From assembly GCF_000003815.2 (NCBI RefSeq), contig NC_049980.1, forward strand, positions 8,509,770-8,573,769: a stretch of 64,000 nucleotides of DNA. The letters run 5' to 3'. Below are positions 1 to 64,000 of the stretch, in pieces. Source of the stretch: Branchiostoma floridae. Taxonomy: Eukaryota > Chordata > Leptocardii > Amphioxiformes > Branchiostomatidae. The number at the start of each line of letters is the position of its first letter. The first letter of the stretch is position 1. The notes beneath the pieces were generated by a model. It was given only the letters and a program-made list of their open reading frames with translations, had not been told where the DNA came from and ran no database searches. The translations under genes were made by a program, and so were the position numbers.

Positions 1-3000
1 CCATGCATCTCCTGTTCAGCTGTGGATGTCCATTGGCACCTACAGGCAAACAACACGTACGGTATACATATGTACAGTATAGAACAAACACAAATTAAAC
101 CAACAAACTATTTCACTATCATCATCATCTATGGATCAGTATCAGTTTTGGCCAAGATAGCCCTGTAAAGCATTACTTTTCTAAGTTCTCATTTTCCATT
201 CAAGTGTCTCTAACGAACGCGTCAGTAAAAAGTCAAACTTCTGCAATGCACTCTGCCACATGGTTTCTATAGAGGGATGGGTGAAACTACATGACATAAT
301 TCCTTGTTTGCTTTAACAGCACTGCCCAGCAATTTCACTCGACAGTGAGTTATCTTCTGAGACAGCTGTGAGACAGTAGATTGTTTTGAGAGTAGCTTGT
401 TTTGTCCAAGATATATTCTGTGTCCTATAAAGTAACTAATTGTTAAAAGCTTACATCATAGGGGGAATTTTGTTCACAAAACTTTGATTCCGGTGCTTTC
501 CTGAATGAAAATTCTGCTCAGTCCATACTCACCATACAACTGTTCTACCACTTGTGCAGAAGTACTGTATGGAGGTCCTGCAGCACACAATATCAACATT
601 CATTTGTGAGACATCATAGCGTAATTATCAAACTTTCATTTCATTCTAGTTGTTGCAGTGATTCAAAATACTGGAACAATGGATTAACTGTGGCAGCACC
701 ATTACCGGTTAAGATCCTTGTACCTACCGTTCATCTTATTTTGGTCATACTCCACAGTCTCCAATAAGTAGTGGCCATCGGGCTTCAGGAAAGACGTGAT
801 TGAGGCAGCATATCTGTGGCAGGGTACAGATATGGTCAGACAAGTCCATCAGCCCTATTGCCCTGGGCGAGTAAAAGTACCAATCGAGCAAGCCCATGTC
901 TTNNNNNNNNNNNNNNNNNNNNNNNNNNNNNNNNNNNNNNNNNNNNNNNNNNNNNNNNNNNNNNNNNNNNNNNNNNNNNNNNNNNNNNNNNNNNNNNNNN
1001 NNNNNNNNNNNNNNNNNNNNNNNNNNNNNNNNNNNNNNNNNNNNNNNNNNNNNNNNNNNNNNNNNNNNNNNNNNNNNNNNNNNNNNNNNNNNNNNNNNNN
1101 NNNNNNNNNNNNNNNNNNNNNNNNNNNNNNNNNNNNNNNNNNNNNNNNNNNNNNNNNNNNNNNNNNNNNNNNNNNNNNNNNNNNNNNNNNNNNNNNNNNN
1201 NNNNNNNNNNNNNNNNNNNNNNNNNNNNNNNNNNNNNNNNNNNNNNNNNNNNNNNNNNNNNNNNNNNNNNNNNNNNNNNNNNNNNNNNNNNNNNNNNNNN
1301 NNNNNNNNNNNNNNNNNNNNNNNNNNNNNNNNNNNNNNNNNNNNNNNNNNNNNNNNNNNNNNNNNNNNNNNNNNNNNNNNNNNNNNNNNNNNNNNNNNNN
1401 NNNNNNNNNNNNNNNNNNNNNNNNNNNNNNNNNNNNNNNNNNNNNNNNNNNNNNNNNNNNNNNNNNNNNNNNNNNNNNNNNNNNNNNNNNNNNNNNNNNN
1501 NNNNNNNGTAAAACTTTCAAATATCATTAAGTAACCGGAGAGCATAGTATGTTCTTAATGCCTGTTAACACTTGTTTGTATATTCAGGTCCCGTATTTAC
1601 ATTTCTTGGCTTATGTAAAGTTTACTGCCGAAAAACTTGTTTTCATAATTGTCATAACCAGGTTACATGACAGTGGGTAAACTTAAAGACAATGTCTACT
1701 TCGCAAACTACCTAAACCAAAAAATGTCACTACATAGTTCATACAGACTAACATACATGCACAAGTGTGAACAGGCCCTAACATGGTTTGATATACAAGG
1801 CAGCAAAGAAGTTTGAGTTTAGAATAAACCCAACAGATTATACACAAAGAAAGCATAAAAATCCTACCTTGTAAAATGGAAGAAGTCACAGCAGTACACT
1901 GACAGCTTTCCACCCTGAACCAGGAAAAAGAGTATAACAAGATGTAGTGAACCTTGTTACATGAAGAAAGCATAGCAAAGTAGACTGTTCTATATTTACT
2001 CAAAGGATGATCAGATACCTGGTAGAGCTTTCCATTAGGCAGCCCTGGGACATCACTAACGATGGGAGTCATGTCATTCTCCTGGAAGAGCTCTTTGACG
2101 GGCTGTTCGGCAAACTCTACACCAACAACTGTGTGCCCCTGGTTAACAAGCCTGCAACAGTCATACAGAAGTTTCTGAAACATTTCTGCTTTAACCTTGT
2201 TTAACATTTAGATTTAGATTTATGTTTGTAGTAGAGTGCACATAGAACCCTCTATGGTAGCCATTATGATAAGGACCAGACTAATTTGATTGTATGGATG
2301 ACATCAGCTTATGCTGCATCAATTTTTGTCCATTTCCCCCAATGATTGTGACCATCAGCAAGATGGATACAAGTGATAAAATGCCTCTTTTCCTATCATA
2401 AACTGTACTGATTTTTGTCAGAAACTTCCTACATTGAACATTTCATGTTCTGTGAGTTAAATTTTTCAACTTTTCTGATATTTTAATATGGCAACATTTT
2501 ATTAGCCCATCATTTCTTTTTCTTCCAGAGAATGCCATCCATATAATATATGTACCCAAATGAGTAACATACATGTACACATCAGGCTCACCATATCATG
2601 TCCAAAGACTTCCCACACAGGGGCACCAGAACCCTGACCTCTGACCTCCCTCCTGTCAGTTCTCCTACGTACTTCTGCAGAGAACTGTAAAATAAGATTC
2701 AATATAACACATATGGATGAGCATGGGTCGTGCTTGGAATATGATAGGAAAGTTGTTTTCTGTTGAACTAATATAATTTCTTAGCAAAATACCAGGGGTT
2801 TGTTAAGTGTCAATCACAGCTTTTCACACTGCATTGTGTGCTGGAATCCATTTGACGCAATTCATCACAAGAAAACTGTCAGATTCTGTCAGATGCAATC
2901 CATCTGATGATATCTGTCAGATGCAATCCAGCAGACAGATTCAACCTGTCAGAAGGAATTCAACAGTTGCCATCTGTCAGACTCAAGCCATCAGACGCAA

Positions 3001-3367
3001 CCTGTCAGATGCAAAACAGTGGATGGAGACGAAATCCGTCAGACACAATCTGACACATGTATTCCATCAAATGCAATCCATCAGACACATGTCATAAGAT
3101 GCAATCTATTAGACGCAATCCATCTGATGCAATCCGTCAGACAGTTGCTTGCCTACTTGGAAATGGGTCCTTTTTTGCTACAGAATCTCATGTGCATGTT
3201 TCAACTACGGACTGATGTAACAATGGGTATGACTCTCCCCTTACCTATTGACGGCAGACTTGTGGAACCCTGTGTGACCTTTGCCCCATCGAACCTGCCA
3301 GTCCTCAGGAGTCAATGCCAGCTTCTCCACCTCCCCATATTTGTTCACAACTTTTCCTTCAGGTAGT
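1..3367 (-). CDS. TPMT: Thiopurine S-methyltransferase, tandem copy A (incomplete)
   Basis: S-adenosylmethionine-dependent cytosolic methyltransferase of the TPMT family. Exons in gene order: 3245-3367 (reads ...ALTPEDWQVRW, the family N-terminal motif), 2592-2684 (SAM-binding motif VLVPLCGKSLDM), 2019-2151 (GHTVVGVEFAE, whose acidic residue should contact the SAM ribose), 1868-1914 (VYCCDFFHFTR), 728-813 (FLKPDGHYLLETVEYDQ), 533-577 (GPPYSTSAQVVEQLYG) and perhaps 1-39. The exon carrying the WDRG motif is not found and should lie in the gap at 903-1507. Exon sizes 93, 133, 86 and 45 equal those of copy B, so the two genes are tandem duplicates. The first exon found begins in phase 2 behind a good acceptor with no in-frame ATG, so an upstream start exon between 3368 and 3820 remains unidentified. 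The 1-39 exon has correct phase but weak family similarity. Confidence 0.88.
903..1507. other. Assembly gap (605 N)
   Basis: A run of N. It splits TPMT copy A and probably hides its WDRG exon, because flanking exons end and start in phases that need a roughly 75-bp exon like 5496-5570 of copy B. Open frames that cross it are artefacts. Confidence 1.
2868..3156. repeat. Degenerate 16-18 bp minisatellite
   Basis: The word GTCAGATGCAATCCATC and close variants (CAGACGCAATCC, TCAGACACAATC) recur through about 290 bases in an intron of TPMT copy A. Open frames across it are by-products of the repeat. Confidence 0.75.
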
Positions 3368-3407
3368 CTGTGGGAACAAATCAACAAAGACTTAAACTTG
3401 CTTACTG

Positions 3408-3600
3408 TACTTAACTATGAACACCTCAAAGTCAGGTTTTCACTTGTTTTACATATGTCCATCATAGTTAATGGTTTGCAAGTCATACCATGCTGTCCCC
3501 AGTGATTGGATTAATTAATTGAGCGAGTTGCAAACTGTTGGAGAGCCCTTAACTATGAGACTAATGTAAAACAAGTGAGAACTTGACTATGGGGGATATT
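3408..3600. mobile_element. Small inverted-repeat element (MITE-like)
   Basis: The arm near 3408-3478 (TTAACTATGA..., CACTTGTTTTACAT) returns inverted near 3545-3600 (ATGTAAAACAAGTGAGAAC). Lies in the spacer between the two TPMT copies. Ends are approximate and no target duplication was established. Confidence 0.45.
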
Positions 3601-3613
3601 TAGCAAAGTATAT

Positions 3614-3683
3614 AAGGGAAGCTAAACTTAAAATTCTAAGTCTACTTAAAAGTAGACTTAGAATTTTAAGTTTAGCTTCCCTT
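3614..3683. repeat. Perfect 34-nt-arm palindrome, 2-nt loop
   Basis: Left arm 3614-3647 is the exact reverse complement of right arm 3650-3683, separated by AA. No mismatch in 34 pairs. It sits in the spacer between TPMT copies A and B. It could be a hairpin RNA locus or a recent inverted duplication; the sequence alone does not decide. Confidence 0.95.
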
Positions 3684-3820
3684 CAAGTACATGTGCCCAT
3701 ATCATTGCAAGGATGCACAAGTCAAGGCCACTTAAGGCAAACTAGATCGAGAACCTTATCTCCCCCAAAATTTTTTTTTAAAATGACATATGGTAAAAGC
3801 AAGACTATATAAACCAATGC

Positions 3821-6800
3821 CTACTTTGGTGTGATGAGGTAATAGTGTTCATGAAGGGAACTCAGTCCCCAGCCTTTCTTGTGTCTCTCTGTCAAACCAT
3901 CAGCGGTCTCTAGGTGGCGCACATCAAAGTTACCACCTGTAAGGAGAGATCACAAAAGGCATATCAGTCTCAAACATGTCTGGGGATGAATCTGACCATG
4001 AAAAAAATGCCATCCTATCATGCATTTACAGTTAATAATAATAATATCGGGTGTATTTTGCAGCCGGTAGGTACCCTAAGTGTGGTTAATGAGGCTGTTT
4101 AACATGCACGGGACCCCCGTTTTACGTCCCTCCTGGAAGACGATTTCGTGGAAAGCTTCGTGAGGCTACAGCAATCCGGACAACCTTGGTTGGGGGACTC
4201 CCATCCAAATACTATCCGGACCGCGCGTTGCTTAAATTCCGAGATCGAGGGATCGGGTGTACCAACGTGCCACGCGGCCGTAGCTTTTATTACTTTATCT
4301 ACTGAAGCAAGAGATTAGTAGTAACAGTCTCTTAGCTCCTGGGATTCGAACCCACACTGAATCCGGGGCACCAGATCACAAAAATAGCTAACCGTTACAC
4401 CAAAAGCTCAGAGCCTTTGGCATGGTCAGTTTGGCAGTGCTTGAACCCCACTGTTAAACTACAAACATTTACTGCATGATAAGACCTACCATAGATATCT
4501 TGCACACTAGATGGTGGGATGCTGTGAGGAGGAGCTGTATTTAAAGAGAAATACTCAAGATGAAGTACATGTGTTTGTTGTATCACATTAACTAGGAGTG
4601 GAATATGTTTTTTAAATGTTTAATAAACATTAGACATAAATAAATGCCAGCACTGAAGAACATATGCATGATGGGGAGATAACACATGCTCTGAAAACTA
4701 CATTTATTTAACTGGTAATAGACATTTTGTATTACACATTTTCAATATACAACACATATGGTTGGATATATACCTACACATATCATTTTGAACGATATGG
4801 GGCTATACATGTATATAAAACTATTTTTCTCAAGACAAGACAAATTTTCAGAACAATTGAAGAGACAATTAGTAAGTCCTTCCAACAGGCAGACATTCTA
4901 AAACCAAAGCCATTCTCAGAGAATGTCTTGCAAAGGTAAAAAAAAAAAAAAAAAACATTTCTGACAATATATCAGTATTACTCTAAGACTTACCTTTCTT
5001 GCGGACATTTAATGCGGTCTTACACAGATCTAAAATTTTCCACAAATGTGGAACATGGAAGCACTTTTCCTTTTCTATAGAACTACAGTATGAATTGCTA
5101 CATAATCTAGTGGACCAGGTGTAGTATTGTGTACTTACGAGCATGTTTGCTTTGGTCATACTCCAGTGTGTTGAGAAGGTAGCACCCACTCAGCTTCATA
5201 AGAGACAGGATCAAGTCTGCATACCTAGGTAAAATGGACAACCTCCTGTTACTACAAGTTAGAACATCATGTCATCATTCTGAAGTCTTCTTTAGCTGGC
5301 ATACCAGTTACCAGTAGATATCTTACATTCTGTAGTCTGCATTGATGTAGATGATTTAAAGTGAAGCTTTGAAATTTTGTACTGTTAGAATATGATGTTT
5401 ATCATGCTAAAGTAAAGACTTCATCGTGTCATAACAAGAGTCCTTCCCTTGACTAAGTTACGTACAGAGCACTGATGTTTCAGCGTTTCTCTCACCTTGT
5501 CCTGTCTGTTGAGTTGATGGCTACGAAGGAGCCTCTGTCCCACACTGCATCAAAGTCACCTTCCACATCTCTGAGGTAACAGAAGGGAGGGTGAGAAACA
5601 TTCTGTGACCAGTAAAAAAAATAAGTAAAAGGAGAAAAGAATTGTTGTATTACTGTAATCCTTCTTGTAGGGTACACAGATAAGAAAATAGTCTTATAAG
5701 ACATACAATTTTGTAAAGTCATCATAAGGAGATACATCTCACCTTGAAAAATCATAAAAGTCCAAACATAGAGAGAAATTCTTCCATCTTGGCTCTGATG
5801 AAAAAAAATATAATCACAAAATCTTACACTTCAAGAGGGTTATCAATCATAGGAAAAGAGAACAAGGTCAGAGCATGGCAACTTTCAATACTCCTGATTT
5901 TACAGTTTATACAGTACTAGTAACTCTTACATGTAATACTGACACAAGTCAATGCATTATAGTCACAAGTTTATAACCATCACAGGAATCATGTTCTTCA
6001 TTATTAATTATCAAGTCTAAAAGAACTCACCATTCATTTTTAGCGGTTCAAAAACGACCACAACCAAAACCCTTCAATACATTGATTTAATAAAAAAGAC
6101 TCAAACAGTTAAAATTCTTTTAGTTATTAAACAGGTGAAAGTTGAACCTGGAAGAGCTTTCCTGAGTTCAGGTTGGGTACATCACTGATGGTCGGGGTGA
6201 GGTTGCTCTCTTGGAAGAACGCCTCCACTGCCTGTGAGGAACACTCTACTCCAACCACTGTATGTCCCTGGTCAGCCAGCCTAGTTAGGACAATCACAGA
6301 CTTTGAGACTTATTGAGAAAAATTGTTGTTGTTGTTCTTGTTTAACATCTATTATCTTGCTATAGATGTGGCCTCTTGGTCTTGAGTAACACATGGTTCA
6401 GTTACTTCAGTATCGAGTCAATTATATCTCTAGCAGAGCTCGAAATACTTTTTTCAGCATACCTACACTGGTGCAGGTAACATTGAAAATTACCTGCACC
6501 AGACAAATTTCACCCGCACCACTATGAATTTAGTAAGTATGGATCATACTAAAATTGTTCAGGAACCATGGCTATTTTTCTTTTATACTTTATAGTTTGC
6601 AACAGTCAATGCAGCTAATATTGATCCACATACACCTACATCATAGGATGATTTGTGCATAAATATAGAATACAACACGGTGTATTCCATATCATCCGAC
6701 GTACCAGCCCGACCGCGGGTTGGATCGCCCGAAGGCCAGAGGGTGATCCGACCCGCGGGAGGGCTGGGACTGAGGGTGATGGGGAATACACCGTGTTGTA

Positions 6801-9800
6801 TTTTATTTATGTCATACCCACCTGAGAAAACCCGTTTTGATGCGATATGCGCCAGAAGTTGCACAAATTTGGTGCCCTCGAACAAAAAGTGTTGCAACAG
6901 TAATGTTTCAAAGACCGAATCAGGCATTTCGAAATTTCGATGGCGCCGCACTCGGCCCGCTCAAAACAGTTCGATTTATTCGAATGGAGCCCGTGTGATA
7001 TGCCGTTCGATCCTGTGCGATACCGAAGTTATGGCCCGGTCCAGAACACTCGTATCGAATGTTTTCGCGTCACAGGTATATGACATAAAACCCAGTACAT
7101 GCACCAGTGCAGGCTAGGTGCAGGTAGACAACAAAAATACCTTCACAGCTCCAGTTTTACCTGCACTAACCTGCATAATCATGCAGGTGGTATTTTGAGC
7201 CCTGTCTAGGTACTGTATTAGCTCTCTTTGACTTGTGCTTCGGAGTTGCTGGAGGTGTTTCTAGGAGAGCATGTTGAATCTGTGCTTACTCTCAATATAC
7301 AAAATGTACTGGGAGAAGGCCATGTAACGTTACATCTGCTTGTTGATTTCCCCTGAAAAAATCCTTAAGTGGTATGCCTCCTTGACAACCTCCAACAACA
7401 ATGATTATATCCAAAGAGCTTTCATCAAAGAACATAATATTATGAACATCAAATAGTTACACACTATTAGTACCTTAAATGTTAAAATCAGTCCTACATT
7501 TTTACTGATAGCTGGACCTTTTGCCTTTGGTTTGTCTAATTTGAAATTCAACTTTGACGCTAGCGCAGCGAGTTCTGTGGTTGAGTTGTTCCTTCAGAAA
7601 ATTCAGGTGGCTACAAATCCATATGTAATGCAAAACAAGCTCCCATCACGATATCAAGCTCATTTCAAGAAATAAGGATCAGAGAAAACTCACCATTTCA
7701 TGTCCACTGACTTCCCACACAGAGGAACCAATACCTTGACCTTCTGTCTTTTGCGTGTCATTTCTGCCTCATATTTCTTAAGGTACCTGCAGAGAATGCA
7801 CGTAACGTGTGAGATTATATTTGGATTGCAAAGAATATTCAAAAGCATAATAGCTGCCATAAAAAAAAATTAAAAAATTCTTTTTAACCCTAAAGCTACA
7901 AGAGTTTTAGCCCAGTACATGCTCTCATCAGTGCCATGGTTTGACAACTGACCTTCGAACTGAAGCCCGCAAATAAGGCTGACGACCCTCTTTATCAGGA
8001 ATAAGTTATAACAATTTTCTTAAAATCAGTTTCCACTTATGTTCAGGTATATTTATGTCATTATCTCATGACACTAGGCAGCAGCCATGGCAATGGTCTG
8101 ACCTCTGCTTGGATAGTACTAGCAATGATTATCTCTAGGCTCCAGACTGTACAAGGCGATCAACAACTGATCTTATTTCTGGACCACACTACCCTAGAGT
8201 GAAGATGTCATATTATTCTACAACACTGCTATGTTGCCCAATATTGCAAATTTGTACCATCAACGATTTGTTAAAATATTTTAGAAATCACCCAAAGGAT
8301 CTTGAGATATTGCTGCAGACTCACAGACACAGAGGGACAACTGCAATACCGCCATCCAACATCTTCCCAGAAATAACAAAGACAGGCTGAACGAAGTCTC
8401 ACACTCTTGAACCTTAAGACAGTTTTTACTTACGGGTTGATTTCAGTCTTATGGAAGCCAATCCGCCCTTCTGTCCACCGTGTGTCCCAGTCCTCAGGAG
8501 ACATACTAACGTTAGTAGTACTGATGCTTTTCTGCTGTACTGATGACTGTATAGTTAACTTTGGCACTGATGACAAAGACGTCTGGAGAGCACAGATCCG
8601 TCTGTGGGCATACAAAAATTCAATATGAATTATGATGCATTTGATCAAAATACCATCAAATTACTCAAGCCTTACCAAAGTGAGAAACTCAAACTTTCAA
8701 AGGCAGTCATTAATCATAATTAAGGCTTGATCGGATCAGCTGCATCATATCATATGGGGTACAACAAGTGGAAGCATACAACAGCCTGATAAACACACTC
8801 AGAAGCAAACTTAGCACACTCAAATCTAAAGGCTACACCATACAGATCACCTGGTGCCCGGGACACATGGGAATTCCTGGAAATGAAATTGCAGACAAAG
8901 AAGCTAAACTGGCAGCAGAGGAAGCAAGAAACTGCCAGAACTACACATCTTGGACAAAACAGCAAGCCATGAAACACATTGAAGCACAAGCGCACGAGAG
9001 ATGGAACAGAAGGACCAAGCTGAACACTAGAAGTGAACACATGCAGAAGATAGCCACCAACATGAAGAAGAAGGGACAAACACTTGGAAGAAGAAGCACA
9101 CAAGTCATCATCAACCAGCTAGTGAGTGGCCACACCAGACTCAACTCCTATCAAAACTGGATGAACCCTGAAATCTCACCTAGCTGCACTAACTGCGGTG
9201 CTGTGGAGACCACCAACCACTTCCTGTACCACTGCCCTCGCTATGAAAAGGAAAGACAACACATGCTGCTAGAAGTGGAGAACATATATGAGACATACAA
9301 CACAGCAGAGGACAGCAGAGACACGGACATCACCACGCTAGCTGGAATGAGAGAAGACCTTTCAGAAGGAATCAACAAACAGATGTACATAGCCTTCTCC
9401 CAGTACATTGAGAGTACACACCGTTTCGAAGTTCTCTCCTAGAAACTCCTCCAGCAACTCTCAAGCACAAGGAACCAAGAGTTAAAAACCAAGAGAGACT
9501 ATTGACTCAAAAGCGAACCATGTGTTACTCAGCACCAAGAGACCACGTCTAGCGAAATAATAGACGTTAAACGAGGACAACAACAACAACAACAATATCA
9601 TATCATATCATATCATATATATCATATCTTCTTCTTCTTTCCTTTAATACTGCTGAGCCCCTGTTACAGGGCCTACCCTTTACTAGCAGGGCGCATGGTG
9701 TTTAAATGTTTGTTAGTTCCAAGTGATAGAATTATGAAAAAGTTATGAACATATAGGAAAGATATATAAAATAGCATATATCCTATATACCCTATCATAT

Positions 9801-10180
9801 ATCATATCATTTCATAGAGTAGCAGCAGGTTATAACTTCCGTTCACTCACCTTCGAGTTATTGTGCAGAAAGTAAAGACTACTGCTAAGTTGCTCGGCCG
9901 GGAAATGTACCGATACATCCATGCATGCACGTAAATTTGTTATATAAGCTAAAGGTCAAAGGGTAGTGGATGAAACCAATATCAAAGAAATTGATATCTT
10001 CCAATTTTCATTAAAAATGTACGCCGACAGCCCAAATATTTTAGATATGGTTTCTTTGTGTATCTTATGAGTATGCATAATGTGTGAATTATATAAACGT
10101 GGGAGACTTGAGTCGAATGAAATCAATAAAACAGACAAAGACCTACCCGTTTGAAAAGTGGACCCGTCTACATGACCCAT
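3821..10180 (-). CDS. TPMT: Thiopurine S-methyltransferase, tandem copy B
   Basis: Full TPMT-family gene, about 246 residues (human 245). Exons in gene order: 10147-10180 (ATG, MGHVDGSTFQT), 8434-8539 (MSPEDWDTRW), 7694-7786 (VLVPLCGKSVDMKW), 6148-6280 (GHTVVGVECSS), 5743-5794, 5496-5570 (VWDRGSFVAINSTDRTR), 5139-5224 (YLLNTLEYDQ), 4490-4534, 3821-3936 (ends LHEHYYLITPK, stop TAG). Phases join cleanly except at 5743-5794, which is 52 bp where 53 (or 47, as in copy A) is needed: its first half fits the family in one frame (DGRISLY) and its second half in another (DFYDFSR). An acceptor two bases downstream gives 50 bp and an open frame but replaces the family-like first residues. The start exon lies 127 bp from the ACP1 start on the other strand. 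Introns hold SINE, LINE and MITE insertions listed separately; other intron sequence shows nothing recognisable. Confidence 0.9.
4030..4284 (-). mobile_element. 5S rRNA-derived SINE (SINE3-like)
   Basis: Read on the minus strand, 4284-4164 is a 121-base copy of 5S rRNA: it opens GCTACGGCC, has CCCGATC...GATCTCGGAA, TTTAAGCAAC, TTTGGATGGGAG, and closes GCTGTAGC, all in 5S order and spacing. It is followed by a tail with AAACAGCCTCATTAACCAC and GGGTACCTACCGGCTGCAA and ends in (ATT)n. The internal 5S promoter region is recognisable. It is too diverged to be a working 5S gene. The same tail follows a tRNA-type head at 34570-34800. Confidence 0.82.
4300..4405 (-). mobile_element. tRNA-derived SINE head
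   Basis: On the minus strand there is an A box (TGGTGTAACGGTTAGC) and a B box (GGGTTCGAATCCC) spaced as in a tRNA. There is no convincing acceptor stem. It abuts the 5S-derived SINE in the same orientation: either one inserted beside the other or together they form a dimeric SINE. Confidence 0.65.
6320..7375 (-). mobile_element. Older antisense LINE 3' end, split by a MITE
   Basis: The reverse complement of 7375-7210 and 6433-6320 matches the 3' end of the LINE at 8757-9594: the words ATCAACAAGCAGATGTA, TTCTCCCAGTACAT, CCTCCAGCAACTC, GTGTTACTCA and the (CAA)n tail appear in the same order. The MITE at 6434-7204 interrupts it. It is more diverged than the second copy, hence older. Confidence 0.75.
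6434..7204. mobile_element. MITE with CAGGGCTCGAAAT-type ends, copy 1
   Basis: Left end CAGAGCTCGAAATAC, right end GTATTTTGAGCCCTG, flanked on both sides by TCTAG (6429-6433 and 7205-7209), a 5-bp target duplication. The core near both ends repeats ACCTGCAC/GTGCAGGT. A further hairpin (6668-6804, arms AATACAACACGGTG) and an outer inverted pair (TTATGTCATA near 6806, TATGACATAA near 7078) suggest a second element nested inside. CAG-starting ends with 5-bp duplications would fit the hAT5 group; that assignment is inference. Confidence 0.8.
8757..9594 (+). mobile_element. 5'-truncated non-LTR retrotransposon (RNase H-bearing LINE)
   Basis: An open frame, 8768-9442 (224 residues), is the C-terminal end of a LINE ORF2: the end of an RNase H domain (WCPGHMGIPGNEIADKEAK) followed by a zinc-finger-like tail (CTNCG...ETTNHFLYHC). 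After the stop comes a short 3' UTR and a (CAA)n tail, 9575-9594. The reverse transcriptase part is absent, as in ordinary 5' truncation. ATCATATCATAT-type sequence flanks both ends, so the target site was probably this simple repeat. It lies in the first intron of TPMT copy B on the opposite strand. An RNase H domain places it in the I/Loa-type clades; the exact clade is not decided. Confidence 0.88.
9594..9628. repeat. (ATATC)n microsatellite
   Basis: Tandem ATATC directly after the LINE tail; similar broken runs occur at about 9765-9812. Confidence 0.85.
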
Positions 10181-10307
10181 TGCAGAGCAGCTCAGCTGAT
10201 CTCGAGCTGCTGAAAGTTGGTCTGGATTGAACAGTCTGACAACAATTGGTCTGATTTAGTCTGACAATTTACTGTAAGTTGGTTGTGGGCTGCAAACCTG
10301 CAAAGCC
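10181..10307. promoter_or_regulatory. Divergent promoter of TPMT copy B and ACP1
   Basis: Only 127 bp separate the two start codons, so both 5' UTRs and the core promoter must fit here or overlap. The segment holds two copies of a box reading TTGGTCTGATT...AGTCTGACAA (near 10218 and 10246); the second contains ATTGG, an inverted CCAAT box. No TATA box is seen. Confidence 0.6.
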
Positions 10308-13300
10308 ATGGCTGCCAAAAGTGGGAAGAAATCTGTGCTTTTCGTCTGTCTTGGTAAGTTGTTAAATATCACAATTGCTTCAGTTTCACGTGAATGATTC
10401 AAGTCTCAAAATCAAATGTCAGACTCAGAAATCATCTTATCGTCATACGGCATTAAGTAAGAGGATTTTGATCAGGACATCAAAGACGCTAGGATACTCC
10501 AGTCAATAAGAAAGTTTGGGGCACTATTGCGAATGATCCTGTCAATAAAGATATTTGGGGCACAATTGACAGAATGTTCCTGTCAATAAGAATATTTGGG
10601 ACATTGTTGACAGGACGCTCTTATAATAATCTCATTAAATTTATGACACTTTATGATCCAGTCATCCCTAGCCCTGAGGATAATCCTGTCAATTAGACAT
10701 TTTTTTTGCACAATTGACATGATGTTCCTGGCATGGCAATTATGACAATACCATCCTCATATCATAAACATTACTGATAACGTTGGAGTTGTGTAGTGAT
10801 TGATGAAGAAAATTGTTAGAAAAGTAAGTCTATGAGCATAACAGTTCTATGTGTTCAAACAGGTAATATCTGCAGGTCACCGATAGCAGAGGCTGTTTTC
10901 ACCCACCTGGTGAGGGAGAAGGGTCAACTGGACCAGGTGAATATGCAAATTGCTGGATAGAATATGATTTGGTGTAGATATGTTAGACTTAGAGTCACAG
11001 TAGTTTTCTCCAAGCAGAGGTTGGATCGCAAGGATACTAGTAAGTAGTGGCTGGGATTTTTTACCAGCTAGCTCCCCGCACATCATGGGAATTTTGACAT
11101 GGAAATAAACCCATCACCTATATTTTCGTCATGAAAATGCAATTTGCACCAAAAACACATCACTTCTTACGCTTTTTAGCCATGCCAGTATCAAATGCCA
11201 CTCCGCAGCAGATTACGAGAAATTTGGACTCAAACACGGACCCTCGAGACCCTTTTGTCACATTTTTGTCGCGCACTATCTCGGACCCCTGTCGCGGCTT
11301 TTCATTTGACCTCATCTGTGATCTGTACCATGTTGGATTACAGCATACAGCTTATGTCTGTGTTAAGCACACCAGATTATCACTACTTAAACCATAGGCT
11401 ATAGGCCTCGGAATGATCGGCGAAATGGGGGCGAAATGCGGGTGCCGAACCCGAAGATTGGCGAAAGGCGGGCGCCGAAGGCGGGTTAGGGATAACTCGG
11501 CGCAAAGGATGACGGGAGCGCTTCCGGGTTGGAGGCTCGCGCCCATTGGCCCCCGCTATGGCTCGCGCCCATTGGCCCCCGCTATCTCAACAATAATTCC
11601 GAGGCCTATAGCCCGTGCTTAAACAATGACATGAGGAACTTTGTCCCATGTTTGTTCAATTCTGTACATGTGACAGTGGGAAATCAACAGTGCAGCAACA
11701 ATTGACATGCACGTAGGGAACAGAGCAGACCCAAGGACAAGGGCCTGTCTACAAAAGCATTCAGTGCCGTATGGCCACATCGTGCGGCAGGTACTTGTTT
11801 TATCCTACTCTTTCTAAACATACTAACCTGTGTGTTCTAACAGGTGTTTTATTAACTATGTTGTAGTGGACAGTAGACAGTGCAGCTACTTGCGACTGGA
11901 ATGTGGGGCTCCCACCAGATGAGAGGGGTCAGGCCTGCATGAGGAAGCATGGCGTTTATAAGGAACAGATTGCTAGACAGGTACTTGTACATGTGTAGTG
12001 CCCGGCTTGCAAATATTAAGGGTGGGTACCGGTACAGAAAATTCAGGTACAAGTATGGTCCAGAGTATCAGGTACAGGTATGGACCTGAACCAGGACCAA
12101 ATTATTTGTGGAAACTTTTTGCTACAAAGGATTCTGTTTGGTGAGGGTATCTGACGTCCACTAGTGTAGAAATGTAGTAAAAATGACCACACTACGAAAA
12201 ATATTTGTCTTGTTTTGTCTTGGCTAGTAACATTTTACTTAATTCGTGGACACATGTGCTTGCATGAAGAAATTTCAAGAAGAAATAAGAATGAATAAGA
12301 AAAAAAGAAAGAGATCATTCGAAGACCATTTTCTTGTAAATTATTATAACAAGAGAAATGTCCTTACTTTTCTTAAGCTAAGAAATAATTTCTCAAAAAG
12401 ACTTTTTCCCGTTAGAATTTTCAAGAAATGTAAGTCAAATATTCTTGGTATTCTTGTATGCAGACTGAAATTCTTGCCATTATTTAAGAAAGTACAAGAA
12501 TTTTTCTCTACGCCCTCTTGATTTTCTTATAGTAAGAAAAAAACAAGAACATCAAGATATAAAAACAAGTAGTTACTGTAACAAAAGTCTTGAATGTTCT
12601 TGTTTCACATATTAAGAAACATCGAGAAACTCTATTCTTGCTTTTTGGGGAATGTTCAAGAAAAAACAAGAATTTCGTTCTTACATTTCCTCAGGTATAC
12701 TGCTCAGAAAAACAAGAACATTCAAGATAATTTAAGTACAAGATAAAGTGCAAGGAATTACTGGAATAATAATCTTGAATGTTCTTGTCTTTTGTATCCA
12801 GAAACTTTGATAAACGCATTTTTTTTCGTAAGTGAAGAAAGTATTTCTCATATAACATTAGCCATGTTAGCGTTCACGAGTGTTCTAGAAATCTGGAGGA
12901 TTTGCAAAATCTATCATAATTCTAGGTAATTAAGAACTCAGGTACAAGAGTATGGTCCTTGACTTACTTGACTGAATACTAATAACAAAACAGGAAATTA
13001 CAGAACAAGCTTTGACTAGCATAAGACTCTTGAATGTTCGTGATTGTTGTTTTTATTCAAAATATCTAATAAAAACTAGCACATATAGAAACTTTTCCAT
13101 TGACCTTCTTGGCAGACACTGTTTATCATAATCCATGTGTCTATCAAGATGTAAAGAACAATTAGTTGGAACCAGCATAATTTTTGTCTATTTTCTCAAT
13201 ATCAGATCAGAGTTTAAGAAATTAATTCTATATTTTTCTGGTAATAAGACAACAATTTTGCTAAGGATCATGGGAAATTAATCCCATCATCCTTTGCTGC

Positions 13301-16300
13301 AAATTTCAAATTCTAGACAGTTACAGCTTGCATGCAAACTGCCTCTCCAGGTTTATTTGTCTGATGTGCATTAGATCTTACAAATACAGGGCACAGATAT
13401 GGTAGATTTCTTTAGGACACTTTCCTGTATCGCCTGGGACCCTGTTTACAATGTGGCCTTGCATTTCTAAGCTCCAAAGTGCAACCAAAGCCGAAGTCAA
13501 GCTTGGAACATTATCTATTCAGGTACGTCAGCCATCTTGGTTTTCAAAGTATTTTAATTTCACATTTCTTTGGTTGCATATGCATGATAAGGCGACCAGT
13601 AATTGCAGAATGTAGAAGTGAACACTTGCATGAATTCCTCCAAAACACTAAGACGTAAGTATGATGTTTTTAAGGAAGGAAAAGTATAGAGATGTTGATG
13701 TCCAAAATCCTTATGGGGGAGGGGGGCATTCATCAGGGAATTGCTTGTTCATAAACTGTCTGTGTTCTAGGCGTGGAAACCAGTTGGACCAAAGAGGATG
13801 CCCCCATCTCAACTTTGGAAAAGCTTTCAACAAGAACAAGTGACATGTATTATGATTATGATACCATCATCAACAACATTACAGCAGTAATGGTGCTGTT
13901 TTAGAAGGACAATAATTAAGTTATTAGTATGCTCAGTATCAGGAAAATGGATTTTTATAAGCAAGCATCATATATAGGGCTGGGTACCGGTACAGAAAAT
14001 TCAGGTCCAGGTCCAGAGGATCAGGTCCAGGTCCGGACCTGAACCTGGACCTGATTCATTATGACTCATATCAATGGTCCATTTCACTACAAAGAAATCT
14101 GTTTGGTGGAGTATTAGACTTACACCGGTGTTTTAAAATCCTACAACGCTAACTGCACCTGTACGATTGACTGTAAACCTTGGTAGAAATTACTATAAAC
14201 TCTACTCTACTTCACTCTTGTCATTTTCTTCCAACTGCAAGCGCCAAAACGTGTGAATGCCTGATCAAATAATATGTTAATTTTCTAATCGGTCCAACAT
14301 CCGGTCCACCTAATTTTTTCAGGTCCGGTTTTTCTGGACCAGTCCAATAAGAAAAACCGGTTTTTGTACCGGTACGCTGTACCGATACCCAGCCGTAATC
14401 ATATATAATCTAAATCTGTTGGTATCTGCAATAATGTTGAACATTGACCAGTTCATGATACAAGAACCTCAATCTTACTTTAAGAAATGGTTTCTATGTG
14501 ACTGTGTAGGTGTAAGAAATTCAGTCTTGAACTTATATTTAGCAAGATGTTAATACAAACACTTCAATATCAGCACAGCAAAGTAGTACCCTAGGTCACT
14601 AGGTGTACGAAATTTGGTCTTGGTGTAAGAGTATATTAATCTCAGATGTATAAGAGAATATCTTTAGGCAATAAGAAGTGTGCTTTTGATTTAAGAAAGT
14701 TACTCTTGTTGTAAGAACAATTAAGAAAATATTTCTAGCAATAAGAAGTGTGCTCTTGATGTAAGAAAGCTATTCTTGATATAAGAAATTTAATCTTGGT
14801 ATAAGAACACCAATCTTGAAAGTAAGAAAATATTTCTGGGAATAAGAATTGTGCTCTTGCTGTAAGAAAGTTACTCTTGCCGTAAGAAATTTAGTCTTGG
14901 TATAAGAACACCAATCTTGAAAGTAAGAATATATTACTAGCCAATAAGAATTGTTGTGTTTATGTAAGAAAGTTATTCTTAATACAAGAAATTTAATCTT
15001 GGTGTAAGAACACAAATCTTGAAAGTAAGAAAATATTTCTAGGGAATAAGAATTGTTGTCTTGATGTAAGAAAGTTATTCTTGTTATAAGAAATTTAATC
15101 TTGGTTTTAAGAATGCCAATCTTGAAAATAAGAAAATATTTCTAGGCAATTAGAATTGTGCACTTGTAGTAAGAAAGGTATTCTTGTTGTAAGAATAGCA
15201 GTCTTGGAAATAAGAAATGTATCTAGGCAATAAAGAATTTTACTCTTGATATGAGAAATTTATTCTTTTGTGTGAGAAAATCAATCTTGGAAGTAAGAAA
15301 ATATTTCTAGGCAATAAGAAGTGTGCTCTTGAGGTAAGAAATGTATTCTTGGTGTAAGAACACCAATTTTCAAAGTAAGAATTTTAATTCTTGGTGTGAG
15401 AACACCAATCTTGAAAGTAAGAATTTCAAAATAATTCTAGGCATCAAGAATTGTGCTCTTGAAGTAAGAAAGACAGTCTTGCTGTAAAAGCACCAATCTT
15501 CAAAGTAAGAAAATGTTTCTAGGCAAAAAGACTTTCTGATCTTCATGTGAGAAAAGGATTGTTGAACACAAGGCTTCAAATGACAATATATTAGTGAAAG
15601 AATATAGGCACAAGAACATTTATAAAAAAATCTTACTGTAAGACTGACATTCTAGTTAAACTTTATGAGATACCTGTAAGAAATATAGTCTTGCTTCAAG
15701 AAAATTCAGTAAGTAAAAAATTGCTTAATTTGTGGACAAATCTGTTTTCTTATAGTCCGGAAAAAAATCTTATATGAAGACAAAAATGTCTCTGTACAAG
15801 AAAAAACAAGAAAGAAAGAAAAGGCATTTTTGGTAGTGCATCAACTCTCCTTTACTTCACTCTTGTTATTTTCTTGTAAGCCCCAAAGTTGGTCCCAAAT
15901 CCGGTCCACTGATTTTTTTCAGGTCTGTTTTTTCTGGACTGCTCCAACAAGAAAAAACGTTTTTGTACCAGTAGCCACCCATAGCTTGCATCTATCATAT
16001 TCATAAGCTTGTTTGTTCTCAACCATTAGCAGACGTCATTTTTTCCTTTCAGCCATTCTGTAACACCTGCTGGAACTAAATGATACATCATGTCGCACCA
16101 AATAGCAGTTTGAATCTATACATGTAGATGTCAAGATCCAGTTGCTAGAGTAACTGCTATTTGGTGCATCTTGTTACCTGGATGTGTAGCCTTCAACGAC
16201 GTAATACACGTCACAGCTTACGGAATTGTATTGATGGGAAAAGTATATTATTGAAAGTAAATGGAAATAGTGAAAAACTCAAATGGGTTTGTTAGAGTGG

Positions 16301-17329
16301 GTGAGATGAACTGGTTTACATGTACATGTTCAAGTAAGTGTACTATACCTAAGGTTAGTGTATTGTTCATCTTTTCTGTTCATCATGAATATAACTTGTT
16401 GTGCATGCAGCCTTGGAACCATTCCCAGTATCTCTACAAAACTGGGAGTGCCCAGGTCATTAGCAAATAAATAAATAAATGTCCTGGCATTTTGCGTGGC
16501 TGGTTTCAATGACATCACAGTGCAATGTGATGAAATACTCACATACACATGAAGTAACAAGTTCATCATTGACATGTTATAAATATACATATACATACTA
16601 TACTTTCAGTTGCTGCATTTGACATGCATGTTTTTCTATGTGAAAGGTGACAGAAGAGGATTTCACCAAGTTTCAGTACATCCTTGGTATGGATCATAAC
16701 AACATCAGGTGAAACACTTTGAGCATTGAATGTGAAAGTTTTAAAAATAAAGAGAGTTCCAGATTCTATTCAATTCTTTTGTTGATATTAATGTTTATTT
16801 CAATTTTGCATTGTTATAAACATGTATTGTGTTCAATTCAAGAACACTGGTTGACAAGAATTTTATACCTATAATGTATAAGATTGACTAATAGATGTAG
16901 ATTTTTTTCCATCACTCAGGGTCTTGATTAACTTCATGAACATTGTTTGTAAAACATTTACTTATTTTTCTTCTGTAGCAACTTGAAAAACATGCTGCCT
17001 GCAGGCTCCACAGCAACAGTGAAGCTACTAGGCAGCTATGATCCCCAGGGGAAAGAGGTCATTGAAGACCCTTACTATGTAAGTATCACTTTATGTACAA
17101 TAAACTGTTATCTTCAAGTGTCAGTTTTAGGTGTTTATAGGATTTCTTATTAATATATATCATTCTTTTTCACCCTTTTGACAGTTACAATTTTTGATTA
17201 ACCATGTACCCTTTTTTCACACACATTAAGCTATTGAATGCAATATTTTTGCAGGGAGAAGACTCGGATTTTGAGCGAGTGTATCAGCAGTGTGTACGGT
17301 GCTGCACGGCTTTCCTGGAGACAGTGTAG
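10308..17329 (+). CDS. ACP1: Low-molecular-weight protein tyrosine phosphatase / acid phosphatase 1
   Basis: Cytosolic phosphatase that dephosphorylates phosphotyrosine and small acyl or aryl phosphates. Exons 10308-10353, 10863-10936, one of 11677-11790 or 11867-11980, then 16647-16708, 16979-17078, 17255-17329. The product has 156 residues (human 158). The P-loop VCLGNICRS carries the CX5R nucleophile motif, split by intron 1 inside CLG|N. The general-acid segment EDPYY ends exon 5. The C-terminus is [10 protein letters not shown]. All phases agree. Two adjacent 114-bp exons encode alternative versions of the variable segment (see separate entries). Intron 3 is 4.7 kb and holds the nested repeats at 12019-15983. 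The start exon is head to head with TPMT copy B. Confidence 0.96.
10490..10745. repeat. Tandem hairpin-forming CCTGTCAATAAGAA repeat
   Basis: Units of about 45 bp with TCCTGTCAATAAGAATATTT followed by ACAATTGACAG recur four or five times in ACP1 intron 1. Each unit can pair CTGTCAAT with ATTGACAG. A related array is at 24455-24640. Confidence 0.6.
11399..11611. mobile_element. MITE with CTATAGGCCTCGGAAT ends
   Basis: 16-bp terminal inverted repeats, CTATAGGCCTCGGAAT and ATTCCGAGGCCTATAG, bound a GC-rich core with an internal duplication of about 25 bp (GCTCGCGCCCATTGGCCCCC, twice). The flanks read CTTAAAC on both sides at short distance. In ACP1 intron 2, just upstream of the alternative exons. 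Confidence 0.8.
11677..11790 (+). CDS. ACP1: ACP1 alternative exon 3A
   Basis: A 114-bp exon between acceptor GTGACAG|TGGG and donor CGGCAG|GTACTT, phase 0 at both ends, fully open. It encodes 38 residues starting WEINSAAT and ending [12 protein letters not shown]. This is the same segment as exon 3B and as the human fast-form exon (WRVDSAAT...HGIPMSHVARQ). It is followed after a 76-bp intron by exon 3B. Using both would add 38 residues in the middle of the enzyme, so mutually exclusive use is expected. Confidence 0.9.
11867..11980 (+). CDS. ACP1: ACP1 alternative exon 3B
   Basis: A 114-bp exon, phase 0 at both ends, acceptor TTGTAG|TGGA, donor AGACAG|GTACTT. It encodes 38 residues starting [14 protein letters not shown] and ending EQIARQ. 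The DWNVG word matches the human slow-form exon (VSDWNVGRSPDPR), while 3A is more like the fast-form exon at its C-terminal end, so the gene order fast-like then slow-like may match human. Confidence 0.92.
13976..14397. mobile_element. GGTACCGG MITE, copy 2
   Basis: 422 bp, from AGGGCTGGGTACCGGTACAG to TACCGATACCCAGCCGTA, flanked by the 9-bp duplication ATCATATAT (13967-13975 and 14398-14406). The core carries reiterated CAGGTCCAGGTCCGG. It inserted into the foldback element after that element had inserted into copy 1 of the same family. Confidence 0.93.
14640..15560. repeat. 101-bp degenerate tandem repeat inside the foldback element
   Basis: Units recur at about 101 bp (TGCTCTTG at 14751 and 14852, then equivalents near 14953 and 15054). 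Each unit orders GTGCTCTTG, TAAGAAAG, ATTCTTG, TAAGAAATTTAATCTTGG, TAAGAACACCAATCTTG, AAAGTAAGAAAATATTTCTA. Later units are shorter and more diverged. Confidence 0.85.
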
Positions 17330-19009
17330 AGTCCTGGAACTTCTACTGTACACTCTTCTGTAGCAGAACTGTGGAGAGTATGAAATTTGCATATAATGCT
17401 TAAATGGCAGAAATTTTATCTTGCAAAACTGCAAAGAATTTTATCTATAATTTAGCACTAGTAAATTAACTGTTGCAATCCCCTTGGTGGGATGTTGGTG
17501 CAAATATTCCATCTCTTGTGAAGTGAGATTCATACCTTAAAAGTTAAAAAAGGAATTTGGTTATTGTAGAATCTAAATTTAATGTGATCTTAGAATTCAT
17601 AACCCTGTTCTTTAAAGTTTTAGGGCGCTCGTTTCTGACTTTGTTAGACAAATGAATGTATGAAGTTATGAAATGGTGATTTTATGAAAATCATCATTGG
17701 CAACCTGTCCTTGTATCACGAGCACTGAAACAGTGTTTAAACTAACATTGAAAAATTGAAACGATTATATCAGTTATCAGGCTTATGATGGTATCACTGC
17801 AACTATTGCTATTGGCAATAAAGCTGAAAAAAAGTAGATACTGTATTCAACTGAAGAATGTATTATTGGTATTGACTCTTTATTTCACCACCAAACATAT
17901 ATAATGCTTTATAGCCATAAAAGTAAAAAAATAAATTGAAAATCTCAGTAGTAAGCTTGCCTTAATGATATATAATGCTGACTGCATGTATTATGATTAT
18001 TACACTCAACTCCAAGAAAGTCATATTAGGATCATCCTTTAAGAATAAAGTAAAAGCATGGTTATGCTGAAGGGCACTTTTAGATTGACAAGCTCTGAAA
18101 AAAAAGGATATGTATGATAGTGACCATGTACATGTAACTAAGGCCATGGAAGACCTGCAAAGGTTTCTCACTTGTACTAATTGTTGTCTGCCACATCTTA
18201 AAATCATCCTAAATACTTGCTTTCAAAAGAGTTAAGAATCTTGATCATTTCACATGTAAAACACAGCTTTCCATCTCTGCACCACTATAAAACCACATTA
18301 CACTATTGATTCTCATACACATCTTCTGAACTCTTCCTCAACCCGAACTGGTCAGAAAAATTGCACAATATTGCCACCTACAAGATGTGACACACAAACA
18401 TGCCAAACCTAACATCTTGTTACAGTATCAGCAGAATTCATCTGTTTTATCTGATGTTGTAACAAAAATGTTTCCACCATGTTTCCCATATTGAGGTCAC
18501 AAACATAAGATACATTGTACACAATGGACATTTTATACATATTACATGTAGCTATTAATAGTGTTTAAACTGGCAGCTTCACTCAGAGGGGATAGTGCAT
18601 CTTCTATCTTCAAACCTGAGATGCATGGTCTACGCAACTTGAACATGTAACGGCAAGCTGCTACGTGTAACATGCCTGCAAGGGATGGTCATAATGTACA
18701 GTCTTCAGCCATTATTAAAATCATATCTGTATAGATATAAGATTCGTTATTGCAACAAAACTGCATGCTGTGCGCAGCAACACCCCATATTGTGCATAGT
18801 ATTGAGCTGATCCCACTAATCAGCATGCATACTCATTGTAACATAGAAAAGACCATCCCCTAAAACAAGGGTATTTGCTGTCCATGGATAATACATGTTG
18901 CCACCTTAACTGTTGGAACACATGGAAAAGCCTGCGACACCCCAGACGCTATAAGCGGACGGATAAAGAAGAAGACACATGGAAAAGACAAAGATGTGTC
19001 TATGAAGAA
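17330..19009. other. Convergent 3' UTRs of ACP1 and SH3YL1
   Basis: No further gene is seen. A plus-strand AATAAA at 17817-17822 fits the end of ACP1. A minus-strand AATAAA (TTTATT at 17879-17884) fits a long SH3YL1 3' UTR. These assignments are inference. At 18930-18985 there is a short SINE-like 3' end (CAGACGCTATAAGCGGACGG, AAGAAGAAG). Confidence 0.5.
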
Positions 19010-22000
19010 CTAAGGCCTTGGTAGCTGCACATAATTGGCAGGAAAGATCCCCTTCCTGCCCTTTAACCTCCCTTCCCACCAGTCATTTTGGGTGTGAGTT
19101 CTGGTCAGGACAGTGATCTTGTCTCCCTCTTGGAAGTACAGGTCACAGGGCAGCTCTCCCGCAAAGCTGAACAATGCTGTGACTTCAAATGGGCAGGCCA
19201 GTCTGTCCATGATGATGCTCTGTAGATCTGAAAAATAGTTGTGGTTAGCAAAACAGCAAACACTTACCACTAATTAATGCCCTAGAAAAAAAATTAAGTC
19301 AGGTGCCAATGAGTGTAACTACACTGTGTTCTCTGTCAGAATGTTGTGTTGAAACTACACCAGGCATTTCAACAATAACAAGATAGTCCCTTTGACACTT
19401 TTTCACTACACCTACATGCAAACATCTCATTTCCAGCAAAATCATATTGGCAAATGACATGAAAATCAGCAAATCACCACCAACCTTCTTCACTGGCTGT
19501 ACGCTCCTCCACCAAACTGGTACATCTCCTCGCTGACGTGAATTTGGACCTCGTTTTCCTGGACGGTTTCACATCTGCACAAAAGACTCGATAGTGAGTA
19601 GAAAACAAAAGCATAGTTTGTTTATAAGATGAAGATATGATAATGAATACTCTATTGATGTAGGTTGATTTAGTAAGCCAATTCAAATTTACAGTCTATA
19701 AAACTAGATTGATGCATAACACTATGATAATCAATACAAGCCTATTTGAAAGCATAAAATATTGTTTCACACACCTGAAGTGGAAGAATTCTTCAAGGAC
19801 TTGCTTCTGGAAGATCCAAAACTGAAACTCTAGGGAATCAGAAGAATCCATCAATCATACAAATTACCTAGGAAGGTAGGTACAAAGGATGTGAATCATG
19901 TTACAATTATAGAAGACCATCCAGGCAAATGATTAGCAGTGTTGACAGAATGCATGAACATAGCCAATACTGAGAGTTGCTAACATGAAAGACAATGAAA
20001 AAACACCTTTGGACGGTCAGCTTTTGTAGCTTTCTTCACAGCAGCCTTCTTGGCTGCCTCCACAAGGATCTTCTCTGCAGCTTCATAATGTCTGTGGAGG
20101 ATCTCATACAGAGGGTCCGCCAGTGATGGAGGGTGCACTGTCCCATTCAGGATCTCGTATGCCCGCACATCTCCGCCATAAAACCTGGACAACAGGTATT
20201 CAAACTTTTGTCATTTAAAAAAAAATAGTCACACATACACACAAACACTACCCAAAATATAACCTTCTTGCCGAAGGTAAAAAGAAACACATGAGAAGCA
20301 CTTACAATGTGATAGCAATCATAAAAGACAAGTTCATGCTCTTAAGGCTTCTTTTTTCAAGTCATGCCCATGATAGTTTAGTTTTAGTAGACAACAAATG
20401 CAATTCGGTAGTAACATCACCAAAATGCTGTGAGCCTTTGGATTATCCCACATTTTCTTATACTACCGGGTAGTAGTTGCGCTGCAGCCAAACGATGAGA
20501 TGAGATGAGAGTTGCAAGCAACAAAAACATTCAAAATTTGTTTTTAAACTTACTTTCTATTTGCATCTTTTCTTTCGATGATCCCAGTCCCTTCCAGAGA
20601 TATCCCAGCGAACAGACCTTTGGTTTTGCTGTAGGTGTAAATAGCTGATGGGCTTCTGACAGCAACATCTCCCTCCATATTCCTTCCAAGTGGCCCTGTT
20701 TTGTCAAATTATGTGATCTTTAGAACATGACAGAACATGATATATAATTTCTACGCTATCATAGTTCAAATTCAGAATACATGTAGTATGACAAAAGAGT
20801 AAATAATTTGAGAGTCACACACCTGCTGCAATGGTGAAGTTGCCACCCAATGTAAGGTTACCACCCTTAGAGAAAGCATCTACAGCTGACTGGGTATTCA
20901 GAATAATGACAAAGTCTGTGACCTGAAAGAAAACCAGATACATATATTGTGAAAAGCGTGTGGTTTTTCAATATGAACCTACTACATTTGTAGTACTAAA
21001 TTTAATGAAAGGTTGAGAGAGTAATGATGCATGATGCATGATGCTTACTTCAGCTCCAATTTCAAATCCACCTCCAAGTCCTGCAAGACCCACTGCAGAT
21101 GGTGCTGACCACCCTGTCAACAAAAATGTCCAACAGTTGCCATGGTAACCATAATTAGCATATTGGACAATCGTAGGTCAAGTTTTGTGGCAGAAATTGT
21201 TTTAAATATGTTTTTAAATGTAGTTTCAGTTTTAAATTACATGTCATTATACATGATGGTATTGACAAAACTTCACATTTTGATTGAAAATATCCTATTG
21301 CTGAACATTTCCGTATGGCACCCATGGAGACTACATAATAGGATATGAATACTATTTGTGTCCTACAGCAACTTACGAGACTCAGATATTCTGGCAATGA
21401 CAATGCCACTGCCTCCTCTTGCACTGACAAGGAACCCCGCCTTGAACACAGTCAGGACAGCAAGTCCACGGGCACGGGCCAGGATAGATACTGGGCAAAT
21501 ACAAACATCAACCAAGGAGTATCATAAGAAGGACAAAGGTGAAACGTCAGTTAACCCGATTAGAAAGTAACAACATAGCAAAAGAAGTCAAAGTTAGTAC
21601 ACATGCACCTCTTTTCTTGTATTCATAATTATTCATTATCAAAACAATGGGATTGAATACCAATAAAATTTACATCCATCAGATGTTCTGAAACCATGGT
21701 ATTAGACCCGGTACTAGTTACATGTGCCTTAAGTTTGTAATTAAGTGGTCTTTGTCCAAGCATGTTGTTTAGTGACACCCTTCCCTCTCCCTTAATGTTA
21801 ACATTGTAAGTTGCTAACCTGGTATGATCTTGTCTGGTCCAGTTTTTGCACTTGGTACTGTGAAGTCCCTCAAAATCTTGGCAGCCTTTTTAGCCTCAGA
21901 CTTCAGGCTATGTGGAACTGGAGTGTTCACCACTAGAAATTGGAAACATGTGCAATGCTTACAAGGCATTCTTTTTTCTTCTTCGGTAGCCAACGATAGC

Positions 22001-22426
22001 CTCCTTGCATTTGAAGGTTGCAAGCTGTCATTTAGTTTTACCTGTATAAGGCTTCTGTGATTTAGTTTGTGATTTGCGTAACAGGATATTTTGTTACACC
22101 TGAAATATAGCAACATTTTCTTTTGCCGTGCTGGTGCAAATAATTATATTTTCCCCAAAGAAGCGACTTTTAGAATTGTATAAAGGATGCCCGAATTGAT
22201 TTAGTAAATTTTAGCTCATAAACTTGAGTGACATTTTTGTGCTGTCTGATTTGAAGCATGATGTACATGTTAACAACGTGACATGCACTGCAACGATATT
22301 ATAATCAGTTGAAAACACGATACACAGTACCATCCTCCCCTCCCACCCTGGAATCAAAATGCTCAAAGCACTAGCGAAAAACACAAATACGGCCATGTCA
22401 GACGATATAGACAATTCCTACTTACT
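19010..22426 (-). CDS. SH3YL1: SH3 and SYLF domain-containing protein SH3YL1
   Basis: Phosphoinositide-binding adaptor (SYLF/Ysc84 domain plus SH3) linked to membrane ruffling and actin. 358 residues (human 342). Coding exons in gene order: final A at 22426, then 21819-21932 (LKSEAKKAAKILRDF), 21377-21490 (KAGFLVSARGGSGIVIAR), 21049-21113 (WSAPSAVGLAGLGGGFEIG), 20823-20922 (SKGGNLTLGGNFT), 20554-20695 (SKTKGLFAGISLEG), 20007-20184, 19775-19829, 19485-19574, 19010-19227 (SH3: ALFSFAGE...WWEGRL...GIFPANYVQL). The SYLF domain is about residues 1-220 and the SH3 about 295-355. Linker exons are Ser/Lys rich. The start codon is assembled by splicing (A|TG); the 5' exon frame has an in-frame TAG 15 codons earlier and no ATG between, and the resulting MVNTPVPHSLKSEAKK aligns with the human N-terminus. 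Convergent with ACP1, divergent with the HSF gene. Confidence 0.95.
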
Positions 22427-23166
22427 GTTTAATAGGGCATGTGACAGTTCGTCGGTTCGTAGGGTGTTCTATTGGCTGGTACGTTAGGGAAACAGGTGCA
22501 AAAACCTGTAAATCGGGGGCTACAAAATTGAAATCTCCAAATCGCCCGCCGCCATTTTTCCTTGACCTACGAATTACCTCAGGGTATCGTCTGCGCGCTG
22601 ACACGAAACGAACACGTCACTGTTTTCATCTCGGTGCCCAGATTATGGCGGCAGACCCTCTCTGAATAGACTACAAATGCATTTATTATCGCATTACGCT
22701 TTGTAGAGTTTTCTGTTAGTACTTGAAGCACGGCGTAATCTTCAAGAAACTTTAAAGGGAACGCAGCACAACAAACATTCAAATGTGCCCCATTTTCGCG
22801 GGAATTCTCAAGACGCGCGCTGATTGGTCAGCCCATGGGCGTGTTCTAAAACAGCCCCGCCTAGTTCTTCCAGAACATTGGAATATAGTGTTCGGACGTT
22901 CTTCAAGTTCTTTCCAACGACATTCTGGTTTCGAACCGTGAAGTCGTCTCGTTTCTTTTTCGATTTCCCTTTCCTTTGTTCCCAACTTCTTAGGAAAATC
23001 AGCTGTTTCAGGTGAGAAAAGAAAGGAGTTTGTGTGTTTGTTCGGATGTTTGTTTCGGTGTAGATTTCTTTGCCAAACGATGTCGCCCTGAGGTAATTTC
23101 TACGAACTTTTAACTTTTCAAACTTTTCCTCAGACTCTTTAGGTCACCTGTCGTCAGATTTTGAAA
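22427..23166. promoter_or_regulatory. SH3YL1-HSF divergent promoter with heat shock elements
   Basis: Holds the SH3YL1 5' exon (minus, from 22426 up to roughly 22650) and the HSF-like gene's 5' UTR. Two sites fit the heat shock element pattern nTTCnnGAAn: 22741-22748 (TTCAAGAA, followed by ACTTT, so nearly three units) and 22868-22875 (TTCCAGAA, preceded by another TTC). An inverted CCAAT box (GATTGGTC) lies near 22821. A 5' UTR intron of the HSF gene probably runs 23012-23133 (TTTCAG|GTGAGA to TCCTCAG|ACTC). A minus-strand upstream ORF starting at 22604 would overlap the SH3YL1 start if transcription begins upstream of it. Confidence 0.6.
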
Positions 23167-26100
23167 ATGGAAGACGCTCAGGCTACCCAGGCGATGGCAA
23201 TGACTTCGCAGGACTTTGTACAGCAAGCGGTAGGACCGCTAGGACTTCCTCAGATGTTTTGGAACGACTTCAGCGTTTCGGACGAAATCTCACGGATCAC
23301 GTACAGGTATGAACCATTTTTCGATACTTTTGCACCAAATTATACAGACCATAGAAATCTTTTGCCTGAGATGTTTGACTCAACAAAACTACAATCTAGA
23401 TGGCAGTATTTTCTGCTAAAAGTTTTCAGACGACAGTCCTGTAATTTTGAGATATAGACTTTGACCTTCAGAAACAGCTGTGATTTAAATACCCCGGCAA
23501 AGAGAGAGAGATTTGAGTTGATCGGAAGTGCATTTCATCAAGAACACCGTTGAGTGCTTGCCTAAACGATCAATCGCATCCGTTCAGCTTGTATCATTCT
23601 CACGTTAACGTTACGTTTAACAGGATTGAAACGCGAGATTCTTGAGAAAGTTATGTAGTTGAGGGGCCTTGTCTGACTGTCTGACAGACATTGCATTCTA
23701 TAACACTTGGTGGTCTTTGTCGTTCGAAAAGACACTCACCTGTTGGGAAACTTCAATTTCATTGATGATTTAAGATATAAACTTACTATTCTGAGTAAAT
23801 TCGCAATCAAAGAAACATCCTAATATGCAACGTTGCTTATTGATACGACGATTTATCCGTTATGAAATATGAGATAAGTGGTGGGCGACTGAAGGCGCCA
23901 TGCTCTCGTAAGGCTACTTTGCGGGCAGAGGCTGTTTTTTGACGTCTTTTATGCGCTTTATCGGGCTTTCTATTTTGCCAGGTTTTCGTTTTTCCGTCAG
24001 TCAATAATAAAACGTCTATAAAAGCGTCAACAATCAGCCAAAACCTAACCTCAGCTTTGAGAGTAACGTAGGGTCATTCCATTAAAAATCATCACAATTT
24101 CCGAGATGATTGGTTCAGTAACGTCTGTCTACGATAGAATCGGAATGTTATGCTTTCAATTTATCTTCTAATTTTAAAATTCTAATGCAAGTACTTATAA
24201 TATATCCAACATTTTCAGCGTAAACGCCAACCACTTCCCGGCTAAGTTGTGGATACTAGTGAACGATCCCCGTATCAAGTCTATCTACTGGGACGAGCCC
24301 GGGGAGGAAGTGGTGATCGTGCAGAGCCAGTTCAAGGACGAAGTGTTGGAGAACCGCCAACTGGACGTCTTCAACACGGCCAACTGGGACAGCTTCGTCA
24401 GACAGCTCAACCTCTATCAGGTGACCATGCATGTATAGTCGTAGTCAATTAGTATGGCTATTGACAGGATGTTCTTTCCAATTTGAATTGTTCTGTTCTT
24501 TGACAGGATTTTTAATGTCATTTAAATTTTTGGCACTGTTGTAAGGATTTTTTAAACTCCCAAAAGAATGTTCCTGTCAATAAGAATCTAAATCTTGACC
24601 ACCATTGATTGGATAATCTTGTAGATAACACTTCACAATCCTGTCAACCATACCAATACCGTAATGATTTACACTGAGCAAGAATAATTACTACTACCAA
24701 GGGATAGAAAACAGTAAATTAGTTACATGACCTCAGTGGAGAGCTCTTGACCTTGGATGCAGTTTTTTGTGTATGGTACAATTTTGTCAACAGATATGAA
24801 TATTTCAGTTGACTATTGTTGTTGCAATTTGTCTGTTTGTTTGTTTGCAGTTCAAGAAGAACATCATGGCAGCTCGACATGAGGGCAACAAAGACATCCA
24901 TCGCTTCCGAAACAGGTACTTCAGCAAAAGCCAGCCTGACCTGACTATGGTGAGGAGACAGAAGAAGAGGAAGAGACCTGACAGTGCAGGACCTGAGGAC
25001 ACGCCCAACAAGGAGAATTATCCACCAGGTAAGGGGCAAATATTAGTCTATAATACACAAGGGTGAATTATCAAAGTGTTTTTTCTGACATTATAGCAGA
25101 GAAAAGCCATGTAATTTTAAAACCAAGGAAAGAATGGACATAAAAATGTTGTAAAAGATTAATTACCTCCCTCAGTTTTTATTCTGTATGTCATTTTACG
25201 GTATCTGTTGCTTAATAACTTGTAACAAGTTGTACTGTTGTTTCTCTGTTGTTCAGGTCGTATGGGGCCCCCTGGCTCAACACCCTTCCCCCACCCCAAC
25301 AGCAATGTGGGATTCCGACCGATCCCCATCCCGAATGGCCAGGCCGCTATGCCAAACATGCCTTTGGGGTCCAACGGTAGCATGGCTGTCAACAACGGAT
25401 GGGCCCCAACCTACAGTGGGGAGAGGCTGCCTCAGTTCAACACCTTCTCTCAGTCGTCCCCCATGTATGGCTACCAAACACAGCAGTGCTACCCCGTGAG
25501 CGGACAGTTCCGAGCCCCCTATATGCAGCAGCGCTACCCACAGCCAACAGGTTTCTCCACACCCATCACTCAGGGCCCCAACAGGCTTCCCATCCAGACC
25601 TACAACTACAGTCCCTATGCCACACAGGCATTCGACTACAGCGCCGTCCAAACAACACCTACCACCACGGACAGGGCCGACTCTGGGAACCAAGGGGATG
25701 CAAAAGTCGTGGTGGAGTTCATCGACGAGAAGCAACAAGAGTTCCTACAAGCCATCAAGGCCATTGCCAGTGCAGCTGACTTCCATCCCAAGACAACCGA
25801 GACAAACATGATCATCTCCGGAGACATCGCCATCAAGGTGGAAGGAAACAACACAGTGAACGACTCTGGAGTGTGGGACGTCAAAGACAGCATGTCTGAC
25901 ACTGGCTCTCCACCTGAAAACGGCATCCTTGCACCCATCAGTGGCCCAAGCTCCACCATGCTTCCCACTGTCCAGACAGTTGTCCAGGCAGGACAAGGTC
26001 AAGTTGCTGAGGGGAGTTTCATCACCCATGTTTCAGAGCCCACCACCGCTCCAAGTACAGAGGACTGTGCTGTGTCTCCTGTCGTCGCCACCTCGTCAGT

Positions 26101-26497
26101 AAATCCGACAACCTTCACCCTGGTCTCTGCCTCTGATGCCACTATAAGTGCTACCACTGCTTCTGCCCCTGTCCCCGTCACTGCCATCAGCTTCATCGAG
26201 AACGACATCAACAAGACAGACAGTGATACTGACAACATTACCGCTGATGTCAACAACACGGTTGCTCCGAACATTACATCAATCACTACTGGCTCCAGTG
26301 GGTCCGACCAAGTAGTGTATCAAGTAAGCGCCATTTACGAGTACAACACTGATGCTTCCAACGACGGGAAAGCGAGCGAAGCAACTGAGGCAGCATCTGC
26401 GATTGGCAACCTGGGCGTTCCATTCGGCCAATGGGTTGATGTGCAACAAGGAGACGTACAGCACCTGTTACAGCCTGAAGATCCAACATCCCAGTAA
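23167..26497 (+). CDS. HSF5: HSF5-like heat shock factor
   Basis: 586-residue protein from exons 23167-23306, 24219-24420, 24851-25028 and 25257-26497, with agreeing phases. An HSF-type winged-helix DNA-binding domain spans about residues 47-150: NANHFPAKLWILVNDP, IYWDEPGEEVVI, VFNTANWDSFVRQLNLYQFKK, then a basic stretch RRQKKRKR. The recognition-helix segment SFVRQLNLY is intact, but the usual Gly after LNLY is Gln. I see no long HR-A/B coiled coil of the HSF1/2/4 type. The rest is Pro/Ser/Thr/Asn-rich and looks disordered. HSF5 fits best (human HSF5 also has an NPNNFPAKLW-type start and lacks a typical trimer coil); HSFX/HSFY is the alternative. A polyadenylation signal is at 27209-27214. 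Confidence 0.82.
23917..24060. mobile_element. AGCAGAGGTTAGG MITE, copy in HSF intron 1
   Basis: The right part (GGCTTTCTATTTTGCCAGG, AAAACCTAACCTCAGCTT) matches the element at 44889-45048. The left end is weaker (GCGGGCAGAGGCTG). Confidence 0.65.
24455..24640. repeat. TCCTGTCAATAAGAA repeat, second locus
   Basis: Several TTGACAGGAT / TCCTGTCAATAAGAA words in HSF intron 2, same family as 10490-10745. Confidence 0.5.
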
Positions 26498-28494
26498 AAT
26501 ATGTAGCTTCAGCGAATGCAGGACTCTAAGAATCAAAGTATAACTGAGGAGTTGATGAAAGCTCCTTGTTACAACATACTATTCAAGGCAGAAATTATTC
26601 TGACTGTGCAGCCAATGGTTAACTTCTGGTGGCACAAACATTCAGTAGGAATGATTTGTGGAGAGATGAGTTAATTTTGTTCTTTGCATTTTGATTTTAT
26701 AGCTCACAATATTCTTCCCTTGGTAAACCTTGGAGCAGGAATGTGTGCAATTGAAACTTGAAAGTTAAAGTGATATCTGATGATATCTCATTTCATGAAA
26801 TACTAATAATACGTTAGAAGTCGGGGAGAATACCCTGGAGTGCTGTACAGGTCTGTGTTGAACTTGTGTACATAACGGTTGAGTAAGACTGACTAGTATA
26901 TTGCAAATAGATAGTGTTGTTATTATAACTCCTACTAGTTATCCATGTTGAGGAAAGGTTTTGACAACTGTTTTGTGTTTAACTGAAGTTTTAATACTGC
27001 GCCCTTTTAACGATATGTAAATTACAAGATGATCCTCTATTTTAGTTATAACACCACCTATTTATTGCTGATGAAAAGTTATGTTACTAAATAATTTAAT
27101 ATTTATATGTGAAGTGTACATATTAGGGCACTATATTAATATAGGAAATATTTAATCTATTTTGACAAGTAAGCTCATATACTCTGCCTCCTATTATAAG
27201 TTGAGCAGAATAAAGTCTTGTTGTCTGCAACTAGAATTTGCCATCTGTTATTGCTTGAAAATAGTTAAAGTTGCCCGTACATCTGTGTCAAATGCTTAGT
27301 GGTGGTTCCCATCTCCATTCTTGTAGCCCTTAGGCCACACACTTTTGTCCAAGCCAATATGTTACATGTACAGGGGTCAGTCTGCTGGTAGTGATGTGTG
27401 GTGTACTCCCATACTCTTCCTAATCAGTGCTGAGTGCTTTAATAGCAGAGAGAGCAGCATGAACCATTTCTAAAGTCTTTGGCATCACTTGGTCAGGGAT
27501 CGAGCACTCAAAGAAATTTAGTCAAATAGTTAAGGACTCCTTTTATTTACAGCCTATAAAGTCCCTGCTGTTAGTAATTAGAAACAAGCATGATATCAGT
27601 AACTTTTTTTTTTTTCACAAAATGTTGATACTTTAAAAAAAGTGTCAGTTTGGATATCATTACCCTGGGAGCCAGACAGGACCGGGTAGCTAGCGAGTTT
27701 TGTTTAGGGACCCAAGGTAGTCAGCCCGCAGATCTCACATTTAGTGCTCCAGGGGAGTTTAAGCCTGAAGGAGTTATCGCTACATAAACTGTCCTAGCTG
27801 CCCGATCCCGGCTGGCTCCCAGGGAAGGATATCATCAACTCTCTCTAGATAGGTGAACAGCCAAAAATGAGAGCCTGAAAATGATCTTTGACGGGCATAA
27901 TGATTGATATTGAAAACCATCCTCGAGCTCCTTGTAGCAAAGTGTGAGGCTTGATCCGAATCGGCAGGCGTTGAAATAGGAAGCTATTTTTACCTCCACG
28001 GAGATCGATCCACTACGAATCGTCTGCTAACTTTCCGCTAGTTCTGAAATTTAAAGAGTCAGATCAGCTGGCTCTGTAGATCGGCAAAAACAACGCGATT
28101 TTTCGCTTCACTGCAGCGATGCCGATTACCGAGGGAAGCCAGGAGCAAAAGTTGTTGATAAGAGGACACTAAAAGAAGAGAGGGGTCTCTGCAATTCATC
28201 GAATGCGCCCGAAAAGAGGGACTTCGGACGCAACGTGACGTGTTTAAACCCCCCTCCCCATCTGGCGTTTGGTCGCAAGCGCAAGCAACAACAAACGTCA
28301 ACAGAACCCTTTTTACGTCAACTTAACGTTTAGAGAAGTTAACTTTTGAATTGTGTGTCAATCATGCGTAGTGGTTAAGGGAATCACTTGACTTTTGAAC
28401 CCATTTCAAGTCCGGAAATCCGAGTGAAAGTACTTCTAGTATTTTGCTCGGTGAGTGACGCATTTTGGAAAGTGTGAAAAACAAAACTGTCACC
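26498..28494. other. HSF 3' UTR and spacer to RGP1
   Basis: The HSF 3' UTR probably ends just after AATAAA at 27209-27214. The remainder holds one MITE (27663-27824) and GC-richer sequence from about 28050 that is the likely RGP1 promoter and 5' UTR. I see no other gene. Confidence 0.5.
27663..27824. mobile_element. MITE with CCCTGGGAGCCAG ends
   Basis: CCCTGGGAGCCAG and CTGGCTCCCAGGG bound 162 bp; the next internal bases (ACAGGACCGGG, CCCGATCCCGG) also pair imperfectly. Confidence 0.8.
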
Positions 28495-31400
28495 ATGATC
28501 ATTGTGGAAGCGAGACTGGACAGAACTGTGTACTTGGCAGGAGAAGTACTGGAGTGTTTCGTGTCGTTCACCAACCAGACGCCAGAGGGTGCAGTCCCAC
28601 TCAACAGGTAAACAAAATCATTGTAATGTTCTACAAGGTTACTAGTTTTAACGGTTATATATATAATTTTGCAACAATATAGAATAGGTATGATGTTAAC
28701 GTTAGATGCAGAGAAATTAACTTGAAGATTTCAGTAATAGTTGTACTTGCTTATACAACTTGTACAAATTATTATGAAGAAGTAAGATGTGCTTCTTGAG
28801 CATAAGCTCATATTTGCATGTGCAAGGTCAAATGTGAAGGCCCCTAACTTGTAAACGGTTCTTTTCTTGATCATGCTTTATACATGTTCAGGCTCTATTT
28901 GTCGATATCCATAACATTGTTGGTCATGTTTTGTTTATGTCAACCATGTTTTTTAACTTCACATGCGTACTCAGAAATTGGTGAGGCACTTTGTCAGGCA
29001 CTTTGATTCCAAGGCTGTGTCTCCTTTCTTATCTTTGTTGTTGTCCCAAATAGTAGTGACAGTGAGTCCTTGGCCTGGGCCAGTGCCCAGCTGCACTGCC
29101 AGTGTAGTGTGAGTGAGGCCCGTGTGGTGTGGCCTGGGGAGGACACTGGGGAGGTGCCACATGGACAGGAGGGGAGTGACACCGTCTTCATCCCCAGCAG
29201 AGGTTAGTGAGGCTCCCCTAACTTGTGTTGTTGGGACGAAATGCTGGGTTTCTGACAAACTGAATAATCTGACAAAACAGTGATAAGCTCTATGTACCTT
29301 TCTGTACCAGCAGTGTTTCTGTCCTGGCAGTGTTTCTGTCCCAGGTGTTAGTGCATGCACACTTAAAGCGGACAAACTTTAGACTGAAGAATGATGTTTT
29401 TTCGTTAGATAGCAGTGCAATGCTGCTTTGCAACGGCTTGAGTATTTTAGCCAAGTACACCAAGTCACTCCTAGTCCTGCTCTTCTCTGTAACTATATAG
29501 TATAAGAATATTGGATTCTTTTACATGCACAGGTTCAGCATTTGAGGCTTATCCCTGTGGCCCATTGAATTCATGGGAACTTAAAGTTTGTAAAAAAAAA
29601 AGGTGAAAGAAGAAACAGGATTTTCTGTCAACAAAAGTTGATGGAAATGTATCTTCTACATTCAGATTATTGTTCAGAGTTTATGAACCTTTAACAGATT
29701 TACATGTGTCGTATTTGACCTTCAGGTGAGCGGGGTCACACAGTCCTGTCCACTTCTCCCAGAATCCTTTTCTGTGACTTGAAGCTTCACAAAGGAGAGA
29801 CCAAAACTTGTAAGTACCATTAGTCAGCTAGAAGTTACATTTTTGTAATGATAACATTCGATGTCCCTGTGGCATAGTTGATACCAGCTCTCACAGTTGT
29901 GCTCCTTGTTCCAATTAGTTAATAATGTAACTGGGAGACCCTGGCTGCACCATATTTTGAGAGGGATGTAAAATGATCCCTTGTTTAAGGAGGTTCATGT
30001 TAAAAGGCGATGGGCTGGAAACTTGCTGTCGTATTTGCCACTAGGCACCAAAAGATTAACATCAATAGCAACAACGTATTCCAACAACTTCCTTCCCATC
30101 ATCATGGGCGTATGACGAGATGACGTCATACGGGGGAATTGTGGGCAAACCATGTGATGAACACCGCGAGATCTTGCGAGAACCAGAGTAAGAACTCCAG
30201 ATCTCGAACGAACTGAGAGAACCAGGACGTCCCCGAACCAGCTCTCCTCTCCTACTACCGCCTCTCACGCGCCATTTTGAACAACGTCGAACATCTCCCC
30301 TCTTTGACTACTTCCAAATTATCCTCCCACACGTCTACCTTTTCGACTACCCACAAGTTTCTCCCCCAAAGTCAACATGTTTGGTGCGGGTCGGAGGAAG
30401 ATACGGCCCCCAGCGCGTCTCGTCTCTTCACCCGCTGAGGACGACGAGCTCGAATGGCATTCCACGCCGGCAGAACTCTCGAAAAGACTGGAAAAAGAAC
30501 TGCTGGATGTCACCCGACAACTCGAAAAGATGAAGGCCGATATCGGCGCTGATTTGGAGAGGGCCGGAAGAGTTCGTGCCCCCCTCCCCACCAACGCATT
30601 TGAAGATGACGACGGAGGTCAAAGGTCTCCGATCCCAGAAATCGCAGCGCGAATTCAAGATGGCCGAACGGAAGAGCCGCACACTAGGGCTCCGTGCGCG
30701 GAGTTTCGAGCGCCCGAGCTTCCTGCGAGGCACAGTTTTCCGACTCTGCGGGAGGTTCGGGCCTTTCATCAGCTACAGAGCGACCCTGCAGAGTTCTTGC
30801 GGCACGTCTCAAGACACACCGAAGGGGAACAGCGGGGCGCCGAGGGCCACCCCCCTCCCCCATGTGCAACACTCAGCACGTCCAGGAAGGCCTCCCACTT
30901 ACCCAAGGTAAGAGACTTACCAGCGGCCTCACCAGGAAGGCGCACGACAGGGTCGTTAGGGAGGTGAGTTGGCCTCATGAACACGTTTTTTCTGCCACCA
31001 CCGCCATCACGTATGACTCATTGACTTACGATCAGTTTGTCGCGGGGGAAATGTCAATCATCCTCAGCTCCCACACCCACCCGATAGAAAGCTGGAACAG
31101 GGGACACATCTTGAGGGGACTCATGCTGGACGTGCCCACATACACCTTTAGAGGTATTAGAAACTTTTTCAAGATTCTACTCATTCACGCAGAACATGGC
31201 CTGTTCAACATTGACACCAATACTACTCTAGCCGAAGTGCAGAAACTAAAGGAGGATCATCTGCGGCGGCCCTCGCTGGAGATGGAACACGGTCACGCAC
31301 ACGGCGGCCTTCAGCAGGCAGCATCCATCGAGAGAGCCGGAGGTCCACGCAGCACATACTGCTACAGGTATCAAGCCAATACCTACACCTTTGTCACCGA

Positions 31401-34400
31401 CCACATCTCAGCGTCGGGTACACTCCATGTACATGCTTGCAAGTTCTGTGCCAGGAATAGGCCGGAAGTGGACGCGGATCATCCAGCCAAGTTCTGCCCA
31501 TACAACAGAGACACCGGAGGGTACAGTAACCAGCCAGGGAACTCCAACAACTCCTGACTAGACTCGGCGCGCAGCACAGGTGTGATTTATCCGGCATCAA
31601 CCTTGACCGACAACACGAAACTGATTCAACGCCCACATGCCACTCTAAAGCCCTCACCAGACAAGATGGCGAGCACCCACGTCCCACATGCTGCTCTACA
31701 GCCGGCGAGCACCCACATCTCACATGCTGCTCGAAAGCCCTCATCAGACAAGACGGCGAGCTTCCACGTCCCACATGCCGCTCGAAAGCCCTCACCAGAC
31801 AAGATGGCGAGCACCCACGTCCCACATGCTGCTCAAAGGCCCTCACCAGACAAGACGGCGAGCACCCACGTCCCACATGCTGCTCGAAAGCCCTCACCAG
31901 ACAAGACGGCGAGCACCCACGTCCCACATACTGCTCGAAAGCCCTCACCAGACAAGAAGGCGAGCACCCACGTCCCACATGCTGCTCAAAAGCCCTCACC
32001 AGACAAGACGGCGAGCACCCACGTCCCACATGCCGCTCGAAAGCCCTCACCAGACAAGACGGCGAGCACCCACGTCCCACATGCTGCTCGAAAGCCCTCA
32101 CCAGACAAGACGGCGAGCATCCATGTAATAAGGCCTGCCCTAAAGCCTTCACCAAAAAAGACTTTGGACATCCTTGTCCAATGTCCAGTTACAACGCTCA
32201 CATTTGACAAGACGGCAACTCTTAGGGCTCCATGTACAGCCACAGGTCATCCACGGACAAGACGGGAAGCGGCTTTCCCCTTCGACCCAGGCGTCGCCCT
32301 CACAAACACAAGCGGCAGCGGGAGACCTGGCGTCGTTATGCCCTGTCTACGACCATTGGCAGAACACTAGGTCTAAGACCATTCAAGCCGACGAGTAAGC
32401 AGCTCGTCCCCACCATCGGAGTCTTCTTGGCTGCCTGCGGCCTGGCCTGTGACATCGTCTGTGGCGGAACTATGTACTTGAACCAGCTCATCAGACTCGA
32501 TTAAACATGTCACGCGCCAATACGTCTCCGAAGTGAGTGTGCCTGAACAATTATGGGCGTATGACGAGATGACGTCATACGGGGGAATTGTGGGCAAACC
32601 ACGTGATGAACACCGCGAGATCTTGCGAGAACCAGAGTAAGAACTCCAGATCTCGAACGAACTACCATCCACCGCCCAACAACGTCCTTGAACTTTCTAT
32701 TCCACCCGTTCGTTATCTTATCCCGTTTTTTAACCCACCACCTAGTTTAGGCTCAGCACCACAGTAGATACTAGTCAGTGTTTTAGCAAGTTATGTATGT
32801 CGATTATGTGTATGACCAGCACGTCCTACAACGTGCAGTCAGTGCCAGAAGTCGTTCTCATTTACAGTACCTTTAACTCCTTTAGGCCTCAGATAGGCGA
32901 GAGCACAACTGTATTCTACTTCAGGACTGTAGAGCGGTCACTTTTAAAGAGAGTTTATACGTTTTACGACAATTTACTGATCGTCTTATTGTTATTGTTA
33001 CATGCCTTCTTTGTAAGGAATACCTGTCTTGTATCCAGTTCATTTATATGCCTAGCGTCTCTAGGCTAGGCCTGTGACATCGTCTGTGGCGGAACTATGT
33101 ACTTGAACCAGCTCATCAGACTCGATTAAACATGTCACGCGCCAATACGTCTCCGAAGTGAGTGTGCCTGAACAATTTAAATTCTAAGATGCTCTACCCT
33201 AGGAAAACCAGACTCCTAAGAGGCTATGCGGAAAGGGTTACCGATCCCCGCCAAACGCGTGCCTGCACCGGCCCCACTATCCAGTTGGCCTCTCTAATCG
33301 ATAGCAAACCGTTCCCGTACTGGCTCAAATCAGCAAGCGATAGTGGGGGTCAGCTGGATCGTCAGGCGAGTGTAACTTGTGGGGACGCATGTGGTGCTGA
33401 ATCAGTCGTGAAGACTTCCCGTGCTGGCTCGAATCAGTCTGGTTTTCCCAGGGTACTAATTGGATTGCTTTACCTTACCAATACCTCTGCCCCCTGCAGA
33501 CTTGTACAGAGAGGTGATCCCACGTGAAGCCCCTCCCTCCTACAGAGGTCACTCCGTCAAGTACTCCTACAAGGTCACCATCGGCACACAGAGAGTCGGT
33601 GCCCCAACCAAACTGTTGAGAGTACCTTTCAGGGTTCTTGTAGTTTATGGTAAGCATGCTTTCATCATGTTCTTTTTCTAGGCCAAGGAGGTTATAGAGA
33701 TACTCATAGCTCTAGTATATGAACATGTTAAAAGCCCCCTCTGTCTACCTTTTGATATAACAACAAATGTAGCAAATATCTCTGCTGTTCAGTTCAGTTC
33801 AGTTCAGTTCATCCTCATATTCATAAGAGGTGCCACTAGTAATATCAGACCATGCATGAGCTGTAGCTGTAGCCCCATTATATTTTGAGTTTTTCTTTAA
33901 GTATAACATAGATCTACTATTATCTATTGACAAAAAATTGCAAAATTCCTTTTAAGCTATTGTAAACTTCTTATTTTGGAAGCCCAAAGTTCCCAGATGG
34001 TCTTTATATTGTCTGAACATATGTAAGAGTACAAGTCAAATCCATAGCAGGGCTCGAAATACTGGGTGCATGTGCACCCAGGTGCACCCAAAATTGGAGC
34101 TGTGCACCCAATTATTGTCTGTGGGTGCACAGGGTGCACCCAAATATTTTCTTGAGTTTATGTATGTAAAGATATCAAAGTGTACTAATATACATCATAT
34201 TCTTGACATCTAAGGGAATAGAAAGATAATAAAAATGTCTGTCATGGTACTTTTAGAATTTGATAGCATGTAACTATATTTTGTTATTAGGTTTTTCTGA
34301 CATTCTACTTGAATTCAAGTGGTGCACCCAAAAAATTTTTGGTGCACCTAATTTTTTAAGCTGGGTGCACCAGTGCACCTAATCCCAAAAATGAATTTCG

Positions 34401-36791
34401 AGCCCTGCATAGTGTAACAAGAAACTACATGATGCTAATCTCCCCTTTAACAATTATGTTGTTATGCTTCCTCAAAATGTACAATATTTGATTGCTTGGC
34501 CACTTGTATGATCAGATATTAAGTCTGGTAAGAAAGTAATGATTTTACCCCGAAACATCTGCTTTAACTTAATGTCTCTGTGGCCAAGTGGTAATGCAAC
34601 CTTGCTGCTTGGTCATCTGGTTCCATGGGCCTGAGTTTGATCCCAGGGTTGGCTCAGCTTGGACATGTTGTAAGAGATTTCAGTAGTCTTTTGGATGGGA
34701 CATGAAATGGTGGTCCTGTGGTTGAGGAGGTGCCTCAAGCATGTACAGTAAACAGCCTCATTACTCAGATTGGGTACCTACTGGCTGCAATAATACACCA
34801 AGGCAAAATATAACCCTACATGATACTAGTGTCCTAATGGCTCCTTGTTTGCATCAGATTTGGGAGATCCCACTGTATACGAGGAGGTGCCTCCCAGTAA
34901 CCCCTTCCTGGAGGAGCAGAGGCAGGAAGGGTCTCTGTTAGAACTGGCCGGCCAGGTCCTCACAACCATCACCGGCAGGAAATCACCCAGTAAGACATCA
35001 TTTTAACTACTTACACAACAGCATTAGAATCAACCATCCTTTTTAAGTTATTGTCAATAGTAGACAATAGGAAGACGTATACACAATGAAGTATGCAGCA
35101 TTTCAAGCTTCTTATTTTTTCTTTGGATATCCAAAATAAACATAGATAGCAGGTAGTAGTTGTTAGATATATATTGCCTATGTGATATGCCTATTCATTA
35201 TATTTAAATCATACGATAATCCGGAGAGTGAGTCATTATTGTGCCAGTTTGTGGCACATGTTGCATCATCAGAACCCATGTATATTTCCTCCAGATGTGT
35301 ACAACATAACTAACCAGAGAGGAACAGTGGGGAAGTTCACACTGTTCAAGTCAGCATACAGAATAGGAGAGGACATTGTGGGCAGCTTTGACTATGCTGG
35401 TGCTTCAGTTCCCTGTATGCAGGTATGACTCTCCAGTTTTGTTGTAAAATTATATTCACATCCAGTTTTCAAAATACAATGTACCTGTACATTTTATATC
35501 GGTTGCCCATTTCACAACCTCAGCCCAAAACTAGATTGCCATAAACATTTTAGCTTGCCACAGGTTGAAGGCCCTATTTACGAGCTCGCAAATGATTTCT
35601 GTGATATATTTTATGTTGAGCCCAGGTTTGGGGTTGTAACGCTGATTTTGATCCTTGGTGTACACAGCGGTAGGCCACTGGCCCTGGAGCCAGGTAGCAT
35701 GCTGCATTACCCGAGTGTGAAACTAGCTATAGGTTGCGCCAGAAAAATTATGGTTGTGCTGTGCAACTGGGAATTTCAACCTGTCATCCCTCCTTAGTGC
35801 TAGTACTATAGCAAAGCAAAGCTACTATCATCACCGACTATAATTTCTGGAGCTTCTGAATTTTTTTAGATCTTCCTACCATTTTGGAAGACGAAATTTC
35901 AAATAATTTTTTTTGTGAAACTTACTTACTATCTACTTTTCAGTTCACTGTGACGTTACAAAGCGAGGAGCACATAGCGGAGGAGTGTCGCCGGAAGCCG
36001 AGCCAGGCCGTGGCCACCATGTCCTTCAGCCGCCATCACGAGTTCTGTCTGCACACGCAGCGAGGCCACATGATCCTGCCCATCCCGCTGTCAGCCACAC
36101 CCTCCTTCATGACAGATATAGGTACTAGGGGGTTCTCATGTCTTTTATTATTGGTGTACAAGGCATGACATACAAGGCATAGCATAGCTTTAAGGTAGTG
36201 TATTTGGCTCAAAGCCTTTACTTTAGGATGTTGGTTACAGTCCCCTGATATGCTTTGATGTTGTGCCCTTGGGAAAGGCACTGGACACGACTTTCCTCAC
36301 TTTGGTCAGGTCAAAGTATATCCCCTGGATAGGAGGTCCCGTGTTTGAGGAAGGCCACAACTCGAGCATGTAAAAGAAACCACCATATTTATGGAAAAGA
36401 GTACAAGTCATTTCAGGTGTGAGTGTATCAATTAAATCTGTCTGAAAATACAGCTCATAGTCTTCAGTACAAATTTAGGGTGTTACAAAGTTTATCTGTC
36501 ATCACATAATCTTCAAGAAATTTTGCCCTTTAATCCTTGCTTTACCATTGTCCATTCTTTGTTTCAGTGACAGTGAAGTGGAGACTCCACTTTGAGTTTG
36601 TGCTTGCCTGTAGTCCCATCTCCCAACCAGAACTTCCCACCAGCCAATCAGAGTCCACCACATGGCAAGGGCCAAGCAGTGTCGCCGTGGATACCATGGT
36701 TTGGGACCTGCCAATCAAAGTCCTACCAACCAATCCGCTACAAGCCACTGCAGTGTCATTGATCAAGTCATCTAGCAGTATTAAAGTGTGA
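28495..36791 (+). CDS. RGP1: RGP1, RAB6A-GEF complex partner 1
   Basis: Partner of RIC1 in the Golgi guanine nucleotide exchange factor for Rab6. Exons 28495-28607, 29054-29202, 29726-29809, 33500-33649, 34858-34989, 35295-35422, 35944-36121, 36568-36791, all in phase. 385 residues (human 391). Landmarks that match human RGP1: [108 protein letters not shown] and [17 protein letters not shown]. It is an arrestin-like beta fold without catalytic residues. The 3.7-kb intron 3 carries a SINE, the Ngaro-like element and a MITE. A polyadenylation signal is at 37033-37038. Confidence 0.96.
29865..30060 (+). mobile_element. tRNA-derived SINE
   Basis: Head GTCCCTGTGGCATAGTTGATA resembles a tRNA A box region; the body (GAGACCCTGGCTGCACCATA, GGGATGTAAAATGATCCC) is like the other SINE bodies in the window. 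The B box is degenerate. Confidence 0.5.
30104..33177 (+). mobile_element. Non-autonomous Ngaro/DIRS-like retroelement fossil
   Basis: 3074 bp in RGP1 intron 3. The ends carry split direct repeats: A1 30104-30214; B1 32444-32552 joined directly to A2 32553-32663; B2 33069-33177. A1 and A2 differ at one position that I can see and B1 and B2 look identical, so insertion is recent. The B1/A2 junction reproduces the outer right end joined to the outer left end, the layout known for tyrosine-recombinase retroelements of Ngaro type, and no target duplication is evident. Between them lie a gag-like coding region (about 30377-31557, with a Cys/His cluster near its end) and a 51-bp minisatellite (31625-32135). 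No reverse transcriptase, RNase H or recombinase is visible, so it would depend on other copies. Treated as a fossil; I do not count breaks. Confidence 0.78.
31625..32135. repeat. 51-bp minisatellite inside the Ngaro-like element
   Basis: About ten tandem units of 51 bp, some shortened, with the word CTCACCAGACAAGACGGCGA. Each unit is 17 codons ([17 protein letters not shown] in one frame), so the array stays open in more than one frame on both strands. Length polymorphism is likely. Confidence 0.92.
33197..33453. mobile_element. MITE with CCCTAGGAAAACCAGACT ends
   Basis: CCCTAGGAAAACCAGACT and AGTCTGGTTTTCCCAGGG bound 257 bp and are flanked by TA on both sides. The core repeats GGCTC(A/G)AATCAG. 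It lies 19 bp after the Ngaro-like element and ends 46 bp before RGP1 exon 4. Confidence 0.85.
33788..33810. repeat. (TTCAG)n microsatellite
   Basis: About five tandem pentamers in RGP1 intron 4. Confidence 0.85.
34048..34407. mobile_element. MITE with CAGGGCTCGAAAT ends, copy 2
   Basis: CAGGGCTCGAAAT and ATTTCGAGCCCTG bound 360 bp, flanked by CATAG (34043-34047 and 34408-34412). The core is made of GGTGCACCCA words in both orientations near each end around a plain AT-rich middle. Confidence 0.92.
34570..34800 (+). mobile_element. tRNA-derived SINE with the same tail as the 5S SINE
   Basis: A box GTGGCCAAGTGGTAA and B box GAGTTTGATCCC give a tRNA-like head; a TTTTGGATGGGACATGAAAT body follows; the tail has AAACAGCCTCATTAC and GGGTACCTACTGGCTGCAA, as at 4030-4160. 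In RGP1 intron 4, ending about 60 bp before exon 5. Confidence 0.8.
36225..36430 (+). mobile_element. SINE with conserved central domain
   Basis: TGCCCTTGGGAAAGGCACT and CGACTTTCCTCACTTTGGTC resemble the central domain of Deu/SINE3-type elements, followed by GATAGGAGGTCCCGTGT as in the fragment at 44055-44230. In the last intron of RGP1. Confidence 0.6.
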
Positions 36792-37196
36792 CTTGTACAG
36801 TCTATTTGTATTTAATCATATACCTGTCAATACAAGGTGCCTTTAACCAACCAGCTCATCGCAATGTAAACTGTTGCAAAACTTACATTATGAACATGTA
36901 AATGTAAGCATTAGGGATCTAATCGTAACACAATGGCCATTAATATGTTAACAAGAAGACATACATCTTACAGCCTTGTTAGGTAATTATCAATTGTATA
37001 AAAGGTTTTAATATTACGGTATACCATATTGCAATAAAACATTCTTAGCCTTACAGAGTATCTGTTGGCCGATAGACTTTTAAGTTAAAAACTATCACAA
37101 GCTCTCCTTTTGCACAACACAAAAGCATTATCCTCTGATTGGCTGACAGCTGCTTAGTGGTAATGTCCCCAGTAGTGAAAAGTGTAGTGTAGTTAA

Positions 37197-37719
37197 AGAG
37201 GCATTCCACTCCAGAAGGGAGTCTTGTTTTCCAATAAATAATGTGTCAATGAATACACAATCAGCCGAATTTTGTGGAATTCACCTTGGGATGAATTACG
37301 TGATATGTGTTTTATAAAACAATAATGACTCACTAAACCCATGCAGACCCTACCAATGCATTCCCTATACGCATAGATACTTTGTTTATCGTACATTTTT
37401 TCGGAATAAATGAGGTACGCTGAGCACACCGAGAAGGCAAATTTCTCTTAAGATAGCAAAGAATACAAGAACAATACGAAATTTCTTAGCGAACCTGAAA
37501 TTAGTTTGGTAACCTTACCTAAAAGTTCTGCATTGTATTCAGCCATAGGATTTATTCAATTAGAGGGTACTTGGGGAGTTTAGTAGAAGACTGAATGCTT
37601 TTGAGGCATGCAGAGCAACTGGGTACTGTATCGTATAATGTGAAGTCGTATGCAGTTATCACTTCCTAAAATGAATATCTATCGGAAAATAACACACTCA
37701 TGTGGAGTGGAATGCCCCT
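37197..37719. mobile_element. TTAA-flanked MITE
   Basis: Ends AGAGGCATTCCACTCC and GGAGTGGAATGCCCCT (one mismatch over 16) bound 523 bp with TTAA on each side (37193-37196 and 37720-37723). TTAA targets are used by piggyBac and Kolobok. No transposase frame is visible. Confidence 0.9.
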
Positions 37720-38063
37720 TTAAGCAGAGTACGAACTGAACAGAGTTCTAGGACACAGGTTCAAAGCTGTTTTGGAGAAAGTCCTAGAGTCAGCTACACA
37801 ACATGTGACAAGCATGGCACAGATACTGTGCTGTTTTATTTTCTCTCCTTGTTCAATCATGTCTAAAACCTCATATAGAAATCACAATGCTATAAACCAT
37901 AACATATTATCCATTTGTATTACGACAACAGTTCAGTAAAACTTTCCCAACAAAATGGACGTACTATATTTTTAATCATGCCTATGAGTGTAACATGGCA
38001 TGTAAAGTAAATACAAGTTTTCTTTATCACTGACTAAAATCCAATGCTTGTATCTAAAACTCA

Positions 38064-38216
38064 ATCTCCAAGCAGATGCTACGGTAGCATAAGATAGTAT
38101 CAAAAGCTGACAGAGGAGTGAAGCTGGTCTAGGAGTTTGTATGCTCCTGTGCCCGTCTGACTCCCTTTGGCCGGCTATACTCCTATCTTATGGCACCATA
38201 GGACCTGCTTGGAGAT
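38064..38216. mobile_element. MITE with ATCTCCAAGCAG ends
   Basis: ATCTCCAAGCAGATGCTACG...CATAAGATAG pairs with CTATCTTATG...ACCTGCTTGGAGAT over about 34 bp with few mismatches, leaving a short core. A weaker relative may lie at 46386-46555. Confidence 0.82.
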
Positions 38217-38787
38217 CTAAAACTATGGCAAAGGAAGTCTATTTATTCTAAACTTTGTGTCAACTGCTCCTTTCATTCTGTATATGTGCTGGCTTTTGTC
38301 CATACAAAAGTTCAGACCGTTCAGTGTACCAATAAGAACACAAAAGTAACTTTTCTAACATACAATTACCGGTAATACATACAACATTACTAGTATATAT
38401 TTTCATACTCAAGAAAACTAGACTACTTTGAATGTGTATGGTGCAAGAAGTCAAATTTCTTTTCAAGTAACATGTGGGCTTATATATATAGTCAACATTA
38501 TAAGTTATGTACACATTTGTAAATCAGACCTGGAACTGAGGTAGATCTGCCCTCTTTCCACAGTCTCATAAGCCATTGGTGATCAAATAAGATTGGTAGC
38601 TTCTCTACATCTAGCATTAACATGCCGGTTCAACTCTAGCCAAAATGCAAAAACATATCTTTTAGCTACACTGCACTTGTTTGTATTTGTAACATTTGTA
38701 ACTTTGTATCCGTGGCACTGTAACCTGTTGCATCATAACATAAAACGTTATATATTTTCTGTAGCAGCATAGCAGCAAGGCTGGCAG

Positions 38788-40795
38788 TCACTCAGGACCT
38801 CCTCTCTGTAAGAACAAGACAAAGAATCCAGTATAGAAGTGTTATGAAAAACTATAAATTTGGCAGTGAGTTGCAATGGGATAAAACAATTGAAACCAGT
38901 TATCAATTCATCATCTGGTCGTGCTGGTTGCAGTTCAGTTCAATGTAGCAGAATTCTTCCCACTTTCAGCCAGCTACCATTGCATTGTTTATAGTGGTTG
39001 TCAAGTGATAATAAGTGCTAGCAACATACTGTGGTGATAGTAATAATGTCTACATTGATAGCATACAAAGGTACCATTCCCAGCAATCTTCTAAAAAATA
39101 GAAAATTTTCATTGCTTGCCAAGTTTTGCTTCATCATTCTTTAATTACTAGTATTAGTAAGAATAGATCTACCCAACCAAACCAATGCCCACAACACTTA
39201 ATTCATGACATACAAATCCCACACTAGTAACATGAAACATCTAAAGCCTAATCTGCAACCAAAGGGTTTTATAAATAGAGTTGATTGTACCTGGATATAT
39301 TCCATCTCCTCAGGATCGATGGGTTTTCTCCTATATCTGTCAGGGACCTGTTCCAGGTACTCTGTGACGACTGCGTGTGGTTTGGACGACGTTGCCTCGG
39401 CAGCTGGTGCAGCCTGCGGTGCATTTCCTGAGGCTGCAGTCACATGAAACAGAACATATTACCTTATGGTGTCTTATTTTGAATGGTATCTTATTTTGTA
39501 TGGTGCCTTAGTTTGTATGGTACCTTAGTTTGCACAGTACCTTAGTTAACAAATGCCACTTATAAAACTGAATCTGCCCGTGAAAGTGGCTTTTCATATC
39601 AATAATAGAAAACACAACAATAGTACTGACTATCTTGACTTGTGAGATTAATAGGACTTGCTTGTAACTAAGCTATGAAATTTGTTACAACAGAGCTAAA
39701 AAAAGTGTTACTTAGACCTCCTTGCTTTGATACAAACAATCCCAATCATGATATACCTATATCATGATATACCTTAGTCCTATATTCTAAATTAAAGGTA
39801 TAATATGTAAAGCTACAAAAGATGGTGTAGATGATGTGCTGACTATGTGTAGATATCTTTTCCAGTTCATAACATCTATGTAAGTACTATGTACAACTAC
39901 AAGGCAGAAACAGAAGACATAGAATGACCTTCCATTTGAGAAGAGTGACAGAAGCACATCCATTCCAGTAAGCACTACTCACATGTCTCACCTTGTACCT
40001 GCTGATTCGCTCCATACCTGAACTTGATCATCCTCATATGGGGCATCACCTGCTGTGGTTTACAAAACACAAACAAGAAGTATCATCAACTCAACTTACA
40101 AAACTTCCACATATTACAGCTGTTGGCTACAAGACTTACACAAAGCTTGTTCAAGGATCTAACTATGGAGGCACGGGTCATAGTTGAAGGTCCCTGAGAC
40201 ATAAACAAGACATTGTTGATGTATACAAATTGACCAATGGAGGCAACATATATCTGGACATGTACAGCGCATTTGAAAAAAAGAACTGTTTATCAGTCAG
40301 TGGCCTTCACCTTTGACCTGCGCATGCGACGCTGGATCCGTAAACGGGCTTATTTGGCGACAGTCAATTTTTCCAATAGATAATCATCACAGCATAACTA
40401 CAGATACGCAGGGATGAGGCATGCAATTGAAACTTTCCCCATACTGTAAGGTTAGCTAGGCTCGACAGCGGTATCATAAGAATATTGCATCATGATTACA
40501 TTGTTAATAATGTGAAAGAACGTATTACGACACTAATCTATCCCTTTATTTACTTGAAACGTTTAATATTTATCTGTCACATAGAAGAAGATCATCTCTG
40601 GTGAGTTTGACCTTCATAAGTTTGATGCCACACAGCCAGCCTCCTCGCTCAAAGATCAGCCTACAAACGTATCTGGTGAATCTATAATACTAGAGATCCA
40701 CAGTACATTTTCCGCGTATATTTACTGTTTAAAACAACAGCAGAAATCGATAAAATTTCGAAAACAGGACATACCTGAATTACGCGAGACGCCAT
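38788..40795 (-). CDS. KGD4: 2-oxoglutarate dehydrogenase subunit 4 (KGD4, formerly MRPS36)
   Basis: Small mitochondrial protein that tethers the E3 enzyme to the 2-oxoglutarate dehydrogenase core; once listed as ribosomal protein MRPS36. 79 residues from four exons: 40775-40795 (MASRVIQ), 39992-40049 (VMPHMRMIKFRYG), 39291-39433 and 38788-38805 (RGGPE, stop). The phases close exactly. The diagnostic C-terminus is RYRRKPIDPEEMEYIQ|RGGPE, against human KYRRKLVSQEEMEFIQRGGPE. The N-terminal ASRVIQVMPH matches human ASRVVQVVKPH. The middle is Ala/Pro-rich linker. The final exon has only 18 coding bases. Somewhat shorter than human (about 103). Confidence 0.93.
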
Positions 40796-41079
40796 TTTGG
40801 ATGTACCAAGTGGCTGATGATGTGGGGGTGTTCTTCGATAAGAGGTGTAATCTTACAGCGTTCCCTAGCGAATAGAATTTAAACTGCAGCGCTAAGTACG
40901 ATGACCGTGCGTGCAAAATAAATAATGTTATGCGGCTGTAGGTTGTTACGCTCAGAAATGCGACCATTTTCCACACAAAAATCCTGAAACATAAAGATGT
41001 AAAAAAACAAGAGATTATGTTGATCTCCAAGCGAACATAAATTTCTCTGTTTATATATAAAGGAGCCCAATGTATCATT

Positions 41080-41590
41080 AGGGCCTTGAAACTCGTTCTT
41101 TTTTTATCATATTCAGTTTTCAAGTCATTCTTACACACAGCAAGGAGCTTTTATCTGATAAAAGCTCCTTGCACATAGCAAGTTGAAATATCACTATCCT
41201 ATTGACTTTCGACCTTCAATCATTGAGCAAACATGCGACGTCGTTTGGTGGTGAGAACTCATTGAAAATTTGAGCGCTGCCGCTGAGCGCTGCCCGCACG
41301 CGAACATGACCGATGATCGGATGAGTCCGGATCGCTTCCTTTGCTGACTATAACGTTATTTAAAGGGGTCCATTTGTGCGTTCTTTAAGTATGACATAAT
41401 GATAGAAATGAGCCAGTGTGGTGATGTAAATGTTAATATCGTACCGATTGTCTTATCCAGAATATTTTCAGTTTTAACTAATGATTCTCTTTTTGACTTT
41501 CCAATTTTTGCTACATTTGCAAGTCGCAAAATGCAAAAAATAATGAAGTCTAGTCAAAACTTTAAATCACAACTGGTGATGTTCTTATAA
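41080..41590. repeat. Unclassified interspersed repeat, copy 1
   Basis: Shares with 52000-52460 the ordered words TTTTCAAGTCATT, GACGTCGTT, GGTGAGAACTCATTGAAAAT, GAGCGCTGC, GGGGTCC, AATATCGTAC and GATTGTCT. Boundaries and class are uncertain. Confidence 0.7.
41140..41172. repeat. Perfect 16-nt-arm hairpin, 1-nt loop
   Basis: GCAAGGAGCTTTTATC (41140-41155) pairs exactly with GATAAAAGCTCCTTGC (41157-41172). The second repeat copy at 52000-52460 lacks it, so it arose after that family spread. Confidence 0.9.
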
Positions 41591-41973
41591 GGTCTAAGGA
41601 TAACAGGTTATTATGTGTATTGTTGACCGATTATTTTACTAATTACAGCCTCAAAAGGCCATCTAGATCTTAAAAAATTTCTTTCCTAAAATTTTCCTAG
41701 GGTCGATTTCACCACGGTGGTAAATAATGGTGCAAATAACTTAAAGGGCTTTTATTTTCATTTCTAAATTCCATGTGCGCTGTTTACATAGATGCATATC
41801 GAGGACATCGTATCAAAAGTTGAAACGCTGCCATAACCTTGTCCAAGATCCTTCAAGTTCAACGTCACTTTCTGATTTCACGGCCTTTAATCAGTCCCCA
41901 GGGGACAAGCTTCCTGGAAATTTCCCAGGAAACACTGCAACAGCGCATGCGCCTTTGCTCATTAGAGGCGAAC

Positions 41974-44900
41974 ATGGCGGACCCTCTCTCGTCCGAAGAA
42001 GAGCAGGTACGTCCCAGCAATTTGTCATTTTTCACCACATTCGGAGGCACTTTGAACGTTCAAACGAGCGTGGCGTTGTCGGTACAGAGTGGGTAACGTT
42101 ATCTGTGGCTTTATGTTGTTTCGTCTGATTGTGTCGTCGTGAAATCGCCGTGTTTTTGCATCGCATTTCTCTCGTCCAGAATATCATTCAAGAATGTCTC
42201 ATTTCCGCCTTGATCAGTATTCAGGAGAACGCTTGCGTCTGCTGATTTTCTGGTCGCCTTTTTCTTTTATTCCCAGTTAACTGTAATGCTATCAAACGGC
42301 CTGAACGTCCTTGTTGTAACCTGGTTGTTACAGAGAAATAAGCTCACTGCTTTGTTTGACTTTCTTCATCATCAAGTCAAACGGTTCTGTCGGCACATCT
42401 TCTGAGATCAGATAGTTTATGATAACTGCGTATATCAGTATGACGTAGGAGCCCCAGTGAAACCAGAAGGATTGATATTTCTACAAGTTGATAAACTGAC
42501 GCAACGATCATAATTTCAGTATCAGCATTGTACACAGCTTTCTTGCATTTTTTTAAACGTGGTCTAGAACCTGAGAATATCCAGCTGACCCTACTTTTTT
42601 TTGTATTTCGTACTTCCGGTCGCGCACTGGGCCTCTTCCTGTTCCCAAGCCTTATTTGGGAAGGGGTGATACGAAACAGGAAAGAAGGTCAGAAATGAGG
42701 CAACCACAAACCTTTCTTTCTGCACATTTTCAGCTGCAACAATTATGTGTGTGGTATGGTTTGAAGCTTTGAAGTTTGATGTACAAAAGGAATTTCATGG
42801 TAATGCATTATAGTTCTGTGAATTTTGTCATCAGTTCGGATCACTTCCTGTAGTGTCTCTACCTAAGTGTAACTCAAGGGACGTTAAGACTTAAACATTA
42901 GAATCAAACTTGATATGTGTTCTTTTGTTGCAACTCTCTCTAGCGAAGAATGATTCCCTGTTTAATTCACACTAACATTTGTTAAGGGCAGTTTTGGTTA
43001 TAACAAAATTAGTCCATATATGAGTAGAGTAGACCTTTTCTGTGAGTTTGAAGAAAAACGAGAGAACACAGATGCCGTGTTGCCCACACTTGTCACATCA
43101 GGTAGAGCAATTTAAACCAGATGAATAAAAACATGATAATGGGAAGTTCAAATCGAGTAAATGGTCATCTAATCAAGCAGTCAATGGTTGATTTAATAGA
43201 TTATTCTCATATTCATGGTTGGGAGGGATTGGTGACGCATGTGAATCGTTGTGATATATTCTTTCTTCACATCATAGCCTTTTACATACATAGGATCAAG
43301 GACGTTATATAACTTATCGTTATTTAACGTCCTTGATAGGATAGATACTGTGTGTTTTCAGTTTCTCTTTGTCGAGCACAGAAAAATTCTATCCTGGACT
43401 TTTTCTTTGAGTGTAAGTGCTCTAAGCAGCAAGGAGAAACCTTGGGTCCCTTGGCCTTTGAAATCATTACTTATAACATTATGCCTGGTAACGGTGGTAT
43501 GACCTTGAAACCGGGGTATATCATCAGGGCCATTAGGACATACAAGATTTCTGGAGGGAGAGCAATTACAATATCATAGCTATGGGAAGAAAATTGTACT
43601 TTTTTACTTGCCGGTCATTTAATGATAGAATAGCATTAGCGATTAGATTGGTCACTTGGCTGACATCATTATTACGCTCTAATAGAAGGCTGTATTCGGG
43701 AAATATTTATGTCAGATTTACCGCTAGAGTTACCAGTATTTATAAGTTTTCTACCTGCTGAAGCAATGATAATGCACTGAGTTTCTCATCGCGAACTGCA
43801 AGCTTTTCTCCAGACACAACAGGAAACCAACTTGGCTTTAGCTGCTTTAACAGAGGTCCTTGTTTGTTGCTGCTTTTGTTGGCTGGTTCTTGGTGATTCC
43901 TGGCACTGCGTTTTAAACCACATGAAAGGCACATGCCTAGTGGTGTGTACCATAAGATAATGAGTCTCTCTCTCTATTCGTCATGTTATTTTTGTAAACT
44001 TTTCATCCAAGTGAGTGTTTCAAAATCACTAATATTATACCTAGCTTTGACTAGAGATGTCCCTCTGATAGGACATTAAATGGAGGTCCCATGTCTGAGG
44101 AGAGCCACCCCTTGAGCACGTGAAAGAGCTCACCACACTTACATGTATTGAAAAGTCCTTCCAGATCCAAGGGTCTGTGGATCAATTTTATCTGTTCTAA
44201 TATGCAGTTTGTATTGTTCCGTACTTGATCATTGTATTGTTGTTTAGATCATTGTATTGTTGTTTAGATCATTGTATTGTTGTTTACTACAAACCTGGTG
44301 CATTTAATGCCATAAGGTGGTTTACTGGGTATGCAGTACAAACAGACATTAAATCTCGAAAGGAAGTAAAGTCTGAGCCGTGCAAAGAAAAATGATGAGC
44401 AGAAGACTGGCCGACTGCTGCCTACCTGTGTCAGGGCTCCCAGTAACAGCATAATCAAATACTGGATACTACTACAACTACTACCAGAAAATCTACCTCC
44501 GGAGTGGCGCCGAATGTCAAGAAAAATTGTACGTGATCTAGATCTGTATAAATGTGTACATTCTCCTTGCAGGCCACAGCCGAGTTTCTTCAGCGCATCA
44601 ACTTCTGGCGGTCACAGCACAATGCCGCACCCCTCCCCTGGGACACCGCTGTCAAGTTCCTCATGGCCAGGAAGTTTGACGTGAACAGGGCCATCGACCT
44701 TTACGCTCAGTACGCTGTAAGTAGACTTTCCCTGTATCCATCTTCATTTGGGTAGCAAGTCTAGCACTAGTGGCAGTGCATGGGGGAAGTTATAAATGCC
44801 TAGTACTAGTAGCAGAAAGATACCAGTAACTTATCCCAAGGGTTTCTCGTTGTTGTTTGAATGATAAAAGACATGTCTTAACACTCTTCAAGCAGAGGTT

Positions 44901-47900
44901 AGGGTCTGGCTAGATTTTGACGTTTTTTACGAGCATTTTCTTTTAAACGTTTTTATCAGGCTTTCTATTTTGTCAGGTGTTGTTTCTGACCATCATAAAA
45001 ATGCCTTAAAAATTGTCAAAAAACAATCAAAACCTAACCTCTGCTTGGAGTGTAAGTGCAACAGGTCCTTGAAGCCTTTTTGTAGGTGTTTAAAATGTTA
45101 TTGATTAAGGGCTAGCGATAATTGGCATTGTTGCTTTTTCTGAGAAACCTGTCAAACATGTTGTTCTGGGTCCATGGAATTGGAGGTTGCAAGTGGTCTG
45201 CTAAAAGAATGGGGAATGCATGGTGAATAGGGCTGGGTACCGGTACAGAAAATTCAGGTCCAGGTCCGGTTCAGGTCCAAAGGATCAGGTCCAGGTCCGG
45301 ACCTGAACCTGGACCTGATTCAGTATGACTCATACCAATGGTCCATTTCACTAGACAGAAATCTGTCTGGTGGAGTATTAGACTTAAACTGGCGTTTTAA
45401 AATACTACAACGCTAACTGCACCTGTACGATTGACTGTAAACCTTGGTAGAAATTACTATAAACTCTACTCTACTTCACTCTTGTCATTTTCTTCCAACT
45501 GCAAGCGCCAAAACGTGTGAATGCCTGATAAAATGATATGTTAATTTTCTAATCGGTCCAACATCCGGTCCACCTATTTTTTTCAGGTCCGGTTTTTCTG
45601 GACTGGTCCAATAAGAAAAACCGGTTTTGTACCGGTACGCTGTACCGATACCCAGCCCTAATGGTGAATTGTGAAAATCCTAAGCTCAAACCAAGTCAAG
45701 TGTTGCGGTTTTGTCTAACCTGTGTAAGTGTGTTAGTCATATATGTTACAAGTGATTGTCTAGTAGTACTGTACGTAGACGGTAGAACTGGCAGGTGTCT
45801 ACGCCACATTTTGTGATGGCCACAAAAGATGCGGTCGCCGGATGTAGCCTTTCTTAGAAATACAGCCGTCGTGCCGGAGGATTGAGTTATGGGTATTGAT
45901 GTATAATGATGTTAGAGACCCTGATTGGATTCCAGTAGAGCCCAATTGTCTGTTGGATTGGGTCCAAATTGCTGATTGAGTGACAGATAGAATCTGTAGC
46001 ATATGGGTAGTGTTTGGCAACTCATGTACATATGTACTGTATCAATCTTACCAAGGTTGACATTGACAAAGCTTGAATGGCATAAACATAAAAGTTTCTA
46101 TGGCTGAGCTTGATCACTTTTTGTATGGACCAAATATGACATTATTCGCCTAAGGCCACAGATGTGACTGCCTGGATACGGTTTGTGTATGGAGTCACAA
46201 CATCGCGTGTTGTCAAAATAGTTGGATTAGATCCTGACCTTGTGTTGTTGATCTTTCTGGGTGTTTGGATGCCGTCCAGGACGTCAAGGTCACCCCGTCA
46301 AGGTCACCCCCGCTGTCTCTTTTAGAGTCAACTGTCATTAGCTGATTCATGCTTCTTTTCAAAATGACAGTTGTGTCCGAACACTTATCTCCGAGCAGAT
46401 GTGGAAAGGCAAAATTGTATTTTCAAGCTCATGGTTCCACAGAGGACCCTTCTAGAAGGGTCCCATGCAATGTACTATATGATGTAGAACCGAGAACGTT
46501 AAAAGTGCTATGATTTTGCCTTGCTACATCTCCTTGGACTAGGAGTTTATTCCACATGCTGGCGATACAGTTTTCCCACCAGACAAGTTTATGCAACCCT
46601 GGTTATTTTGTTTTTACAACACGTAGGGAAATACCTCGTAAGAATTATATTGCTTTCCCTTTTCTAAAGTGATTTTCCTACGTGCCGGATGTGCCGTCAG
46701 CATTGACTGAGTAGGTAAATGCAATTAAAGTAGGCTTTATGGTAAATGTTGGCACAGGTGCTTTTAGATTATGAAGAACTTGTGTGTATTGGTATATACC
46801 AGCTAGAGTTCATGGGCCCCTCTGTGAATACATAATGCGCACAGATCAAGTTGCACAGTGATTTATGTCCGGATGTGCATCTGTCTGATGTAGGGTTAAA
46901 AGGTAATCCATAGCTCACATTATGAATTTGAAAAATGGTCTGTTTGGCATGATAAGTATGTATTATACATGACACTTATAAGTAATACCATTGTATGTAT
47001 GTCCTTTGTACAAACAAGGAAAGAGTATGAAAAACAAAGCTTTATTGTAAATCATTACCAGATATCTCTGTGAGAAATATAGGCAATAGGAAATATAGGC
47101 AATTTCTCAATTTTGTTACAGTAAGAGGTTGAAGAAAACTACCTAACAAGAAGCATGTGTAACCAGTATGCAATTATTAGATTGTACAAGCAATAGAAGA
47201 AAGAAAAGAATGTGTTACATGTACTTACAAATATCTAAACTACAGAAAACTATTTTAAAAGCAGGTTGATGAGGTTTTACCCTAGATTTCTCGATGTTAA
47301 ATGCGCAGCTGTTCTGTATTGTAGTTACTTGCTTGGGTCAGTCCAGAGAAGTGTAACACCCTTCAAATCTGCCTGCAGCCTGTCCGTCAACAGGGAACTT
47401 TGGCCCGACCACCTTGTTTCTATGTATGGGCTGTGACGTCCACAGACACCCAGTCCACACCCAGGAATGTTGGGTGCCCACTCAGAAGGTCACGTGACCA
47501 TTACTAGACAGTAACAGTTGCCAGCACATGGTTCAACAGTGTACTTCCTGTCCCTGGAGTAGTCCGGCACAAGTTTTGATAATCCGAATAACCAGTGTCA
47601 ACTCAGTAAACCGGTTTCCACTGGGACGGCCGAGCGTCCGTGCCTGGAGTATTTCATGAAGGGCAAACAAGTAAGCTTCATAAGTTCATATTTTACTTGT
47701 AGTAATCCGTAGACAGTTAGTATAATATCTGTCAGTATTACTACTAACATTACTGGCCATAGTATTGGATACCCAACTTTGACATTGGGAAGGGTGGAAG
47801 TGACTCACGAAGAAGGGTTGAGCCATACACAAATCTGACTATGGTCTGAATAATGACTTGTGAAAGTTCTGATGATCGCATGGTTCATATCATAGTGAAG

Positions 47901-50900
47901 CCTGCCTTCATGAACAGTCTCGTCTGTCAACATGTTGGTGTAAATAGACTTATAGGGCCTGTGTGTTTCCTAAGAATTTGTTTACTTTACTGCATTCATT
48001 TGATACTTTTGTACATTTTACATCAAGAAAAATATACAACAGAAAGTTTTCAGTGTGGCTTATTCCTGTGCGATAAATGATTGTTACAGATTAGTTTTAG
48101 GGAAAATGATATCAGAAAACTGCTTTCTACACAATGTCAAAGACTTAACTGTGTTTGACATAGCACATGTATGTGACCTTGTTATTATCTTCACTACAGA
48201 AGGATAAGAAAATTGTATTACCTAATGATAATAATGTCAGAAAGCTTGGTCATACTCAGAAGTAGTAATATGTGTGTGCAGAAAAATCATTGTCATCACA
48301 CCAAAGAGGGGTTAATTCTGGAGCTATGTGCAGAATGTGCCAATATAAACCATTCTGCATGGGCCTGGAGCCAGTACAAATGCTTGCCAATGTTTCTTTA
48401 TACTAAGCCTGCAACAGTCTGGGTAGTTGCCAGGCAGGCCTTCCAAATGGTCCCAGAGACAGCCTGATTTAGGGTAAACACTGTAGCCAGGTCAAAATAC
48501 AACATTGGCATATTCGACAGATGTGTGATACAACAGTTGTCTTCTTCCAAAATGCTTTGATTAAAAGGCTAAGTGGCTTTTCCCTAAAATATATTAATAC
48601 ACATGATGTTTTTAGTGTGTGTTATATTCTAGTTTGTCTTGAGTTCTGAGAATTCTAGGATGTTAGTTTGAAAGTGTGCACAGTGTCTACCTGTGTCAGC
48701 TGTCACCTGCTATTGGTCACTTAGGCCCCGTTCATGATACAAAAAATGAAACGGTTCTATCGGTTACTATCGGTTAGGCCAGCTGAAACGGATAAGTTTT
48801 GTCATCATGGACGGTCCGAAACGGATCTGAAGCGATAGGAAACGGTTTGTTCGGAACCTCCTCGCGAGGTAGTATTGAAACGGTTTCTTCCTTATCCGGA
48901 ATTGCAAATTTGTATCATGAACGCAAATGCGGCGCGATCCGTTTTACATCCGGGCATGTGTGTTCATATTTGGTGGCGCCACGGGGGAAAAGTACAATTT
49001 TTAATCTGTCATCATGTCCTGTTCATATATCTGCCTACGTTGGCCAATTTATTTACCACTCATTGCAAAAACGAGATACATGCTTTATGATACTCACTAG
49101 ATTGTTTATACTGTTATATTATATTACATTAGTTGTTAGTTATTTGTATTAGTAAATAGTGGTTCACGTTACCAGACATTGTAACTGTTACAATTGTTGC
49201 GCAATAAAGTTATTCATTCGGGTGTTTCGGCCGTGTTTTCAATCGTAAAATTCGTTTTTATTATCGGGCCGCCTCCTAGTCGAGCAAGGAGCCAGCAGTC
49301 CTGATATCGCAAGGGGAATGTGTCAGGAGATCCAGTGGAAATGTCATAGCATGGCATATATCGAGACCACAATGTTTTCAGAGGCATTTTCAAGGTCATA
49401 ACAGAACCCAGCTTCGAATACAGTAAGACATTGGTTCAATTTCGATCAAAGACTAATACTCTGACACAGAAGTATAAGTTTGGGCAAGATCACAACAACC
49501 TCAGGGGTCAGAGGTCGCATTACCCAAGGAGGTTGCATTACCATGCCTTTTCAAGGAACTGAAACGGTTTGCAAGTTTGCATCGTGAACGCAAAATGCAA
49601 ACCGTTTCCTGTCGTTTGCTGTCGGATTTCCAGGCCTAACCGATAGAACCGTTTCATTTTTTGCATCATGAACGGGGCCTTAGTCTTTAATTTTCTTCAT
49701 TCATCAGTTCTAAAAAAACTAGGGTTCTACTTTGTCATTATGCGTCTGCGGACAGGGCAAATTAATTTAACCTATAGGCCAATGCAAGAATCCCAAATAG
49801 AGTAATGTTTGATATTCAGGGTGCTTGGAATGGACAAATATGTTGATTTATGAAGTTGATTAATGATGGACTTAGGACCTCTTGGTAATTTTTTAGTCAC
49901 ATCCCCTGTAGTTATGTGTATTAGTGGGAGTGCCATACAAATGTAAATGGGTTAGCATGCCTGTGGCTATGACACCCTCCCATCCTGTCCTAGTACAGAG
50001 TACACTACCGGTATAAAGTATATCTCGAGAACTGAAGCAACTTAACAGACACACAAGCAAATTTTATTGATAAAAAAACTCTTTTACACTTTGCATGTTT
50101 TCTTCTTGTCTTCTTAGTCATACTTGTACTTTTTGTATAATATTCTCATTATAAAATCAGGATTACACAAATTCAGTGTAGAACTTAGTGACACTTTCAA
50201 TGTACCACAGTGCAGTGAGATTATGACCACTTCAGGGTGCAAAATGTTCACCTTGCACTTCTAGCACTTGTGATATAACATTTTTTTATTTTCGCCCATG
50301 TGTGTCAAAGCCGTACATGTATCAACTCTTACTTGAATTTATGGTGAGTTACTTTCTTTTGTGTTGAAACAAAGCTTAAACTTTACAACAACTCTTACTC
50401 TGAATTGAACAAATGTGTTCAGGCTAGTATGAAAATGTGATCAAAGTTGAGGCTTTGGCTTCAAGTAAGAACAAGAAGCTACATGTAGGTTAGCTATTGC
50501 AAGTAATCCTAGTGAAATTGTTGGTAAAGGAGAAAAGGTATCTCTAGGCTACTAGTCTGGGACCTCTTTTCCACATGTATTGTGGGAGGGGCAAGTTGAT
50601 GTCATCAAAAAGGGGAAGTCATAAACCAATATTTGCTTTCCCGCCCACTAGATTAAGTCTGCTTTTTCATGAAGATCTTACCTAGCAGCTTATATACTGT
50701 AAATGCATTTAAGTTCGCGGGGATTTAAATTCGTGGTAGCAGTAAAAAAATCTGTTTGCTGTGGTTTTAAGTTTGTGGTAGCGCCATGCACTGTAGTCTC
50801 TTACTGCCATGGAAAACATGTTCGCATTGGTTTAAGTTCGCGGTAAATTTGCAACGTGAAAACCGCAAACATAAAGCCACTGAATATTTTTGCATTTACA

Positions 50901-53900
50901 GTGAACTCCTGTTTTACAATCGTAGTGACTGACAAACATGTGATAATCTTGTGTGTGAAGTTTCTATTGCATCATGACACATTTATAGAAACAGAAAGCA
51001 GAGAAACCTGAAACTGAGTGGGCTGTGAACTCAGGGTGAGGGTGGGACCTGAAACTGTTAGTGATATCAGCTGGTAGAAATGTGAGGGCGCGTTATAGTG
51101 GCCCTTCCCAGACTGGGTTACTACATGGGAAATTGGATCAATGGAACTATTCTGAGAAGGAATGACATTGATACAAAGCCCAGCTTGTAAATGTAGGGTG
51201 AGCGGTGAAATATTTCAGTTCTATGAATATGTATTGAAAAGTGCATAAAGTAAGTCTAATGTACTTTGGAATGGGAAAATATTGTAAAGAGGAAAAGTGT
51301 AATTGCATCATCCAGTCTGTTGTATAACTGACAATCATTTTAGTTTTATGTAATAGCTTTATATATGTTTAGTAAAAGGCAGTCAGGAAAACAAAGTCTA
51401 GTGTTAGTTCTTTAAAAGGACAAGGATGATAGTTTAGCTTTGTGTACTAGTTATATAATAGACTTAGTGAAAGTGCAGTCATGAAAATGTATGATTTTAA
51501 AAGTATGATTTTACTTATGTAAACGTTATGTAAGGAGAACAACAGTATTGCTCATTTCCTATGTCTTACTGTTTGTTGTGTAGCTGTTACCAGCTTTACC
51601 AAACTCCAACTGTGTTGAACTGATTTACCAACAAAAATATTTACGAATGTTACCAGCTGTGCTTGAATATTGAATAATAGAACGGCGGCTATTTAGCTGA
51701 AACGATTTCAAGGAAATAAGGAAGCACTCCCAAGAATATAGACTACAGCCATTATATATGTGACCTTCCTTGACCACAATTGAATGACACAATTGAGAAG
51801 TTTTGAGTTTCTATGCCTATTGTTTACTGAGTTGATACATGTAGTATTGACATACAGAGTAGCTTGCAATGCAAATGGTATCTTAAAATACATACTAGTG
51901 AAAGCTAGTCACAAGAAGAAAGCCCAAGATAGCTTTTGAAAAGTGGTGGAGGACAAGTTACCATATTACTATGTATACTTTGTACATTCCAGAGCAGTTT
52001 TTTAGTCTTTTCAAATTTAATTTTCAAGTCATTTTTACACACAGTCTCATTGCATATCCACCTTTATTAAGCAAAGATGAGACGTCGTTGGATGGTGAGA
52101 ACTCATTGAAAATCTGAGCGCTGCACGTGCCATTATTTCAAATTTGCGGAATCCCGAATGCTTCCGGAGATGTCGTCACTTGTTAGAATAAGGTTTCGAT
52201 TTGCGAACGGACGAATCAGATTCAATTCGCTCGGTGACCCCATGCATTCGAAAATCTCCGAAAAGTACTCACGGGGAACCGTTAGTGGCTTGATCCTGTG
52301 CTGATTTATTGAAGGATGTAATAAATCAAAGGGGTCCGTTTGCGGCGTGTTTGTGCGTCGTTTTAAACAATCAGTGCAAAACAATGATACAAATGTGCTA
52401 GTATGTTGAAGTAAATGTCAATATCGTACGGATTGTCTCATCCAGAACATTTTTAATTTATGCTCTAAAAACTGCTCTGAGCGCCTTTATATGATTGTGA
52501 CTGGCTAGTTCCAAGTAAACAAGCCCAGTTGACCCATCCGGGGTAAAAAGGAAGCTGTTCCAAGAAAAGCGGCTCCAGTGGTTTGTTTTAATCATGAGCC
52601 AACTGATCCTAGTAGCCTTACTTTCTGGACTTTTATGATTTATAATAAATAACAAGGCCAGTTTAAATAATTGTGTTCAGTGTACAGTATAAAGCTATGA
52701 AAGACAAATGCAAAAAGAAATTCCATTTCACTGTTGGATGCGAGAGGATGAGTGTTACTGCTTCAACTGACAACCAGGCCAACTGACCTATTCAAACTAG
52801 GGAGGAAGCAGTTCTCGGAAAAGCTACACGTGTTACATAGCCATTTCGAATCAATATTATCAGGTAACCGAACCTTATCCACATTTTCATGGCTCGTGTA
52901 AGGATTCATTGCAGCCTAAGCCTCACTATCTAATAGTTTAACAGTGGTCATAACAGGTCCGTGTTTTTATTACCTCTTGCTGCAGGCAACACGTTACAAG
53001 GAAAGCATCTTCAACTTCCACCCAACAGAGGACCCGCTTAAGAGTGAGCTGTTGACGGGGAAGTTCACAGTCCTGGTAAGTATTAACTCTTTAGAGTATA
53101 GATTACAATGGCTAGTAGTTTTGTTGGTTGGGATTTATATATGGTATGTGTGATAACATCTGGTGCAATGGCCGAGTGTTCGCCTTGCATTTGGTAGGTT
53201 GTGCGTTTGATCCCCGGCCGAGTCATACCAAAGACTTCAGAAATTGTACATGCTGCTTTTTCTGCTTAGCACTCAGCATTCGGGAATCAAATAGCATGAA
53301 AGTTGAACACACACCACTACCAGTGGACTAGCCCCCTGCTGTAATGATTGCACAAAGTTGTGTGGCCCAGGGCTACTGAAAGGGATTGCCGCGGCACGGG
53401 AAGGACTTTGACTTTTTTTGGATGTAAGATAACATGGTTTATGTACTGTGTGACAAGGCTGAAACCAACAGTTTTTACACAAACTCAATACTATGTCTGT
53501 TAGTATCATGACTTGATTTAAGCTAAATCGACTGTATTTTCTGATCGGTAAAGCCATTTTGATGTGATTATAGGAATTACATCCTCGATAAACCTTCAAA
53601 CTGATGCAAGCTTACTAACAAGAAAAGTTTGGCCACAAAAATTTGCCTCTATGTGTAAGTGGTCAAGGTAAATTGAACAAATAACAAAACAGTGTTGTGT
53701 ACCAAACAACTATAGATTCTTCTCTTTTGTTCTTTTAGTTATACATATCCTTCTTTGACTTTTGAATTGGCTTTGTCATCGTATGACGAAAGTTTTTTTT
53801 CTTCTAATTTTTTGTGTGCACCTTATGGCATGTTGTGCACGATTTATGGTTGAAAACCTTGGGGGGACCGCCAAAAGTTAATGCGCACACAGATGCCATC

Positions 53901-56900
53901 CATACATGTATAACTATAATCGATTCAATAGATCTATGGCTCAAGTATTGGAGCTGAACATCACTTTTTCTCCGTAATTTTATCAATCTAAATTCACAGT
54001 GTATGTAGTATAACCCAATGGCCCATTTTATTATAGTGTTTGCTTGTACATGTACCATTACCACAATAATGAAATGGTGTTCAGTAAAGTGCAACCTGTT
54101 AGTTTTTTTATCATATTGAAACACAGAACATTGATTTTTATGGATAACACTCCCATTAGACTTCAATTTGGACATATTAATTGTGTGATGATATAATTGT
54201 GTGATGAACAAATTTATCTCCATTTTCCAATCAGAGATTTTGTTTTATTATTTCATTTCTTTATGGCACTTACAACGTAATCTCGCATTTTGAGGTAGTT
54301 TAACAAAAGGGTTAAGGAACTTTTTGATGTGTGGCAACTTGTTAATGGATTATGAGCATTGCTGTCTATCATTGGCCTTCTGTCAAAAGGGGCAAGATTT
54401 CATTTTTCTGAACGTAGGCCAAAATAAATGCATCTGGATTTCATCTGTAAGGTGCCGTTCATGATGCAGAAATGAAAACATTAATTTGGCTTGACACAAA
54501 TTGTTTTCATGATGCAGACTTGCACCCACACTCAAATTAAAGAGAAAAAAAATCCATTCCTTGAAAGAGGGTACAGTAATGCTAGATCTTAATATAAGTT
54601 GGTGGCCATAACAAGAGAAAATACATCCCATTGATTGACAGCTAAAAAGTTTTACTTTCCTGTGCGGCACTGCAAATTGTGACCTTACCACGTACCTGGA
54701 TGTAAGCCATAGCAAATCTACTTTTGAATGACATTTCGACAAATCTATCAAATAGGGCCATATGATGTATGAAACCCCTAAAGGTGGGTCAGAGAAATCT
54801 GGCTTAAGTCTGTTTTGAATTGTTCATGCTTACAAATAAATGTGACTTGGCTTACCAAAATGTATTTAGCTGTTCTTGATTTTTGAATTATTAATGGGAA
54901 TATTTATGGCTGTATTGCAGATAGAGGATGGTGCTATAGATGAAACATTGCGCAGCACCTACACATGTACTTCTGTTGCAATAGTAGTAACACAATGGAA
55001 CTATAGATTGCAAGTTTGTTGAGTTCATCATGTAGAAGTGCCCTGATAAATGTGATCTTGAAAATGCCACAAACATTTGATTTAGATTTACAGTAATAAT
55101 ACTAATATCCTCATGGTTGGACAAGTTTTCTAAAATTCACTTGTCCTATAGGGAAAAATTTCCTTGCCCGAACCAACTTCTCACTTTTGAATAACATTTC
55201 TTGAATAACATTTCTATATATTTTCACTTCCAGCAATAGAATTTTGTTATTTGCTCTATTTTTCTGTGTTGGCCAGTGCTTAATGCCATGACTGATGACT
55301 GAAATAACAGTACATGAAATCTCAGTCATGGAAAAAAAAAAGATGCTTGATTTGCACTTCCACTTGCCCAGGATAATCGGGCTAGTGGACTTGTCCAACC
55401 CTGATCATGCACAAAGGAACCCAGTACAGTTCTTTAAGACTTAATGGTGGCTGTAACGCACGCTCTTCCCTCACAGCCCACCCGAGACTACCACGGGGCG
55501 GCCATCGCTCTGTTCACGGCCAAACTCCACGACCCCAGCAAGAGCACTCATCAGCTGACTCTCAAGGGTGTCATCTACCAGTTGGACCAAGCACTTGAAA
55601 AGTAAGATATTTTTTATCTATCAAAAAAATGGGCCATAATTATGATTATGAAAACTTTGGGGTACATATACATGTAAGTAGACTTGTCCAAAATTTAGGG
55701 GATAAGACTTAATAAGATATCCCTTATTGAACAATGATAAAGCCATGCTTTATGTATATTTCAGGGCTATCTCCAGCTTTAAGTTGTCTCTGTGCCCCTC
55801 ATTGTTGGGAGCCCATGCTGTTACTTTTCATTGTTAGGTCTGTCATTTGAAGCATACATAAATACATTCTCTTTCTCTCAAAATTATTTGTTAAAATATA
55901 TCTTGACCCTTTTGGCCCATCATTGTCTTCTGCACTTCATTGTCTTTTGCTCTGTGTTTCATTACATGTCCAGGTATCATAAATGCTCTAGTGAAGAGCA
56001 AAGGCTACATACAAGACAGAAAAATATTTGTTAAGTTAAGATCTTGACCCTTTTGGCCCATCATTGTTGCTCTTTAAGGGTTTTACCATAACTGTAGTAA
56101 GCACAGGATATATGAGAATTCTTTTGCACAACCAAAATTTGACTTACTTGCTGACGTTTCGATGTCTGTCAGACATCTTCCTCAGAGCTTCTAATTGGAG
56201 TTCTGCTTCTCGTCGCTATATGTAGCCGATGTAGGTGGCGCTTTTGCGGCGAGAAGAACACTATCCCAAACGTGGCTCAGCAGTGTAGTAAGCACAACAT
56301 ATTGATTGACACCTTGCCTCCCCCGCAGCCGTCAGACCCAGCGGAATGGGCTCATCTTCGTGTATGACATGACAGACTCTGCCTACAGTAACTTTGACTA
56401 CGACCTCAGCAGGAAGATCCTCAATCTGCTCAAGGTAAGCTAATAGTAATATGTACTGTTCAGTGCTCGAAATACTTTGTCAGCCAGGTTGCCCAGGTGG
56501 CAACCTTAGTCAAAAGCCAGGTTGCACCATCAACATTTGACGTTGCCCCACTTCCAAGTTATTACTTTCTTACTTCCAAGTTGTTACTTATCCATTATCT
56601 TTTCTTCTACTTACACATAACTACTTTTATTTTATCTTATCAAGAATTATGCATGTGTATAAGCTTTTGCATATGCTTATGTAGGGAAAGGCTGTGTTTC
56701 AACTGCAAAATGTCAGGTTGCACACTGCACTACCTGGGTTAAGAATGAAGTTGTGCCAAACAAAATGTGGTTGCCTTTGCAAGTGGGCATTTCAAGCACT
56801 GCTATATTATAACATCTATTAACATTTGCCAACCTGATCACATGTGTCTGCCACCCTGAAAAATGTATCTAAAGAGATTTCCTATGCAACATTCCTTATA

Positions 56901-59900
56901 TATAAACTATATTTGATACACTCTTACATATACTAGTACATCAACTATGTATACCTGGGGGTTGCAGCACCACAGATCTCTCAAACTCACTGTTTTTCAG
57001 AGTGACTTGATATATATGCAACCTGAGGGATAAATGTTAATGAGGGTTACCTTTGTAGCCTTTGTGATGTATCATGTTGTATGTGACAGGACAAAACGTT
57101 AAGAAGACAATGCCATACAGTATGATTAATGGAATGCATTTTATATGATACATACGATAAGTCCCCAACAAAATATATTGTCTTTCAAAACACTTGAAAC
57201 ATCTTCCTGAGTAAAATCAAAGAGCTGCTGTACAGACGCCTGTCACCAATTCAAGAAACCATATCTAGCCACCTGGCCTGATTAGCATAAAGACAAAGGA
57301 TGAATAGCCAGCATTTACTGAGGTGCCAGAATGAAGCTAATTAGTACAGAGGGCAGTCCACACAGACCGGTCTGGTAAGGAGGTCCACAACTAGCCAATT
57401 GGTACATAGTGCGAGCACTAAAAATGTAGCATTTTTATTCACTGTCAGGCACTTACATTCTAAAGATATGTAGCAGTAGCATGTTAGCAAGAGCTGAATA
57501 TTGTTGTCTGTTTTAGGATATTCTAGGGAGAACATTTTGACTGCATGGTCTTTCTCTGAACAATTTTCCTTTGTTCTTTTCAAGTTAGTGGTGAGGACAT
57601 GAAATGGACACTGTTTGTATAATAGGTTTCTTTAGATTGTCTGAAGTGAGTGTATAGTATGTTGCAATGAGAGCCATAGCTTTCCTGTAATGCTATATTG
57701 TTTTTCCTTTCAGTGCTTTGTTCTTGTGGGTTCTGCTTTATTCCATGTGTGTGAGATTGTGTATTAGACTAAATGGAGCGTTTGTTTCCGTTGTTCATGT
57801 GCTAAGTGTTTTTCTCTCTTGGTTTTAGGGAGGGTATCCAGCGCGTATGAAACGAGTGTTAATCGTGACTGCGCCCCTGTGGTTCAAGGTGCCCTTCAGC
57901 GTACTGCGACAGTTTGTCCGAGAAAAGCTCAGAGAAAGGGTGAGTGAGAATCAAGTCTTGGTTCTATTTTCCTATCCCTACTCTTGTAACAGCTAATACT
58001 ATACTATTAGCTGTTACAAGAGTAGGGATACGAACTGTACTTAGTAGTTATACATGTACGTTTATTGATGTTAAAAGTCTCACTTACAGTTGGTTTGGTG
58101 ATTGCTATGAATTGCAAGTTTTATGTGTGACTGATTGCTGGCATGGTGTAGCTGCAACGACCGTGACCTAGAAAGCTAGAACCCAAACTTCTATCTATTA
58201 CATAGCACAAAGTCACTCCATTGCCACTAAGTAGATTTTGATAGGCTAAAACATACTGTTTAGTGATGGCGAACTTGTTTCCCTGACAGGTCCACGTTCT
58301 GGATACAACAGAGCTGCACAACTTCATTCCCCTGTCTGCACTCCCCACCCACCTGGGGGGAGACCTGCTCATCGACCACCCCTCGTGGCTGCAGCGCTGC
58401 TGGAACGCCTCCCTGGCCCAGGACCACGCCGGACCAAACGACACCCCTCCCTCCCCCTCCGAGTACACCCCCTTTGTCAGTCCCAACATGAAAAACAGGA
58501 CTGAGAACGACAAGGACCGCGACTCGGACGCCAGCTCGCAGAATTCAGACACTGAGCACATTGACGTTGCTCTGAACGGCATAGTGGACGTCACCAAACC
58601 GGTTACCAAGTCCGAGCCCAACACGCCCACAGAGACAGACAGTGGCTTCTCAGAGAGGCAGGGCGTGGAAAAGCCGCAGGCCGTCAGCGCGGCGCACACC
58701 ACGAACGGGAACGCTCAGGCTGCCGTGGACGACAGAATAGAAGACGAGGACTCAAGCGAGGAGGATGAAAGTGTGCCGCCGCCACCTCTGCCCAGAAAGA
58801 CATACTTGACAAATTTTGAGGAAGAGTCCATTCACACAGCGGAAGAGGGGGGAATGACCATGGACCAACTTTGTGTGCACCTGAAGACGACAGGAATAAA
58901 GGGAATCTACAAGGAGTACGCCATGATCAGAGCTGAGGCTCCCGCAGGGACTTTCAACTGCTCCAAGTAAGTGAGTTTATTGTGAGGAAATGAGCTATAA
59001 ATTCAGGCTCTCCTTTTTACCTGGTCCGGTTTTAACAGAACTGTGCTCTAACAGCACATTCAGCAAGGAAGCAACACAAAAACATTTTTTTTCTTTGATC
59101 GTGCAATGTGTAGTATGGAATGATGTTATTGTCTAATCTTCAATATGCTAATATGTGTTTTCCATTCTAATCCCCAGGGCTACATACAACCAGTGTAAGA
59201 ACAGATATACAGACGTTCTCAGTTTGGACCACTCACGAGTTAAGCTCAACATCTTGGATGAGGATGATGTAAGTGAAGAAAAGTTCCTTGACATAGGATG
59301 GCCCATGAAAGACTGGTTTTATGACTTATGCTATCAAAGATTGTGTTGATTACAATTATGCCACATTATTTTTTAAGTTCATCTTTTCCAGTGGTAAATT
59401 TTTGGCTTTGTGATAGGATTTAAGCATCTATCCGGTAAATAGAGACCCAGTATTTTGGACCAGTTCTTAACGCTTTTCACAGTACTGTACCTTTGTTAAA
59501 CAGATTGACTTTAAAACTTTTACATTGGCATCATCTGAAAATTAAATCAACTGGAAAACCATTTGTTGAAAATTCATAGTCTTCGATCTCTACGAAATCA
59601 ATTCTCAAAAAAATACCAGCCGGTGACTTGCTATGTTTAAGAGCATGCATTAGCTAGAACTTCATAGAAGAGGACTTGGTACTTTCCCTATGTGTTGAGA
59701 GTAAAAAGTGACCGTTGTTCTCCCCACCCTCTGCAGACCACTGACTACATCAACGCTAACTACATGGATGCCTACAAGCACAAGAACGCATTCATCGCCA
59801 CCCAAGGCCCCCTACCCAGGACATTCCCCGACTTCTGGCGAATGGTGTGGGAACAACAGGTGCTCATCATCGTCATGACAACCAGGTAAGGAGAACCTAT

Positions 59901-62517
59901 GATTAAATAAAGCAGTGTACTAAGGTAATGAGTGATGTACAGAAAGTGCAAAATGGAACGAAATGGAGAGAAATGGAATTTACTGAGAATGCGAAATGGA
60001 ATGAAATGGGACAAAGGATAAAACAAACTGAAATAGAGTTGATTCAAAATGTAAGGAAAGGGTCTTGTGGCAGGAATGAAATACAGAATTTGGCAGTAAA
60101 TTAGAATTTTTTCCAAAATGAGGGAGGATTAAATTTTCTGTTCATGCTATTTCATTCCATATTTCTCCTTTCCATTCCGTTTTGCACCATTTCGTTTCAT
60201 TTAATTACGTTGCATTTTGCACTTTTTGTACACTGCAGGCAAAGGCTGATTCATGCATTGATTAATGCAACTTACTGTAAATGCATTTGAGTTTGTGGGG
60301 ATTTGCTTTAATGGAGAAATGGAGTGTTCGCTATGGTTTAAAGTTTGAGGTAGCGCCATAGACTGTGGTTTTGAGTTTGTGTTGAAGTGGCCACCACGAA
60401 AACTGCGAACATAAAACCATCGTGAACATTTCTACATTTACAGTACTAAATTGATTGTACTTGCATGTAATGATACTAAGGTATACAGGTCAACTAACCT
60501 GCTAGTAGAAGAGATGCTTTTCAGCATACTATGCCAGATTGTCGGCCAGCTGCTGGCTGTCCTCGACGTTTCGTTCCTTAATCTGGGACGTCTCCAACCG
60601 GTGGAACAGCAAGGCGGACATCTCCGTAATACTATATTGCAATTCATTAACAGATATGCTGACACAAATAGATTATTTCACATAAAGTCTTTGTTCATTC
60701 CCCCAGAGTGATTGAGCGAGGGCGGCTGAAGTGCGGGCAGTACTGGCCAAACGAGGAGGGGATGCTTGACCACTACGCCAACTTCCGAGTGACCAACCTG
60801 GAGATCCAGGCCGGAGATGACTACACCATCTCCAGACTCAAGCTGGACAACCTGGAGGTGAGTAACGATGTTAGGTTGTAGCTTGACCGTATTTTTAAAA
60901 GACAAATGGTAGGACCTTTTCAACACCTTTTGGTGCATTCAGCAGAGAGGGCAGTGCAAGAGTAACTTGTTGTCTGTTTTTTAATGAAATATTAGGGGTG
61001 ATGATGGATGGTAAGGTTCTTCACAACCAGAAACTACGTACAATCAGGGGACCTTTTGGTGCCTTGTTATCCGATGATTTTCCATACTGATGAAAGTATT
61101 CACAGATGTATTGTGCGTGATTCTGTTGTATTGTGATGTTTAGAGTTAAGAGATTATTCAGATTCAGAAATATTAGCTTAGCAATTACACTGCAGCATTG
61201 TTGTGTTGTGAAGTATATCATAATGCTAGAACTGTAATTCCTTTTTCTGATGTTGTTGAGGAAAATTAATCTAAACCTACAAATGAATACATCGCTATGA
61301 TGATGTTGGTAATTCCCACAATTGACATCATGATTATCACCTCTTGTTCCATCAGACGGACGAGTCTCGGGAGGTCGCCCACTTCCAGTTCACCAGCTGG
61401 CCAGATTTTGGCGTGCCGCGCTCGGCAGCGGCCATGTTGGATTTCCTTACGGAGGTGCGACAGTACCAGGCGGACGGTTGCAAGGCCATGGGGCCGGCCT
61501 GGGTGGGGCACCACAGGGGGCCTCCCATCGTGGTACACTGCAGTGCTGGCATTGGCAGGACAGGTGGGAGGAACACTTACAACTTTTACCCAAACTTGCA
61601 ACTGAAATAGTATATAGTAGAGTGGACTCATTCCTAAGCTAACCAACATCTATCACACCACAGTCATCCTTCAGTAAGACATCTGGAGCCTCATAGTTCA
61701 AGTTTCTGAATCTTTATTCAGCCTGCCATACCGGTTTCGTTGCGTGCAACTTCTTCGGTGGCCAGAGACTTAATGTGGCAGGCTGAATATGAATGTGAAT
61801 GTGTTACTGCGGTGCAATAGATGTCAGTTAGCTGAGGAATGAGTCCACTCTACTGTAAATTGCAACTTATAGTGTTGACTGTGTAGTATGAGCTTTAAAT
61901 TCTATTCTGCCTTTCTTAAGATAAAAGTTGGCCTATGTGATGAACTAAATCCCTCTCTTTAGACAAGATATTATACAGTACAGTAGTGCCATTTTCACTC
62001 TGATCCTTGTACAGTTTAACTTTTGGTTTTGGAATCTTTTTGTAAGCAAGGAACGTAAATAAGACATATCTTGTGATGTCATGTGTACAGCAAATGTCTG
62101 ATTATTAGGGTAGAGCTCTTGTCAAACACATGTGCAACTATGAAGACTTTTCAGCTACATGTGAGTGAAGTTAACAGTTAGTGAAGTGATGATGTTTCCG
62201 TCCATGTGTACCCCAGGCACCTTCTGTATGCTGGACATCTGAATGTTTTGTTAACAGTTAGTGAAGTGATGATGTTTCTGTCCATGTGTACCCCAGGCAC
62301 CTTCTGTACGCTGGACATCTGTCTGGACCGGCTGGCGGACATCGGAACGGTTAACGTGAAGGAGACGGTACAGCGGATGCGCACCCAGCGAGCCTTCAGC
62401 ATCCAGACACCTGACCAGTACCACTTCTGTCACACCGCCATCATCGAGCACTGTCAGAGACACGGCACCCTGGGACAGGTAGACTACGGGCAGTACGACG
62501 ACAGCGACAGCGACTGA
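41974..62517 (+). CDS. PTPN9: Tyrosine-protein phosphatase non-receptor type 9 (MEG2-like)
   Basis: Secretory-vesicle tyrosine phosphatase with an N-terminal CRAL-TRIO lipid-binding domain. Exons 41974-42006, 44573-44716, 52986-53075, 55477-55601, 56329-56434, 57829-57939, 58290-58966, 59178-59268, 59737-59885, 60707-60857, 61356-61563, 62297-62517, all in phase, 701 residues (human 593). The N-terminal helices and CRAL-TRIO domain occupy about residues 11-250 ([40 protein letters not shown]). Exon 7 adds an acidic, Ser-rich linker longer than in human. The PTP domain has [16 protein letters not shown], the WPD loop WPDFGVP, the P-loop [11 protein letters not shown] (CX5R, split by intron 11) and the Q-loop TPDQYHFC, so it should be active. 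Introns 1 and 2 are long and repeat-filled. An 80-bp duplication copies the acceptor of the last exon. Confidence 0.96.
44055..44230 (+). mobile_element. SINE fragment
   Basis: GATAGGACATTAAATGGAGGTCCC...GAGGAGAGCCA, the body of the SINE family also seen at 36225-36430; no head is visible. Confidence 0.55.
44231..44286. repeat. Tandem 20-bp repeat, three copies
   Basis: ATCATTGTATTGTTGTTTAG repeated with no visible change. Confidence 0.9.
44889..45048. mobile_element. AGCAGAGGTTAGG MITE
   Basis: CAAGCAGAGGTTAGG and CCTAACCTCTGCTTGGAG bound 160 bp; the core reads GGCTTTCTATTTTGTCAGG as in HSF intron 1. Confidence 0.85.
45229..45660. mobile_element. GGTACCGG MITE, copy 3
   Basis: 432 bp from AGGGCTGGGTACCGGTACAG to TACCGATACCCAGCCCTA with the 9-bp duplication ATGGTGAAT (45220-45228 and 45661-45669). 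Very similar to copy 2 at 13976-14397, so the family moved recently. Confidence 0.95.
46386..46555. mobile_element. Possible MITE relic
   Basis: TCTCCGAGCAGATGTGGAAAGGCAAAAT near the left pairs imperfectly with ATTTTGCCTTGCTACATCTCC near the right; related to the ATCTCCAAGCAG family. Confidence 0.45.
47656..47670 (+). CDS. Candidate alternative first exon of PTPN9
   Basis: ATGAAGGGCAAACAA directly before a strong donor (GTAAGC) leaves phase 0, which fits PTPN9 exon 3. It lies in a GC-richer patch free of repeats. Use would give MKGKQ joined to ATRYKES and drop the first 59 residues. No conservation evidence; speculative. Confidence 0.2.
48724..49679. mobile_element. Harbinger-like non-autonomous DNA transposon
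   Basis: Ends GGCCCCGTTCATGATACA and TGCATCATGAACGGGGCC begin inverted repeats longer than 40 bp (through ATGAAACGGTTCTATCGG) and are flanked by TTA on both sides (48721-48723, 49680-49682), the 3-bp target of PIF/Harbinger. GAAACGG words recur near both ends. No transposase; the 117-residue frame 48799-49152 is not recognised. A ruined end of the same family may lie at 54450-54520. Confidence 0.88.
50695..50904. mobile_element. TACTGTAAATGCA MITE, copy 1
   Basis: TACTGTAAATGCATTTAAGTT and TGCATTTACAGT ends; core with repeated TTAAGTTCGCGG/GTGGTAGC words. About 210 bp. Confidence 0.82.
52000..52460. repeat. Unclassified interspersed repeat, copy 2
   Basis: Same ordered words as 41080-41590. 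Without the perfect hairpin. Confidence 0.7.
53157..53425 (+). mobile_element. tRNA-derived SINE
   Basis: A box region GGTGCAATGGCCGAGTG, B box GCGTTTGATCCC, then a body ending GCCGCGGCACGGGAAGGACT and a T-rich tail. It is in PTPN9 intron 3. Too diverged in the acceptor stem for a tRNA gene. Confidence 0.82.
53426..55476. other. PTPN9 intron 3, remainder
   Basis: AT-rich sequence. Around 54450-54520 the words GCCGTTCATGATGCA and TTCATGATGCAG recall the Harbinger-like ends. Otherwise nothing recognised. Confidence 0.4.
56130..56285. mobile_element. Interspersed repeat fragment (GACGTTTCGATGTCTG)
   Basis: CTGACGTTTCGATGTCTGTC contains the small palindrome GATGTCTGTCAGACATC, followed by TTCCTCAGAGC. 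It looks like a MITE or SINE piece ending shortly before PTPN9 exon 5; class undecided. Confidence 0.4.
56461..56801. mobile_element. MITE with CAGGGCTCGAAAT-type ends, copy 3
   Basis: CAGTGCTCGAAATACTT and GGGCATTTCAAGCACTG bound 341 bp. Core words are GGTTGCC/GGCAACC, unlike copies 1 and 2. No clean target duplication (CTGTT, CTATA), so older. Confidence 0.75.
57973..58030. repeat. Perfect 26-nt-arm palindrome, 6-nt loop
   Basis: 57973-57998 is the exact reverse complement of 58005-58030 (arms begin TATCCCTACTCTTG), loop CTATAC. It lies 33 bp after the donor of PTPN9 exon 6. Confidence 0.95.
59936..60232. mobile_element. MITE with TGTACA...AGTGCAAAATG ends
   Basis: TGTACAGAAAGTGCAAAATGG on the left pairs with GCATTTTGCACTTTTTGTACA on the right. 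The core is made of GAAATGGAAT words and their complements. In PTPN9 intron 9. Confidence 0.75.
60273..60445. mobile_element. TACTGTAAATGCA MITE, copy 2
   Basis: TACTGTAAATGCATTTGAG and ACATTTACAGTA ends; shares TAGCGCCAT and GGTTTTAAGTTT-type words with 50695-50904. Confidence 0.8.
61616..61855. mobile_element. MITE with AGTAGAGTGGACTCATTCC ends
   Basis: Nearly 45-bp inverted repeats (GAGTGGACTCATTCCT...AGCTAAC with GTTAGCTGAGGAATGAGTCC). A second inverted pair inside, ATTCAGCCTGCCA and TGGCAGGCTGAAT (61717-61790), suggests a nested element. In PTPN9 intron 11. Confidence 0.85.
62170..62321 (+). repeat. 80-bp tandem duplication over the last PTPN9 splice acceptor
   Basis: 62170-62241 and 62250-62321 are the same 72 bases with two differences. 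Each copy has GTGTACCCCAG|GCACC, the acceptor and first coding bases of exon 12. Only the downstream copy leads into the full exon; the upstream copy runs into TGA after nine codons. Confidence 0.95.
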
Positions 62518-64000
62518 GAGACACTCAGAAAGATTTTCTTTGTGGTCAAAGAAACACCAAGGAAATATCGAAATGCTCTTGAAATTATCAAGCTAACCTA
62601 CGAATGGAGTAAAAACTGTAATTTCAGTGTTCCCTATTTTATACTGAAGTTTGCAACCAAACCAACCATCTTGCAGTCTTATCTATAGAGTATATACTCC
62701 ATGTTGTGAATCGTCCACTGCAGTATTTATAGGGTGAAATCCGGAGGCTCCATGCATTGTGAATGCGTGCCCATCAAGTTAAACGTGATAACTCTTGTAG
62801 AAAACTTTGAAAAAGTATCAAAATATAACTCTTTACCTCATTTTCCCATGGATTGATTTATTGTATACCTTACCAAGTGGCAGTTGGAAAGAAAAGCTGG
62901 ATGGGTATGAATGCAGGTACATTGAGTGATTCTTGTTTTTTCTAGTGATGTTGAGTGAAGTGCCTCATTTACAAAGTTATGAAGAGTGTATATTCAGACC
63001 ACGAAGGGGCCAACTTGTACAGATGACTTCCTTGTAACTACCGAACACCCTGCTCTATAAGAGGAGAAAGCCCACTAAAGCTTTGTTAATACTAGCTCCT
63101 TTTTTTCCAAACTCATTCTCGGTGAACTGAAAAAAGCATTTCCAGTTCAAAGTTGTCTTCTTGGGATACTAAACACCTTGGTTGTGTATTTTTGTTATGT
63201 TCCCATAATATCAGAATTCTACATTATGACGTGTCTGTCATTATTGGAATTTTGTATATTATCGTGAAAGTCCTGTCCTTATATTTACTGTGTATCCACT
63301 ACGGCTAGTGTTTCATGTAAAGGAATTCATAGAGAAATTGTGGAAATTTTGAGTAAAATACTTTGCCAGAAATCATAGCCCATGTTAAGAGATGACACTA
63401 GGGTTGTCGGTTTCCTTACGTCTTTCCTTAAGTCTTTGTCTGTACCACTGTTGGCCAGTAAGTTGTAAAAAAAAAGTTCATTCAATTATGTAATATGTAA
63501 TAACAAGAGCCAAGCCTACTAATAAGATTATATCACTTGTAACAAAAACGTTCGTTCTTGTAACATTTTGTAAGAACGTCACTGTTAGATTTTCTTTTCC
63601 ATCCCTATGGTTCATTTAAAGGACATATTTATTGACGGACATATTTAATATGTAATTATTATTGTGTATACAAGTGGGTCCTAACCTTATATATGATCAT
63701 GGCATATGGCAAGTATGAATGAACCAGATATTAGTATCCAGATAACAAGTTATTACAAAAGCTGTATAAAGGTGTTGGCATGATTGTAACCAATGTGGTA
63801 TTTTTCAAGCCTGAAACATTGTGTTTCTTTCAAGAGAATTACAGTAGTTTTCCTGAAATTTGTACTGAGACTTGATATGGTTCAAGTTCCATGTACGGTA
63901 AGATCTAGATTAACTAAAAGATAGGATTTGCTACTTGGATGTCTTGGAAATTATGACGCATTGAATTATGTGCATAAAGCCAAGAAATTGTTGGTCCTTG
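62518..64000 (+). other. PTPN9 3' UTR and downstream
   Basis: AT-rich sequence after the stop with no further exon, repeat or recognisable gene. No clear canonical AATAAA in a convincing context was found before the window ends. Confidence 0.5.

Follow-up and report, generated by a model that had tools for sequence, protein, structure and literature searches.

Two alternative versions of one protein segment can be encoded by tandem exons of a single gene or by separate genes. In human ACP1, the isoforms are reported to result from mutually exclusive use of exons 3 and 4 (excerpt of PMC3785452), the fast isoform having exon 3 excised and the slow isoform exon 4 (excerpts of PMC3239354 and PMC10604255). 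ACP1 is also listed in table 1 of a collection of 60 homologous-exon events, each of which occurs in one or more of five aquatic vertebrates, from a scan that covered vertebrates only (excerpt of PMC4465641), and 21 human homologous-exon events are reported to have invertebrate counterparts (excerpt of PMC9741552). In Drosophila, primo-1 and primo-2 have an annotated dicistronic transcript isoform (excerpt of PMC4528330). The passage from isoforms to separate genes is a known route elsewhere, as in nurf-1 (excerpt of PMC6752949). For OGDH, a limit of approximately 50 nt between the branch point and the 5' splice site has been described (excerpt of PMC7969005). A link between the primo genes and the ACP1 exon pair appeared in none of the titles and abstract openings searched, which covered few subscription papers and are weak evidence of novelty. 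Here, we describe an amphioxus locus for which the best overall explanation, and one we consider likely, is a single ACP1 gene with two alternatives of exon 3, probably used one at a time, that arose by a duplication probably preceding the protostome-deuterostome split.

Results

The window, that is, the whole stretch of DNA that was analysed, comprises 64,000 nucleotides of Branchiostoma floridae contig NC_049980.1. Its sequence and open frames hold a complete plus-strand ACP1 (LMW-PTP) gene at 10308-17329. Exon 1 (10308-10353) contains the start codon and exon 2 (10863-10936) codes the remaining part of the P-loop. Two alternatives of exon 3 follow, 3a (11677-11790) and 3b (11867-11980), separated by a 76-nt intron (11791-11866); both code residues W39-Q76 (human numbering), and each is a 114-bp, phase 0, open frame of 38 residues with AG before and GT after it. 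The constant exons that flank the pair end at 10936 on the 5' side and begin at 16647 on the 3' side, where exon 4 (16647-16708, from the spliced gene model) is followed by exon 5 (16979-17078; SNLKN...LLGSYDPQ...EDPYY) and exon 6 (17255-17329), with a TAG stop at 17327-17329. On inspection of the sequence, every ACP1 intron is GT-AG. The spliced product is an uninterrupted 156 aa with either 3a or 3b, and the frame is also kept when both exons are joined (194 aa) or neither is included (118 aa). The two isoforms score 147.6 and 152.1 bits against Pfam LMWPc (cut-off 23.2), covering positions 1-144 of the 144 in the profile, and the protein carries a CLGNICRS P-loop and a DPYY loop, which we take to be LMW-PTP motifs. 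A preliminary description of this DNA had recognized an ACP1 gene with a tandem exon pair; that assignment holds, with a complete LMW-PTP from either exon, and its coordinates, lengths (114 bp each), 76-bp gap, phase 0 and residues for the pair proved exact.

Across the 513-Mb assembly (431 contigs), the ACP1 protein has six exon matches, all of them within this gene, and no further locus emerged when exon 3a was searched together with its flanks up to E 1. A third copy of exon 3 was seen neither in the window nor among the scored candidates from the whole assembly. The SYLF domain of SH3YL1 has two matches in the assembly, both at window positions 20550-20925 on the minus strand (contig 8530319-8530694), where a domain search places SYLF-domain (SH3YL1-like) exons approximately 3 kb downstream of ACP1. 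A human 2p25.3 deletion of approximately 470 kb contains only FAM110C, SH3YL1, ACP1 and FAM150B (excerpt of PMC4359793). Given the single locus and the SH3YL1 neighbour, as in human, we take the amphioxus gene to be the ACP1 orthologue and not a stray LMW-PTP. The SH3YL1-like and ACP1 genes are convergent in the window; human SH3YL1 and ACP1 are presumably oriented head to head.

Several other features of the window were recorded. The first 94 residues of an ORF at 1683-2207 on the minus strand resemble TPMT (thiopurine methyltransferase; 24.3 bits, cut-off 26). A plus-strand ORF at 8720-9442 encodes an RNase H domain (29.9 bits against a cut-off of 25.8), and its tail looks by eye like a zinc knuckle; it is probably the end of a non-LTR retrotransposon. 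At approximately 876-1510 the listed frames read as a run of X, so this part of the window is N. A 45-nt imperfect inverted repeat (76%) at 11387-11623, 53 bp upstream of exon 3a, has a 26-nt tandem duplication lying mostly between its arms and looks like a small mobile element. The intron after exon 3b is full of degenerate AAGAA/TTCTTG repeats (12260-15800), and one stretch of it (14195-14269) has a second occurrence, with the same reading, at 45459-45533. The region 31530-32207 is repetitive and open in several frames on both strands.

Exons 3a and 3b are identical at 18/38 residues and 62/114 bases and have an 11-nt donor repeat, CAGGTACTTGT, in common. Each recovers the other in the window by tblastn at E 3.8e-8, with every other location at an E of at least 1.5, so their resemblance is not chance. 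Two of the solved chains are fly proteins: 7cuy, named LMW-PTP 1, which we take to be Drosophila Primo-1, and 7btg, presumably Drosophila Primo-2. Exon 3a alone is closest to 7cuy (E 6e-7), followed by human fast (about 4e-6), mouse fast (7.5e-5) and slow (3e-4 to 5e-4), with 7btg missing among its matches up to E 10. Exon 3b alone is closest to fast-type chains (1.4e-11 to 7e-10), followed by slow (2e-9 to 7e-6), 7btg (5e-6) and 7cuy (0.04). The whole isoforms cross over in the same way: 7cuy scores 147.6 bits with 3a and 131.2 with 3b, and 7btg 96 with 3a and 118.6 with 3b. In identities, Primo-1 matches 3a at 22/37 residues and 3b at 16/37, and Primo-2 matches 3a at 10/38 and 3b at 17/38. 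The flanking amphioxus protein is about equally distant from Primo-1 (33/76) and Primo-2 (33/73), so the cross-pattern is confined to the exon-3 segment. Among the 20 sites that distinguish 3a from 3b, Primo-1 matches 3a at 10 and 3b at 4 (two-sided p 0.18), Primo-2 at 2 and 9 (p 0.065), human fast at 3 and 9 (p 0.15) and vertebrate slow at 4 and 7 (p 0.55), no single comparison being significant. A search for relatives in viral contigs gave 157 pattern matches and no true relative.

We used 80 bacterial relatives as the reference for residue polarity. G59 is common to 3b, human and mouse fast and Primo-2 (7btg), M63 to 3b and fast, and L53 to 3b and Primo-2, each being found in 0/80 bacteria; R54 (1/80) and V74 (0/80) are common to 3a and Primo-1 (7cuy). 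The only rare states common to 3a and slow are W39, A45 and C62, all three of which also occur in 3b and fast. Of the 16 sites that discriminate fast from slow, 5 are fast-like in 3a and 8 in 3b, and 3 are slow-like in each exon. The preliminary description had tied the downstream exon to the slow exon through DWNVG. W49 is the usual state (68/80 bacteria) and N50 (2/80) is common to 3b, Primo-2 and slow, so DWNVG does not mark 3b as slow; judged by these states, it is a retained feature. As a whole, too, the downstream exon has more residues in common with fast (21/38 human, 24/38 mouse) than with slow (19/38), and both G59 and M63 tie it to fast. The upstream exon, which had been called fast-like, has 15/38 residues in common with human fast, 18/38 with mouse fast and 16/38 with slow, compared with 22/37 for Primo-1, and its HIVRQ end is common to Primo-1, with no special tie to fast.

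Measured from its 5' splice site, the 76-nt intron has branch-point-like adenines at 36, 50 and 65 nt (the best placed of five yTnAy matches) and an internal AG ending at 53. The candidates at 36 and 50 nt are at or under the limit of approximately 50 nt described for OGDH, and the one at 65 nt lies beyond it. Folding of 11640-12020 gives no sign of a structural switch, since 32/100 shuffles fold equally well (z -0.42). A repeat search found 18 inverted repeat pairs in 10937-12600, of which one (11729-11751 with 11974-11996; 23 nt, 78%) connects exon 3a with the 3b donor and, in two others, the 3a donor is paired with repeats of the following intron; pairs as short and imperfect as these can be due to chance.

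Maximum-likelihood trees of the exon (38 sites) were made with 16 bacteria in one and 4 in the other, and with the protostomes represented by two proteins of one fly. Both gave the same grouping of exons, (3a, Primo-1) and ((3b, Primo-2), vertebrate fast), with slow beside the second group. As a constraint, the groups of the best tree have AU p 0.89, followed by vertebrate fast and slow as sisters (0.45), slow joined to 3a and Primo-1 (0.33, at a cost of 2.2-2.6 log units), the fly pair as sisters (0.17), and fast with 3b and slow with 3a, with the fly genes outside both groups (0.105). The preliminary description had looked to such a tree for one fast-like and one slow-like clade: in the best tree 3a and 3b are not sisters and a fast-type clade includes 3b, but 3a groups with Primo-1 and slow lies beside the fast clade. 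Its pairing of the downstream exon with slow and the upstream exon with fast is disfavoured, with a borderline AU p of 0.065 and an observed likelihood gap reached in 0/36 simulations. The simulated gap also reached the observed one in 0/36 for the fly pair as sisters, where all simulated gaps were 0.00, suggesting a stiff null, and in 3/36 for slow with 3a and Primo-1. The two tests differ in strictness, AU being much weaker than simulation, given only 38 sites, and simulation being liberal if the model is wrong.

We also counted cross-pairing matches (22 vs 16 and 17 vs 10), a post hoc statistic that was picked after the data had been seen. It was equalled in 0/2000 simulations under sister exons, a chordate-only origin or sister fly genes, in 1/2000 under double independent duplication and in 252/2000 under vertebrate sisters. 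A companion statistic on fast/slow pairing separated none of its nulls (425, 391, 874 and 1158 of 2000 for sister exons, double independent duplication, chordate-only origin and sister fly genes, respectively). In a tree of the flanking protein, where the question was whether the two primo genes remain sisters once exon 3 is left aside, none of five constraints was rejected by AU, and the best tree failed even to unite human and amphioxus.

Discussion

A common origin of the fast/slow-type exon pair is well supported by the residues and trees, and the duplication is probably older than the protostome-deuterostome split. In favour of a duplication in amphioxus only, with an independent one in vertebrates, 3a and 3b share 18/38 residues and the donor repeat, AU keeps them as sisters (p 0.13), and convergent tandem exons are documented in many families (excerpt of PMC9741552). 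However, 3a is nearer to Primo-1 (22/37) than to 3b (18/38), the sister arrangement costs 11-13 likelihood units, its observed gap of 11.2 was reached in 0/40 simulations (largest 3.6), and independent duplication in both lineages has AU p 0.044. We regard such convergence as very improbable, and the preliminary description, which had proposed a common and not an amphioxus-only origin, is supported on this point. It had also suggested that the duplication may predate the split of amphioxus and vertebrates; the pair is older than that split, and from the exon trees its age is probably greater still. A pair only as old as the chordates, in which chance or convergence would account for the 3a/Primo-1 and 3b/Primo-2 resemblances, seems unlikely to us. 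The exon is short, AU allows this origin (p 0.12), and a margin like that of 3a over 3b in matches to Primo-1, taken singly, occurs in 59/2000 simulations, but the two margins of the cross-pairing together never do, and the shared states R54, V74, L53 and G59 are rare among the bacteria. The simulated gap reached the observed 10.2 in 0/40, yet the largest, 7.1, is not far under it. We therefore lean, with some reserve, towards a duplication of bilaterian age, with both types kept in one gene in amphioxus, placed in two partly co-transcribed genes in the fly and kept or remade as fast and slow in vertebrates.

Vertebrate slow may come from the upstream type, which the published human exon order favours and the residues do not. 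The excision of exon 3 in fast and of exon 4 in slow (excerpts cited above) implies the human order slow, then fast. In amphioxus the Primo-1-type exon (3a) comes first and the fast-type exon (3b) second, so the order fits 3a as the slow counterpart, the opposite of the pairing first proposed; by order only, 3a is a candidate for this role. For 3b, descent with fast is indicated by G59 and M63, the nearest chains and the maximum-likelihood clade, with weak AU support against the alternatives. For 3a, descent with slow has 16/38 identities and the 3/36 and AU p 0.33 given above, and 3a itself groups with Primo-1. It is possible, though we doubt it, that slow is a later copy of a fast-type exon that replaced the original partner in vertebrates. 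Slow has W49 and N50 in common with 3b and Primo-2, agrees with 3b more often than with 3a at the differing sites (7 vs 4) and sits beside the fast clade, and AU keeps the stronger form, in which vertebrate fast and slow are sisters (p 0.45). Set against this, the observed gap of 4.0 for that form was reached in 0/36 simulations (largest 2.6), the copy would have had to lose G59, Q60 and M63, and the published order of slow before fast (same excerpts) agrees with simple descent; the same mixture could also come from gene conversion between adjacent exons.

Amphioxus would have two alternatives of exon 3, in tandem, in frame and of the same length, and most likely splice them in singly. We infer mutually exclusive inclusion of 3a and 3b, since a product with both exons would carry a core segment twice; as the 194-aa product is in frame, decay would not remove such a transcript. 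The short intron may enforce the exclusive choice. A reading in which a single exon is truly used and its partner is either a decaying copy or a rare cassette is suggested by the unusual N42, M49 and S67 of 3a and by the lack of His72 in 3b, but the frames and splice sites of both are intact and the 22/37 identity of 3a to a fly protein would need long purifying selection, and we give this reading little credence. On the two-exon reading, the choice is predicted to swap residues 39-76, including 49 and 50 at the active-site mouth, and to give two enzymes with different pockets, Met49/His50 with 3a and Trp49/Asn50 with 3b; 3a also has Asn42 instead of Asp. Exon choice should then tune the binding of substrate or effector, with the catalytic core left unchanged.

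If the bilaterian reading is true, one ancient choice at the active-site rim has been written sometimes into splicing and sometimes into duplicate genes. With 3a belonging to the Primo-1 type and 3b to the vertebrate-fast/Primo-2 type, the two exon types would sit in two separate LMW-PTP genes in Drosophila, implying conversion between alternative exons and separate genes. This would provide a dated example of two protein versions that can be housed interchangeably in alternative exons or in paralogous genes, and the two fly phosphatases would be counterparts of the alternative ACP1 isoforms. W49/N50 would then seem not to mark slow descent, so that isoforms of different animals should be compared over the entire exon.

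The closest known system is vertebrate ACP1 fast/slow (IF1/IF2), which has the same gene, the same residues W39-Q76, tandem exons of equal length and the same SH3YL1 neighbour as amphioxus, and whose fast type includes 3b. It differs in that 3a does not group with vertebrate slow in the best tree, and in that the fast-specific Y49/E50 is missing from the amphioxus pair (M49/H50 and W49/N50). Exclusivity is described for human ACP1 (excerpt of PMC3785452), whereas for amphioxus we infer it. In Drosophila, the exon-3 segments of primo-1 and primo-2 match amphioxus 3a and 3b, respectively. OGDH exons 4a/4b resemble the amphioxus pair in their short intervening intron with branch-point candidates within approximately 50 nt; the distant branch points of OGDH have been demonstrated (excerpt of PMC7969005), whereas those of amphioxus ACP1 are a hint from sequence.
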